Notes under the pieces: generated by a model
The model's database searches: none
What the model was told of the DNA's origin: nothing
What the model saw: only the letters and a program-made list of their open reading frames with translations
Part shown: positions 1-48,387 of the stretch, in pieces
Position numbering within the stretch: the first letter of the stretch is position 1
How the letters are laid out: every line of letters starts with the position of its first letter
Virus record (IMG/VR): IMGVR_UViG_3300009000_000009
Coordinates: 1 to 48,387 of that record
Source: a virus
Strand: one strand, 5' to 3'
Length of the DNA: 48,387 nt
Program-made: the position numbers and the translations under genes

Positions 1-323
1 AGAATACTCTCACACGCCCAGACTACGTTATCGACATAATCAGTGTCGAGTTTACCATCGAGGAACCAGTCACCACGCTCATGCCAGCGGATAGACTTGC
101 CTTTACGTTCTGCGTCAATAATCATCGAGCGAATACGCCCGCGTTCCGTGATGACATTTTGCATACCAGCAGGACGCACACCGGGGTATATCTTCTCAGT
201 TTGCTCGGCATAGCAGCCGTTGCCAAGGAACGCACAAGTAGGCGGGCAAGTATCGCCAACGGGGCGACTCACGACGATGCAGTTTTCCTTGCCTAGTTTA
301 TCGTTGCCGTTTGCTGTTTTCAT
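1..323 (-). CDS. GP88/DUF7227-like phage protein, C-terminus outside window
   Basis: About 107 N-terminal residues are visible; the gene continues past the left edge. The start is ATG at 321-323, 9 bases after GGAG in a CCACGGAGAAC leader that recurs before other left-arm genes. The protein has a Cys-rich segment (CPPTC, then GNGCYAE) followed by GRIRSMI and IRWHERGDW. This order resembles the phage gene-product-88 / DUF7227 family, whose biochemical role I do not know. A sigma-70-type promoter lies at 351-378. Family assignment is from memory of motif order, not a search. Confidence 0.7.
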   Translation of the reverse strand, partial: MKTANGNDKLGKENCIVVSRPVGDTCPPTCAFLGNGCYAEQTEKIYPGVRPAGMQNVITERGRIRSMIIDAERKGKSIRWHERGDWFLDGKLDTDYVDNVVWACESI

Positions 324-350
324 GATATTGTTCTCCGTGGTTGTCTCTCC

Positions 351-378
351 AGTATATCATATTATCGTCAGTCGTCAA
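351..378 (-). promoter_or_regulatory. Early promoter, sigma-70 type
   Basis: On the minus strand it reads TTGACG, 16 bp, TATACT. It lies about 28 bp upstream of the GP88-like start. Confidence 0.7.
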
Positions 379-410
379 GTAAAAAATCCAAAAAAAATAA
401 AAATAATTTT

Positions 411-426
411 TGGCACAGTATTTGCT
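411..426 (+). promoter_or_regulatory. Sigma-54-like motif, copy A
   Basis: TGGCACAGTATTTGCT has GG and GC at the 12-base spacing of sigma-54 promoters (-24/-12). It points rightward, antisense to the local genes, beside GC-rich element copy A. It could equally be a protein-binding site. Confidence 0.3.
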
Positions 427-439
427 ATTGACCCTTATA

Positions 440-502
440 CCCCCCAGAATGGTGGCCCGGCCCGCCTGTTAGAATGTAAGTCCTTTAGATACAACAACTT
501 AC
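440..502 (+). repeat. GC-rich dyad element, copy A
   Basis: A C-run, spacer and GG block is followed by CCCGGCCCGCC, then GTAAGTCCTT and a distal CTTAC forming an imperfect inverted repeat. This is one of nine related copies in the left arm. Confidence 0.6.
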
Positions 503-607
503 AATTAGGGCAATCATATTTAAAACAAACCACATAAACATACAAACATTATCCATAGCACTTCTTTCTGTATAAAGGGTTAGAATACATACACCTAGAC
601 CCCTCAT
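485..607 (-). CDS. Possible 40-residue membrane peptide
   Basis: This short open frame begins ATG AGG GGT at 607 and ends TAA inside dyad element A. Its second half is strongly hydrophobic (MFMWFVLNMIALIVSCC), enough for one membrane helix. An internal ATG at 556 would give a 23-residue form consisting mainly of that helix. Shine-Dalgarno sequences are weak for both starts, so it may not be translated. The position, last in an operon and abutting a dyad element, matches better-supported small membrane genes at 3844-3966 and 5239-5328. No function is known. Confidence 0.35.
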   Translation of the reverse strand: MRGLGVCILTLYTERSAMDNVCMFMWFVLNMIALIVSCCI

Positions 608-645
608 TTTCGCTGACTATATCCAATTTAGCCAAACCTAAAGGT

Positions 646-843
646 TTAGGTGTGACTATAAGATATTACCTTACCCTCTGGAACTAGTCCCACAAGATAA
701 AGTTTTTCTAGCATTATGTTTTTTCCAAAATTACTTTCTGCTATCTTATGAGCAGTCCATTCACTTTGATGCTTGACATATCCCAGAGTGTGATGGTTTT
801 GAATCACGGCCCAGGTGTATTCCAGAGGCTTGTTTGTATTCAT
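646..843 (-). CDS. Small phage protein, 65 residues, probably leaderless
   Basis: The protein starts MNTNKPLEYTWAVIQNHHTL and continues with GYVKHQSEWTAHKIAESNFG. The pattern (AVIQN, a Gly-Tyr turn, EWTA.KIA..NFGK) resembles small uncharacterised proteins of other phages. I place the start at 843 rather than the longer frame to 906, because a TTGACA/TATAAT promoter lies inside the longer frame with its -10 box at 851-856. That puts the transcription start at or next to this ATG, so the mRNA would have almost no leader. Function unknown. Confidence 0.65.
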   Translation of the reverse strand: MNTNKPLEYTWAVIQNHHTLGYVKHQSEWTAHKIAESNFGKNIMLEKLYLVGLVPEGKVISYSHT

Positions 844-850
844 GTTTCGC

Positions 851-878
851 ATTATACCATATATCGGCATGGTGTCAA
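851..878 (-). promoter_or_regulatory. Early promoter, sigma-70 type
   Basis: TTGACA, 16 bp, TATAAT on the minus strand. The -10 box ends 7 bases before the ATG at 843, which suggests a leaderless transcript. Confidence 0.7.
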
Positions 879-903
879 TAGAAAATCCAGAAAAAATGCC
901 AAC

Positions 904-965
904 CACCCATTAGAGGGACCCGGCCGGCCGAGCCGCACCTAAGTCCTTGGCTAGCAAAGACTTAG
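904..965 (+). repeat. GC-rich dyad element, copy B
   Basis: CCC, spacer, GAGGG, then CCCGGCCGGCC, then CTAAGTCCTT with a distal GACTTAG pairing arm. It separates the operon ending at 998 from the promoter at 851-878. Confidence 0.65.
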
Positions 966-997
966 GGCGGTTCACGGCACACACCACGGAAAGAGAG

Positions 998-1381
998 TTA
1001 TGCTACCACACTGCCAAACAATGGCTTGCGGCAATTCTTGACACGCTCACAGTAGAACTGTCGGATATTACCGTCTACAGTCTTGCAAGTTACAAGGTGA
1101 TTGGTGCGTTGGAACACCGGATCGTTGCGACGATAGTTACTTCTAGCGTTCATGCTAGCAATAGTTTTATCATCAAGACGGATGGGACTTTCAATAACCC
1201 TTGCGAGAACACGCTTAGGGTCGCCATGCAGTGGCTGCATATACTCGAAGTTATAAACTTCACCAGTCTTTGCGTTGCACAGTTCAGCACGACTACCGCC
1301 ATAGACGGCATAGACACCGAACATCACAAGAGCAATAGCACCAACCCCAACAATACCAGCCATCATCATTACGTTTTCCAT
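998..1381 (-). CDS. Membrane-anchored hypothetical protein, 127 residues
   Basis: Start ATG at 1381 follows AGGAG with an A/T-rich spacer of about 8 bases. Residues 6-28 (MMAGIVGVGAIALVMFGVYA) form one hydrophobic helix, so the protein is probably anchored in the membrane. The remaining segment has four Cys (CNAKTGEVY, TCKTVDG, FYCERVKNC) and motifs TGEVYNFEY and GDPKRVLARVI. It is transcribed from a perfect TTGACA/TAGAAT promoter just upstream, apparently as a single gene. I do not recognise a family. With four Cys outside the anchor, metal binding or disulfides are possible but unproven. Confidence 0.75.
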   Translation of the reverse strand: MENVMMMAGIVGVGAIALVMFGVYAVYGGSRAELCNAKTGEVYNFEYMQPLHGDPKRVLARVIESPIRLDDKTIASMNARSNYRRNDPVFQRTNHLVTCKTVDGNIRQFYCERVKNCRKPLFGSVVA

Positions 1382-1420
1382 TGTAAAAAACTCCTAAAGT
1401 GTGAAACCAAACCTAAAACC

Positions 1421-1449
1421 ATTCTACCATAAGGGAAGACACATGTCAA
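1421..1449 (-). promoter_or_regulatory. Early promoter, sigma-70 type
   Basis: TTGACA, 17 bp, TAGAAT on the minus strand. It serves the gene at 998-1381 and lies directly against the 3' end of the gene at 1446-1748. Confidence 0.75.
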
Positions 1450-1748
1450 CCCCCAACTAGCATATTATCCTCAAACGGCGTACCGTCAGCAAGGAACCAC
1501 TCAAAATTCTTTTGGAAAATCTTGACTGGGCTATACTTGTTGATTCGTTGCTTGGTGGTGCTTGTTCGCCACCCACCGCTATTGAGTTGAACCATACCAT
1601 TCTGGTAAAATCGCACAACCTTGGTTCCGTGCAGTTCAACAGAAACGCTACCGTCACGCTCAATATAGGCGTATGTATTGTTTCCAATCTTACGCTGTCC
1701 ACGGTTACGCTCACCAAGAACCATCTGTGTTGCTTCAACGTGTGTCAT
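1446..1748 (-). CDS. Conserved phage protein with LHGT...LNSGGW motif, 100 residues
   Basis: The core VELHGTKVVRFYQNGMVQLN-SGGWRTSTTKQRINKY matches a widespread uncharacterised phage family in which LHGT, LNSGGW and TT..RIN are the constant blocks. The start at 1748 follows CGGAGAC by 7 bases. A consensus promoter lies at 1792-1820. The C-terminus (FQKNFEWFLADGTPFED) also fits the family. No enzyme motif or membrane segment is visible and the role is unknown. Confidence that it is a gene is high; no function is inferred. Confidence 0.8.
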   Translation of the reverse strand: MTHVEATQMVLGERNRGQRKIGNNTYAYIERDGSVSVELHGTKVVRFYQNGMVQLNSGGWRTSTTKQRINKYSPVKIFQKNFEWFLADGTPFEDNMLVGG

Positions 1749-1791
1749 CTTTTGTCTCCGTGTGGTTGCTTTCCCTACTAACTATATCGAC

Positions 1792-1820
1792 ATTCTACCA
1801 TCCAAACTTTAGCCTGTCAA
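1792..1820 (-). promoter_or_regulatory. Early promoter, sigma-70 type
   Basis: TTGACA, 17 bp, TAGAAT, followed by TGTCGATATA at the expected start site. The same start-site sequence recurs at three other promoters. Confidence 0.75.
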
Positions 1821-1844
1821 GCAAAAAAAGAAAAAAATTTTGCC

Positions 1845-1899
1845 ACCCCCTCAATAGTGGGGCCCGGCCGGCCTGCTTGTTCGTAACTCCTTTATTCCC
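1845..1899 (+). repeat. GC-rich dyad element, copy C
   Basis: CCCCCTCAATAGTGGGG, then CCCGGCCGGCC, then TAACTCCTTTA and a diverged distal arm. On the minus strand the hairpin is followed within about 10 bases by a T-run, so here it could act as terminator of the nuclease gene at 1892-2476. Confidence 0.65.
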
Positions 1900-2476
1900 A
1901 ACCATTTATAGCCCATAGAAAATTCTCCTTAGTTAGATTCCTAAAGATTTCGATACCGTGTTCATTACGATTCTTTCCATGCTTACTATAAGAAATACTA
2001 TAGCCCGGCTTTTTGCCTGTCTCAATATATGTATAGTGCTTTGATGCCCAATCACAAAGTTTGCTTGTATTACCAACCCTAGCCTGTATACCGTCTGGCC
2101 GAATAAACACAATCACCGTCACATCACTTTTGTGTGGCTGAATACCCTGAAAAGCATAATCCTTGCCCTTAGTCTTAGGACGAGAACCCTTGCATTCTAC
2201 ACTGATAATCTCATCATCCATTTTGATCTGAACATAAATATCACCAGTTTCCCTACTATTACCAATAGCAGCCTCAAACCCTGCATCAATCAACCATTCA
2301 TAAATAATCCATTCAACCTTACGCCCACCCTCTGAACTTCCGGTACGCATCATATCAATAGACTCTGGACTTGTAAAACCGTCAAGCCTATCGGCATACT
2401 CTGCATCAAAGTTAGCCTTAGCCCTCTGAAAGATACGCTGGTTGATAAAGCCTTCGTTTTGCGTGGCGGTCAGCAT
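1892..2476 (-). CDS. PD-(D/E)XK-fold nuclease, 194 residues
   Basis: The restriction-endonuclease-like signature is clear: D79 in TGDIYVQIK, then E94 and K96 in VECKGSR, preceded by a helix with acidic residues (KVEWIIYEWLIDAGF). These would bind the metal and cut DNA. I place the start at 2476 (MLTATQ), because GGAG lies 7 bases upstream; the alternative TTG at 2488 overlaps that site. The gene has its own promoter at 2510-2538 and ends inside dyad element C. It could serve in host DNA degradation, recombination or as an orphan restriction-type enzyme. Subfamily and target are unknown. Confidence 0.75.
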   Translation of the reverse strand: MLTATQNEGFINQRIFQRAKANFDAEYADRLDGFTSPESIDMMRTGSSEGGRKVEWIIYEWLIDAGFEAAIGNSRETGDIYVQIKMDDEIISVECKGSRPKTKGKDYAFQGIQPHKSDVTVIVFIRPDGIQARVGNTSKLCDWASKHYTYIETGKKPGYSISYSKHGKNRNEHGIEIFRNLTKENFLWAINGWE

Positions 2477-2509
2477 GATTTTCTCCAAAAGTGGTGAGTT
2501 GTTTGTACC

Positions 2510-2538
2510 AGTATAATAATATTATCGGTATTTGTCAA
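2510..2538 (-). promoter_or_regulatory. Early promoter, sigma-70 type
   Basis: TTGACA, 17 bp, TATACT on the minus strand, upstream of the PD-(D/E)XK nuclease. Confidence 0.7.
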
Positions 2539-2557
2539 CTGTTTTTTGAGAAAAAAT

Positions 2558-2620
2558 CTAAGTCATTGAAAAATATAGACTTAGGCACGATTCGTGCGGC
2601 CGGGCCCCCCGATTAGGGGG
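2558..2620 (-). repeat. GC-rich dyad element, copy D (inverted)
   Basis: Same parts as the other copies but in reverse order: CTAAGTC/GACTTAG dyad first, then CGGCCGGGCCCCCC, spacer, AGGGGG. An overlapping AGGCACGATTCGTGCG resembles the neighbouring sigma-54-like motif in spacing. Confidence 0.6.
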
Positions 2621-2640
2621 AGAACCCGGCAACTGTAGCA

Positions 2641-2847
2641 TTACTTTCGATCAACCCTATCACTATCGTAAGGATAATTCCAGCCGTAAATGCTAGACTC
2701 ATAATGTATATAGTCTTTTTCTGTCGCTCCGTCATCTTCTCGCTCATATTCGCTCTCCTTAGCGTTTAGAGTTTGATTCAAGTACCAGCACAACAGTGTA
2801 CCAGCAGCATATCCTATCGCCAAACTAGCAGGGTCTAGTTGAATCAT
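2641..2847 (-). CDS. Small membrane protein, 68 residues
   Basis: Residues 8-25 (SLAIGYAAGTLLCWYLN) form a single predicted membrane helix; the rest is very acidic and Tyr-rich (ESEYEREDDGATEKDYIHY). GAGGAGG precedes the ATG, which overlaps the stop of the upstream gene (TAATG), so translation is probably coupled. It is the last gene of the operon 2641-3637 and lies against dyad element D. No family recognised. Confidence 0.7.
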   Translation of the reverse strand: MIQLDPASLAIGYAAGTLLCWYLNQTLNAKESEYEREDDGATEKDYIHYESSIYGWNYPYDSDRVDRK

Positions 2848-3038
2848 TATAGTACCTCCTCATAACTAAAACTATCAACCTCACCCACAATATTTTCCAA
2901 TGCTCCAGATATTGCAACAAGGTTCTCTTGTCGATCAACCGCTTCGCTCAGGTCAATATCATCTACAAACACTGTGCAGTTGAAATATTTGACATCTGTG
3001 TTTACCGTTGTTATATCATAGCAGTTATATTGTCTCAT
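2847..3038 (-). CDS. Small acidic hypothetical protein, 63 residues
   Basis: The protein (MRQYNCYDITTVNTDVKYFN at the start) is acidic, with no membrane segment or recognised motif. Its ATG overlaps the stop of the upstream gene (ATGA), and AGAGGA lies about 8 bases upstream. The stop overlaps the next start. Such tight packing supports a genuine coupled operon although the product is unknown. Confidence 0.65.
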   Translation of the reverse strand: MRQYNCYDITTVNTDVKYFNCTVFVDDIDLSEAVDRQENLVAISGALENIVGEVDSFSYEEVL

Positions 3039-3253
3039 CAGTCATCCTCTCCATAGTAACCATAGTCCTCATCGGTTCCGAATCCTGCATCACGCATGGC
3101 CGAATCAAAATCCCCATCCATGCCATCATTGTAATAATCATCCTCGTGGTAATCGTACACTCCTTCCATCATCTCGTCACAATAACCTTCAACGTCAACA
3201 AGTCCGTCAATTTCATCATAGTCCGAATTGTAAATATTCTTTCCGGGTGTCAT
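3038..3253 (-). CDS. Very acidic small protein, 71 residues
   Basis: More than a third of residues are Asp or Glu, mixed with Tyr and Gly (for example GVYDYHEDDYYNDGMDGDFD and EDYGYYGEDD). Such composition is typical of DNA-mimic or calcium-binding proteins, but no specific inhibitor family can be claimed. GAGGAGG precedes the start. Both ends overlap neighbours by ATGA junctions. It could act as a host-directed inhibitor, which is inference only. Confidence 0.65.
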   Translation of the reverse strand: MTPGKNIYNSDYDEIDGLVDVEGYCDEMMEGVYDYHEDDYYNDGMDGDFDSAMRDAGFGTDEDYGYYGEDD

Positions 3254-3408
3254 CAGTAAGCCTCCTCAGTGTTCCAAACTTCATCAAACAAGTCTACTCC
3301 GACTACATCCATCCAGTCAAGAGGGTGTGAGCCAATATCTTCGCAAGGTTCAACGATTCCTTCAGCCTCAAGAGCAGCAATCAGTAGCGTGGCGTTAATA
3401 TCGTCCAT
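3253..3408 (-). CDS. Small acidic hypothetical protein, 51 residues
   Basis: The start is placed at 3408 (MDDINATLLI), 8 bases after GGAG of a CCACGGAGAAT leader. A longer frame to 3438 would begin at the transcription start of the promoter at 3445-3472 and lacks a ribosome site. The sequence is acidic (ALEAEGIVEPCEDIGSHPLD). No family recognised. It is the first gene of a three-gene overlapping set with 3038-3253 and 2847-3038. Confidence 0.6.
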   Translation of the reverse strand: MDDINATLLIAALEAEGIVEPCEDIGSHPLDWMDVVGVDLFDEVWNTEEAY

Positions 3409-3444
3409 TCTTGATTCTCCGTGGTTGTTGCGTGTCATGCTCGA

Positions 3445-3472
3445 ATTATACTCCTTAGATCGTCCAAGTCAA
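3445..3472 (-). promoter_or_regulatory. Early promoter, sigma-70 type
   Basis: TTGACT, 16 bp, TATAAT on the minus strand. Its -35 box lies 4 bases past the stop of the gene at 3476-3637. Confidence 0.65.
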
Positions 3473-3475
3473 CCC

Positions 3476-3637
3476 CTAATCTTGAGTTTTTTCTAAAATT
3501 GTGTCCAGATAAATTTCGTTCTGCGTAAGCACATAGCCATACTCACATTGGGGGGTATAAACCCCAAAATAAACCTTGCCGTTATCGTATCCTTCAAAAC
3601 CAACGAACATTCCAAAAATCGTGTAGAGCGTCATCAT
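3476..3637 (-). CDS. Small hypothetical protein, 53 residues
   Basis: The frame runs from ATGATG at 3637 to TAG at 3476 and encodes MMTLYTIFGMFVGFEGYDNG and so on, ending in LEKTQD. GGAG lies 8 bases before the first ATG, inside the CCACGGAGAATGAAA leader type seen elsewhere in this arm. The protein is rich in Tyr, Phe and Gly (YFGVYTPQCEYGYVL) with no clear membrane helix. No family recognised. Upstream, at 3660-3715, only a degenerate promoter is visible. Confidence 0.6.
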   Translation of the reverse strand: MMTLYTIFGMFVGFEGYDNGKVYFGVYTPQCEYGYVLTQNEIYLDTILEKTQD

Positions 3638-3787
3638 CTTTCATTCTCCGTGGGTTATTCTTGCCAATACTTTATATATCGACAATCCACCCCAGATACT
3701 TTACAGAAAAACAAAAATTTTTGCTGACTTTCGCTGGCTTTACCATCTAAGCCTTAGCCTGACGGCTTAGGTAATACAAGGTAGTCA

Positions 3788-3851
3788 ACCCCCCAACCGA
3801 GGGGCCCGGCCGCCCTCGCCGCTCGTAAGTCCTTTATTTTCAACTACTTAC
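3788..3851 (+). repeat. GC-rich dyad element, copy E
   Basis: CCCCCCAACCGAGGGG, then CCCGGCCGCCC, then GTAAGTCCTTTA and ACTTAC. The last bases overlap the stop codon of the small gene at 3844-3966. Confidence 0.65.
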
Positions 3852-3966
3852 GTTTACCACTGAACACTAGCCTAGCAAACATTACCATAAAAACAATATG
3901 ATAACATACGGCCAGTATCCAACCATATTCATCAAGCCAAGGCCCCTCATCAATCAACGGTCTCAT
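3844..3966 (-). CDS. Small membrane peptide, 40 residues
   Basis: The frame begins ATGAGACCG at 3966 with GAGG 6 bases upstream and ends TAG at 3844. An acidic N-terminus (MRPLIDEGPWLDEYG) is followed by one hydrophobic helix (WILAVCYHIVFMVMFARLVF) and a basic end (SGKRK). The helix flanked by acidic and basic ends suggests a single-pass protein with the C-terminus in the cytoplasm. It overlaps the upstream gene by 17 bases and closes the operon next to dyad element E. Function unknown; holin-like or regulatory roles cannot be separated. Confidence 0.55.
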   Translation of the reverse strand: MRPLIDEGPWLDEYGWILAVCYHIVFMVMFARLVFSGKRK

Positions 3967-4084
3967 ACTCATCCTCATCAACTACATACCAATCCCAACC
4001 CTCATCATCTATACCATACCATGCTTCTAGTTCATCCCAAGCATCATGGTATCCATCCTCATACCCTTCATCATACTCAGTCAT
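3950..4084 (-). CDS. Very acidic small protein, 44 residues
   Basis: The frame starts at 4084 with GAGAGG upstream and encodes MTEYDEGYEDGYHDAWDELE followed by an Asp/Glu/Trp/Tyr-rich tail. It overlaps the previous gene by 8 bases and the next by 17. The EGYEDGYHDAWDE segment resembles small acidic proteins frequent in phage early regions. No function can be assigned. Confidence 0.6.
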   Translation of the reverse strand: MTEYDEGYEDGYHDAWDELEAWYGIDDEGWDWYVVDEDEYETVD

Positions 4085-4313
4085 TCACAACCTCTCTTGT
4101 AAAACATGCGTCGTCAACTTCGTATCGATCAATACCAGTATCATTCCATGCTACATGGTCAGGAGTTTCAATTGAACCCAACTCCCGCATAGTTTCAATA
4201 AACTCGCTATAACTAGCACAATCGCTAGCGATATTATAGAGTCCTTGGTCGTTTTTGATCCAGAGGACAACATTCCATGTTGCGTAATTACTGTAACCGT
4301 TGTAGCCACTCAT
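4077..4313 (-). CDS. DUF7249-like phage protein, 78 residues
   Basis: MSGYNGYSNYATWNVVLWIK is followed by NDQGLYNIA, SYSEFIETMRELG and ETPDHVAWNDTGID. This matches a common small phage family (DUF7249 type: NGxxNYxTWNVxLWIxNDxGLYN). The start at 4313 is 7 bases after GGAG; the upstream in-frame ATG at 4319 lies only 2 bases from it. The ribosome site is formed by the last codons of the upstream gene (GGAGAATGA). Role unknown in the family. Confidence 0.8.
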   Translation of the reverse strand: MSGYNGYSNYATWNVVLWIKNDQGLYNIASDCASYSEFIETMRELGSIETPDHVAWNDTGIDRYEVDDACFTREVVND

Positions 4314-4315
4314 TT

Positions 4316-4576
4316 TCATTCTCCGTAGGCTGATTCGATCTTCTCACCACTATCACAGCAATAGAGGTTTTCATCTTCCCAGTTTACTTCACAGGCAACC
4401 GCCTGCCAACCGTCAGTTCGTTTGTGCTTCACAGAATGCAAAACCAAACGGAAGTTTTCTTGTACAGCGTCGAAACTCATGGCCTCGCCGTCGTTCATTA
4501 CAAAATACTTCGGGTATCCTCCGGGCCAAGCGTATCGGCCTGAGCGAACATAGTTTTTCAATTCTTGCGTTGTCAT
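4316..4576 (-). CDS. Conserved phage protein, 86 residues, Cys-containing
   Basis: The arrangement SGRYAWPGGYPKYFVMNDGE, SFDAVQENFR, DGWQAVACEVNWEDENLYCC and GEKIESAYGE matches a widespread uncharacterised phage family. The conserved YCxxxGxxIESAY end with CEVNW could form a small metal site. GGGGAT precedes the start. Its final codons GGA GAA TGA double as the ribosome-binding site of the next gene at 4313. It belongs to the five-gene operon 3844-5055. Confidence 0.75.
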   Translation of the reverse strand: MTTQELKNYVRSGRYAWPGGYPKYFVMNDGEAMSFDAVQENFRLVLHSVKHKRTDGWQAVACEVNWEDENLYCCDSGEKIESAYGE

Positions 4577-4588
4577 ATTACAATCCCC

Positions 4589-4738
4589 CTAAACATAGTA
4601 CCAAACCGCAAAACCGGCATCAATCAACCATTGCCACTCTGTCGTGACAGGGAAACAAGTTCCATTACTAATCACTCGCTCGTCACCACTGAGCGGATCA
4701 CGAATCCGAATTTCATAAATAGTCTGTATACAAGCCAT
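4589..4738 (-). CDS. Small hypothetical protein, 49 residues
   Basis: The frame begins ATG GCT TGT at 4738 after AGGAGAGATTGAA and ends TAG at 4589. The product (MACIQTIYEIRIRDPLSGDE...WQWLIDAGFAVWYYV) looks like a compact beta-rich domain: IYEIRIRDPLSG and ITNGT-like strands. It lies between two conserved phage genes with gaps of about 11 bases, which supports it as part of the same transcript. No family recognised. Confidence 0.65.
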   Translation of the reverse strand: MACIQTIYEIRIRDPLSGDERVISNGTCFPVTTEWQWLIDAGFAVWYYV

Positions 4739-4749
4739 TTCAATCTCTC

Positions 4750-5055
4750 CTATTCTGGCAACCTTCCTTCAACAATTCCACCGTGCAGATCCAACTCATG
4801 CCGAACCAGATGAACAGGAACATACGGATATACCGTGTCGGTGTATTCTTCATCCTTTGGATAACCCTTGCCAAATTGGGCGGCTTCCGAGAATTCCCGG
4901 AATCTCCAACTTTTTGGAACCTCGCTAGGGTATCCACACTCTACATGCGAGTATGGGCCGTGGTCGCTTCGTGGTGTGCAGTATGCAGTCTCACGGGCCT
5001 GAACACTGATTGAGAAGCCGTCGCGGCAAATGATTCGTGGGTTGTGTGCTTTCAT
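4750..5055 (-). CDS. Conserved phage protein, 101 residues
   Basis: The pattern GFSISVQARETAYCTPRSDH, VECGYPSEVP, TVYPYVPVHLVRHELDLHGG matches a common small phage family whose role is unknown. The start at 5055 follows AGGAGAAC. A consensus promoter at 5084-5111 makes it the first gene of the operon reading down to 3844. No membrane segment or enzyme motif is visible. Confidence 0.8.
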   Translation of the reverse strand: MKAHNPRIICRDGFSISVQARETAYCTPRSDHGPYSHVECGYPSEVPKSWRFREFSEAAQFGKGYPKDEEYTDTVYPYVPVHLVRHELDLHGGIVEGRLPE

Positions 5056-5083
5056 TTTTGTTCTCCTTACTTTCTATATCGGA

Positions 5084-5111
5084 ATTCTACCACAGCAAAC
5101 TTGAATGTCAA
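5084..5111 (-). promoter_or_regulatory. Early promoter, sigma-70 type
   Basis: TTGACA, 16 bp, TAGAAT followed by CCGATATA at the start site. It drives the operon beginning at 5055. Confidence 0.75.
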
Positions 5112-5143
5112 GAGAAAAATCTAGAAAAAATTATTTTCTTTTT

Positions 5144-5159
5144 TGGCACAGCATTTGCT
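5144..5159 (+). promoter_or_regulatory. Sigma-54-like motif, copy F
   Basis: TGGCACAGCATTTGCT has the -24/-12 spacing. It points rightward into dyad element F. Confidence 0.3.
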
Positions 5160-5167
5160 CTGCGATC

Positions 5168-5232
5168 GTAAGTCGTTGGGGCGTAAGGACTTATGGCCGA
5201 CTCGGCCGGCCGGGCCCCACCAAAGAGGGGGC
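5168..5232 (-). repeat. GC-rich dyad element, copy F (inverted)
   Basis: Order is reversed relative to copies A, B, C, E, G, H and I: GTAAGTC...GACTTA dyad first, then CGGCCGGCCGGGCCCC, spacer and GAGGGGG. The adjacent sigma-54-like motif is not inverted, so the two parts move independently. Confidence 0.65.
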
Positions 5233-5238
5233 TATTCC

Positions 5239-5328
5239 TTACACCAATCTTTCTATAAATATTACCACAACACACACCATAAGAAAGAGCATAACAGCCA
5301 GGCCGTCATTGTTAAGTTTACTTTTCAT
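5239..5328 (-). CDS. Tiny membrane peptide, 29 residues
   Basis: The frame starts at 5328 with GGAG 8 bases upstream and overlaps the previous stop (ATGA). It encodes MKSKLNNDGLAVMLFLMVCV followed by VVIFIERLV. A short polar head precedes one hydrophobic helix of about 17 residues. The strong ribosome site and coupling to the upstream gene make translation likely. It is the last gene of its operon, next to dyad element F. Function unknown. Confidence 0.6.
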   Translation of the reverse strand: MKSKLNNDGLAVMLFLMVCVVVIFIERLV

Positions 5329-5555
5329 TTTCTATTCTCCGAAAGAACTTCAAACCAGTTTGTTCCATTCTTACCTGTCAAACTTTTTTCAATCTTTCCA
5401 GCCAAACAGGCTAATGCTATTCCCCCAAACTGTTCTGAGTATTCCGTACCTATATTAGTATTCCTTGCTATATCTAATAGTTTTTCTTTTTGTTTTTTTG
5501 TTAGCATAGAAATCATTGCTTCTTCAAAATTATTATAGCCTGTTTTCATTTTCAT
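5325..5555 (-). CDS. Hypothetical protein, 76 residues
   Basis: The start is placed at 5555 (MKMKTGYNNFEEAMISMLTK), 5 bases after GGAG and inside the end of the upstream gene. A longer open frame to 5690 runs antisense-like through the zinc-ribbon gene and lacks a ribosome site. The product is mostly helical: LTKKQKEKLLDIARNTN, GGIALACLAGKIEKS. No family recognised. Its end overlaps the 29-residue membrane peptide. Confidence 0.6.
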   Translation of the reverse strand: MKMKTGYNNFEEAMISMLTKKQKEKLLDIARNTNIGTEYSEQFGGIALACLAGKIEKSLTGKNGTNWFEVLSENRK

Positions 5556-5733
5556 TCTTGCTCCATTTCCTAAGCCGTTCAGCACGACGCTGTTGGGCAA
5601 AACTAACAATTCGTTCTTCGCTACGATCAAACACCACGGTGCAGTGTTCGCCACACTTTGGGCAAATTTCGTGGTCAATTTGTGAGCCACTCATTGGCTC
5701 GTTGCAACAGTCGCTTTGAATCATCATTCCCAT
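5533..5733 (-). CDS. Zinc-ribbon protein, 66 residues
   Basis: The N-terminus holds two Cys pairs: SDCCNEPM and ICPKCGEHC. These would bind one zinc ion. The remainder is basic (RAERLRKWSKNENENRL), which suggests nucleic-acid contact. The start at 5733 is 7 bases after a GGAG formed by the end of the upstream gene. It overlaps the next gene by 23 bases. The gene at 7406-7552 encodes a related zinc ribbon (SDCCGSYL, ICNDCGEHC), so the pair are probably paralogues. Confidence 0.7.
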   Translation of the reverse strand: MGMMIQSDCCNEPMSGSQIDHEICPKCGEHCTVVFDRSEERIVSFAQQRRAERLRKWSKNENENRL

Positions 5734-5735
5734 TT

Positions 5736-5912
5736 TCATTCTCCATCTTGCCAATAAACATTGCACCAAACACCAAACAACTTGAAGGCTTTATACCTTG
5801 CAGCCTTCTCTGTACTAGCGTACACGTTGCCAAGATACTCATCTTTCTTGTAGCATTCAAAATAACCGCCAGCATAGCGACGATAGGTACTGAACATTTG
5901 ATACTTACTCAT
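5736..5912 (-). CDS. Small hypothetical protein, 58 residues
   Basis: MSKYQMFSTYRRYAGGYFEC is followed by YKKDEYLGNVYASTEKAARYKAF... The protein is Tyr-rich and basic, with no recognised domain. The start at 5912 follows a purine-rich GAGAGAGAG tract; a GTG at 5921 is a weaker choice. It ends in GGA GAA TGA, which supplies the ribosome site for the zinc-ribbon gene 2 bases downstream. Confidence 0.65.
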   Translation of the reverse strand: MSKYQMFSTYRRYAGGYFECYKKDEYLGNVYASTEKAARYKAFKLFGVWCNVYWQDGE

Positions 5913-5933
5913 CTCTTTCACTCTCTCTCTTAC

Positions 5934-6128
5934 TTACTTACTAGCACTCATCCAATAGTAAACTTCGTTTGCAACACGCTGTCGAGTTGCTTTGGTAATG
6001 GATACATAATCCATTTTACGATCGTACAGTGAATAGGAACCGTCGTGGTGTTTGACGATTTCGCAATCCATCTTTCTAGCATACTGTACCAGATTCTTCT
6101 CAACGGTCTTGAAACTAGGCTTTCTCAT
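5934..6128 (-). CDS. Small basic hypothetical protein, 64 residues
   Basis: Predicted product MRKPSFKTVEKNLVQYARKM and onward, ending in VYYWMSASK. It is basic and helical with a short strand segment (HHDGSYSLYDRK). The start is uncertain: ATGs at 6155, 6134 and 6128 share the frame. The first overlaps the -10 box of the promoter at 6154-6181, so it is unlikely. The ATG at 6128 has a GAGAG tract 7 bases away. It is the first gene of the operon ending at 5239. Confidence 0.6.
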   Translation of the reverse strand: MRKPSFKTVEKNLVQYARKMDCEIVKHHDGSYSLYDRKMDYVSITKATRQRVANEVYYWMSASK

Positions 6129-6153
6129 TCTCATTCTCTCTTTCTTTTCAGAC

Positions 6154-6181
6154 ATTATACCAAAGATTTTCTGTTTGTCAA
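6154..6181 (-). promoter_or_regulatory. Early promoter, sigma-70 type
   Basis: TTGACA, 16 bp, TATAAT on the minus strand, starting the operon 5239-6128. Confidence 0.75.
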
Positions 6182-6197
6182 CCCCGCCGCTGGGGGA

Positions 6198-6395
6198 TCA
6201 CTCCCAATTATTTTCTCGATAGCGTTGAACACTCTTGGCAGCGTGGATGCCATTGAGAACCGACAGCATCTCTTCGGTTCGGCGATAGTTTGGCAGTTTG
6301 TGTTCTGCTACTTCAATCCACACTGAGAGCATTTCATTGCTCATCTTGTGGAATTGCTCTTGAAGACTGTTGTATTGTGCTTGTAGCGTTGTCAT
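6198..6395 (-). CDS. Small phage protein, 65 residues, paralogue of 7178-7357
   Basis: The central block LSVWIEVAEHKLPNYRRTEE is shared almost exactly with the gene at 7178-7357 (LSVWVEVAEHKLPNYTRIEE), so they are paralogues. The protein is helical and charged with no membrane segment. A purine-rich AGAGAG tract precedes the ATG at 6395 and a consensus promoter lies at 6436-6464. It seems to be a one-gene transcript. Function unknown. Confidence 0.7.
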   Translation of the reverse strand: MTTLQAQYNSLQEQFHKMSNEMLSVWIEVAEHKLPNYRRTEEMLSVLNGIHAAKSVQRYRENNWE

Positions 6396-6435
6396 TTTTT
6401 TCTCTCTTTCTTTCTCTCTTACTTCTTATATCGAC

Positions 6436-6464
6436 ATTCTACCATACGAAACTTGAATTGTCAA
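6436..6464 (-). promoter_or_regulatory. Early promoter, sigma-70 type
   Basis: TTGACA, 17 bp, TAGAAT followed by TGTCGATATA. It is nearly identical to the promoter at 1792-1820. Confidence 0.8.
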
Positions 6465-6477
6465 GAGATTTTTCTGC

Positions 6478-6545
6478 ATTTTTATGTCAAGAAAATTTGA
6501 CAAAACTTTCTGGTATTTTGTGTGCTTTTGGCACGGCATTTGCTA
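6478..6545 (+). repeat. 68-bp intergenic repeat, copy 1
   Basis: The first 36 bases are identical to 7639-7674, and the rest matches with about 8 differences. It contains the inverted repeat TGTCAA-N6-TTGACA and ends in a sigma-54-like motif. It may be an operator region. Confidence 0.7.
6529..6544 (+). promoter_or_regulatory. Sigma-54-like motif, copy G
   Basis: TGGCACGGCATTTGCT is the closest of the five to the TGGCACG-N4-TTGC consensus. It points rightward to dyad element G. Confidence 0.35.
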
Positions 6546-6548
6546 ATA

Positions 6549-6611
6549 CCCCTCGCAAGTGGGGTTCGGCCGGCCGGGCAGGCCGTAAGTCCTTACGTAG
6601 CAACAACTTAC
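6549..6611 (+). repeat. GC-rich dyad element, copy G
   Basis: CCCCTCGCAAGTGGGG, then CGGCCGGCCGGGC, then GTAAGTCCTTA and ACTTACG. Both stems are well formed in this copy. Confidence 0.7.
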
Positions 6612-6633
6612 GAACGCCCACCCTAATGAGGGA

Positions 6634-6870
6634 TCAACTCCACCCTGTACCACCCCTGATCGCCCGTTCAGTTTCCCAAGCGTATTCCTTCTCCAGCCAG
6701 TCGGCATGGCGAAGTCGTCGCAGCCTCTCACGAACGGCAGAGCGTACCATATGGGCCACCAGCCTATACTTTGCTGGGGTGTACGTTTGAGCATTATCGC
6801 TCAAGTCTTTCCCGCCTTCCCGGATCCAAGCGTCAAGTTCTCGCGTTGTCATTTTTTCGTAGGTTGTCAT
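6634..6870 (-). CDS. Hypothetical protein, 78 residues
   Basis: MTTYEKMTTRELDAWIREGG is followed by an Arg-rich helix (VRSAVRERLRRLRHADWLEK). The basic helical part could bind nucleic acid, but no known domain is visible. The start at 6870 follows GGAG that is made by the stop region of the upstream gene (GGAGAATGA); the longer frame to 6906 overlaps that gene. It is the last gene of the operon 6634-7357. Confidence 0.65.
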   Translation of the reverse strand: MTTYEKMTTRELDAWIREGGKDLSDNAQTYTPAKYRLVAHMVRSAVRERLRRLRHADWLEKEYAWETERAIRGGTGWS

Positions 6871-6874
6871 TCTA

Positions 6875-7165
6875 TCATTCTCCAAAGGGTGACGATTCGC
6901 TTTCACTCAGTCTAGCATATTGGGCAGCCAACGCAACCACTCTTTCGGGGGAGCCAGGCTTTCCTACCTTTTCAATCATGTGGTCATTCCCGCCCACCAG
7001 TCTCTTATCGACCGACCGACGGTTAGCCTTTACAATTTTTCTCAATTCTTTTCGATTGAACTTGTGAACCGTTCCGTTCTGCTCAACACCTTTCCAGATT
7101 AGGGTACACTGATTCCAAGCGTCAGTGAGAATCGGGTATTGTTGCATGAGTTTTTCAGTATTCAT
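6875..7165 (-). CDS. Conserved phage protein, 96 residues
   Basis: The blocks NRKELRKIVKANRRSV, DHMIEKVGKPGSPERVVALA and SPFGE resemble a small uncharacterised phage family in which EKVGKPGSPERV is the most constant part. The start at 7165 has AGGA about 10 bases upstream, 12 bases after the preceding stop. The last codons GGA GAA TGA supply the ribosome site of the next gene. No enzyme motif visible. Confidence 0.7.
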   Translation of the reverse strand: MNTEKLMQQYPILTDAWNQCTLIWKGVEQNGTVHKFNRKELRKIVKANRRSVDKRLVGGNDHMIEKVGKPGSPERVVALAAQYARLSESESSPFGE

Positions 7166-7177
7166 TCTTTCGGTTTC

Positions 7178-7357
7178 CTATCGGGTGGACAATACTTGAC
7201 GGGCTACGATTAGAGCGGCCTTTACGGTTTCGACCTCCTCGATCCTAGTATAGTTCGGCAGTTTATGTTCTGCAACCTCAACCCATACCGAAAGAAGATC
7301 GGTTGTCATGGTGTTGAAATACTTGCGGTAGTCGTTCATGCTTGGGTAAATCGTCAT
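7178..7357 (-). CDS. Small phage protein, 59 residues, paralogue of 6198-6395
   Basis: The frame starts ATGACGATTTACCCA at 7357 with GGAG upstream and ends TAG at 7178. The block LLSVWVEVAEHKLPNYTRIE matches the gene at 6198-6395. It is first in the operon with 6875-7165 and 6634-6870. Helical and charged; role unknown. Confidence 0.7.
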   Translation of the reverse strand: MTIYPSMNDYRKYFNTMTTDLLSVWVEVAEHKLPNYTRIEEVETVKAALIVARQVLSTR

Positions 7358-7381
7358 TTTGTTTTCTCCTTAGTTATCCAA

Positions 7382-7409
7382 AGTCTAGCAAATTTTTTTG
7401 TCCTGTCAA
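7382..7409 (-). promoter_or_regulatory. Early promoter, sigma-70 type
   Basis: TTGACA, 16 bp, TAGACT on the minus strand. The -35 box overlaps the TGA stop codon of the zinc-ribbon gene at 7406-7552. Confidence 0.7.
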
Positions 7410-7552
7410 CCCCCACAAACGGGGGTAGCAGGATATTCTTCGGTCAGCACTTCACAATGCTCACCGCAATCGTTGCAGATACCATATTCGATATGGCAAT
7501 CGTCAAGATATGAACCGCAGCAATCTGAAATGTAGAGGATTTGCATTTCCAT
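7406..7552 (-). CDS. Zinc-ribbon protein, 48 residues
   Basis: The frame begins ATGGAAATGCAAATC at 7552 after AAGGAGAAATAAAA. Cys pairs SDCCGS and ICNDCGEHC would hold one zinc. A further Cys lies near the C-terminus (TPVCGG). The arrangement matches the zinc ribbon at 5533-5733, which is longer and basic at its end. The stop codon lies inside the CCCCC-N6-GGGGG hairpin/promoter junction of the next operon. Role unknown. Confidence 0.7.
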   Translation of the reverse strand: MEMQILYISDCCGSYLDDCHIEYGICNDCGEHCEVLTEEYPATPVCGG

Positions 7553-7596
7553 TTTTATTTCTCCTTAGTTTTCTTTTCCTTATTCCTTATATCGAC

Positions 7597-7625
7597 ATTA
7601 TACCAAAGCAATCTTTAGTCGTCAA
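7597..7625 (-). promoter_or_regulatory. Early promoter, sigma-70 type
   Basis: TTGACG, 17 bp, TATAAT followed by GTCGATATA, upstream of the zinc-ribbon gene at 7406-7552. Confidence 0.75.
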
Positions 7626-7638
7626 CAATAATTTTGGA

Positions 7639-7706
7639 ATTTTTATGTCAAGAAAATTTGACAAAACTTTCTGGCATTTTGCTCTCGTTTGGCACAGCGT
7701 TTGCTA
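7639..7706 (+). repeat. 68-bp intergenic repeat, copy 2
   Basis: This is the partner of 6478-6545: 36 identical bases followed by a diverged half ending in a sigma-54-like motif. Confidence 0.7.
7690..7705 (+). promoter_or_regulatory. Sigma-54-like motif, copy H
   Basis: TGGCACAGCGTTTGCT, pointing rightward to dyad element H. Confidence 0.3.
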
Positions 7707-7720
7707 GTGGAACACTTGTA

Positions 7721-7786
7721 CACCCCCACCACAGAGGGGGCCGGCCGGTCGAATCGCTTGTAAGTCTTTATTTACCAAGCACTTAC
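7721..7786 (+). repeat. GC-rich dyad element, copy H
   Basis: CCCCCACCACAGAGGGGG, then CCGGCCGG, then GTAAGTCTTTA and ACTTAC. Confidence 0.65.
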
Positions 7787-7833
7787 CTTTGGCTAGCAAT
7801 TCTTTTGGGGGATAGATCTACTCCAATATGGGG

Positions 7834-8025
7834 TCAAGCATATTCTCGATTCAGTTCGTTCTGCCAAAAGCGGACCAAGAGTGGATCTTGTGAAACCTTA
7901 GCAGGAAAGGTATCTGCTGATTGAACAGCAAGAACTTGATTGTTCTGCGAAAGAAAGATTCGCATCTTATTGAGGATAGTGTACCGAACGCCGTTTGCTT
8001 CGAAGTAGGGGATGAGCTTTTTCAT
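7834..8025 (-). CDS. Small hypothetical protein, 63 residues
   Basis: MKKLIPYFEANGVRYTILNK is followed by MRIFLSQNNQVLAVQSADTF and a helical end. It looks like a compact beta-hairpin domain. AGGA lies 8 bases before the start and a TTGACA/TATACT promoter lies at 8066-8094. It forms a one-gene transcript ending near dyad element H. No family recognised with certainty. Confidence 0.65.
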   Translation of the reverse strand: MKKLIPYFEANGVRYTILNKMRIFLSQNNQVLAVQSADTFPAKVSQDPLLVRFWQNELNREYA

Positions 8026-8065
8026 GTCTTTTTCCTTTTCTTTCTTGGTTACTTGTTATGTCTCA

Positions 8066-8094
8066 AGTATATACCTAGTATCGTCAGGTGTCAA
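8066..8094 (-). promoter_or_regulatory. Early promoter, sigma-70 type
   Basis: TTGACA, 17 bp, TATACT on the minus strand, upstream of the gene at 7834-8025. Confidence 0.75.
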
Positions 8095-8128
8095 GTACTT
8101 TCTGAAAAATTTTTTTATTTTTTTCTAG

Positions 8129-8144
8129 TGCAAATATCATGCCA
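8129..8144 (-). promoter_or_regulatory. Sigma-54-like motif, copy I
   Basis: TGGCATGATATTTGCA on the minus strand has the -24/-12 spacing. This is the only copy pointing leftward, the direction of the early genes. Confidence 0.3.
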
Positions 8145-8163
8145 AAAGTTTTTTCTTTTATTA

Positions 8164-8226
8164 CCCCACCAAAGAGGGGGCCGGTCGGCAGACATACACG
8201 CAAGTCTATATCTATCAATACCTTAC
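8164..8226 (+). repeat. GC-rich dyad element, copy I
   Basis: CCCCACCAAAGAGGGGG, then CCGGTCGG, then CAAGTCTATAT and CCTTAC. This is the most diverged copy and the last one before the arm ends. Confidence 0.6.
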
Positions 8227-8229
8227 ATA

Positions 8230-8256
8230 TATACCTACCTACATAGGGGGGTTTTT
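8230..8256 (+). terminator. Rightward intrinsic-terminator-like hairpin
   Basis: An ACCTACCT stem, ACAT loop and AGGGGGGT stem (one mismatch) are followed by a run of T. It would stop rightward transcription, although all annotated genes to its left run leftward. Confidence 0.45.
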
Positions 8257-8350
8257 TTGTTTTGCTTGGGTATGTGTTCGCTGCTCTGAAAAAGGGCGGG
8301 TGGTCCAAAAATAGTAAGCACTATCTATATAAAATGTAATACCTAAACTA

Positions 8351-9808
8351 TCAAGTTTGCCCCACAGTATCCCCAGATCCTACTAGCTGCCTTAGTTCTT
8401 GAATCACCCCCTCATCAAACCCCATATCTTCCCCATACTCCCTATTACATATCTTTGCTAATTCCCCATCTGAATACTCTTCCCCAAAATATTCCACTAA
8501 CTTTTCCGCCTCTATCCCCCACCTAGATACAGCATCTCTTCTGTATAAATCCCCCACCTTGTCTTGAATCATTTGAGGCTTATATAAACTTAAATCAAAT
8601 CTCATTGCTCTTATTGTGCCCGTTTGATATGAAGTACCTAATTTGGCATTGCATATATCTTTAATTTCTTCATCTGTCTTTGACTGATAGTATTCTTTTA
8701 TCACACTAGTCGCCCCTGTCAGATCCGCATTCTTTACTCTTTTTCTATTTCTTGATTTGCCCTTCATCTTATTTTTCATTTGGCTTAATTGCCGAGGTGT
8801 TAGTTCTAATCCATATTCCGTATTTAATGCCTTAGCTATTTTTACATTACTGTTTCCATACTTATCCCCACAATTCTGTATAAATTCCTGTATATCTTTT
8901 CTTCTCCACAACTTTGTTCGCATAGCTCTTTTGTTATAGTAAATATCAGGATAATTATCTCTTAATCCTAATTTCTTTTCCCATCGATAAACTGTCGCTG
9001 ATATGCGAACCCCTTTTCGTGTACAATTTCTTTTCCATCCATATAATGTTGTTAACTTATCTGCGTCACCTTCCAGCCTCACCCAATCTTTTTCAAATCT
9101 TTCTGGAAAATCCCCTCTTTTATCTAAACTATTTTCACTATAATTTCCAGATGTTAAATGATCAGGATTATAACAACATCTATTATTACATAAATGACGA
9201 ACTAATTCTGGATATTCATTGTGCTTTTCGTAATAAGCTGCTCTATGCTTAAATATATGTTTGTCTTTGCTATTAATACGAACCTGAATTCTAGCATATC
9301 CGCCTGAACTTACACTAAGACTTTCCTTACAAGGAGTACCATTATAAAAATTCTTTTCACTATATTTAAAATGTTTTGTATAGGCTTTACTTTTAATACA
9401 TTTATCTAACCATGGCTTAATTTCATCTATATTAGATGCCACCCAATTATTTAATAAATTCCGCTTCACCCACTTATGCTGATATTCACGTTCTTTGCTC
9501 ATGACCACATTTTCATTACATCGTTCCAATACCACAAAAACCATCTTATAATTTTTATTCTTATAACACTGTATTAACTTTTTCGAAGTTTTATTAATTT
9601 TCCGTCCAGAAGTACCAGTCAAATTCCTAACATGTTCTTTACATCTAGCTATAATATCAATACTATTTCCAATATAAATTTTCACACCATTAACATCATT
9701 TCTATAAAAAACAATTCCGTAAATCCCACTAATCTTTTCTTTTGACCCAAAATAGATTTTTTCATATTTTTCCACCTGGTCCATAGTTAATATTTGCTTA
9801 GTCATCAT
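8351..9808 (-). CDS. GIY-YIG plus HNH double-nuclease homing-type endonuclease, 485 residues
   Basis: Two nuclease modules are readable. Residues about 28-110 are a GIY-YIG domain: SGIYGIVFY, KIYIGNS, the Arg of IIARCKEH and the Glu of REYQHKW. Residues about 180-232 are an HNH domain: RHLCNNRCCYNPDHL then NYSENSLDKRG, typical of phage HNH proteins. The C-terminal half contains repeated helix-turn-helix-like units (IAKALNTEYGLELT, ICNAKLGTSYQT, ICNREYGEDMGF), likely for DNA recognition. The start is placed at 9808 (MMTKQIL), with AAGGG upstream; the longer frame to 9868 overlaps the divergent promoter. Probably a free-standing selfish endonuclease, but a role in host DNA breakdown is possible. 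Confidence 0.8.
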   Translation of the reverse strand: MMTKQILTMDQVEKYEKIYFGSKEKISGIYGIVFYRNDVNGVKIYIGNSIDIIARCKEHVRNLTGTSGRKINKTSKKLIQCYKNKNYKMVFVVLERCNENVVMSKEREYQHKWVKRNLLNNWVASNIDEIKPWLDKCIKSKAYTKHFKYSEKNFYNGTPCKESLSVSSGGYARIQVRINSKDKHIFKHRAAYYEKHNEYPELVRHLCNNRCCYNPDHLTSGNYSENSLDKRGDFPERFEKDWVRLEGDADKLTTLYGWKRNCTRKGVRISATVYRWEKKLGLRDNYPDIYYNKRAMRTKLWRRKDIQEFIQNCGDKYGNSNVKIAKALNTEYGLELTPRQLSQMKNKMKGKSRNRKRVKNADLTGATSVIKEYYQSKTDEEIKDICNAKLGTSYQTGTIRAMRFDLSLYKPQMIQDKVGDLYRRDAVSRWGIEAEKLVEYFGEEYSDGELAKICNREYGEDMGFDEGVIQELRQLVGSGDTVGQT

Positions 9809-9828
9809 CAACGCCCTTTTGTATAAAA

Positions 9829-9846
9829 ATAGTGTATACCTATAAT
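9829..9846 (+). promoter_or_regulatory. Candidate late promoter
   Basis: ATAGTGTATAC followed by CTATAAT, about 40 bases before the first rightward gene. It matches the motif before 14190, 23143, 29720 and 35076. Confidence 0.45.
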
Positions 9847-9884
9847 AGACAAAGCAGAACACAACCACAAACTACAGGCTTATT

Positions 9885-10226
9885 ATGAATAGTATATACG
9901 TATCTTATGGCTCAAGAATTTCTAAATCTAATAGAAATTTCAATTTTGCCTCAAACGAAACATTTGCCGAAAATGATGATGGTGATGTTTTATATCCTGA
10001 AATTGATTCTAGCTTACCAGATCAATATAGTAATGATAATAGTTTTCCTGATTATGTTGACCAAGTTCCTAGTGACCATATAAATTTTACTTCGGGACTA
10101 ACAAGAAATCACCTAATAGATAAAAACAAACCTCATATGATTAGTTTTCCTCCGGTTGTTAGTCCACATAGTGGTAGTGCCGTAGGACATAGTAGACTAA
10201 CAGCTGTATATAAAGGAGGAAGATAA
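9885..10226 (+). CDS. Hypothetical protein, 113 residues, partner of Cys-rich protein
   Basis: The product starts MNSIYVSYGSRISKSNRNFN, is Asn/Ser/Asp-rich and has no Cys or membrane helix. It ends GHSRLTAVYKGGR, similar to the end of the protein at 11295-11630 (NYRLATAYSN). Both lie just before a Cys-rich gene, so they may be paralogous partners, for example a base or chaperone for the Cys-rich chain. It is the first rightward gene after the divergent switch point. Function unknown. Confidence 0.65.
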   Translation: MNSIYVSYGSRISKSNRNFNFASNETFAENDDGDVLYPEIDSSLPDQYSNDNSFPDYVDQVPSDHINFTSGLTRNHLIDKNKPHMISFPPVVSPHSGSAVGHSRLTAVYKGGR

Positions 10227-10228
10227 TT

Positions 10229-11224
10229 ATGCCATGTGTAAGTAGAGTGCCACCAGGTGGACCAAGAGATGGGGTTCAATATGGTTGTGAGGTAAATAAT
10301 GGTTATTGTATGAGTGCAGGTGAGGAAGGTAATTGCGGTACTTGCTTCAAGTTAATGCAGCGAGGTTCCGCTACTTATGTTTTTAAAAGTTTTTCTGACC
10401 AACAAAGATGCGAAGAGTGTGAAGTTGTAGCTGCTCCTGATGGTATGTTGCCATTACAGGTTACAACCGAATTCGACGAACCTTGTAAGAAATGCATACC
10501 AGGTGAAAGAAAAACTCTACAAACAAAATATGGCATATCGTATATTTGGTCAGATAAAAAAATAATAGATAAACCTTCTCCGGGCAGTCCTTGCGATAAG
10601 TGTGTACTATTTCTTTTTCCTAACCCCAGAGAGGTTTGGCAGGATTGCGCAGCTCAAAATCCTGGTGCATCTAATTGTGAATGTGATACTAGCAACCCCA
10701 AGATGCCTAGATGTGTTTGTTGCGACACTCCTTGCGGAGTATGTGAAGAGTGTACAAAAGTAGGCAGAAGAAAAAAATGCAAAAATATATGTAGAAATTT
10801 AGACAATAATATTTGTGTAGGTGGAAATCCTACTACAGGAACTAAGGGTAATTGTGTTTGTATGTTTTTGCCTTATAATCCAGCAGGAATATCAATGACA
10901 CAACTGATAGACGGATATCAAATGTGTACCGAAGCAGAGCCTAGTCTTAAGGCTAATTGTAAGGGTTGCGAATGTACTGTTACTTGCTTTGGTCAGACAA
11001 AGCTTGATCCTGATAAATGTAAATGTGTGCCTATGTGTGCTGATTGTACACCTAATTCTCAGTCATTTGGTGCATTAGAGGTTACAAGCAGTTGTCAAGA
11101 ATGTAGAGAAAAATCTCCTGGCAATTGGGGCTGTGTAGATATTTGCATACCTCCAGCAGTTTGCGACGGTAGTGGCGGCTGCTATACTCCTAAGAGCAGT
11201 TTAGGACTATCTCTATTACCATAA
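10229..11224 (+). CDS. Cysteine-rich protein 1, 331 residues
   Basis: About 40 of 331 residues are Cys, arranged mainly as CxxC or CxC pairs (GTCFK, RCEECE, PCKKC, RCVCCDTPCGVCEEC, CKGCECTVTC). There is no membrane helix and no conventional signal peptide. The chain ends GLSLLP, a hydrophobic-Pro terminus shared by all four Cys-rich proteins here. AAGGAGG precedes the start. Such density implies bound metal or many disulfides formed outside the cell. Context in the late arm suggests a virion surface or appendage protein, but I recognise no family. Confidence 0.75.
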   Translation: MPCVSRVPPGGPRDGVQYGCEVNNGYCMSAGEEGNCGTCFKLMQRGSATYVFKSFSDQQRCEECEVVAAPDGMLPLQVTTEFDEPCKKCIPGERKTLQTKYGISYIWSDKKIIDKPSPGSPCDKCVLFLFPNPREVWQDCAAQNPGASNCECDTSNPKMPRCVCCDTPCGVCEECTKVGRRKKCKNICRNLDNNICVGGNPTTGTKGNCVCMFLPYNPAGISMTQLIDGYQMCTEAEPSLKANCKGCECTVTCFGQTKLDPDKCKCVPMCADCTPNSQSFGALEVTSSCQECREKSPGNWGCVDICIPPAVCDGSGGCYTPKSSLGLSLLP

Positions 11225-11294
11225 ATATATTTAAATGAATGAATAATAGACCAATAATAATAAATGCCTTTAAACATTAATAAGAAAGTTGTAT

Positions 11295-11630
11295 ATGATT
11301 TATTATAGATATGGTGGATATATCAAGAAAAATGATAGAGCAGGAATGAACTTTAATTGTCGAAACACCTATAATGCTCAAGATTCTTTACCAAAGACAT
11401 ATAAGAATAATCGAGCGTATAGATACTATGATGGCTATAGAGATAGTTTAACATACCTACCTCCTCCAGATTCCTATAGAGATAGTTTTTATAACATGAA
11501 TTATGGTGTATGTTTTATGCTCAAAGACCAGGTTCGTGACGATGGTTTTGCTTTCCCCCATATTTTTTCTAAACTTTTATCAGAAGAAGTAGTAAGCAAT
11601 TATAGGCTAGCCACAGCTTATAGCAATTAA
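11295..11630 (+). CDS. Hypothetical protein, 111 residues, partner of Cys-rich protein
   Basis: A Tyr/Asn/Arg-rich protein (MIYYRYGGYIKKNDRAG, then RAYRYYDGYRDSLTYL). YRDS occurs twice. The start is set at ATG 11295, because the frame to 11289 would need TTG; an ATG at 11346 is also possible. Its end (NYRLATAYSN) resembles that of the gene at 9885. It precedes Cys-rich protein 2 by 23 bases. Function unknown. Confidence 0.6.
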   Translation: MIYYRYGGYIKKNDRAGMNFNCRNTYNAQDSLPKTYKNNRAYRYYDGYRDSLTYLPPPDSYRDSFYNMNYGVCFMLKDQVRDDGFAFPHIFSKLLSEEVVSNYRLATAYSN

Positions 11631-11653
11631 TAAAACATAGGAGTTTTAATATA

Positions 11654-12523
11654 ATGGGCACAGAATCAAGAACAGGACCACCTATTATTGTTAGTGATAA
11701 TCCTTATCTCAAATGCGCACCTTTAACGCAATGGGAGTGTGAATCTTGCGAATCGTATTTTTTAAATATACGTGGTCAGCAGGTTCCCGCATCAAGTTGG
11801 ATACACCACAATAATCTCTTTCCCTGCAGCACTTGTGAATGGGATAGGAAAAATCAGAGAAAGATCATCAAAAATATAGAAAAACCCTGCAAAGATTGTA
11901 CAGAGAAAGCAGTAGGCAAGCCCGATGCGAAACCTCGTTCTGTCAGAAAATGGGTGAGTAAAACGGCCCCATTGATCAATATCCCTGGGAATCCATTGCC
12001 AGTACCAGATCCTTGCGTAAAGTGCGTAGCAGATCCACAAAGTCCTGGGGGGGATAAATGGGTAGACAAATGCGGAGAGGGTTATGAATGCAACTCTAAA
12101 GGAAAGTGCATACCAGATAATTGCGGTACCGACTGCATTAAAAATTGCGAAGAGTGTGAGTGGGAGGATGCTAGTCATAAAAGAAAAATTTGTGTAAGTC
12201 AGTGTAGCGCAGTTACTGTTTGTGTAATAGACTTATTTTATAATAATCCAGATAATCCTCTTGAAAAAAGCGGTAGGTGTGAGTGTAAATTTCGCAATTA
12301 CGGATCTGAACCTCCTTTATTTACTCCTGCTGGCCAAACAGAATGTCCACAAGATCAGCCAGAAGTATTGAATAGGGTCTTCAATGGTTTGGCTGATTGT
12401 ACATGTGTTTGTAACCTAAATGAAGATAAATGCAAAGAACAAAATGAAGATAGTAAATTTGATGCTGATACTTGTTCTTGTGTTTACGATGCAGATGCAC
12501 TTTCTATTAACTTAATACCTTAG
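11654..12523 (+). CDS. Cysteine-rich protein 2, 289 residues
   Basis: About 28 Cys are spread along the chain in pairs: WECESC, PCSTC, PCKDC, DPCVKC, NCEECEW, DCTCVC, TCSCVY. Several short blocks repeat those of Cys-rich protein 1 (PCKKC then a K-rich linker, W, DK/PSPG, PCDKC), so the two are homologous in layout. The C-terminus is SINLIP. AGGAG lies 10 bases before the start. It is probably secreted into or assembled on the virion; metal binding is equally possible. No database family can be named. Confidence 0.75.
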   Translation: MGTESRTGPPIIVSDNPYLKCAPLTQWECESCESYFLNIRGQQVPASSWIHHNNLFPCSTCEWDRKNQRKIIKNIEKPCKDCTEKAVGKPDAKPRSVRKWVSKTAPLINIPGNPLPVPDPCVKCVADPQSPGGDKWVDKCGEGYECNSKGKCIPDNCGTDCIKNCEECEWEDASHKRKICVSQCSAVTVCVIDLFYNNPDNPLEKSGRCECKFRNYGSEPPLFTPAGQTECPQDQPEVLNRVFNGLADCTCVCNLNEDKCKEQNEDSKFDADTCSCVYDADALSINLIP

Positions 12524-12532
12524 ATTAATAAT

Positions 12533-13372
12533 ATGAATAGACCTGTTATTATAAATGGATCAAAAATCGTACCACAGGTACCTGTGAATCAGATACCAGA
12601 TGAGCCTATTATTAATAATGATCCTAATGTTAGGGGTGTTATAGGTAATGAGGTTCCTGCTAGTGATGCTAGACAAACAGGTTCTATACTAGGTTTAACA
12701 GCTAGTTCTGGAGCTTTGTCTGGTCTTGTAAACATAGCAAGTATTGGAGGTCCAGGCACATGGAATCCAGCTTGTTTAGATGGAGATATTCATCCTGATA
12801 ATGCTTGTGTGTCTTGCTTGAGAGGGAAATGGTATCACGCAGATTATCTTAATCCTTGTTCTATTCATGCTCCTGGATTAAATGCTTTTTTACAGCCAAC
12901 TTGTAAAGAGATCATGAGCGTTGGCTGTCAGTTATGTGGACCGTGTTATATATGTAACAGCAGTGGTCTTGGTACTTATTCATGTGATGATCTGCCAGGC
13001 CCCGGTCCAACTCTTCAAGAGCAGTGTTTAGAATGCAATAACGATGTAGCTTTTTGCACCAATGGTCAAAACCCAAATACATTTTTATGCACAGAGGGTG
13101 ACAAAACTTACTGTTGTGATGGTAGTTGCATAGATCCTTTAAAATGTTATTATACATCATCCATCACTGGTAAATGTGTTCCTGGTTGTAATCCTCTATT
13201 ACTAGACTGCGCTAAATGTGAATTTGGGAGATGTATGCCCGGAGCCGCTTGTGGTGAATGTGAAAAGTGTGATTTAGGAATTTGCGTACCTGACCCAGAC
13301 GCATATGATAATGATGGAAATCCTTGTAGCTCATATTCTCAAAATATATTACAAAGCACTATTGTGCCATAA
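12533..13372 (+). CDS. Cysteine-rich protein 3, 279 residues
   Basis: The first 75 residues lack Cys and are rich in Ile, Pro, Asn and Gly (MNRPVIINGSKIVPQVPVNQ), resembling a fused version of the small partner proteins. The rest has about 28 Cys with clusters CQLCGPCYIC, YCCDGSC and CGECEKCDLGIC. The chain ends QSTIVP, again hydrophobic-Pro. No Shine-Dalgarno is visible 10 bases after the previous stop, so translation may be coupled. Function unknown. Confidence 0.75.
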   Translation: MNRPVIINGSKIVPQVPVNQIPDEPIINNDPNVRGVIGNEVPASDARQTGSILGLTASSGALSGLVNIASIGGPGTWNPACLDGDIHPDNACVSCLRGKWYHADYLNPCSIHAPGLNAFLQPTCKEIMSVGCQLCGPCYICNSSGLGTYSCDDLPGPGPTLQEQCLECNNDVAFCTNGQNPNTFLCTEGDKTYCCDGSCIDPLKCYYTSSITGKCVPGCNPLLLDCAKCEFGRCMPGAACGECEKCDLGICVPDPDAYDNDGNPCSSYSQNILQSTIVP

Positions 13373-13394
13373 TTATTGCGATATTATTTTTTGC

Positions 13395-13422
13395 TTGACA
13401 TCGGATTTTTGACCGTTATTAT
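13395..13422 (+). promoter_or_regulatory. Sigma-70-type promoter inside late region
   Basis: TTGACA, 16 bp, TATTAT, about 50 bases before the gene at 13472. It is like the early promoters rather than the late motif. Confidence 0.6.
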
Positions 13423-13471
13423 ATATTAACGCGTTTTAACCCGCTTTCTATAGGAACAAAGGAAAATTACT

Positions 13472-14074
13472 ATGAAATTAAATCAGAAAATTACAGTTCA
13501 GCCTCCTCCATATTCAGACAACGCTGGTAATGTTACTACGCCAGACCCTATTGTTACTGATACGTTAAAAGTTGTTTATATGGATGATCCTACACACAAA
13601 ACTATCAGCGTTCAAATTGATCAAATTCCATTGCCGGTACAGCTATATAGTGCTGCTAGTTATGAAGAACTTGGAGATTGGACTAAATCTCAGCTAGAAG
13701 ATAGGTTGAGAGTTTTGATGGGTGATCACCCAGACAAGTTCTTAAGAAGTCTTTTTCCAAAAACTATGGAAGAAGATCCGCATGGACCAGGAACTCAACT
13801 TAGTAAAATGATTAAAAGTCTTGGTATTCATATGAGCGATAGCTGCTCTTGTCGTCGCCACGCTATTAATATGAATGAAAAAGGTAACGATTGGTGTGAA
13901 CAAAATATTGATACTGTTGTAGGTTGGCTTGATCAAGAAGCCAAGAATAGAGGACTACCATTCGTAAAGATGGTTGGCAAGGTTATGGTTAACCGAGCTA
14001 TTAAAAAGTCTAGAAAATTACTTGCTAATCAGCCAGTTCCAGAAAATGACGAGGACCTAGATAACGAAGATTGA
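13472..14074 (+). CDS. Phage protein with CxC...MN..G..WC domain, 200 residues
   Basis: The C-terminal half has CSCRRHAINMNEKGNDWCEQ followed by VGWLDQEAKNRG and a helix with AIKKSRKL. This CxCxxrAxxMNxxGxxxC pattern with a following WLxxEA helix occurs in uncharacterised phage and bacterial proteins and looks like a small metal-binding helical domain. The N-terminal half (VVYMDDPTHKTISVQIDQIP) appears beta-rich. The gene has its own sigma-70-like promoter and a strong terminator at 14105-14134, so it is an independent unit inside the late region. Confidence 0.7.
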   Translation: MKLNQKITVQPPPYSDNAGNVTTPDPIVTDTLKVVYMDDPTHKTISVQIDQIPLPVQLYSAASYEELGDWTKSQLEDRLRVLMGDHPDKFLRSLFPKTMEEDPHGPGTQLSKMIKSLGIHMSDSCSCRRHAINMNEKGNDWCEQNIDTVVGWLDQEAKNRGLPFVKMVGKVMVNRAIKKSRKLLANQPVPENDEDLDNED

Positions 14075-14104
14075 TCTATTTTTATAAATAGAATTATTTC
14101 TTGA

Positions 14105-14134
14105 AGCACCCTCGAAAGCGGGTGCTTTTTTTTT
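14105..14134 (+). terminator. Strong intrinsic terminator
   Basis: AGCACCC stem, 8-base loop, GGGTGCT stem, then nine T in all. It ends the transcript of the gene at 13472-14074. Confidence 0.9.
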
Positions 14135-14139
14135 GGATG

Positions 14140-14151
14140 TTGGTGTATAAT
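14140..14151 (+). promoter_or_regulatory. Candidate late promoter
   Basis: TTGGTGTATAAT directly after the terminator and 39 bases before the next start. It is the best match to the shared late motif. Confidence 0.55.
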
Positions 14152-14189
14152 AATATATATGTTATTAACTAAACACAAAGGCGCAAGAT

Positions 14190-15377
<1,188 letters not shown>

Positions 15378-15425
15378 AACCCAGAGTCAAATCATTTATA
15401 TGCTGCATACAGAGAGTTTTTAAAT

Positions 15426-16556
15426 ATGGCTATTCACAATATTTACGAAATTACACAAAATTATAGAGAACCATTAACATTACAAGGTTTTCCATTATAT
15501 AATAGCATATGCGATAGTATTGATACTTCCCAAAAGGTTTATAAAGATATTTATTTAGAGGTTGATAAATATTATCAAGGCAGTAAGCCAGAATTTATGG
15601 TACTTTTATCTCTTTCTTCTAACTCTTTAGTTATTGATAACATCAATTCTCAATCACCTTATATATATATCACAAATGATTCCTTTCCTGAAAATACATA
15701 CCAATTTCAACAAGAATCTTTTTTAGTCAAATATAATACCACACTACACAATACTGAAATTATCTCAAATGGTATTTTTACCGGTGATAATATAATAGAT
15801 TCGGATAATTTAACTTATTACGCAAAACCTATTGGTATACTTGATAGTGGTTTTGCCGTTATTCAGCAAGGTTATAAACTAAATAGTTTATTTTATTTAT
15901 CTTGCTTAAATGAATCTACTAACGACTTTGATAAAGAGTATATACAAGTAAGTTTAACTATTAACGATAATACAATATCAATTACTGGTGGCAGCAATTA
16001 TCAGGTTGGAGACACATTCAATATTATATCAGCTGGTAGCACCGGACAAGCTTTGCTGACAGTAGAACAAATAAATAGTGATACTGGTGAAATTTTATCA
16101 GTGAGTTTATTTAATGATATGACCGATATTACGGTAGCTCCACAGGTAGTATATTTAGGGCAAACAGGATCTGGCGCTAATATCACTATTAATGATGATT
16201 ATAGTATTGCTAATATTGTCTCAACATTACAAAGATATTATCCGGTTTATAATAATGTATATGTATACGCAGAAAAAGATGGTCAAGATTATATTACATT
16301 ACCACAATCTATTTATCTTGACTATGATTATGATCTCACCGGTGTTGAAATTAATGAAACAGAGTTTGTAATTAATGATATTATATGTTTATCTTCTGGT
16401 AATAATATAGATGTTGATACGAAATTTTATTTTCATATGAATGATAATATTTACACATCTGATAACTATATTACTATTGACTTTAATCTTTTGCAAGATA
16501 TGCACAACCCTATTGTTACGGGCTTAAAATTTAAACGTTTTCCTAATAAGGTGTAA
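15426..16556 (+). CDS. Probable tail-associated structural protein, 376 residues
   Basis: The middle contains GGSNYQVGDTFNIISAGSTG, then TVEQINSDTGEILSVSLFND and GQTGSGANITIN. This is the phage structural motif GGSGYxVGDxxxI...V.xVd.xGxIxsVxixnxG seen in many tail and baseplate proteins. The rest is Asn/Ile/Tyr-rich and beta-like. It ends two bases before Cys-rich protein 4, so they share a transcript. Probably part of a tail tip or fibre base that carries the Cys-rich chain; exact role unknown. Confidence 0.7.
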   Translation: MAIHNIYEITQNYREPLTLQGFPLYNSICDSIDTSQKVYKDIYLEVDKYYQGSKPEFMVLLSLSSNSLVIDNINSQSPYIYITNDSFPENTYQFQQESFLVKYNTTLHNTEIISNGIFTGDNIIDSDNLTYYAKPIGILDSGFAVIQQGYKLNSLFYLSCLNESTNDFDKEYIQVSLTINDNTISITGGSNYQVGDTFNIISAGSTGQALLTVEQINSDTGEILSVSLFNDMTDITVAPQVVYLGQTGSGANITINDDYSIANIVSTLQRYYPVYNNVYVYAEKDGQDYITLPQSIYLDYDYDLTGVEINETEFVINDIICLSSGNNIDVDTKFYFHMNDNIYTSDNYITIDFNLLQDMHNPIVTGLKFKRFPNKV

Positions 16557-16558
16557 TT

Positions 16559-17611
16559 ATGGCCGCTGAATGTTGTAATAGTAATTGCCCATGTCCCAGA
16601 CCAGATCAAGATCCTGATGGATCTTCTTTAGATCCGTGGCAAAAGGGTTATGGTGGTAAGTGCTGTGGATGTACAGCGATTGATTATGATAAGAATGTAT
16701 ATTTATGTAAATCTAGAAATATAGATCCTGTTACTGGAAAATCTGGTACACCTCATTGGAAAGCCCCTTGCGGTTGTGAATGTGACCCTACTAAGATTGG
16801 ACCATGCGATAAACCTGAGTATCCACATTTTATGTCTGAATTCTGTGGTTGTGGTTGTACCTATATTTATCAAATGAAAAAAAATCCTGATATAAATCCT
16901 TGCGGAGATGATATGAAGGTGGTTATTCAACCATGTAATTGTGGCTGTGATGTTGGTTACGACTGTAAAGCTGAGGACCCTAGTCGTCCTAAACTAAAAA
17001 TAACATGGACTACAGACTTAGCCGGCAACAAAACCGGAGATCAAGATTGTGAATGTGTATGTCCACTTAACGAACCTGGCGGACCTAGATGTGGTCAAGG
17101 TAAATATAGAAGGTTGCCACACTTCAAATCTAAGGATTGCTCATGTTATTGTAAACATGCAAGTGAGGAACCATGTACAGGCAGTACTCCCGATTTTGAC
17201 AAAGAGGATTGTAGCTGTAAATGCGCATATAAAGAATCTGTAAATCTACAATTCGTCAAAAAATGCCCTCCAAACAAACCCAGTCTGAGAGACTCTACTT
17301 GTAGCTGTTATTGCTATTTTGAAGAAGTTTTATATAAACAGGGATTAGATTGTGATTATTATAGCGATGGAGCATTACCTGATTTTGATGCTGATAATTG
17401 TCAGTGTGTATGTAAGCTTTTACAAAAAGGCTGCAGTGGAGGTAAAGTACCAGATCCAGCAGGAAAATGCAAGTGTGTATGTCCTCAGGGTATGAAAGAA
17501 TGCAAAGGAAAGTGTTATAATGCATGCCCATCTGGACAAAGTCGAGATCCTAATGATTGTGTATGTAAAAATTATACACAAGCTGTGCTTTCAGATATTT
17601 TCTTACCCTAA
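16559..17611 (+). CDS. Cysteine-rich protein 4 with nine CxCxC triads, 350 residues
   Basis: About 48 of 350 residues are Cys. Nine CxCxC triads are visible: PCGCEC, FCGCGC, PCNCGC, DCECVC, DCSCYC, DCSCKC, TCSCYC, NCQCVC and KCKCVC, usually preceded by a Pro/Asp/Phe spacer and followed by a single Cys. The spacing recalls the CxCxC repeats of animal Balbiani-ring-type proteins, though homology is not implied. The chain ends LSDIFLP. AAGGTG precedes the start. A rigid disulfide-linked or metal-loaded rod is the simplest structural guess. Confidence 0.8.
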   Translation: MAAECCNSNCPCPRPDQDPDGSSLDPWQKGYGGKCCGCTAIDYDKNVYLCKSRNIDPVTGKSGTPHWKAPCGCECDPTKIGPCDKPEYPHFMSEFCGCGCTYIYQMKKNPDINPCGDDMKVVIQPCNCGCDVGYDCKAEDPSRPKLKITWTTDLAGNKTGDQDCECVCPLNEPGGPRCGQGKYRRLPHFKSKDCSCYCKHASEEPCTGSTPDFDKEDCSCKCAYKESVNLQFVKKCPPNKPSLRDSTCSCYCYFEEVLYKQGLDCDYYSDGALPDFDADNCQCVCKLLQKGCSGGKVPDPAGKCKCVCPQGMKECKGKCYNACPSGQSRDPNDCVCKNYTQAVLSDIFLP

Positions 17612-17625
17612 ACCCAAGTATTGAT

Positions 17626-17814
17626 ATGAATATTTTATACGGTAAAAATTTAACTAGTAGATTTAATACATTTATAGATAAAAAAGATACGCAAAATACT
17701 AAAATTAATAAAGATTATATATATCCGCAGCAATCTAATATTACATATAATATTGGCAAACTAACTAATAATACACAATTATTTGTAATTGATCAAGTAG
17801 GTGACGCCGAATAA
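17626..17814 (+). CDS. Small hypothetical protein, 62 residues
   Basis: Asn/Lys/Thr-rich (MNILYGKNLTSRFNTFIDKK), no Cys. It begins 14 bases after Cys-rich protein 4 and starts with MN like the other partner proteins, so it may be a further member of that group. It is the last gene of this rightward unit. Its end is 4 bases from the end of the opposing gene at 17819. Function unknown. Confidence 0.55.
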   Translation: MNILYGKNLTSRFNTFIDKKDTQNTKINKDYIYPQQSNITYNIGKLTNNTQLFVIDQVGDAE

Positions 17815-17818
17815 GTTT

Positions 17819-18016
17819 CTATGGACTTTTTGGTTGCCTACCTCTGTTTTTTACTATTTTTAATCGACGTCTTTGTGCTCTTACCATATCAGTAGATATA
17901 TGATATCCAGTAATTTTGGATAATGTCATAGCTACAACGTTATCGGGCATTAATGGACTATTATTTCTAATAAATTCTATATCTTCTTCTCTCCATTTTT
18001 TATATGTTTTAGACAT
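17819..18016 (-). CDS. Small HTH DNA-binding protein, 65 residues
   Basis: KKWREEDIEFIRNNSPLMPD, then AMTLSKITGYHISTDMVRAQ and a basic tail RRRLKIVKNRGRQPKSP form a three-helix, Myb/HTH-like unit. The same pattern (W..eDI.fI...iA..L....G..it) recurs in the C-terminal repeats of the GIY-YIG/HNH protein. It is the only leftward gene inside the rightward arm and diverges from the sigma-factor operon. It may regulate that operon or be a relic of a mobile endonuclease. Confidence 0.65.
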   Translation of the reverse strand: MSKTYKKWREEDIEFIRNNSPLMPDNVVAMTLSKITGYHISTDMVRAQRRRLKIVKNRGRQPKSP

Positions 18017-18047
18017 ATTAAGTTACCTTGCTTTACTCGGTGTAATT

Positions 18048-18059
18048 AAATAGTATAAT
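18048..18059 (+). promoter_or_regulatory. Candidate late promoter
   Basis: AAATAGTATAAT, followed by GTATATTAACCC, 36 bases before the start at 18095. It is a shorter variant of the shared motif. Confidence 0.4.
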
Positions 18060-18094
18060 AGTATATTAACCCTTTTGAGAAAACGGTCAATCAT

Positions 18095-18271
18095 ATGAAA
18101 CATAAAAAGTATAACAACCTAGCTAATTCAACCATTAAGGTAGTAGCATCAGAAAATCTTGATATATCTGATGACCTTAATAATAATCAATATAAAAGTA
18201 TAGCAGAATTATATGAGGAAGAAAATTCCGAAAAAAACAACGAAAAAAACAACGAAGAAAATACAGAATAA
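18095..18271 (+). CDS. Small acidic protein overlapping the sigma-factor gene, 58 residues
   Basis: The frame starts ATGAAACATAAAAAG at 18095 and ends TAA at 18271, overlapping the sigma gene by 59 bases in another frame. The product has a basic start (MKHKKYNNLANSTIKVVASE) and an Asn/Glu-rich tail. Its ATG follows the promoter closely with no strong ribosome site. The overlap could tie sigma synthesis to translation of this leader gene. Function unknown; it could be a sigma partner. Confidence 0.5.
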   Translation: MKHKKYNNLANSTIKVVASENLDISDDLNNNQYKSIAELYEEENSEKNNEKNNEENTE

Positions 18272-18863
18272 AGTAAATGTAACAGAAGAAGAGTTTCTAG
18301 CTGTTTTAGACAATATAAGCAAAAGACTCTGTTATAAATTCAAGTTTGCTTATCATGATATTAATGATATGAAGCAACAAGCAGCGATTTTTGCTCTTGA
18401 AGGATTAGAAAAATATGATCACTCTAGACCGTTAGAGAATTTTTTGTGGACACATGTAAGAAATAGGCTTTTTAATTATAAGAGAGATAATTATCAGCGT
18501 CCAGACAAACCTTGCTTAACTTGCCCATTATATAATCCTAAAAATAAAGACGGTAAGGATTGTGAAGAGTTTAACGATAAATTCAACTGTCATGCTTATA
18601 GATCTTGGTTTAACAGAAATAATAACAAAAAAGGAATTATTCAACCATCTTATATAGACAATATAGACCCAGCGAATACTAAAGATTTTGTGGATCATAT
18701 ATCAGACCAGCAACTAGTCGATTTTATAGAAGAAAATTTACCAGTAAAATACAGAAGCACATACCTAAAATTAAAACACGGACAAAAGGTCATAAAAAAC
18801 GATAAAGTAAAGTTACAGAATTTTATTAAAAAGAAACTCATACCCAAATATAAAAATGACTAA
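18213..18863 (+). CDS. Phage late sigma factor, T4 gp55-like, 216 residues
   Basis: After a Lys-rich start, residues 33-95 match sigma-70 region 2: ISKRLCYKFKFAYHDINDMK, then ALEGLEKYD and NFLWTHVRNRLFNYKRDNYQ. These are the segments that bind RNA polymerase and melt the -10 box. Four Cys (101, 104, 117, 126; CLTCPL, DCEEF, NCHAY) probably hold zinc, as in related phage factors. There is no region 4, so promoters would lack a true -35 box, as for T4 gp55. It would redirect host RNA polymerase to late genes, and the shared TGTATAAT-type motif is its likely target. Confidence 0.85.
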   Translation: MRKKIPKKTTKKTTKKIQNKVNVTEEEFLAVLDNISKRLCYKFKFAYHDINDMKQQAAIFALEGLEKYDHSRPLENFLWTHVRNRLFNYKRDNYQRPDKPCLTCPLYNPKNKDGKDCEEFNDKFNCHAYRSWFNRNNNKKGIIQPSYIDNIDPANTKDFVDHISDQQLVDFIEENLPVKYRSTYLKLKHGQKVIKNDKVKLQNFIKKKLIPKYKND

Positions 18864-19674
18864 AAAAAGAGGACAGCTTTCGCTACAGGAAGAAAAGTAC
18901 ATTAAAGAAAATGCTAATTCTTCAAGTATAGAAGATATAGCAGTTAGTTTAAATAGAAATGTAGCTCCTATTAAAAAATACATAGAAAAAAATCAGTTGC
19001 TGCAAACACCAGCAGAGCATGCTGATAATGAAATCTTAAGTATTAAACTTAGATCTAAATCTTTTTGGGGTGAGGTATGTAAGCAGTTTGATAAAGAGAC
19101 TGGCGAATTAGATTATTTCGAAAATACATGGATTAATCTTATTAAACAATTTCGTGAAGATGTTCTTCCAGCAGAAGAGTTACAAATTAAACAGTTTATT
19201 ACAATAGATATTCTTATTAACAGAAGTATGAAAGAGCGTAAAAGACATATTGCAGAAACCGAAAAATTACAAAGGCAGGTAGACTTTGAGTATGAAATGC
19301 CAGAATCTGATAGAGACACCGCTAAGCTAGCAAATCTTGAAACACAATTAAGTTTTGCTAGAAATAGTATCGCTAGCTATACTAATGAATATACCAAATT
19401 ATTAAGTGAACAGCAAAAAATTAGTAAAGATTTAAAAGCTACTAGAGAACAAAGAATTAAAAGGATTGAAGATGGCAAAAGCAGTTGGACAGGATTAATT
19501 AGGATGCTGGAAGATGAAGACATCAGAGAAAAAGAAGGCCGCCAGTTAGAAATTCTAAAGATGGCTACCAGTAAATTTAAAGATGATTTACAATCACCAC
19601 ACCAATATCAAGATAATGAATTTGATACACCTATATTAAATGCGGAATCAGTACTAAAGAATCAAGATGAATAA
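18856..19674 (+). CDS. HTH and coiled-coil protein, candidate small terminase, 272 residues
   Basis: The N-terminus has an HTH (SLQEEKYIKENANSSSIEDI, then AVSLNRNVAPIKKYIEKNQL), followed by a long charged helical/coiled-coil region (residues about 140-240). This layout, DNA-binding head plus oligomerising coil, and its place upstream of TerL fit a small terminase subunit that recognises phage DNA for packaging. It overlaps the sigma gene by 8 bases. Sequence alone does not prove the role; a regulator is an alternative. Confidence 0.55.
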   Translation: MTKKRGQLSLQEEKYIKENANSSSIEDIAVSLNRNVAPIKKYIEKNQLLQTPAEHADNEILSIKLRSKSFWGEVCKQFDKETGELDYFENTWINLIKQFREDVLPAEELQIKQFITIDILINRSMKERKRHIAETEKLQRQVDFEYEMPESDRDTAKLANLETQLSFARNSIASYTNEYTKLLSEQQKISKDLKATREQRIKRIEDGKSSWTGLIRMLEDEDIREKEGRQLEILKMATSKFKDDLQSPHQYQDNEFDTPILNAESVLKNQDE

Positions 19675-19933
19675 AAGATTATATGATCAACAATATAAAG
19701 CGTGGATTAAACAAATTTTTGCTAGAGACAAATTTAAGTGTCAGTGGCCAGAATGTAAAAAACAAAAAGGTAAATTAAACGCTCATCATATTAAGAAGTG
19801 GGCAGACTACCCAGGGTTAAGATTGTATCCCAATAATGGTATTACTTTATGTAAATATCACCACGACCTAATCAAGAGTAATGAAGAAAATTATGAAATG
19901 ATGTTTTTTAAAATTATAGCAAATAAAAAATGA
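19667..19933 (+). CDS. HNH endonuclease, 88 residues
   Basis: A compact HNH protein: FKCQWPECKKQKGKLNAHHI, then NNGITLCKYHHDLI. Two Cys pairs (CQWPEC and the Cys of TLCKYHH with its partner) would bind structural zinc, and AHHI with the distal His forms the catalytic site. HNH proteins beside terminase genes are needed for DNA packaging in phages such as HK97 (gp74), so a packaging role is likely here. It overlaps both neighbours by 4-8 bases. Confidence 0.85.
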   Translation: MNKRLYDQQYKAWIKQIFARDKFKCQWPECKKQKGKLNAHHIKKWADYPGLRLYPNNGITLCKYHHDLIKSNEENYEMMFFKIIANKK

Positions 19934-20604
19934 ATAACCTATACCTTTATAATTTAATATTCAATTCTGAATTTTGCAATTATACTGAAGAGTGTTCTTG
20001 TGTACTGGGGATGGAGCCTGCATTAGCCTTATATCTTTTTGATTATTCTGGAGAATTATTTTTAACATACCCTAGAGAATTTCAAACTAATTCTTTAATT
20101 ATTAATAGTTTTAGATTTTTGAATACATGTATACATCTTACTAAGAATCATTGTAATATTTCTAACCATTCTTTTAACTATAAAAATATAAACTTTAAGT
20201 ATATTGATCGATATACCACCAATTTTATACATATAGATAGTGTTAATAGGTATGATAAAGTATATCAATATAACCCACCAGAAAAGTTATACTATAACGG
20301 CATAAGATATTTTTTACCCAAAATAGAAGATGTAATCTCATATTGTTTTTATTTATATGGTAAATCCTTTAATATATCTTATCTTAGAGATGCTAGCGTA
20401 TTATCTTGTATTTATCAAAATAAAATCATCAATAATAATATTTTAACTAATTTATTAATCGTTGGTTCTAATGTTAAGAAAATATTCAATAAGGCTATTA
20501 AAGATTTTATGAAGCTAGAATTTTCGGATATTGCATTTGATTTTGATCAGGCCGATATTAGAGAAAGAGTTCAACCAACACTGGATTTTTGCCATGGGTC
20601 ATGA
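19930..20604 (+). CDS. Hypothetical protein, 224 residues
   Basis: Rich in Asn, Ile, Tyr and Phe (MNNLYLYNLIFNSEFCNYTE; later NPPEKLYYNGIRYFLPKIED). No catalytic motif, membrane helix or known domain is evident. It shares ATGA overlap with the HNH gene and an 11-base overlap with the ERCC4 nuclease, so it belongs to the packaging/nuclease operon. Function unknown. Confidence 0.6.
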   Translation: MNNLYLYNLIFNSEFCNYTEECSCVLGMEPALALYLFDYSGELFLTYPREFQTNSLIINSFRFLNTCIHLTKNHCNISNHSFNYKNINFKYIDRYTTNFIHIDSVNRYDKVYQYNPPEKLYYNGIRYFLPKIEDVISYCFYLYGKSFNISYLRDASVLSCIYQNKIINNNILTNLLIVGSNVKKIFNKAIKDFMKLEFSDIAFDFDQADIRERVQPTLDFCHGS

Positions 20605-21070
20605 ATCAGACAAGAAATACAGTTTTAATATAATCATAGACACCAGAGAACAAAAACCATGGGCTTTTGCTGGATGTAATACTATTAATAAAAAATTAGA
20701 TACTGGAGATTATAGTATAGAGGGCTTAGAAGATTTACTATGTATCGAAAGAAAGAACAGTGTGAGCGAGATCGCAAATAATATTTCTGAAGCTAGATTC
20801 AAAGCTGAAATATTAAGAATGAATGACTACCTATACAAATTTATTTTATTAGAATTTAGTTTACAGGATGTTTTAAACTATCCTATAGGCTCTACCGTAC
20901 CTAGAAGATTATGGTCTAAAATAAAAATTAAACCAGCTTATATACTTAAATATTTAACAGAATTACAGATCAAACATAATATTAATGTGGTATTTTGCGA
21001 TAACCCAGAAGCTGCTAATCAGATGGCGTTTTCTATCTTTAAGAGGGTGAATGAATTACATGGTAAGTAA
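20594..21070 (+). CDS. ERCC4-type nuclease, 158 residues
   Basis: The catalytic set of the ERCC4/XPF nuclease domain is present: IIIDTREQKPW (Asp16, Glu19), LDTGDYSIEG and CIERKNSVSEI (Glu52, Arg53, Lys54). The start is placed at 20594 (MGHESDKKYSF), inside the end of the previous gene; the longer frame adds an unrelated 21 residues. Members cut branched or single-strand/double-strand junction DNA. Directly before TerL, a role in trimming branched DNA before packaging is plausible (inference). Confidence 0.8.
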   Translation: MGHESDKKYSFNIIIDTREQKPWAFAGCNTINKKLDTGDYSIEGLEDLLCIERKNSVSEIANNISEARFKAEILRMNDYLYKFILLEFSLQDVLNYPIGSTVPRRLWSKIKIKPAYILKYLTELQIKHNINVVFCDNPEAANQMAFSIFKRVNELHGK

Positions 21071-23084
21071 TAATTATTTAGATAATGCCTGGTTGAATAT
21101 AGGCGATATTGACAAGATTAAGATAGATAAAAACCTAATGATCAATAGGTCAGAAAAGGATATTGAAAATCCAGACCGCCACCTGATCAATATTATTAAG
21201 AATCCAGATAATTTTAGTATGACAGCTAAACTTTTAATGGATATTGAACTACACCCAATTCAAGCTGCTATATTACAAGAATTCTGGGATAGGCCGTTCC
21301 CTATGTTTATTGCTAGTCGTGGTTTTGGTAAATCTTTTTTATTAGCTTTGTATTGTACCTTAAAATGCATCTTTGTTCCTGGTAGCAAGATCGTTGTGGT
21401 TGGAGCTGCGTTTAGACAGAGTAAAGTTATATTTGAATATATGGAAACCATATGGAGAAAGTCAGCTATTATTCGTAGTATCTTTAATGGTAATGATGAT
21501 GGACCAAGGCGAGACGTTGATAGATGTACTATGAGATATGGAGATAGCTGGACCATAGCCATTCCTTTGGGTGATGGTAGTAAAATTAGAGGTTTAAGAG
21601 CTCATATTATTATTGCTGACGAATTTGCATCTATATCACCAGAGGTATATGAAACAGTTGTGTCTGGTTTCGCTGCGGTATCAGCAGATCCTATGGGTAA
21701 TGTCAAAGCAGAAGCTAAAAAAGAATTAATGAAAGATCTTGGGATATGGAATGAAGAAATGGAATCTTTACAATACCGTAAAAGCAATCAGGCAATTATA
21801 GCAGGAACGGCTGATTATAGCTTTAAGCATTTCGCTCAATATTGGGAGAGATATAGGGCTATTATTCATAGTAAAGGCAATGAAGAGCAGTTACAAAAAT
21901 TATTCCAGGGTGAGGTGCCACAAAATTTTAACTGGAAAGACTATAGCGTAGTTAGGATTCCATATGAATTGATACCAAAGGGTTTCATGGATGATAGGCA
22001 GGTAGCTAGGGCTAGGGCAACTATACATAGTGGTATATACAACATGGAATATGCTGCTTGCTTCACAAAAGACAGCAGTGGATTTTTTCGTAGAAGTCTA
22101 ATAGAAAGTTGTGTTACTAATAATAAAAATCCAATCATTATCAATAATGAACCTATTATATTTGATGCTAGAATTAAGGGGGATCCTGACAAAAAATATA
22201 TTTATGGCATTGACCCTGCTAGTGAGCAAGATAATTTTAGCATTGTGGTACTTGAATTACACCATAATCATACAAGGATAGTTTATTGCTGGACTACAAA
22301 TAGAACAAATTTTAAGAAACGACAAAGAACAGGTCTTGTAGATGAAAATGATTTTTATGGTTTTTGCGCTAGAAAGATTCGTGATTTAATGAAGGTTTTT
22401 CCTTGCGAAAGAATAGGTATAGATGCTCAGGGAGGTGGTATAGCTATCGAAGAGGCTTTGCACGATAGTAATAAATTAAAAGAGCATGAATTACCCATCT
22501 GGCCTATTATAGATGATAAAAAGAGTAAAGATAGTGACGCTAAGCCAGGTTTACATATTTTGGAGCTGGTGCAATTCGCCAGATCTGACTGGACCAGTCA
22601 TGCCAATCATGGTCTTAGAAAAGATTTTGAAGATAAAGTTTTGTTATTTCCAGCTTTCGATAATTTAACTCTTGGATTAGCTATGGAAAAAGACTCCCAG
22701 AATGTATTAGAAACAGACCTAGAAAATGTATATGACACTCTTGGTGAGTGTATTTTAGAAATTGAAGAATTGAAAAATGAGCTTACCACCATAGTAATGA
22801 GTCAAACAAGCAATAGTTCTGGATCAAGAGAGAAATGGGATACTCCAGATAACAAAGGAGCTGGAGCAAAAAGAGGTAAATTAAGAAAAGATAGATATAG
22901 CTCATTAATTATAGCTAATTCTATAGCCAGATCTATCAGTAGGGCTGATGCACCCATAGAATATGACGTTATAGGTGGTGTTGATGGTAGATATAAGAAT
23001 TCTACAGAGAGCCTATATAAAGGTCCTGCCTGGTTTACCAATGACGCAAATAACGATATATATGTTGGTATTTATAAAAAATAG
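21051..23084 (+). CDS. terL: Terminase large subunit, 677 residues
   Basis: The packaging motor ATPase and nuclease. Walker A is SRGFGKSF at residues 89-96, Walker B is IIIADE near 186-191, and a coupling-like motif follows. The RNase-H-like nuclease is marked by YGIDPASEQD near 384-394 and IGIDAQGGG near 454-462. The protein cuts concatemeric DNA and pumps it through the portal. It overlaps the ERCC4 nuclease by 20 bases. An ATG at 21060 is a second possible start. Length is in the usual range for large terminases. Confidence 0.92.
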   Translation: MNYMVSNNYLDNAWLNIGDIDKIKIDKNLMINRSEKDIENPDRHLINIIKNPDNFSMTAKLLMDIELHPIQAAILQEFWDRPFPMFIASRGFGKSFLLALYCTLKCIFVPGSKIVVVGAAFRQSKVIFEYMETIWRKSAIIRSIFNGNDDGPRRDVDRCTMRYGDSWTIAIPLGDGSKIRGLRAHIIIADEFASISPEVYETVVSGFAAVSADPMGNVKAEAKKELMKDLGIWNEEMESLQYRKSNQAIIAGTADYSFKHFAQYWERYRAIIHSKGNEEQLQKLFQGEVPQNFNWKDYSVVRIPYELIPKGFMDDRQVARARATIHSGIYNMEYAACFTKDSSGFFRRSLIESCVTNNKNPIIINNEPIIFDARIKGDPDKKYIYGIDPASEQDNFSIVVLELHHNHTRIVYCWTTNRTNFKKRQRTGLVDENDFYGFCARKIRDLMKVFPCERIGIDAQGGGIAIEEALHDSNKLKEHELPIWPIIDDKKSKDSDAKPGLHILELVQFARSDWTSHANHGLRKDFEDKVLLFPAFDNLTLGLAMEKDSQNVLETDLENVYDTLGECILEIEELKNELTTIVMSQTSNSSGSREKWDTPDNKGAGAKRGKLRKDRYSSLIIANSIARSISRADAPIEYDVIGGVDGRYKNSTESLYKGPAWFTNDANNDIYVGIYKK

Positions 23085-23092
23085 TGTATAAT
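23081..23092 (+). promoter_or_regulatory. Candidate late promoter
   Basis: ATAGTGTATAAT overlaps the terL stop and lies about 50 bases before the portal gene. Confidence 0.5.
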
Positions 23093-23142
23093 AAACTAGT
23101 TAACCATAAACAATAGAACCGCAATAGAAATGCAATACCATT

Positions 23143-25332
23143 ATGTCAAATAAATATCCAAAAAGTAAAGCCATAGAAGATGCAGAGATAGAAAAAGAAG
23201 AGGCTTATGTTACATGGGGTGATGATTTAGCCTCTAAACAAAGCGCCTTGGAGCTTTCCTCAAAATCTTTAGCTGAATTTGAAGGTATTCATAGAACTAC
23301 AGGTTATGCTAGATATAATAGAGATTTTTCTAACTTATCAGAAAATACATCTAGCCGTCCAGGTCTAACTAGATCAGATTATGACTATTTTAGACCAAAT
23401 GAAGCTGTTCCCGTTAAGCTTAAAAATATTATCAAAACTGCTGATACAATATATCAGAGAGTGGGTTTGGTTAAGAATGTTATTGATCTTATGGGCGATT
23501 TCGGATCTCAAGGTATTAGACTTTCCCATAGAAATAAAAGAATAGAAAGATTTTATAGAAATTGGTTTAGGAAAATTAATGGTATAGATAGAAGCGAAAG
23601 ATTTCTTAATAATTTATACAGGGTAGGGAATGTTGTTATTAATAAACAAACAGCGAAAATTAGTCAAAAAATAGCTGATGAATTATATAGAGCTAATGCT
23701 AAAGCTGATATCGATCCTTCTTTAGATGAAATTAAAGTTGATAGAAAAGAAATACCATGGAGATATACATTTATCGATCCTTTTTATGTTGACATTTTAG
23801 GAGAGAGCTTATCATCTTTTGTTGGGAAAAAACAGTATGCTATTTCACTACCAGCTCAATTAAGAAAAACTATAAACAGTCCTAAAAATGATATAGAAAA
23901 ACAAATTGTAGATCAATTACCAGAGAGTATTTTATTTGCTGCAAAAAATAAAACACTTTATCCTTTAGATGCTGATAAAACTCTAGTTTTTCATTACAAA
24001 AAAGACGATTGGCAGAATTGGGCATATCCCATGATTTATGCTATTATGGATGATATCAATATTATCGAAAAACTTAAACTAGCTGACTTAGCTGCATTAG
24101 ACGGCGCTATTTCCAATATTCGAATTTTCAAACTCGGTAATCTAGAACATAAAATAGCTCCAACAAAAGCTGCTGCTGCTAAACTATCTAATATTTTACA
24201 AAATAATGTTGGTGGCGGTACAATGGATTTAATTTGGGGTCCAGATATTGAGTTATTAGAAAGTAAAACTAATGTACATCAATTTTTAGGAGAAGCTAAA
24301 TATACTCCACACTTAAATAGTGTTTATGCTGGTCTTGGTATACCTCCCACATTAACAGGCACTTACGGTGCTGCTGGTACTACTAATAATTTCATTAGTC
24401 TAAAAACATTAACACAAAGACTAGAATATGGTAGACAGGTATTAGTACAATTTTGGCAAAAAGAAATAGAAATGCTACAAAAAGCCATGGGCTTCAGATA
24501 TCCAGCTAAAATAGAATTTGATAGAATGGACCTAAGCAATGAAGAAGCAGAAAAAGCCCTATTAATACAACTAGCTGATAGGAATTTAGTGAGTGAAGAA
24601 TTGGTGCAAACAAGATTCGGTTTTGATGCTGATATGGAACAAAGTCGAATTAGTAGAGAAAGTAAAGAAAGAGCATCATCCAAGAGACCTACTAAATCAG
24701 GGCCATATCATGATGCTGAATTTATCAATAGCTTAAAAAAGATAGCATTACAATCAGGTATGGCTACACCTAGCGAGGTTGGTTTAGACTTATCCAAGAA
24801 GAAACGTGGCGAAAAAAATCTTTACGAACTCAAAAACGATACAGAAAAGAAAAACACAACGAAGTTGGTTAAAGATTCGCCAGAATCTTTACCTGGCGTT
24901 CCTGGCGAAGGCCGCCCACAAATGTCAAAAGACACCAAGAAAAGAAAGACCAAAGATTTTAAACCTAGAACCGGGGCAACATTAGACATATGGGCGCAGG
25001 ACGCACAAGAAAGAATAGCCTGTATAATCAATCCTCTTATTCTAGAGTTTTACAATAAGAAAAATTTACGATCATTATCTAGTGATGAGTCCAAAAACTT
25101 AGAATTTATTAAAACACAAGCCCTTTTTTCTTTAAAACCTTTTGTAAAAATTGACCCTGATAAAATTTCTGCTAATATAAAAAGTATTTCTCAAACTACC
25201 AAAAGTTTAATATCGGGGTATGAATATTGGGTAAGGTCAATATCCAACAATTTACAAAGAACATTAACTACAGAAGAGCAAAAACTAGTTAAGTCAATTT
25301 ATTACTCATCTATTCATACGGAAGAAGAATAA
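23143..25332 (+). CDS. Portal protein, 729 residues
   Basis: Position immediately after TerL and sequence features identify the portal: ADTIYQRVGLVKNVIDLMG near the start, the FIDPFYVDILG segment, the DDINIIEKLKLADLAALDGA helix, and GLGIPPTLTGTYGAAGTTNN before the LKTLTQRLEYGRQVLVQFWQ helix of the wing/stem. The C-terminal 150 residues (from about residue 580) are a Lys-rich linker and an extra helical domain, longer than many portals. It forms the dodecameric DNA channel and head-tail joint. Confidence 0.85.
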   Translation: MSNKYPKSKAIEDAEIEKEEAYVTWGDDLASKQSALELSSKSLAEFEGIHRTTGYARYNRDFSNLSENTSSRPGLTRSDYDYFRPNEAVPVKLKNIIKTADTIYQRVGLVKNVIDLMGDFGSQGIRLSHRNKRIERFYRNWFRKINGIDRSERFLNNLYRVGNVVINKQTAKISQKIADELYRANAKADIDPSLDEIKVDRKEIPWRYTFIDPFYVDILGESLSSFVGKKQYAISLPAQLRKTINSPKNDIEKQIVDQLPESILFAAKNKTLYPLDADKTLVFHYKKDDWQNWAYPMIYAIMDDINIIEKLKLADLAALDGAISNIRIFKLGNLEHKIAPTKAAAAKLSNILQNNVGGGTMDLIWGPDIELLESKTNVHQFLGEAKYTPHLNSVYAGLGIPPTLTGTYGAAGTTNNFISLKTLTQRLEYGRQVLVQFWQKEIEMLQKAMGFRYPAKIEFDRMDLSNEEAEKALLIQLADRNLVSEELVQTRFGFDADMEQSRISRESKERASSKRPTKSGPYHDAEFINSLKKIALQSGMATPSEVGLDLSKKKRGEKNLYELKNDTEKKNTTKLVKDSPESLPGVPGEGRPQMSKDTKKRKTKDFKPRTGATLDIWAQDAQERIACIINPLILEFYNKKNLRSLSSDESKNLEFIKTQALFSLKPFVKIDPDKISANIKSISQTTKSLISGYEYWVRSISNNLQRTLTTEEQKLVKSIYYSSIHTEEE

Positions 25333-25333
25333 T

Positions 25334-27019
25334 ATGCATATTTATCAACAAGAATGGGATGACGGTGTTGCTGAACAGGTAATAGCCAACGCTTCTATTG
25401 CATACCTCGCACAAATTCAACCAACAACAAAACAAACAACTGACTTAGTTAAGGCTAGTGTTAATTATCAATTAATTACGGATCCTGATAGTCAGTCATT
25501 AGCATCCGTTACCGACGAAGATCTGTATTATGTTCAATCTATCTTAGTGAGTTCATCATGGAATAGAAATGATGATATTTTTGATAAAGTAGAAGTATGG
25601 AAAGCTAAAAATACTCCGGAAGATAAGCCCACTAATTTAGAGCATGACGAGGACCAAATTGTTGGACATATTGTTTCTAACTGGCCCATAGATGTTGATG
25701 GTCAGAAAATTCCAGATAATATTGATATGGAACAGCTTCCTGATAAATTCCATATTGTTACCGGTTCTGTTATTTATAGAAATTTTTCTAATCCTGAATT
25801 GAGAGAAAGAGCAGAGTCTTTAATTCAGGAAATCGAGGCTGGTAAAAAGTTTGTTAGCATGGAATGTTATTTTAATAATTTTGATTATGGTTTACTAAAT
25901 CAAGAAACTGGAGAATATAAAGTATTAGCTAGAAATAATAATACTAGTTATTTAACTAAATTTTTAAGATCATATGGTGGTGTTGGAGAATATGATAATC
26001 ATAAAATTGGCAGAGTATTGCGCAATATAAGTTTTTCAGGAAAGGGTTTTGTGAACAAACCAGCTAATCCAGAAAGTATTATTTTTGATAAACAAAGTGC
26101 TGATGAAATTTTTACTAAAAAAGACGATAACCTTTTAGCCAATAATAGTGTATTTAATATCCAAGCGTCCTTTAACCCGGAGAATGATAATATGAGTCTA
26201 GAAAAAGATGTAAAAGAACTAGCAGAAAAAGTCGAAGCTATGACCGGCTGTGGCGAAGTTCTTAAAGAGGCTTATAGTCGCGTAAGCGAACTAGAGGCTA
26301 AAGTCATGCAACTAGAAGCTACCATGAAAGATAAAGAAGAAGATATGGCAAGAATGTCAGATCAGGCTTCTTCTCTTAATGAAGCTGTAGCTGAGAAAGA
26401 TAAACTCTTAGAAGAATACAAGAAAAAAATGGAATATGATGTAGCACAATTAGATGAAGTTAAAGCCAACGAGCTTAAAGAACTTACTAGTGCTCATGAA
26501 GAAGCTCTCAAGACAAGAGAATGTGATCTTGAGACATTGAAAAGCGAACTTGCTGCTGCTAATGAGGCTATTGAAGCTTATAAAGCAAAAGAAGCTGAAC
26601 TTGCTAGGCAGGCAAAAATTGTTAGTAGGGTCTCTGAACTTGTCGAATCTGGTGTTGCTCACGATGTAGCAGAAGCTACAGTGAACAAATTTGAAGATCT
26701 AGACGATGAGGCTTTCGCTACTATCAAGTCTTTGGTTAGTTCTAATGTTCCTGAGTGGGCTCAAACTAAATCAGAAGAAGTTGCTTCGGAAGAAGTTGCA
26801 GAAGCTGAAGAGGTTGCAGATTCTACTGAGACTGAAGAACAAGAAGGTGAACTAGAAGATTCAGTTGCTGAGGAAGTTTTAGAAACCGCAGAAGCTGAAG
26901 AATCTGTTGATCTTAGTGTTGGTAGTGATGAAGATTCAGAGATCGATCACACTAGAGCATCATTAGTAGATTTTGTTTATTCTAGATTAGGCAAACAACA
27001 ATCCAATAAAGGAGAATGA
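25334..27019 (+). CDS. Prohead protease fused to scaffold, 561 residues
   Basis: Residues 60-270 resemble a prohead serine protease: SILVSSSWNRNDDIFDK, the His of NLEHDEDQIVGHI (His104) and the Ser of KKFVSMECYF (Ser175). Residues about 287-430 are a charged coiled coil (VKELAEKVEAM, KDKEEDMARMSDQ), and the end is Glu/Ala-rich (EEVAEAEEVADSTETEEQEG), both typical of capsid scaffolds. The protease would remove the scaffold during head maturation. It starts one base after the portal stop. An internal start at 26192 probably yields free scaffold. Confidence 0.8.
   Translation: MHIYQQEWDDGVAEQVIANASIAYLAQIQPTTKQTTDLVKASVNYQLITDPDSQSLASVTDEDLYYVQSILVSSSWNRNDDIFDKVEVWKAKNTPEDKPTNLEHDEDQIVGHIVSNWPIDVDGQKIPDNIDMEQLPDKFHIVTGSVIYRNFSNPELRERAESLIQEIEAGKKFVSMECYFNNFDYGLLNQETGEYKVLARNNNTSYLTKFLRSYGGVGEYDNHKIGRVLRNISFSGKGFVNKPANPESIIFDKQSADEIFTKKDDNLLANNSVFNIQASFNPENDNMSLEKDVKELAEKVEAMTGCGEVLKEAYSRVSELEAKVMQLEATMKDKEEDMARMSDQASSLNEAVAEKDKLLEEYKKKMEYDVAQLDEVKANELKELTSAHEEALKTRECDLETLKSELAAANEAIEAYKAKEAELARQAKIVSRVSELVESGVAHDVAEATVNKFEDLDDEAFATIKSLVSSNVPEWAQTKSEEVASEEVAEAEEVADSTETEEQEGELEDSVAEEVLETAEAEESVDLSVGSDEDSEIDHTRASLVDFVYSRLGKQQSNKGE
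26192..27019 (+). CDS. Nested scaffold protein from internal start, 275 residues
   Basis: An in-frame ATG (MSLEKDVKELAEKVEAMTG) lies 8 bases after CCGGAGA, the best ribosome-binding site within the protease gene. It falls exactly at the junction between the protease domain and coiled coil. Phage lambda makes its scaffold Nu3 from the protease gene C in the same manner, so separate synthesis of scaffold is likely. The evidence is the ribosome site and domain boundary; no protein data. Confidence 0.65.
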   Translation: MSLEKDVKELAEKVEAMTGCGEVLKEAYSRVSELEAKVMQLEATMKDKEEDMARMSDQASSLNEAVAEKDKLLEEYKKKMEYDVAQLDEVKANELKELTSAHEEALKTRECDLETLKSELAAANEAIEAYKAKEAELARQAKIVSRVSELVESGVAHDVAEATVNKFEDLDDEAFATIKSLVSSNVPEWAQTKSEEVASEEVAEAEEVADSTETEEQEGELEDSVAEEVLETAEAEESVDLSVGSDEDSEIDHTRASLVDFVYSRLGKQQSNKGE

Positions 27020-27022
27020 AAA

Positions 27023-27484
27023 ATGGCTTTAAAACCAGATCGTGTTGAAAGTTTTACCGATGTATCTTTCTTTATGAACACAACCGGCGATCGCGGCGGT
27101 GTGGTTGTATACAACGGTGCAGGTGGTGTTGGTTCATCTATGGATGATGCTGATGCCGTAGTTATCTATCCAACTGGCAGTCCAGCTGGCACTGCTCCAG
27201 CAGGTGTTTTACTTAATGATGTTGTTAATCTTGATCTTACAAGACAACATATTAATTATCATAAAGATGAAGTTCAGGCTGGCGGCAAAGTGGCTCTTCT
27301 TCGTAGGGGTCAAGTTACTACCAACAGTCTAGCTTCTGGTCAAAGTCCAGTTGCTGGAGACGCTGCTTATTATGATGGTGCTGGTGATTTCACCACAGTA
27401 TCAACAAACAGTGTTAAAGTTGGTACATTCTTAAGTGGCAAAGATGCCGACGGCTACGTTAAAGTAGATATTAACATTACCTGA
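27023..27484 (+). CDS. Capsid decoration or head protein, 153 residues
   Basis: A Gly/Ala/Val-rich beta protein (DRGGVVVYNGAGGVGSSMDD; APAGVLLNDVVNLDLTRQHI; GDAAYYDGAGDFTT). Small beta-rich proteins between scaffold and capsid genes commonly decorate the capsid surface and resemble the lambda D or DUF2190 group. GGAG precedes the start by about 7 bases and the capsid gene follows after 23 bases. Exact family is uncertain. Confidence 0.7.
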   Translation: MALKPDRVESFTDVSFFMNTTGDRGGVVVYNGAGGVGSSMDDADAVVIYPTGSPAGTAPAGVLLNDVVNLDLTRQHINYHKDEVQAGGKVALLRRGQVTTNSLASGQSPVAGDAAYYDGAGDFTTVSTNSVKVGTFLSGKDADGYVKVDINIT

Positions 27485-27507
27485 GTTTAAAAAGGAGATA
27501 TATAAAC

Positions 27508-28509
27508 ATGGCTAATAAATTTGAACCATCCGCTGAGCTTACTGATCTCTTAGTTAGATCAGGTTCTGCTGAAAAAGAGCAGTCTTTGGCTGCTAGTAGA
27601 GAGTTTGCAAAAGCTCTTGAGCTTCCATTGCGTCAAGCTATTCTTAGTGGAGATATTCTTGATGGCATCTTTGAACCAATTCAATTGGCTCCTGGTGCTA
27701 CTCCAGAATTTCCATTAGACTTCTTGGCTCCTGGAACAGAAGCTGATTTTGTTGCTTATACTTTACCTAATCATGGTTATGTACCAGAAAGACATGTCGA
27801 AGGCGATTATGTCATGGTTCCTACCTATGATATTGGTGCAAGTATCGACTATCTTCTAAAGTATGCTCGTGACGCCCGTTGGGATGTCGTTGGTCGTGCT
27901 ATGGAAGTTCTCGAAGCACAATTCGTCAAGAAGATGAATGATGACGGTTGGCACACCTTGCTTGCTGCTGGTGTAGACCGTAATATTGTTGTTTATGATA
28001 GTGACGCTGATGCTGGTCAGTTTACTAAGAGACTTGTTTCTCTTATGAAGACCGTTATGCGTCGTAATGGTGGCGGTAACTCTGCTAGTAATAACAGAGG
28101 TATCCTTACCGATCTTTATGTCTCACCAGAGGCTATGGAAGATATCAGAAACTGGGGCGTTGATCAGGTCGATGAGATTACTCGTCGTGAGATCTATACC
28201 GCTGCTGACGGTAATGTTAATCGCGTGTTTGGTGTAAACCTTCATGACGTTGATGAGCTTGGCGAAGGCCAAGAATATCAAGAGTTCTATGATAATGTTC
28301 TTTCTGGCACTATTGATGCTGGCGACAGCGAAATTGTTGTTGGTCTTGACCTTAGAAAGAGAGATTCATTTATCATGCCAGTTCGTCAAGAAGTTCAAAT
28401 CTTTGAAGATGATACCCTTCATCGTCAAAAGAGAGCTGGCTTCTATGGATGGGCTGAGCAGGGTTTTGCTGTTCTAGATAACAGAAGAGTGCTTCTTGGC
28501 TCTCTTTAA
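27508..28509 (+). CDS. Major capsid protein, HK97 fold, 333 residues
   Basis: Position after protease, scaffold and decoration genes, a strong AAGGAGATATATAAAC leader and high use of frequent codons mark the main capsid gene. The sequence has an N-terminal helical arm (residues 1-55), the VPTYDIGASIDYLLKYARDA segment, a long spine helix (GRAMEVLEAQFVKKMNDDGW) and LYVSPEAMEDIRNWG of the A domain, consistent with the HK97 fold. A terminator follows. It forms the icosahedral shell. Confidence 0.88.
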   Translation: MANKFEPSAELTDLLVRSGSAEKEQSLAASREFAKALELPLRQAILSGDILDGIFEPIQLAPGATPEFPLDFLAPGTEADFVAYTLPNHGYVPERHVEGDYVMVPTYDIGASIDYLLKYARDARWDVVGRAMEVLEAQFVKKMNDDGWHTLLAAGVDRNIVVYDSDADAGQFTKRLVSLMKTVMRRNGGGNSASNNRGILTDLYVSPEAMEDIRNWGVDQVDEITRREIYTAADGNVNRVFGVNLHDVDELGEGQEYQEFYDNVLSGTIDAGDSEIVVGLDLRKRDSFIMPVRQEVQIFEDDTLHRQKRAGFYGWAEQGFAVLDNRRVLLGSL

Positions 28510-28537
28510 TCTTTAAGCTTTGCTTATGATATCGAAG

Positions 28538-28572
28538 TAGCCGGCTCCACAAAGGGTCGGCTATTTCTTTTT
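28538..28572 (+). terminator. Intrinsic terminator after the capsid gene
   Basis: TAGCCGGCT stem, short loop, GGTCGGCTA stem and TTTCTTTTT. It limits transcription past the capsid gene. Confidence 0.85.
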
Positions 28573-28597
28573 CACACCAGAAAGGTATAAGGATAAT

Positions 28598-29191
28598 ATG
28601 GCTGCCGGTAAATATGATTTCTCTATAGAGCAAGGTAGTTCTTTCAGGATTGATTTTATATATAAAGACTCTGATAAACAACCTGTTAATCTTACAAATT
28701 GGTGTGCTCAATTGATATGGAAAACAGAAAGATATGAAGCTAAGGTTATTTCTGCTGTCAATAGTTCAGATACTATTCAAGTTTCCGATCCCTCTTTGCT
28801 TGTTGATAACGGAATGATAACAGGACATAATATACCGATTAATACATATATCATTGAATTTAGTGGTTCTATAGCCAAACTTTCTAATAATGTTACACTA
28901 TCGGCTGGTAGCACCATCTATTTTGAGCCTGTTACATATCAGTATAAGTCCAGTAATACAGATTATACGAAATATACTTTTAGCGTGAATTCTAGTGGCA
29001 GGATTTCTTTAATAATACCAGCCAATGTTACAGATACTTTTGGATTTAATAAAGCTAAATATGATTTGGACCTAGAGTCTCCGAACGATTGGTCTGACGG
29101 TGGAGATAAACATATTTCTAGAATATTATATGGCAATATAAATATTGTAAAAAGATATAGCTCTAGTGACACCCAGAGCGTGTGCTCATAG
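28598..29191 (+). CDS. Structural protein near fibre genes, 197 residues
   Basis: The start KYDFSIEQGSSFRIDFIYKD, followed by PVNLTNWCAQLIW, and the end RILYGNINIVKRYS match a family common in marine phages, in which YDFxIEQG and LTxxxAxxxIR are constant. Members are virion proteins often adjacent to fibre genes, with an N-terminal beta-sandwich like receptor-binding adaptors. AAAGG precedes the start. Precise location in the virion is unknown. Confidence 0.65.
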   Translation: MAAGKYDFSIEQGSSFRIDFIYKDSDKQPVNLTNWCAQLIWKTERYEAKVISAVNSSDTIQVSDPSLLVDNGMITGHNIPINTYIIEFSGSIAKLSNNVTLSAGSTIYFEPVTYQYKSSNTDYTKYTFSVNSSGRISLIIPANVTDTFGFNKAKYDLDLESPNDWSDGGDKHISRILYGNINIVKRYSSSDTQSVCS

Positions 29192-29212
29192 ATATATAGG
29201 AATTCTTAATTC

Positions 29213-29677
29213 ATGTCTACTTATTACTTAGAAGTCGCTATTAATCAAAACACTAATATTATAGAAGTAAATCCCGAAGGCAACCCTTCCGTAGAAGTAA
29301 AGCTTGAAAATAATTTACACAACATAGATGTTGTGGATGAAACTATAGCTATTACCAATACTAATAAACCACTCGGATCTGTACCATACTCTGAAACATC
29401 ACAAGTTGCTGGAGATTATGAAGTTAGTGTGTTTGAGGATGTAGTTGTGATTATCGATAGCGAAGTAGGTACATTATCTAATACAATTAACGTTACACTA
29501 CATACAGCTTTTGATAATCTTGGCAAAATTATTAGAATTAAAAATCGCACTACAAAAACTGTAAACATTAAAACAAAAAATAATGAAACTATTGATGATC
29601 TAAGCTCTTATGATTTATTTTATAAAAATGAATCTATAACATTATTATCTGACGGCAATAATTGGTGTATAATTTAA
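29213..29677 (+). CDS. Fibre-associated protein, 154 residues
   Basis: The C-terminal 60 residues (GKIIRIKNRTTKTVNIKTKN, then LFYKNESITLLSDGNNWCII) match the end of the TGNV-repeat protein (LYYENESVSMVFYNNVWYVI). This module recurs at the end of many phage fibre proteins. The N-terminus (MSTYYLEVAINQNTNIIEVN) is beta-like. It is probably a short fibre or fibre-capping subunit. A late-promoter-like sequence overlaps its last codons. Confidence 0.65.
   Translation: MSTYYLEVAINQNTNIIEVNPEGNPSVEVKLENNLHNIDVVDETIAITNTNKPLGSVPYSETSQVAGDYEVSVFEDVVVIIDSEVGTLSNTINVTLHTAFDNLGKIIRIKNRTTKTVNIKTKNNETIDDLSSYDLFYKNESITLLSDGNNWCII
29662..29673 (+). promoter_or_regulatory. Candidate late promoter
   Basis: TTGGTGTATAAT before the TGNV-repeat gene. 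It also encodes the end of the previous protein (NWCII), so the match could be accidental. Confidence 0.4.
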
Positions 29678-29719
29678 TGGTTTTGGTTATTTTTTACACA
29701 GCAAAATGGAGAATTTTAT

Positions 29720-31342
29720 ATGAGTTATAGTCCTATAGCTGCCGGCGGCGGCAATCAAAAGGGTTTGGTGTTTTTTGGTTCTGATGCAAGCTCTAACAAA
29801 TTTGATTCGGACGGCAGTAATCTGTATTACGATAATAGCAAGCTGTATGCCCCAGGTGTAGTGCTTCCTGATGGTGGTTATATTGGTTCAGATAGTGCTA
29901 ATAGCGCAATCGCTATTGATGCTAGCGGCAATGTAACTATCGATGGTGGCCTTACCGTTAATGGTACTACAACTACTGTTAATAGTACCAATACTGTTGT
30001 TGCAGACACTTTGATTGAGTTGAATAATGGTGCTGAAAGCAATGGTAATGATTCTGGTTTTATTATCGAAAGAGGCAGTACTGGAGATAATGCTGTTTTC
30101 GTTTGGGATGAAAGCGAAGACAGATTTACTCTTGGTACTACAACAGCTACTGGCGCAAGTACTGGTAATTTAGATATTAGTCTTGGTACACTTGCGGCTA
30201 ATATTGTTGGTGATGTTACTGGCGATCTTACGGGTGATGTAACTGGTAATGTTACTGGTGATCTTACCGGTAATGTTACTGGTAATGTTACTGGTAATTT
30301 AACAGGTAATGTGACCGGAGATGTGACTGGTGACGTGACCGGTGATTTAACTGGCAATGTTACTGGAAATGTTACTGGAAATGTTACCGGTAATGTAACT
30401 GGTGATCTTACTGGTGATGTAACCGGTGATTTAACTGGTAATGTTACCGGAAATGTGACTGGTAATGTAACTGGTGATCTTACTGGTGATGTAACCGGTG
30501 ATTTAACTGGTAATGTAACCGGCAACGTAACCGGTAATGTTACGGGTAATATTACTTCAAGCGGTACTTCTACTTTTACTACCGTAGACATTAATGGTGG
30601 AGCTATTGATGGAACTGCTATTGGAGCTAATGCAGCTAGTAGTGGTGCATTTACCACCCTTAGTGCTTCTGGTGGCATTACTGGTACTTTAACTGGTAAT
30701 GTTACAGGTAATGTGACTGGCAATGTGACCGGTGATGTGACTGGTGATTTAACTGGCAATGTTACTGGTAATGTTACTGGCGATTTGACTGGTAATGTTA
30801 CTGGCGATTTGACTGGTGATGTTACTGGTGATGTTACTGGTAGTCTTATCGTTAGTGATGCTGCTGTAGATGTTGCTGCAGATAGCATGTTCTTTAGAGA
30901 TAGTGATGGTACTTCAAAAAGAGACACTATTGCAGACATGGTTGCTGGCGTTGCTGGTACAACTGCTAATACATCTCTTGCTGCTAGCAGCGGTGTCATG
31001 ACTGTTCAAATTGATGGTAGTACTATCACAAGAAATGGTAGCGGCCAGCTCGTAGCTGGTGCTGCTGCTAGCTTCAAGTCTGTTGACACTGCTAATTCAG
31101 CTTCTACAGCTAGTAACGACGTAACTCTTGTAACCACTAGCACTAATAGTTTTACTTTAACTATGCATGCTAGTCCTAGCAATGGTCAAGTCGCTACTGT
31201 TAAGAAAGTTGATGATGGTAGTGGTACACTTACTATTAGCGGTAACAGTGGACATAGTATAGATGGTGGAAGCATCAATCTTTACTATGAAAACGAAAGC
31301 GTTAGCATGGTGTTTTATAACAATGTGTGGTACGTAATCTAG
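29720..31342 (+). CDS. Tail fibre with TGNV/TGDL tetrapeptide repeats, 540 residues
   Basis: About 29 units of G(N/D)(V/L)T at residues near 165-280, an interrupting segment (DINGGAIDGTAIGANAASSG, AFTTLSASGG), then about 13 more units. The repeat probably forms a beta-solenoid rod; the interrupting IDGTxIG...GAFTTL segment is a familiar phage fibre module. An N-terminal TIDGGLTVNGTTTTVNSTNT and NNGAESNGNDSGFIIERG block is also common in fibres. The C-terminus shares the NESVSMVFYNNVWYVI module with its neighbour. It probably contacts the host surface. Confidence 0.8.
   Translation: MSYSPIAAGGGNQKGLVFFGSDASSNKFDSDGSNLYYDNSKLYAPGVVLPDGGYIGSDSANSAIAIDASGNVTIDGGLTVNGTTTTVNSTNTVVADTLIELNNGAESNGNDSGFIIERGSTGDNAVFVWDESEDRFTLGTTTATGASTGNLDISLGTLAANIVGDVTGDLTGDVTGNVTGDLTGNVTGNVTGNLTGNVTGDVTGDVTGDLTGNVTGNVTGNVTGNVTGDLTGDVTGDLTGNVTGNVTGNVTGDLTGDVTGDLTGNVTGNVTGNVTGNITSSGTSTFTTVDINGGAIDGTAIGANAASSGAFTTLSASGGITGTLTGNVTGNVTGNVTGDVTGDLTGNVTGNVTGDLTGNVTGDLTGDVTGDVTGSLIVSDAAVDVAADSMFFRDSDGTSKRDTIADMVAGVAGTTANTSLAASSGVMTVQIDGSTITRNGSGQLVAGAAASFKSVDTANSASTASNDVTLVTTSTNSFTLTMHASPSNGQVATVKKVDDGSGTLTISGNSGHSIDGGSINLYYENESVSMVFYNNVWYVI
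30209..30555 (+). repeat. 12-bp tandem coding repeat, block 1
   Basis: About 29 variants of GGTAATGTTACT-type units, with a longer duplication (30392-30444 resembles 30462-30514). It encodes the tetrapeptide rod and may change length by recombination. Confidence 0.85.
30688..30845 (+). repeat. 12-bp tandem coding repeat, block 2
   Basis: About 13 further units of the same 12-bp repeat, separated from block 1 by a non-repeat fibre module. Confidence 0.85.
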
Positions 31343-31355
31343 TAGTAGGTTTAAT

Positions 31356-32087
31356 ATGGGATTAAATTCAATAACATTACAGAGCAATGATAGTGATGTT
31401 ATTTCAGGGGATATAGTTGGTAGAATAAACTGGGCTGCCGCCAGCGATGGCGATGGCCCAGTTGCCACTTCTATTGCGGCCAGTATTTCTGCTGTTGCTG
31501 AAGAAACATTTAATGATTCTAATAATGCTACTTCTTTAATATTTTCTACAGCTAATGATGCTATCGCTTCCGAGAAGCTCAGAATTACTAGTGATGGACG
31601 CACTGTTATATCTAATGGAAGTTTTGTTTCCAATGGTGATGCCCAAAATAGTTCGTATGTATTAAGAACTTCTACAACAAACGATACTTTTACAACTATT
31701 GCGAACAATGGATCCAGCATAAGATTAAGCAATAACAGAACTTTTATGTTTACAGCTAATATTGTAGCGCGCAGAACAAATGGTCAAGATAATGCGGCAT
31801 ATAAGCTTGAAGGCATAATAGCCAATGATGGTTATGGGGCGTCGATATTAGGCACTCCTGTTAAGACTATTCTTTATGAGAGTGATAGTTCGTGGGATGT
31901 TCAGGCTATTATCGTTAGTATCAATGTAGATAGCGATACGAGCGACGATTTATTAATACAAGGCAAAGGTGCTGCTAGTAAGAATGTTAATTGGGTATGT
32001 AAACTGGATCTACTAGAAGTAGGTGGAGATATTAGCGGCTATACAGAAACTAACACACAGAGCATAGCGCCAGACGCCATACCTTGA
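31356..32087 (+). CDS. Tail fibre/receptor-binding-type protein, 243 residues
   Basis: GDIVGRINWAAASDGDGPVA, AASISAVAEETFNDSNNATS, LIFSTANDAIASEKLRITSD and G match the phage fibre head domain (GRIxFxA..dg...IxAxaExxF...tTxLxFxT...a.EkmRIts.G). The second half (NNRTFMFTANIVARRTNGQD; WVCKLDLLEVGGD) is a beta-sandwich of the type found in receptor-binding proteins. It ends SIAPDAIP, slightly like the Cys-rich termini. It probably determines host binding. Confidence 0.75.
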   Translation: MGLNSITLQSNDSDVISGDIVGRINWAAASDGDGPVATSIAASISAVAEETFNDSNNATSLIFSTANDAIASEKLRITSDGRTVISNGSFVSNGDAQNSSYVLRTSTTNDTFTTIANNGSSIRLSNNRTFMFTANIVARRTNGQDNAAYKLEGIIANDGYGASILGTPVKTILYESDSSWDVQAIIVSINVDSDTSDDLLIQGKGAASKNVNWVCKLDLLEVGGDISGYTETNTQSIAPDAIP

Positions 32088-32126
32088 TTTTTATTTTAAA
32101 CACATTTACAAAGGATTTTATATATT

Positions 32127-32285
32127 ATGTTAACAGAACAAGACTACAGGGTTATTTTAAGTGTTTTGGACGTAAGTGCCCAAAAAGGGCTTTTTAGACC
32201 AGCTGATTTTGTAGCTGTTGGTAATTTATACGATAAGATTCAGAAAATACTCGAAACTGCTGAAAACAATAAAACAGAATCATAG
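32127..32285 (+). CDS. Small hypothetical protein, 52 residues
   Basis: The frame begins ATGTTAACAGAACAA at 32127 and ends TAG at 32285. The product MLTEQDYRVILSVLDVSAQK is followed by GLFRPADFVAVGNLYDKIQK, a compact helical protein. AAGGA lies about 12 bases upstream. It sits between fibre and neck genes; small helical proteins there are often chaperones or fibre partners. Function unknown. Confidence 0.65.
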   Translation: MLTEQDYRVILSVLDVSAQKGLFRPADFVAVGNLYDKIQKILETAENNKTES

Positions 32286-32297
32286 TTTTAGTATAAT
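32286..32297 (+). promoter_or_regulatory. Candidate late promoter
   Basis: TTTTAGTATAAT, directly after the stop of the 52-residue protein and 57 bases before the neck gene. Confidence 0.35.
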
Positions 32298-32353
32298 TAG
32301 GTGTAAATTATAGTAGTTTAATAAATTAGATAGTCTACTATAAGGAATGCTCT

Positions 32354-32881
32354 ATGTACTGGCAGACAGAAATACCTATTATTGTTAGATCATTAATTAA
32401 TGATTTTGAAGATAATTATTCTAATGAACGAATTATACAGCTAATTACTGTTGGGGCCAAATATGTTGTATTGGATCTAACATTAGATCAAGAATATCAG
32501 ATAGATGTCGTGAACAATCTGATCACGCCCGATCCGTGTGGCAGCAATACTAGAGATGATACTTTTATTAGTTTTGTAGCTCTCAGAGCAGCTTGTTTTT
32601 TAGATCAAAGTACATATAGAACAAAAGCTGCAACAGAAGGAATTAAAACATCTCTTGGACCAGCCTCTTTACAAGTATCTGGTAATTTAGCTGGTTATAA
32701 AACAGTTTTAGATGTGGGCCCATGCTCTATATATGAACATCTTAAACAGCAACATAATATAGGTAATGCTAGTGCGATTAGTGCAGTACTCAGTCCTTTT
32801 GTTGGCAATAATTTTGACCCTAGATTTCTTTTCGTTTCTGATTTACCAGCCCGTAGTACTCGTGATGGGTTTTATAGCTAA
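32354..32881 (+). CDS. Neck / head-tail connector protein, 175 residues
   Basis: Helical start (MYWQTEIPIIVRSLINDFED, then NERIIQLITVGAKYVVLDLT) followed by DDTFISFVALRAACFLDQST. This resembles head-tail connector proteins that dock on the portal. The order connector, Zn neck protein, tail completion protein agrees. AAGGA precedes the start. The stop overlaps the next ATG (TAATG). Confidence 0.6.
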   Translation: MYWQTEIPIIVRSLINDFEDNYSNERIIQLITVGAKYVVLDLTLDQEYQIDVVNNLITPDPCGSNTRDDTFISFVALRAACFLDQSTYRTKAATEGIKTSLGPASLQVSGNLAGYKTVLDVGPCSIYEHLKQQHNIGNASAISAVLSPFVGNNFDPRFLFVSDLPARSTRDGFYS

Positions 32882-33378
32882 TGGATTTATCTCCACTTAA
32901 AACTTTATATAATAATCAAATAGATATACTACTCGCTAGTACAGGCCTAACTATACCTTGCTCTTTGGTATATGAAACTACTAAAATTAGTGAATGCCCT
33001 AATTGTATTTATGATACGATGAGTCGAAAATCGTCTAACCAGTATAAACCGGGTGGCCCTATATTGTTCTCTAATGGTCAAACATGCCCATTTTGTCTTG
33101 GTAGCGGTGTTACTAACTCTAGTGTAGCAGAGAAGCAGGTACATTTTGCTGTATTAACAGATAGTAAAAATTTTATAGGTCCTATTAATAAAGCAGATAT
33201 TGATGCTCAAACTATATGTAGTATAGGTTATTTAGATAGTATTAAACAGTGTTCTAAGATTATATTTAATACAGATATAGATTATTTGACCAATAATATT
33301 TTTATTAGAGATAACGAACCCATGCCAGTCGGTCTTGGTGATAATAGGTATATTTTTACTAATTGGAAAAGATCATGA
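32881..33378 (+). CDS. Neck protein with four-Cys zinc site, 165 residues
   Basis: Two Cys pairs, ECPNCIYDTM and TCPFCLGSG, separated by about 35 residues (SRKSSNQYKPGGPILFSNGQ) would form a zinc knuckle. The combination CPNC...Y.PGGP.pF..G..CP.C.G.G occurs in neck proteins of large marine phages. The rest is beta-rich (HFAVLTDSKNFIGPIN). It probably closes the head or joins head and tail. It is coupled to both neighbours by overlapping stop/start codons. Confidence 0.65.
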   Translation: MDLSPLKTLYNNQIDILLASTGLTIPCSLVYETTKISECPNCIYDTMSRKSSNQYKPGGPILFSNGQTCPFCLGSGVTNSSVAEKQVHFAVLTDSKNFIGPINKADIDAQTICSIGYLDSIKQCSKIIFNTDIDYLTNNIFIRDNEPMPVGLGDNRYIFTNWKRS

Positions 33379-34013
33379 TTATTGCTAATATAAAAATTAG
33401 AGAAACTAATTCGCAGATTAGTCAAAAAATATTAAAAGCACTATCTGGTGAAGTTGACAAATATTTCAAAAAAGCTTTTACTAAATGTAAAGCGGATATT
33501 GTTAGTATAGTTTCTAGCGCCATCACTAATCATACCACCTATCGATCTCTGATATCTGGTCAATTAAGAAAAGAATTTGGGTTGGATAACGCATCTTCTA
33601 GATTGTCTGAAATTCTTAGATTTTGGGAAAATTTAGAAGTGACATATACAAAACCTAGAATTAAAAGTAATGAAATTATTGGTTCTTTTAAATTATCTAT
33701 GATAAAATCTGATTATTCTGATGTTTTATCAACAGCAGCAGCTGTAGTAAATACAGAAAAGGGCTCCCGATTAGAATGGCTAAAATGGCTTTTATTATTT
33801 GGGGATAAACAAATTATTAAAGACTATGAAATTAAATTTGGTAGCAATCCTAGATCTAGAACAGGCGAGGCTGTGATGATTGGCAAATCTGGTGGCAGAT
33901 GGGGTGTTCCTCCAGCTTTTGCTGGAACAGCTAATAAAAACTGGATTACAGAGGCCATAGACAGCGTAGAAGGCCAGGTTTTTAAACTTTTAGAAGACTC
34001 CTTAAGGAAATAA
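33375..34013 (+). CDS. Tail completion-type protein, 212 residues
   Basis: The start is placed at ATG 33375, overlapping the previous stop (ATGA); an earlier TTG at 33363 is less likely. The sequence holds an amphipathic helical first half (KALSGEVDKYFKKAFTKCKA) and a strand-rich second half with EWLKWLLLFGDKQII, SNPRSRTGEAVMIGKSGGRW and GVPPAFAGTANKNWI. This combination occurs in tail-completion/minor tail proteins of large phages. Exact role at the neck is uncertain. Confidence 0.6.
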   Translation: MIIANIKIRETNSQISQKILKALSGEVDKYFKKAFTKCKADIVSIVSSAITNHTTYRSLISGQLRKEFGLDNASSRLSEILRFWENLEVTYTKPRIKSNEIIGSFKLSMIKSDYSDVLSTAAAVVNTEKGSRLEWLKWLLLFGDKQIIKDYEIKFGSNPRSRTGEAVMIGKSGGRWGVPPAFAGTANKNWITEAIDSVEGQVFKLLEDSLRK

Positions 34014-34016
34014 CAT

Positions 34017-35009
34017 ATGGCCGTAGGCGACGAGAAATTCACTGGTGTACGATCTATCAACGATTATCTATTTATTTCCAATATAGAAAATAATCTTAAA
34101 TCATTTTTAGATTGGGGCTTTCTGAATGTTGGAGGCTTTGTTAACGTTAATAGTGCTGCTAATAGCTATAATGATAGTCCAAATAAATTAGCTGTAGTAA
34201 AAGATCCTAATTATGCAGATGGTCAGGTCTGGCAAACTAGACATAGTGATTGGGTTTGGGAAAATGTGAATTTTGATGGATCTTCTCCTACCCTGATTAG
34301 TGGGGTGAGTGTAGACGGAAATCCAGCTTCTTCTTATATTTTAGATTATGTTAATAGTAGAGTCATATTTAATGAACCGGTTTCCATCTCTAGTAATGTG
34401 TTAATGGATTATTCTTTTAGATGGGTACAAATTCATAAATCTAATAGTAATTTAATATGGTGGAAACAATTTCAATCAGATATTGTTAATGATACTACAC
34501 AGTTTAATCAAAATACCGGAGAATATGCTATATTCAACCAAAACCGAATTCAGCTACCTAGTATTATAATAGAGACTGTGCCACGAGGAACTTCTGTACC
34601 ATATCAACTAGGTGATAAATCTTTGATTTCTAGTCAAGATATTATTTTACATATAGTAGCTAATAATCCAGCTCATAGAAATTCTATTATAGATATTATT
34701 CGTTTACAAGAAGATAAAGTGATTTGGCTATATGATACCAATCTATTGGTTAAAGAAGGGGTATTACCCTATAATTTTGACGGGTCTTTAAATGGCAACA
34801 GGAATACATACGATGAGCTTCTTTATAATGAAGAAAATGACTATAATTTTGAGATAGAAAACGAAGTTGGAGAAATGGTTAAAAAACATAAATTAAGATG
34901 GAAAAAGTGCCATTTGAAAGATTTTGTGGTGTCAGAGGTAGAAAGTAGATATTTTTTCGAAGAAGCTAAAATTAGAATAACTGCAGAAATAATATTTGAT
35001 GATATTTAA
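34017..35009 (+). CDS. Virion structural protein of tail/neck, 330 residues
   Basis: MAVGDEKFTGVRSINDYLFI, then NNLKSFLDWGFLNVGGFVNV and GQVWQTRHSDWVWE match an uncharacterised structural protein seen in many marine and freshwater phages between neck and tail-tube genes. The C-terminal part (KHKLRWKKCHLKDFVVSEVE) is beta-like. It is likely part of the tail terminator or connector. No enzymatic motif. Confidence 0.65.
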   Translation: MAVGDEKFTGVRSINDYLFISNIENNLKSFLDWGFLNVGGFVNVNSAANSYNDSPNKLAVVKDPNYADGQVWQTRHSDWVWENVNFDGSSPTLISGVSVDGNPASSYILDYVNSRVIFNEPVSISSNVLMDYSFRWVQIHKSNSNLIWWKQFQSDIVNDTTQFNQNTGEYAIFNQNRIQLPSIIIETVPRGTSVPYQLGDKSLISSQDIILHIVANNPAHRNSIIDIIRLQEDKVIWLYDTNLLVKEGVLPYNFDGSLNGNRNTYDELLYNEENDYNFEIENEVGEMVKKHKLRWKKCHLKDFVVSEVESRYFFEEAKIRITAEIIFDDI

Positions 35010-35012
35010 CAA

Positions 35013-35024
35013 TTGGTGTATACT
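35013..35024 (+). promoter_or_regulatory. Candidate late promoter
   Basis: ATTGGTGTATACT-type motif in the gap before the first tail-tube gene. Confidence 0.5.
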
Positions 35025-35075
35025 ATTTTAAGTGTTCCCACTAAATCCTTATAATATTCGATGGAGATTTTAACT

Positions 35076-35966
35076 ATGGCAAATAATAGAGTTTTTTATG
35101 CCTCTCACGGTGTTGATGTTGGTGGCACAACCGTACAGGGCGCTCAAAGTGTAGGTATTACTACCAATTTTAATCTTGAGCAGGCTTTCCAGCTTGGTCA
35201 ATTAGCATTATATGACAACATTTCACTTGACCCTGAGGTTGAGATTACTATTTCTAAAGTGCTTGATGGTGAAAGTACCATTTGGAAGCTTGCTACGGAT
35301 GGTGGCAGTTTAATTGAAAATGCTAACGATGATACCACCATTATAGTTGGCGTTGGCGATGACACTGCTGCTAGTCTTACTAATGTTAGCGCTATTACTT
35401 GTAGCGGTATGTTTGTTTCAAGTGTTAGCTACACTTTCCCGGTTGATGGTAATTTAACAGAAGAAGTTACCTTTGTTGGTAATTCTAAAGCTATTACTGG
35501 AACTGTAAGTGCTCCTGCTACTACAGATAAAACTGTACTCAGAAGACAAAATGTTGATATTCCAAACTGCACTATTCCAACTGAAGTTAGCGGCAAAAAT
35601 ATTACTAGTATTAGTATTAGTGCTGACCTTGGTCGTGAAAGCATGTACAAGCTTGGTAGTTTAAAGCCTTTTCATCGTTTTGTTAACTTCCCTCTTGAAG
35701 TTACTTGCGAATTTGAGGTAAGTGCTACTGGCCTTGATGGAGTAGCTGTTGATATTCCAGATACTGCTTGTAGTGGTCTTGCTGCTAATGATCGTGAAAT
35801 TATTGTTAAGATTTGTGACGCTGATGGTCTTGCTTATACGTTTGATCTTGGCGATAAGTGCAAGCTTACTAGCGTTAACTATAGCGGTGGAGATACTGGT
35901 GGCGGAAATGCTACTATTACCTATAGCTTTAGCACTTACAACGAATTAACTATCACAGACGCTTGA
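35076..35966 (+). CDS. Tail-tube-like protein 1, 296 residues
   Basis: The start MANNRVFYASHGVDVGGTTV is chosen at 35076 because GGAG lies 9 bases upstream; the ATG at 35061 overlaps that site. Blocks GAQSVGITTNFNLEQAFQLG, VSSVSYTFPVDGNLTEEVTF and GDTGGGNATITYSFSTYNEL are shared with the following gene. Strand-rich sequence, two tandem copies and a place before chaperones and tape measure indicate a tail-tube or major tail protein. Codon use looks highly expressed. A terminator follows. Confidence 0.75.
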   Translation: MANNRVFYASHGVDVGGTTVQGAQSVGITTNFNLEQAFQLGQLALYDNISLDPEVEITISKVLDGESTIWKLATDGGSLIENANDDTTIIVGVGDDTAASLTNVSAITCSGMFVSSVSYTFPVDGNLTEEVTFVGNSKAITGTVSAPATTDKTVLRRQNVDIPNCTIPTEVSGKNITSISISADLGRESMYKLGSLKPFHRFVNFPLEVTCEFEVSATGLDGVAVDIPDTACSGLAANDREIIVKICDADGLAYTFDLGDKCKLTSVNYSGGDTGGGNATITYSFSTYNELTITDA

Positions 35967-35992
35967 TATTGATTCTGGGAATACTATCGATT

Positions 35993-36008
35993 GGGGGCTT
36001 CGGCCCCC
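35993..36008 (+). terminator. Intrinsic terminator with UUCG loop
   Basis: GGGGGC stem, TTCG tetraloop, GCCCCC stem, then a T-rich stretch (TTCGATTATTTT). It lies between the two tube-like genes. Confidence 0.8.
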
Positions 36009-36045
36009 TTCGATTATTTTAAAACAATAAAGGGAGAGAAAACAG

Positions 36046-36906
36046 ATGCCTAATAGAATTTTTTATGCTTGTCACGCCATTTCCGTTGGTGGGCAGAATA
36101 TTGCTGGCGCCCAAAGTGTTGGCGTAACTACCACTTTTGATCTTGAGCCAGTTTTCCAGCTTGGTCAAGTAAAACCTGTAGATGTTATGAATCTTGCTCC
36201 TAGTGTTGAATTTACAGTGACTAGAGCTATTACAAATACTAGCGGAACAATATGGAATGGCGATTTTATTAGTAATGTTGGACCTTCTAACAAAACCGTA
36301 TGTCTTGGTATTGGTGATGACACATCGCCTCTGTTAAGTAGTCCTGGTGCTTCTATATCTTGTACAGGTGCTGGTATTAGTGGTGCTACATACAATTTCC
36401 CTGTTGATGGTATATTTACTGAAGAAATAACATTTTTTGCTGATAATAAACAGTTAGGGGGTAGTTGTGGTGGCGTCAGTCTAGACACTACTTCTAAAGC
36501 CAAAACTAGACAGCATTATGCTAGTGGTGCTCCAGCTTTAGTTACTGGTGCCGGAAATCTTACAAATATTAGCATTAGCACATCTGTTAGTCGTGAGCAA
36601 ATTCTCAGATTAGGCAGTTTTAAAGGGGTTCATACTTATGCTAATCTTCCAGCAGAAGTAACTGTAGAGTTTGAGGTTAGCGCCACAAGCACAGATGGTG
36701 TGGCATGGTCTCAAGTAGGCAGTTGTGCCAGTCCTACTGGTGGAGCTTTTAATAAACAAACTATTGCTATAAATATATGTGGTAAAACCTTCACAATGGA
36801 AGACTGTAAACTAAGTAATGTAACTTATGGTGGCGGCGATACTGGTGGCGGAAATGCAACGATTACTTTTACTTATACAACATATAATAATTTGACAGTT
36901 AATTAA
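36046..36906 (+). CDS. Tail-tube-like protein 2, 286 residues
   Basis: MPNRIFYACHAISVGGQNIA, GAQSVGVTTTFDLEPVFQLG and GGGDTGGGNATITFTYTTYN align with protein 1 over the full length, so this is a paralogue from a gene duplication. Differences include more Cys (about seven). AGGGAGAG precedes the start. One copy may form the tube and the other a cap, outer layer or tail-tip part. Which is the main tube protein cannot be told from sequence. Confidence 0.75.
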   Translation: MPNRIFYACHAISVGGQNIAGAQSVGVTTTFDLEPVFQLGQVKPVDVMNLAPSVEFTVTRAITNTSGTIWNGDFISNVGPSNKTVCLGIGDDTSPLLSSPGASISCTGAGISGATYNFPVDGIFTEEITFFADNKQLGGSCGGVSLDTTSKAKTRQHYASGAPALVTGAGNLTNISISTSVSREQILRLGSFKGVHTYANLPAEVTVEFEVSATSTDGVAWSQVGSCASPTGGAFNKQTIAINICGKTFTMEDCKLSNVTYGGGDTGGGNATITFTYTTYNNLTVN

Positions 36907-36916
36907 ACGATAATAT

Positions 36917-37978
36917 ATGGATATAGAAGGAACACTATACAGGATTATTAATGGTAGCTATTATATTTATGTAAATAATCAAAGATATAAAATAGTTTTA
37001 CCAAACTTACAAACCAAACAAGAATCTCATGCACTATATTGGGATATTTTAAAAAATAACAGATTCGATACTACTCATTGGCTTACTAGGAATCAGGCTG
37101 AAAAAATATTAAATACTAATGGAATATGGAATAGTAGTAAAGAAGAGGAACTAAAGATATTACAAAATAGACTGGATGATATGAAGATTGAGCTGTATCT
37201 TAAATACAACGACCTCACAATGAAAAAGAAGATTAAAGCTAGCCTTGAAACGGGTAAAGATGCTATAGGAGAATTACTGAATAAAAAACACTCTATGGAT
37301 CATCTTACGCTAGAATATCATGCAGAAAGTGTTAAAAATGAATATATTATTACGCACACTATTTATGATGATAATAATAATTTAGTTTTTGATAATGATA
37401 ATATAGATTCTTCAGCTTTAGAAGACTTTATGGCTGTAATACAAAAAAATGGTGTATCTCATGATAACTTGAGAGCTGTAGCAAGAAGCGATTTATGGAA
37501 ATCGTATTGGGATGCTGCGAAAGGTGCTATTTTTGCACCACCAGCATATGAATGGACAGATGAGCAAAGGCTGTTGGTTAATATTAGTAAAATGTATGAT
37601 TCTGTTAGAGAGCATCCTGAGTGTCCAGAAGATGCTGTTATAGAGGATGATGACGCTTTGGATGGCTGGATATTATTTTGGAAAAGAAAAGCAGAAAAAG
37701 ATCGTAAGAAAAATAAACTTATGGAAGAAGTTGGTGGAAAGTATAAAAATGCTGGAGAAGTATTTATTGTAGCTAATAGTCAAGAAGAGGCTAAAGAAAT
37801 TTATGCCTTAAACGACGGTAAAGCTATGGCAGAGATACGACATATGCAAGCTATGGCTAAAGATTTTAAAGACCCAAAAGATCATATACAATGGCAGGAT
37901 TTACCACACGTAAAAATGGAATTAGAAAATAAACTTAATAAAAAACAAAGTATGTTAGCGGCTTCTAAAAAAGGATAA
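36917..37978 (+). CDS. Tail assembly chaperone-like protein, 353 residues
   Basis: Strands at the start (GTLYRIINGSYYIYVNNQRY) are followed by helical LYWDILKNNRFDTTHWLTRN and GIWNSSKEEELKILQNRLDD. The protein at 38276-39163 has the same order (GLWDDAKQARFLAIQTELND), so both are related. The C-terminal half is charged helical with AYEWTDEQRLLVNISKMYDS and EWxD-type segments. Its place between tube and tape-measure genes is where tail assembly chaperones lie. It would keep the tape measure soluble before tube polymerisation. Confidence 0.6.
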   Translation: MDIEGTLYRIINGSYYIYVNNQRYKIVLPNLQTKQESHALYWDILKNNRFDTTHWLTRNQAEKILNTNGIWNSSKEEELKILQNRLDDMKIELYLKYNDLTMKKKIKASLETGKDAIGELLNKKHSMDHLTLEYHAESVKNEYIITHTIYDDNNNLVFDNDNIDSSALEDFMAVIQKNGVSHDNLRAVARSDLWKSYWDAAKGAIFAPPAYEWTDEQRLLVNISKMYDSVREHPECPEDAVIEDDDALDGWILFWKRKAEKDRKKNKLMEEVGGKYKNAGEVFIVANSQEEAKEIYALNDGKAMAEIRHMQAMAKDFKDPKDHIQWQDLPHVKMELENKLNKKQSMLAASKKG

Positions 37979-37981
37979 TCT

Positions 37982-38272
37982 ATGAAAAATCACAATAGAA
38001 GACAAATTGTTGAACAAATGGAAAAAAGATTCAAGACAATTATGATTGGTGCATTAGCCAGATTCGAAAATGAGTTTGGCTATCTTTGGAATGGGGACGA
38101 AGATCCTTCTAATGGTCAGGAAGCTTATTTTAGAGATAAGTGGGAAGATTTAAGAAGCGATTTATTAGACCATGGCAATGCTCAGATAAGAAACGGAATA
38201 CAGGATTTGAATAATTATTTAAATCAGGTAGACAAATATCACCTAAAGATTTTTTATAACCAAGGAGAATAG
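37982..38272 (+). CDS. Small helical protein, 96 residues
   Basis: MKNHNRRQIVEQMEKRFKTI continues as a charged helical protein (GALARFENEFGYLWNGDEDP, then DLLDHGNAQIRNGIQDLNNY). It starts 3 bases after the previous stop and ends 3 bases before the next start, so it is coupled. Position suggests a further chaperone subunit. No family recognised. Confidence 0.6.
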   Translation: MKNHNRRQIVEQMEKRFKTIMIGALARFENEFGYLWNGDEDPSNGQEAYFRDKWEDLRSDLLDHGNAQIRNGIQDLNNYLNQVDKYHLKIFYNQGE

Positions 38273-38275
38273 ATA

Positions 38276-39163
38276 ATGGCCGAAACATTCAATTTAAAGA
38301 TCGATGGAAAACCAACAGAATTTACTGTACAGTCACCAACCCTACATCAGCAGAGAGAGGGACAAAAGGTTTATAATCAGGCATTTTCAGATGCTGTAAA
38401 ATCTGGATCAATTGTTAGGGCAAAACTAGATGATCTACTTAAAGATCAGGGATTATGGGACGATGCCAAACAAGCTAGATTTTTAGCTATTCAAACAGAA
38501 CTTAACGATGCTGAGAAACAGTTAGCTACTGGTGGTATATCTTTACAATCTGCTAAAGGTGTTGCCTTGAGGATGAGAAATTTACGAGAAGAGCTTAAAG
38601 AACTCATTTCTGTTAGAACTAATCTAGATACACATACGGCAGAAGGTCAGGCTGATAATTCTAGATTCAATTATCTAGTTTCTTGCTGTGTGGTGTATAG
38701 TAGTAGTAAGAAGGTATATTTTAGTAGTTATGAAGATTACTTAAATAGATCCTCCGATCCTGTTGGAGTGTTGGGAGCACAAAAGTTGGCAGCTATGTTA
38801 TATGGCTTAGATTCAGAATTTGAGAAAAAATTACCTGAAAATAAGTTTTTAATTAATTACAAATTTGTAAATGATGAATTACGATTTGTAAATAAAGATG
38901 GCAAACTTGTTGATGAAGAAGGTAGATTGGTTGATGAGAATGGTAGGTATGTTAATGAGGAAGGAAAATTTGTTGATAGGGACGGAAACTTGGTTAGCGA
39001 AAGTGGTGATTATGTTGTAGATTTTGTGCCTTTTACTGACGATGATGGTAAACCTGTGGTTTTGGAAAGTAAAGATGAAAAAACAGAAACTTCAACAGAT
39101 AAAGAACCTGAAAGCTCAACTAAAGAAGAAAAGGAACCAGAATCAGAAAAAACTATTGAGTAA
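38276..39163 (+). CDS. Tail assembly chaperone-like protein with 7-residue repeats, 295 residues
   Basis: A helical domain (TLHQQREGQKVYNQAFSDAV; GLWDDAKQARFLAIQTELND) is followed near residues 200-245 by tandem 7-residue units of type (L/Y/F)V(D/N)E(E/N)G(R/K): LVDEEGR, LVDENGR, YVNEEGK, FVDRDGN, LVSESGD. The C-terminus is a long Glu/Lys/Ser tail. AAGGAG precedes the start. The protein is related to that at 36917 and is the last gene before the tape measure. The repeat may form a short beta-rod; its role is unknown. Confidence 0.65.
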   Translation: MAETFNLKIDGKPTEFTVQSPTLHQQREGQKVYNQAFSDAVKSGSIVRAKLDDLLKDQGLWDDAKQARFLAIQTELNDAEKQLATGGISLQSAKGVALRMRNLREELKELISVRTNLDTHTAEGQADNSRFNYLVSCCVVYSSSKKVYFSSYEDYLNRSSDPVGVLGAQKLAAMLYGLDSEFEKKLPENKFLINYKFVNDELRFVNKDGKLVDEEGRLVDENGRYVNEEGKFVDRDGNLVSESGDYVVDFVPFTDDDGKPVVLESKDEKTETSTDKEPESSTKEEKEPESEKTIE

Positions 39164-39192
39164 AGATATTAATTTAATATTATAACACCACA

Positions 39193-39223
39193 AAAATCCT
39201 CTATGGCTAACGTAGGGGATTTT
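39193..39223 (+). terminator. Hairpin before the tape-measure gene
   Basis: AAAATCCTCTAT pairs with GTAGGGGATTTT with two wobble pairs. The T-run is part of the stem, so it may be a weak terminator or an attenuator that lowers tape-measure expression. Confidence 0.55.
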
Positions 39224-39245
39224 ACATATATAAGGTATTTTATAG

Positions 39246-42200
39246 ATGGCAGCAGCATTTAATCTTACCGCACAGATTAATCTTAGAGGTCCTACTAATA
39301 CTAGAGCTATTGCTTCTCAAATGAGAAAGCAACTTTCTGGTATTAAAGTTAAGGTCGATTTGGATCTAAAGGGAGCAGCAGCTAAAAATGTTGCTAATAT
39401 TAATAAACAATTACAGTCTTTATCAAGAAATGCTGCTCTAGCCAATAAAAATGTTACCCAATTAAATCAAAGCATTGCTCAATTAGGTGCAGGTTTAAGT
39501 GGCTTAGGTTCTGGTTCTATACAGTCTTTAACCAAAATACAAAAACAGACTTCGAGCGCCGGTAAATCTATAGATACTGCCACATCACAGATTCAAGAAT
39601 TTGGCAAGCAATCTGGTCTTGCTATTAGAAGATTTGCTGCGTTTAGTGCTGTTACCGGCGTTGTTTATAGTTTAACCAATGCTGTTAATAGTGCCTATAA
39701 AGAATTTGTTCAGTTTGATAGACAATTAATTAGGTTAAGTCAAGTTACCGGAAGTAGCGTTGCTGGATTACAGGGTATTACTAATGAAATTACAAGACTA
39801 TCTACTAATCTTGGTGTTGCCTCCACAGATCTATTACAAATTTCTGTAACACTTGCTCAAGCTGGTTTAAGTGCTCAAGAAGCTAAAACAGCACTTGAAG
39901 CTCTAGCTAAATCTGCACTAGCTCCTTCTTTTGATAATCTTAACGATACTGTTGAAGGCAGCATTGCTTTAATGAAGCAGTTCAGTATATCTAGCTCTGA
40001 ATTGGAAGCTTCTCTTGGTAGCATTAATGCTGTTGCAGCCGCTTTTGCTGTAGAAGCTGGCGACATTATCAAAGCTATTCAGCGTACTGGTGGTGTGTTT
40101 GCTAGTGCTAGTCAAGGTGTTAGTCAGGGTACAGATGCTTTAAATGAATTCGTAGCATTATTTACTAGCGTTAGAGCCACTACTCGTGAAGGTGCTGAAA
40201 CAATCGCTACTGGTTTAAGAACCATATTCACAAGAATTCAAAGAGGTTCAACTATTGAAGCCCTTAAAGAATATGGTATCACTTTAACAGATTTAGAAGG
40301 AAAATTCGTTGGTCCTTATGAAGCTGTTCGCAGACTAAGCGAAGGTTTACAGGGTCTAGACCCTAGAGATGTTCGCTTTGGTCAGATTGTTGAAGAGCTT
40401 GGTGGTTTCCGCCAGATAGGTAAGGTTATTCCTCTTATTCAACAATTTACCACAGCACAACAAGCTTTGGCTGTGGCTCAGGGTGGTCAGAGCAGTCTTA
40501 GCAAAGCCGCAATACAAGCCCAAGCCTCACTTGCTGTGCAATTTGAGAAAACAAGACAATCATTTGTGGCGTTGGTAAGAGATATTGGCAATAGTACAAC
40601 TTTTAGAACTATAGCTAGCGTAAGTTTAACAACAGCTAATGCTTTTATTAGTCTTGCTGGCGCACTTAAACCTTTACTACCCATGTTAACAGCTCTTGCT
40701 GCTATTAAAGGAGCCTCGATTCTTAGTGAATTTGGTAGCGGTTTTCTGGGGGGCTTAGGAAAAACTAGCAGTGGCGGAGGTGGTGCTACTGGAGGCATGC
40801 CTGGTGGCGGAGGAGGTGGTGGAGGTACTGGTCGTGGTACTGGTGGAGGTACTGGTGGCGGTGGTGCTGGCGGATCAGAGAAAGATGATTATAGCGATGT
40901 TATATTAGCTAATACAGCTGCTATTTCCGCTAATACAGATGCTTTGACTAGTCAGATTACTATTATGTCTAGTAATACTGATGCTCTTAGTGGTTTAATG
41001 AAAACTATGGCCGACCTCATGGCCACAATGCAAGAATTAAATGGTACAATATCAAATCTTAATATTGATGGCGGTGATTCAGATTCAGGTCTAGGACTTA
41101 ATAAAGGCGGTCCAGTTCCGCGTTTTGCTAGTGGTGGCAAGGTTCCTGGTACTGGCAATAGAGATACTGTAGAAGCAATGCTAACACCAGGTGAATATGT
41201 CATTCGCAAGAAAGCTGTTGAAAAAATAGGTGTAGAAAATCTTGAGCAGTTGAATCGTGGTGGTAGAATTAAGGGTTATGCTCGTGGGGGACGAATCGAA
41301 AAAATACAGGCGCATGATGCATATGACGGCGACTCGTGGCATGTATCCTATATTCCAGAATCTAGTCCAGTTGGACCAATGACTAGTCGTGGTGAAGGTT
41401 ATGATGCTTATGAAATCAAAAAGGGTTTAGCGTGGGAAAGGGCTCTAGGTCAAAGAGCTACAGAAATAGCTCAAGGGGCTTTTACTGATTCTCGCAAAAT
41501 GTCTATTGACCATAGTTTAGGTAAGGCTTTAACGCAGGGACAATCTGTTGGCGGTAGACCTGTTCATAGTGTTCCTAATAGTATTGTAAACCAGATGGTT
41601 GCTGAAGGTGTTGCTCTTAGAACATCTAATAAAGATAATGTTGCAACAGGAAAGGTGCAGTCAGAAAAAGTTAAGGCGACACAATTAAAAACTCTTGAAA
41701 GTATGGGTAATAAAAAACTTGTTTATGATAGAGAAAGAAGTAAGTTAGCTTCTGGCGGCATGGTGCAAAAATTTGCTGGAGGTGGAGGCGTTAAACAGGG
41801 TGAACAATTTGGTGGCGTTGGTATCTTTGATAGCGATATGATTGGTGCTGGTAGTAAAGACGTATTAAATGCTATTTTAAGTTCTGGCAAAGATTATGAT
41901 GTTATTAGTGGGCCAGCAGGTTCTGGTAAAACCACTTTTGCTACTCAAAGATTCGGTAAAAATTTTGTATTATCTGCTGATGATTTAGATAAATTTAAAG
42001 AATTTATGGTATTAAGCAGTGCTGGTGAAACTAAGAGCGGAGATTTTAGTCCTCAAGCACAGAGCATTATGTCTGGCGCTCGACAAATCACCGCATTAAT
42101 AATTCCTGCTGAAAAAATTACACAACAAAGACAACAAAGACTAGACGATGCTTTAAGATCTGGCAGCCAGGACAAAAGATCCACCAAACAATTGCAGGGC

Positions 42201-45200
42201 ACCATCAATGCCCCAACATCTATCCCTCAAAATCTTTATGATCAATTTAGTAATGTAGAATTTTTAGAACAGTTCGCTAGTGGTGGGTTGGTACAAAGAT
42301 TTGATGATGGCGGTGATGTTGGAGGTATTAAGGTTGCTAAAACTGGTAAAATTAATAAATCTGATATAGAAAGACTAACCGAAAAACAAGCTGCTGCACT
42401 ATTAGAAAACCCGAACGTACAAAAGAACTTATTTACTGTATCACAACTACAAAAAAGAATTCAGCAAAGACAAGCTGTTGCTCAAGAAGAACAAGAACTT
42501 GTTGGAGCTAAACAATATGGTTTAGTTGGTTTATATGGTAGTCCTAGAAACGTAACAGCCAAAACCGAAGATGGTGATACGGTCCAACTTATTGGTAAAA
42601 CATTAGATAAAAAATTATCTGATGAATATGAAAAAATGATGACTGATGGTTTTGAGCAAACTGTAGCTGTAGTTGGTAATAATATGGCTAGTAGAGTGGG
42701 TGCATCAGCTGCCGCCCTAGATAAAAATCAGATGGAAAAAGCTGGATTATACAATGCTATTGGGGCATATCTTGAAGCTGCTATTGCTACACTAGGAGCA
42801 CCATATGATAAAGATGAAACAAATGATCCTATCGATTTTGCTGGAGGTATAGGGAATGCTGCTGCATTATTCGGTATACCATCAGATATTCCTACTGATA
42901 CTACTAGAACAGTATTTGGTAAGGGGAAAAGTCCTAATGATTTTCTAGGTCAAGTTAATAGATATCGTAAACAAATACAAAGATTTGCTAATGGTGGCTC
43001 ACCACAAGATACTGTACCAGCATTATTAACTCCTGGCGAGTTTGTAATTAATAAAGAAGCGGCTAAAAAGCTTGGTTCTGAAAAACTCAATAAATTAAAT
43101 AAAGCCGACAGAATTCAAGGCTTTAATAAGGGTGGTGCTGTTGGTTTTGTTCAGCGTTTTGCTGGTGGTGGCAGTGTTGAAGATGATAAAGCCGCTTATG
43201 TTGCTAGAATGGCTGAAAAATTAGGCATGACAGTTGAAAAATATGAGAAGATGATTCGTGCCAGAATTATGAATACTGCCGCCCAAAGAGCGGATGAAAA
43301 CACAGGATATCAAATTGATATTCAGGATATTATTACTAAAAATATGGAATCTATTGGTGATGCTGATGTAGAAGGTGTAGTCAGAGCCCAAGTACAAGAT
43401 CTTGTAGAAAGAATGTATGGCGGTGTAGATCAAATTGATCCTGATGTTTTTGGTGAAAGTCTGGATGATTTAATTGATATGATGAAGAAAGGTTTATCTC
43501 TTGAGGAAATAAAAGCTAAATCAGCAGAATGGGCCGATACACTTGATAGTCAAATAGATGCTATTGATATGGCAGCTGAAGCTCAAGAAAAAATGGCTAA
43601 AGAATTGGGCTTCTTAACCGAAGGAATGAAAACAAAAGATATAGACTTTAGAGCACAAAAATCCTTAAGCGAGGGTAAGTTTGGCGCATTTGATAAAATG
43701 GATCTTAGAGGAGCACAGGAAAGTATAGAATCTGGTTTTGGTAAAATACTTGACGATATTGGTACTAAATTTAGTACAGCTAATCTTCCTGGTATGGCTC
43801 GACTATCTAGTTCTTTCCCTGATGTGGCCGATAAAATCACTATGATTGGTGATAAGATGGGAGGGCTGACAGGAATACTAGGTGCAGGTTCAACATTATT
43901 AGCTAGTAAATTACCACAACTAATCGATTCCTTCGACAAGCTTACCGGAACCGTATCAGATCATAGCGAAGCTGTGGCTGGTGTTACTGGAGCGTTAAAA
44001 TCTGCTGGTAGCTTTGGTTTGAGTGGTGCTGTATTAGGTCAACAAGCGTTTGGTAGAAGAGGAGCTGCTGTTGGTGGTGCTATTGGTTTAGCTGGTGGCG
44101 CCGTTAGTGGATTTATTAAAGAATCTACAGCTAAAGAAGTAGAAAACGCTATGAGGGGTGTAACTGAAGCCTCTAGTAATTTAGATAAAACACTTAGCCG
44201 CTTAGATATGGCTCAAACAATAGCAGAAAGACAAGAACTAGTTAAGCAATTAAATGATGATTATGAGGCTTTGAATCAAGCTTTGAGTAAATCTGCTCAG
44301 GAAATAGAAAGTAATAGAATTTGGAATGCTTTAAGCAGTGGTTTAGAAGGTTTTCTTAGTACATTATCTACCGTAATAGGCTTTATGGCTGCTGCTAGAA
44401 TGACTCAAGCAGCAAGTATGGTTCCTATGCCAATGGGGCGTGGTCGTCGTCGTGGTGGCAGAAGGGGTATGGCTATTGGTGGTCGCGTAGGTTACTCTAG
44501 CGGATCTGATGGGCCATTGGTTCCTGTACATTTGGCCGCAGGAGAAGGGGTACTATCTCCAGAAGTAGCCTCACAGTTTTCTGACATGCAATTGCAAAGA
44601 TTAAATAACGCAGATAAAAATGGTTATGGTGCTAATCCAGATATGCTTGATGGCGCACCTATGGGTATTGTTCCAGGTAAGGGTAGTGGTAAGGTTGATA
44701 ATTTTAAGACTAATTTACCAGCTAATTCATATGTAATCAAAAGTTCTTCGATGGATGCTTTAAGGGCTGCTACTGGAGGTAAAATTTCTAGCGGTTCAAT
44801 AAGTGCTAAAGGTTACTCTGGCGGGGGTAGTATCTCTCGTATTGGTTATGCTGGTGGAGGTATTGCTAGACAGGGCCATTTTGCTGGTGGTATAATAGGT
44901 AAATTAATTGTAGGCGCTATTAGGCTTGGCTTTAGAACAATCGGGCCAACACTTACTAAAGGGCTATTTAAGATAGTTTCCCCTGTATTTCGTACCATAG
45001 GTAAATTTTTTGGTAGTGGTTTTGGGACTATGCTGACGTATGTTTTGGGTGATACTTTGTTGAGTGGTATTTCGGGTTTCTTTGATAACACAGCCCAAGA
45101 GCAACAATTAGCTGCCCAAATAGCCTCACTGGAACAATTAAGAAAATTAGTTGATTTAGAAACCCAACGTATTACAAGAGATCCAGAATCTTCTAGAAAA

Positions 45201-48200
45201 TTTTTGAGTAAAGTTGATACTGTTGAAAGAGCTAATTTAACAGCAGAACAAAGAAGAGCTCAGTATGCTAGTACTAGGGATGCTTCTGGTGGGATTAATG
45301 ATCTTAATGTATTATTACAAAATCAGGCTAGAGCTAAGCTTAGTGGCGCTGGTTATGAAATGGGAGAAAACCAGACCGTACAAGAATATCTTGACACTTT
45401 AAGCGGCGATGATAGAATAAAAGCCGAAAAGATTGTTGTTGAGGCTAGTGAAGAAGTTAATAAAAGATTATATCTACAAAGAAGAGAAAGACAGGGCATT
45501 GATCTTAGTACGGCTCAGAAAGAATACGAAAGCTCTGATCCTGAAATGAGAAAAAAGGTCGCTAGAGCTATTGCAGAAGAATCAGGAGCACAAAACCGTA
45601 GCATAGCCCTTAATAGGCAAATGATAAGGGTTAATAGAGAATTACAAAAATTCACTCTAAATCTTACAGATGTAATGAATAGGCTTGGTGCCACAATGAA
45701 TAGGGTTACATCTGAGATTGCTGCTAGTTCTAGTAGATTATCTAGGATTGCTGATGAATATAGTGGTGGTAATGTTGCTTCTGCAGATCCAGAAGAAAAT
45801 GCTGTTAGAACATTATCTAATATAACTGCTTATAGTTCTCAAGAGCTAGCTGGTGTTGTAGATAATATTAATGCAAGTTTAGGAGATACTAAAGAAACCA
45901 GACAAATGGGAGATCTCGTTAAAGGTCTTCAAGTAATGAGAAAAGAATTACCATTAATTCTTAGAGATACTGCTGATAGCGGACCTATTGACGCTGGTGC
46001 CGAAAGTAATATTAGAGACAGATTACAAACAATGTTTACTGGCGTGGATATTGACAAAAATATTAAGAAAGATCTTGAAGATAGTATTATAAACTATATT
46101 AGCGATTCTACCGGTAATAGACAAGGTATGAGTTATGAAGATTTAGCCAATAACATCAAAGGTCTTGAAGAATTAGATGCAGCAGCAGAAAAAGCTAGAA
46201 GTACTTTTGAAGAATATGCTAAAAAACAAGTAGAGGCCAACAGGGTTCTTGGTGGCATATCTAATCAGCTTGCTGGTCAATTAGACAGATTAAAAGATAA
46301 TGTTATTAAGGTTCGAGACATACAATTACAAAGCGCCAATGATCTTGCGGATAAATTTAATAGAACAATTAGCTTGGCCGACCTAAACGCACCATTCATG
46401 GGTTCTGTATCAGGTTTAACTGGCGGAACAACTGACGCTGCTAAAATTGGCAGCATGATAGCAGAAGCTATTGCTCAGAAACGAGCGTTAGAAGCAGATC
46501 CAAATACACAAACTAGTGCTCTTGGATCAGGACAAATTGCTAAGCTTACATCAAAAATTAATAGTTACCAAAGAGCTTTAGATATACTAGCTACTAGCAC
46601 TGATAGAGCCTCTAATGCCCTAAAGAAAATAGATGAGCAGCAGCGAATTTCTGCTGGTAGACGTAGTGGTGTAATGGATTTTCTTGCCAATGTAAATAAT
46701 CCAGAAGCATTGATGCAAATGAGACAGGAACAGGTGTCTTACTCTAACGTTATGGCTGGAACAGGCACTGTGAACGATATTGCTCAAGGTATTTCTAGTT
46801 TAAGAATGGTAGAAAGTACTCAAACTCCAGAAGAATTTGCCAGAACACAAGAAGCGTTTTTTAATAATGCTATGACTATTTTGGAAAATGCTGGTGGCAA
46901 CCCTGCAACTATCCAGCAGTTTAGAGATACTTTTGCAGCAGATTTCGCACCACAAGATCAGAATCCAGCAATCCAACCTTTTGTTGATGCTTATCAAGAA
47001 GCTATTAAACAACAAACATTGGCTGTAGAACAACAATCTAAATTGATTGGTACTGGCGCAGAGTTGACTGCTAACGCATTAAGACAGGGTGCTGACGACT
47101 TTACCTCTAGAATGAAGACAGCCACAGATAATATAGTTGCAGAGTTAAATGCTGTTGCCGACAGATTAGGTTTGGGTCGTCCAGCAGATAGTCAAGGTCT
47201 AGCTACTGGAGGTATTGTTTATGCTGCTGCTGGACAAATGATTAATTTCCAACCAAGAGGTACAGATACAGTACCAGCTATGCTTACTCCTGGTGAATTT
47301 GTTGTTAATAGGGCCGCAACCGCGAAGAATCTACCATTATTGAATTCTATTAATAGTGGTAATTATTATAATGGCGGTCAGGTTGAATATAGAGCTATGG
47401 GTGGTCAGATTGGAACAGGAAATACAACTGCTTATCGTAATTTTGGCAATCTTAAACGATATAACAAAGATTCAGTTGATGATTATGAAGCCAATAAAGA
47501 TACAGTTCCATTTGATTATATGGATTTTATTGGCAACAAAGATGGTAGTGTTAGCGATACAGAAGTTACTAAATTAAATAAGATTATTAGTGACCATAAG
47601 AAACAATATTTTTCACCTAGCAATATTATTAAATATCAAAGAGCAAAAGTATTAATTCCTGATTGGAAAGAAAAAGAAAAAGAAGGTCAACCTTGGAGCA
47701 GTACATCTTTTGATTCTCTTAAAGATGCTCGTGAGTTTGCTATAGAGATGGAGGCTGCTCATGGTATTCCATTATTTGGCAAAGATTCTGTTGGTAATGC
47801 GTCTACAAGCCACCCAGCAGTAACTGGCAAAAATTATGGTGGCGATCCAAAATTACCTATGGAACCTAATGTTAGAAGCGGATTTAATGATATTTTTGAA
47901 AGAAGTATTGCTTCTAGAAATGCTGTTGATCTTGAAGCTTATTTTTATGGATTAGCCTCTAAAGCTCTACCCACTCTTGGGGGTATTATTGGCGGTGGAT
48001 TAGGTGTAGTAGCAGGTACAGCTGTTGGAGTACCTACCGCTGGTGTTGGTTCGGCGGTTGCTTTACCGTTGTGGACTATTGGTGGCGCTATGGCCGGAAA
48101 CCTCATTGGTCATGGTGTGAATAGTTACGCCTATAGCTGGCTTCCTAGCGGATGGAAAGACAGAATTGTTAAGAAAGTTCAAGAAAATCCAGGTTCATAT

Positions 48201-48387
48201 AGTGCAGGTCAATGGACTGGTTTTGCTGCTGAAATGCTATTGTCTGATGCTGGCGCTAATGCTGTTATAAAGGGTCTTTATAAAACAGCAACACCTAGAA
48301 TATTAGCTAAAGCTGTAGCAAACACTAAAACTGGTGTTAGTGCCGCAACAATGAAAGTTGGCGAAGCTGTAGAAAAGGGTAGAAAAT
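39246..48387 (+). CDS. Giant tail tape-measure protein, more than 3,047 residues, C-terminus outside window
   Basis: The open frame begins MAAAFNLTAQINLRGPTNTR and is still open at the window edge. Long helical stretches, Gly-rich linkers (residues about 515-545), hydrophobic segments and three TPGE(Y/F)V motifs (near 647, 1262 and 2681) are typical of tape measures. Unexpected insertions are DGDSW at 694-698 with RGEGYDAYE at 715-723 (nuclease-like), a perfect Walker A GPAGSGKTT at 889-897 with LSADDLDKF following, and an EF-hand-like DFIGNKDGSVSDTE near 2760. It sets tail length and may carry enzymes for DNA entry. Confidence 0.88.
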   Translation, partial: MAAAFNLTAQINLRGPTNTRAIASQMRKQLSGIKVKVDLDLKGAAAKNVANINKQLQSLSRNAALANKNVTQLNQSIAQLGAGLSGLGSGSIQSLTKIQKQTSSAGKSIDTATSQIQEFGKQSGLAIRRFAAFSAVTGVVYSLTNAVNSAYKEFVQFDRQLIRLSQVTGSSVAGLQGITNEITRLSTNLGVASTDLLQISVTLAQAGLSAQEAKTALEALAKSALAPSFDNLNDTVEGSIALMKQFSISSSELEASLGSINAVAAAFAVEAGDIIKAIQRTGGVFASASQGVSQGTDALNEFVALFTSVRATTREGAETIATGLRTIFTRIQRGSTIEALKEYGITLTDLEGKFVGPYEAVRRLSEGLQGLDPRDVRFGQIVEELGGFRQIGKVIPLIQQFTTAQQALAVAQGGQSSLSKAAIQAQASLAVQFEKTRQSFVALVRDIGNSTTFRTIASVSLTTANAFISLAGALKPLLPMLTALAAIKGASILSEFGSGFLGGLGKTSSGGGGATGGMPGGGGGGGGTGRGTGGGTGGGGAGGSEKDDYSDVILANTAAISANTDALTSQITIMSSNTDALSGLMKTMADLMATMQELNGTISNLNIDGGDSDSGLGLNKGGPVPRFASGGKVPGTGNRDTVEAMLTPGEYVIRKKAVEKIGVENLEQLNRGGRIKGYARGGRIEKIQAHDAYDGDSWHVSYIPESSPVGPMTSRGEGYDAYEIKKGLAWERALGQRATEIAQGAFTDSRKMSIDHSLGKALTQGQSVGGRPVHSVPNSIVNQMVAEGVALRTSNKDNVATGKVQSEKVKATQLKTLESMGNKKLVYDRERSKLASGGMVQKFAGGGGVKQGEQFGGVGIFDSDMIGAGSKDVLNAILSSGKDYDVISGPAGSGKTTFATQRFGKNFVLSADDLDKFKEFMVLSSAGETKSGDFSPQAQSIMSGARQITALIIPAEKITQQRQQRLDDALRSGSQDKRSTKQLQGTINAPTSIPQNLYDQFSNVEFLEQFASGGLVQRFDDGGDVGGIKVAKTGKINKSDIERLTEKQAAALLENPNVQKNLFTVSQLQKRIQQRQAVAQEEQELVGAKQYGLVGLYGSPRNVTAKTEDGDTVQLIGKTLDKKLSDEYEKMMTDGFEQTVAVVGNNMASRVGASAAALDKNQMEKAGLYNAIGAYLEAAIATLGAPYDKDETNDPIDFAGGIGNAAALFGIPSDIPTDTTRTVFGKGKSPNDFLGQVNRYRKQIQRFANGGSPQDTVPALLTPGEFVINKEAAKKLGSEKLNKLNKADRIQGFNKGGAVGFVQRFAGGGSVEDDKAAYVARMAEKLGMTVEKYEKMIRARIMNTAAQRADENTGYQIDIQDIITKNMESIGDADVEGVVRAQVQDLVERMYGGVDQIDPDVFGESLDDLIDMMKKGLSLEEIKAKSAEWADTLDSQIDAIDMAAEAQEKMAKELGFLTEGMKTKDIDFRAQKSLSEGKFGAFDKMDLRGAQESIESGFGKILDDIGTKFSTANLPGMARLSSSFPDVADKITMIGDKMGGLTGILGAGSTLLASKLPQLIDSFDKLTGTVSDHSEAVAGVTGALKSAGSFGLSGAVLGQQAFGRRGAAVGGAIGLAGGAVSGFIKESTAKEVENAMRGVTEASSNLDKTLSRLDMAQTIAERQELVKQLNDDYEALNQALSKSAQEIESNRIWNALSSGLEGFLSTLSTVIGFMAAARMTQAASMVPMPMGRGRRRGGRRGMAIGGRVGYSSGSDGPLVPVHLAAGEGVLSPEVASQFSDMQLQRLNNADKNGYGANPDMLDGAPMGIVPGKGSGKVDNFKTNLPANSYVIKSSSMDALRAATGGKISSGSISAKGYSGGGSISRIGYAGGGIARQGHFAGGIIGKLIVGAIRLGFRTIGPTLTKGLFKIVSPVFRTIGKFFGSGFGTMLTYVLGDTLLSGISGFFDNTAQEQQLAAQIASLEQLRKLVDLETQRITRDPESSRKFLSKVDTVERANLTAEQRRAQYASTRDASGGINDLNVLLQNQARAKLSGAGYEMGENQTVQEYLDTLSGDDRIKAEKIVVEASEEVNKRLYLQRRERQGIDLSTAQKEYESSDPEMRKKVARAIAEESGAQNRSIALNRQMIRVNRELQKFTLNLTDVMNRLGATMNRVTSEIAASSSRLSRIADEYSGGNVASADPEENAVRTLSNITAYSSQELAGVVDNINASLGDTKETRQMGDLVKGLQVMRKELPLILRDTADSGPIDAGAESNIRDRLQTMFTGVDIDKNIKKDLEDSIINYISDSTGNRQGMSYEDLANNIKGLEELDAAAEKARSTFEEYAKKQVEANRVLGGISNQLAGQLDRLKDNVIKVRDIQLQSANDLADKFNRTISLADLNAPFMGSVSGLTGGTTDAAKIGSMIAEAIAQKRALEADPNTQTSALGSGQIAKLTSKINSYQRALDILATSTDRASNALKKIDEQQRISAGRRSGVMDFLANVNNPEALMQMRQEQVSYSNVMAGTGTVNDIAQGISSLRMVESTQTPEEFARTQEAFFNNAMTILENAGGNPATIQQFRDTFAADFAPQDQNPAIQPFVDAYQEAIKQQTLAVEQQSKLIGTGAELTANALRQGADDFTSRMKTATDNIVAELNAVADRLGLGRPADSQGLATGGIVYAAAGQMINFQPRGTDTVPAMLTPGEFVVNRAATAKNLPLLNSINSGNYYNGGQVEYRAMGGQIGTGNTTAYRNFGNLKRYNKDSVDDYEANKDTVPFDYMDFIGNKDGSVSDTEVTKLNKIISDHKKQYFSPSNIIKYQRAKVLIPDWKEKEKEGQPWSSTSFDSLKDAREFAIEMEAAHGIPLFGKDSVGNASTSHPAVTGKNYGGDPKLPMEPNVRSGFNDIFERSIASRNAVDLEAYFYGLASKALPTLGGIIGGGLGVVAGTAVGVPTAGVGSAVALPLWTIGGAMAGNLIGHGVNSYAYSWLPSGWKDRIVKKVQENPGSYSAGQWTGFAAEMLLSDAGANAVIKGLYKTATPRILAKAVANTKTGVSAATMKVGEAVEKGRK

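What the first reader, a model, noticed from the sequence alone, without database searches (positions are those of the whole stretch)
41310..42300. Enzyme-like segments inside the tape-measure protein
Residues 694-697 (DGDS) and 715-723 (RGEGYDAYE) reproduce the spacing logic of staphylococcal-nuclease catalytic residues (DGDT ... R..G.DAPE). About 170 residues later a perfect Walker A, GPAGSGKTT, is followed by FVLSADDLDKF, resembling polynucleotide-kinase or zeta-type P-loop proteins. Tape measures often carry lytic enzymes, but a nuclease-like plus kinase-like pair would be new to me. They could act on host DNA or nucleotides at injection.
Basis: partly seen in the sequence, partly recalled or inferred. 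Interest (0 to 1): 0.76.

Follow-up and report, generated by a model that had tools for sequence, protein, structure and literature searches.

The report
Swappable enzymes in phage tape measure
The tail-length ruler protein of an uncultured virus of bacteria carries, inserted between linker motifs, a genuine staphylococcal-nuclease-type domain and a kinase-like ATP-binding domain, and its relatives swap these and other enzyme modules in and out, so the ruler probably doubles as a carrier of enzymes injected into the host.

Summary
The window is a phage contig; ORF 39246..>48386 is a tape-measure protein (PhageMin_Tail, 1.4e-24), 4,356 aa long in a longer contig. The nuclease-like segment (residues 678-840) is a real SNase homologue. 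A profile of seven TMP segments finds staphylococcal nuclease in the PDB at 7e-9; a profile without the window copy finds it at 3e-8; its AlphaFold model matches staphylococcal nuclease (Foldseek probability 1.00). The catalytic D-G-D/R/D/E residues are invariant in 15 TMPs. The P-loop segment (856-1012) is a conserved NTP-binding domain (dN/dS 0.07 against one relative, 60% identical to another) with a UMP/CMP- or adenylate-kinase-like predicted fold, related to a TMP family in which the P-loop is followed by an HxGH-type nucleotidyltransferase. A Walker A alone would not convince (0.44 expected per TMP by chance). Both domains are patchy; the SNase was replaced wholesale between the window and a relative 96% identical immediately downstream. 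Other TMPs carry ADP-ribosyltransferases (over Pfam's cut-off) and further enzyme-like cassettes. Best reading: the TMP delivers exchangeable enzymes at infection, like polyvalent or MuF proteins but on the tape measure. Host, activity and delivery are untested. No report of these domains in a TMP was found.

The parts
39246..48386 (+). Tape-measure protein gene (TMP), open at the window end; 4,356 aa in the 113.8-kb contig of L006/L090
   Evidence: (PhageMin_Tail 1.4e-24)
39783..40400 (+). PhageMin_Tail domain, residues 180-385; used to fetch 55 relatives
41130..41261 (+). GxG..DTVEAMLTPGEYVIRKKAV...LNRGG motif that precedes the first cassette
   Evidence: phrog_35029, 33 of 36 members
41277..41765 (+). 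SNase-like domain, residues 678-840; D694, D696, R715, D720, E723 (and R771) at the positions of staphylococcal nuclease D19, D21, R35, D40, E43 (R87)
41764..41785 (+). Linker after the SNase cassette (GGMVQKFAGGGG); the point where identity with L011 resumes
41811..42281 (+). P-loop domain, residues 856-1012, nucleoside-monophosphate-kinase-like predicted fold
41910..41936 (+). Walker A GPAGSGKTT, residues 889-897 (K895)
42292..42313 (+). Linker after the P-loop cassette (GGLVQRFDDGG)
42516..42983 (+). Module found in 44 of 55 TMPs with a PD-(D/E)XK-like motif order (E..IDFxxGLG..FG..PTEVKRT); window copy reads TDTTRT, so the lysine is missing
   Evidence: motif level only (no PDB profile hit)
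42976..42997 (+). Third linker repeat (QRFANGG)

Best explanation
The tape measure of this phage group is also a carrier of exchangeable enzyme domains. Between the N-terminal tail-assembly part and the rest of the ruler lies a variable region in which cassettes are separated by GGx(I/V)Q(K/R)F linkers. In the window the first cassette is a staphylococcal-nuclease-type (SNase) domain with its catalytic residues intact, the second a nucleotide-kinase-like P-loop domain, the third a PD-(D/E)XK-like module that has probably lost catalysis. Proposed mechanism: the TMP is packed in the tail tube, leaves ahead of the DNA at infection, and the cysteine-free cassettes thread through the tube and refold in the envelope or cytoplasm. 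There the SNase cuts nucleic acid and the kinase-like domain changes nucleotide or NAD pools, for take-over or counter-defence. Shown here: homology, catalytic residues, fold, selection, cassette exchange. Inferred: ejection with the TMP, refolding, catalytic activity, target.
For: SNase: profile of seven TMP segments against PDB, E 7e-9 over the whole domain; profile without the window and its nearest relative finds the window at 3e-8; D-G-D, R, D, E invariant in 15 TMPs; AlphaFold model of window residues 670-1252 matches staphylococcal nuclease, Foldseek probability 1.00; the domain of relative L041 is above the Pfam SNase cut-off. P-loop: 60% identical in an otherwise distant TMP; hhalign to the kinase-NTase family 96.9%; model pLDDT 81.7, top matches UMP/CMP and adenylate kinases; dN/dS 0.066. 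Exchange: window and L011 are 91% identical in DNA up to residue 682, unalignable over the SNase, 96% again from residue 841; L007, 89% identical in the N-terminus, has neither domain; at least 11 and 10 changes of SNase and P-loop on the TMP tree; a linker follows 12 of 15 SNase domains. Other effector-type enzymes in TMPs: ADP-ribosyltransferase above the Pfam cut-off in L015 and L071. Threading: no cysteine in six of seven full-length TMPs of 4,356-5,992 aa.
Against: No activity, virion composition or ejection data exist; the phage and host are uncultured and the host is unknown. SNases usually need millimolar calcium, so activity in the cytoplasm is not assured, and a nuclease delivered with the DNA could harm the phage genome. 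The P-loop fold match is moderate (TM about 0.4-0.46, E about 2e-3), and in the triple-domain model that part has low confidence. Low cysteine is shared by other structural proteins of the window, so it is weak evidence for threading.
Confidence: 0.6

Rival explanations
1. The cassettes work in the virion or at the cell surface during entry: the SNase is a Ca2+-dependent secreted-type nuclease that clears extracellular or periplasmic nucleic acid, or cuts the DNA of later-arriving phages (superinfection exclusion), rather than acting on host DNA in the cytoplasm.
For: SNase-family enzymes are typically secreted and need calcium (general knowledge). A SNase-related domain sits at the N-terminus of the baseplate hub protein of the phage-like element BtI1 (PMC2147016), and its authors could not explain its use.
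Against: Kinase-like, nucleotidyltransferase-like and ADP-ribosyltransferase domains in the same region of relatives would need ATP or NAD, which are found in the cytoplasm.
Confidence: 0.2
2. The domains are recruited folds that serve only as structural spacers or length adjusters of the tail and have no enzymatic role.
For: TMP length varies from 2,932 aa (L008) to 5,992 aa (L093) among relatives, and tape measures tolerate insertions.
Against: Catalytic residues are invariant among SNase domains that are only 15-38% identical to the window copy; dN/dS 0.066 in the P-loop and 0.24-0.32 in the SNase; the inserted domains are repeatedly of enzyme families.
Confidence: 0.13
3. The motifs are chance resemblances in a long low-complexity protein.
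For: A Walker A pattern is expected 0.44 times per TMP of this composition, and single-sequence searches with the SNase segment find nothing.
Against: Held-out profile match, PDB profile match, Foldseek match and conservation in relatives.
Confidence: 0.03
4. The segments are selfish insertions (inteins or homing-type elements) that are spliced out or simply tolerated.
For: Patchy presence among close relatives and sharp boundaries.
Against: No cysteine at all in the protein, no Hint-type splicing motifs seen, the SNase is not a homing-endonuclease family, and several different enzyme families occupy the same region.
Confidence: 0.04

Closest known systems
Staphylococcal nuclease homologues (Pfam PF00565, TNase-like)
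   Same: Fold, order of strands and helices, D19/D21/R35/D40/E43 equivalents
   Different: Usually secreted or stand-alone; here an internal domain of a tape-measure protein, about 20% identical to staphylococcal nuclease in the fold match, with a longer insertion between the two halves
Polyvalent proteins of phages and conjugative elements (Iyer et al. 2017, PMC5512222)
   Same: Very large phage proteins combining enzyme domains of unrelated activity (ARTs, protein kinases, nucleases), thought to be injected with the DNA
   Different: That paper does not mention tape measures, SNase or NMN; here the carrier is the TMP itself
MuF polymorphic toxins of temperate phages (PMC5576092)
   Same: Virion-associated phage protein with interchangeable toxin or enzyme domains, including ADP-ribosyltransferases
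   Different: The carrier is a portal-associated head protein with a C-terminal toxin; here the cassettes lie inside the TMP
Tme and Sle1, tape-measure-related effectors of contractile injection systems (PMC11126660, PMC13277306)
   Same: TMP-related carrier with an endonuclease (Tme) or exchangeable functional domain (Sle1)
   Different: Bacterial injection particles, not infectious phages; single C-terminal domain; nuclease of the EndA type, not SNase
BtI1 hub protein with SNase domain (PMC2147016)
   Same: SNase-related domain fused to a tail structural protein of a phage-like element
   Different: Baseplate hub, N-terminal, not the tape measure, no kinase-like partner reported
NadR / CTP_transf_like (HxGH) nucleotidyltransferases with a kinase domain
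   Same: In relatives (L033, L041, L049, L052, L027, L038) a P-loop is joined to an HxGH..ISGTxxR domain, as NadR joins adenylyltransferase and kinase
   Different: Reverse order; sub-threshold Pfam scores (CTP_transf_like 0.011; NadR 0.039); the window copy lacks the nucleotidyltransferase half

Membership tests
Tape-measure protein | TMP/PhageMin_Tail domain in the longest ORF of a tail gene cluster | tested here: met
   Searches (1.4e-24; tape-measure PHROGs), tail and terminase genes upstream
SNase (PF00565) | Significant profile similarity | tested here: met
   Pfam itself does not score the window copy, but scores relatives L041 (21.8 bits, cut-off 21) and L052 (below cut-off)
SNase (PF00565) | Catalytic and metal residues D19, D21, R35, D40, E43, R87 | tested here: met
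   D694, D696, R715, D720, E723 invariant in 15 TMPs; R771 (GGRP) matches R87 in one subgroup, another subgroup has its GFGR elsewhere
SNase (PF00565) | OB-fold barrel plus helices | tested here: met
   (probability 1.00, TM by target about 0.5)
SNase (PF00565) | Ca2+-dependent DNA/RNA cleavage | not testable with these tools
   needs protein
P-loop kinases (NMP-kinase-like) | Walker A followed by nucleotide-kinase fold | tested here: inconclusive
   Walker A conserved in relatives; Foldseek best hits are NMP kinases with probability up to 0.98 but TM 0.28-0.46 and E about 2e-3
Zeta toxin / polynucleotide kinase | Profile similarity to these families | tested here: not met
   only generic AAA hits below cut-off (AAA_30 2.4e-4, AAA_33 0.01)
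Polymorphic toxins (MuF type) | Variable toxin domain at the C-terminus of a constant carrier | tested here: not met
   cassettes are internal, residues about 680-1250 of 4,356
Polymorphic toxins (MuF type) | Immunity gene next to the carrier | not tested
   the gene end lies outside the window
Polyvalent proteins | Several enzyme domains of unrelated activity in one phage or plasmid protein | tested here: met
   SNase plus P-loop in the window; ART, HIGH-type NTase and P-loop in relatives
Polyvalent proteins | Injected into the host with the DNA | not testable with these tools
   inferred from the TMP's known exit ahead of DNA in other phages

The most novel reading that the evidence does not exclude
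A whole clade of large phages uses its tape-measure protein as a modular injector of enzymes: a constant ruler with a hypervariable payload region in which nucleases, kinase-nucleotidyltransferase pairs, ADP-ribosyltransferases and other domains are swapped at linker motifs under pressure from host defences.
Probability: 0.5. Interest if true: 0.87.

Novelty: new variant of a known kind. Interest (0 to 1): 0.74.

Why it matters
Tape-measure proteins are known as rulers, channel formers and sometimes peptidoglycan hydrolases. If they also carry exchangeable nucleic-acid- and nucleotide-acting enzymes, they are among the earliest possible counter-defence or take-over factors, since they leave the virion before the genome. 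The system would also offer a natural, modular, cysteine-free protein-delivery scaffold and a mine of possible anti-defence enzymes, and it links phage tape measures to the TMP-derived effectors (Tme, Sle1) of bacterial injection particles.

Tried and rejected
Single-sequence Pfam, PHROGs, PDB and phage tblastn searches with the segments gave nothing for the SNase and only weak AAA hits for the P-loop. Host: the GTDB scan found no relative, WhiB and psbA were absent in 20 relatives, and there was no useful match among cultured phages. No sheath gene found in 20 relatives, which fits a siphovirus but is not proof. Assigning the recurrent modules as HAD, GNAT or PD-(D/E)XK by profile against PDB or Pfam failed, so they stay motif-level leads. 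An intein reading was rejected (no cysteine). Zeta toxin and polynucleotide kinase were not supported. Plain segmentation and clustering of cassettes merged everything through the linkers and was replaced by profile searches.
Full report
What is there. The window is a 48,387-base phage record. From 39246 to its end runs a tape-measure protein (TMP) in frame with no stop, identified by Pfam PhageMin_Tail at residues 180-385 (1.4e-24) and tape-measure PHROGs; terminase and tail-type genes lie upstream. A longer contig (L006/L090, identical over the fetched cassette and N-terminal regions) completes it at 4,356 aa.

Is it more than chance? For the SNase pattern yes (0.0015 expected per protein); for the Walker A alone no (0.44 expected). 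Relatives were therefore needed. The PhageMin_Tail domain fetched 55 relatives from IMG/VR, and further loci came from domain-based scans, some of them the same contigs again.

The nuclease. Seven TMPs of the first set carry the segment. Their profile finds staphylococcal nuclease in the PDB at 7e-9 over the whole domain. A profile built without the window copy and its nearest relative finds the window at 3e-8. Relative L041 reads VVDGDT...GIDAPE and passes the Pfam SNase cut-off. In 15 TMPs the equivalents of D19, G20, D21, R35, D40 and E43 never change. One further copy, L080, reads DVD in place of DGD. The AlphaFold model of window residues 670-1252 gives the core of the SNase part pLDDT about 80-93 with the expected strand and helix order, and low confidence in the loop between its halves. 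Foldseek returns staphylococcal nuclease with probability 1.00 and viral TNase-like proteins.

The P-loop. The segment is 96% identical in L011 and 60% in L004, whose TMP is otherwise distant. Against L011 dN/dS is 0.066. By profile-profile comparison it is related (96.9%) to a P-loop family found in other TMPs, where the P-loop is followed by a domain with GGFxPTxAGH and ISGTxxR, the marks of HxGH-type nucleotidyltransferases (Pfam CTP_transf_like and HIGH_NTase1_ass below cut-off). A plain profile of that family without the window copy scores the window only weakly (9.5 bits). The window copy lacks the second half. The model of the window P-loop (pLDDT 81.7, pTM 0.78) resembles UMP/CMP, adenylate and guanylate kinases with moderate scores. 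Zeta toxin or polynucleotide kinase is not indicated.

Cassette behaviour. Window and L011 are 91% identical in DNA up to residue 682, cannot be aligned over the SNase, and are 96% identical again from residue 841; both have an SNase there, but of different subtypes (18% identical). The join falls on a GGxVQKF linker. The sister L007, 89% identical in the N-terminal part, has neither domain. L085 and L086 have SNase directly followed by the third module, without the P-loop. On a tree of the N-terminal part SNase and P-loop change state at least 11 and 10 times. A linker follows 12 of 15 SNase domains within 25 residues, against one linker per about 1,400 residues overall, and 22-base DNA repeats lie at the three linkers of the window. 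In the N-terminus-based set SNase and P-loop co-occur (6 of 6 SNase carriers have the P-loop, 2 of 25 others; Fisher 4e-5), but after allowing for kinship this is only suggestive (median p 0.06).

Other cargo. ADP-ribosyltransferase (PF03496) passes the cut-off in L015 and L071, and ART-PolyVal is weak in L021. A TMP-wide module with PD-(D/E)XK-like motif order occurs in 44 of 55 TMPs including the window, where its lysine is replaced. HAD-like, GNAT-like, protein-kinase-like and a second PD-(D/E)XK-like family are motif-level readings only; PDB and Pfam profiles did not confirm those that were searched. Six of seven full-length TMPs have no cysteine in 4,356-5,992 residues and the seventh has two; other structural proteins of the window are also cysteine-poor.

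How it probably works. TMPs of other phages leave the tail ahead of the DNA and contact the inner membrane; the defence protein SNIPE, for instance, meets the lambda TMP there (PMC13190303). A cysteine-free domain could thread through the tube and refold after exit. The inference is that the cassettes are delivered enzymes: the SNase acts on nucleic acid, the P-loop (with its NTase in relatives) on nucleotides or a NAD-type cofactor. A calcium requirement makes a periplasmic or extracellular role of the SNase a serious rival. A purely structural role fits poorly with conserved catalytic residues.

What is known. Polyvalent proteins (PMC5512222) and MuF toxins (PMC5576092) show the principle with other carriers; Tme (PMC11126660) and Sle1 (PMC13277306) show TMP-derived carriers with nuclease or exchangeable domains in bacterial injection particles; BtI1 (PMC2147016) has an SNase-related domain on the hub. 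In the open-access library no paper reporting SNase or kinase domains inside a phage TMP was found; papers outside that library and preprints were not searched. Hence: a new variant of a known kind, with a novel carrier.

Noticed in passing
L033, L041, L049, L052, L027, L038, L064, L066, L069-L074, L076 (TMP residues about 780-2050): P-loop domain followed by HxGH/ISGTxxR nucleotidyltransferase, about 400 aa, found in the viral collection only inside tape measures by the scans made here; NadR-like layout in reverse order.
   Followed up: partly
L015 TMP residues 669-834; L071 1210-1414; six more TMPs: ADP-ribosyltransferase domains inside the tape measure; two pass Pfam's cut-off.
   Followed up: partly
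L012, L015, L025 and 22 other TMPs: HAD-like domain (LAFDFDETL..TRILTARP..KLIDDN), in many TMPs directly before the PD-(D/E)XK-like module; motif level only.
   Followed up: partly
L052 residues 812-1030 and L064 822-1046: Protein-kinase-like segment (GSGGENVAF..LKISR..DAHGSNMGY..IDG) in two TMPs; no Pfam hit.
   Followed up: partly
L022 1254-1380, L004 892-1016 and ten more TMPs: Recurrent acetyltransferase-like segment (GYGPRLYDxVMEAV..SDRxxVSGxAxxVWxYYF); no PDB profile hit.
   Followed up: partly
window 47967-48119: Glycine-zipper-like hydrophobic stretch in the TMP (GGIIGGGLGVVAGTAVG...), of the kind noted in other TMPs and needed for translocation of T6SS effector Tde1 (PMC10240207).
   Followed up: no
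window 10229-11224, 11654-12523, 16559-17611: Very cysteine-rich predicted proteins (40, 28 and 48 cysteines in 331, 289 and 350 aa), in contrast to the nearly cysteine-free structural proteins.
   Followed up: no
window 38276-39163: Protein upstream of the TMP with tandem repeats of the type FVNKDGKLVDEEGRLVDENG near its C-terminus.
   Followed up: no
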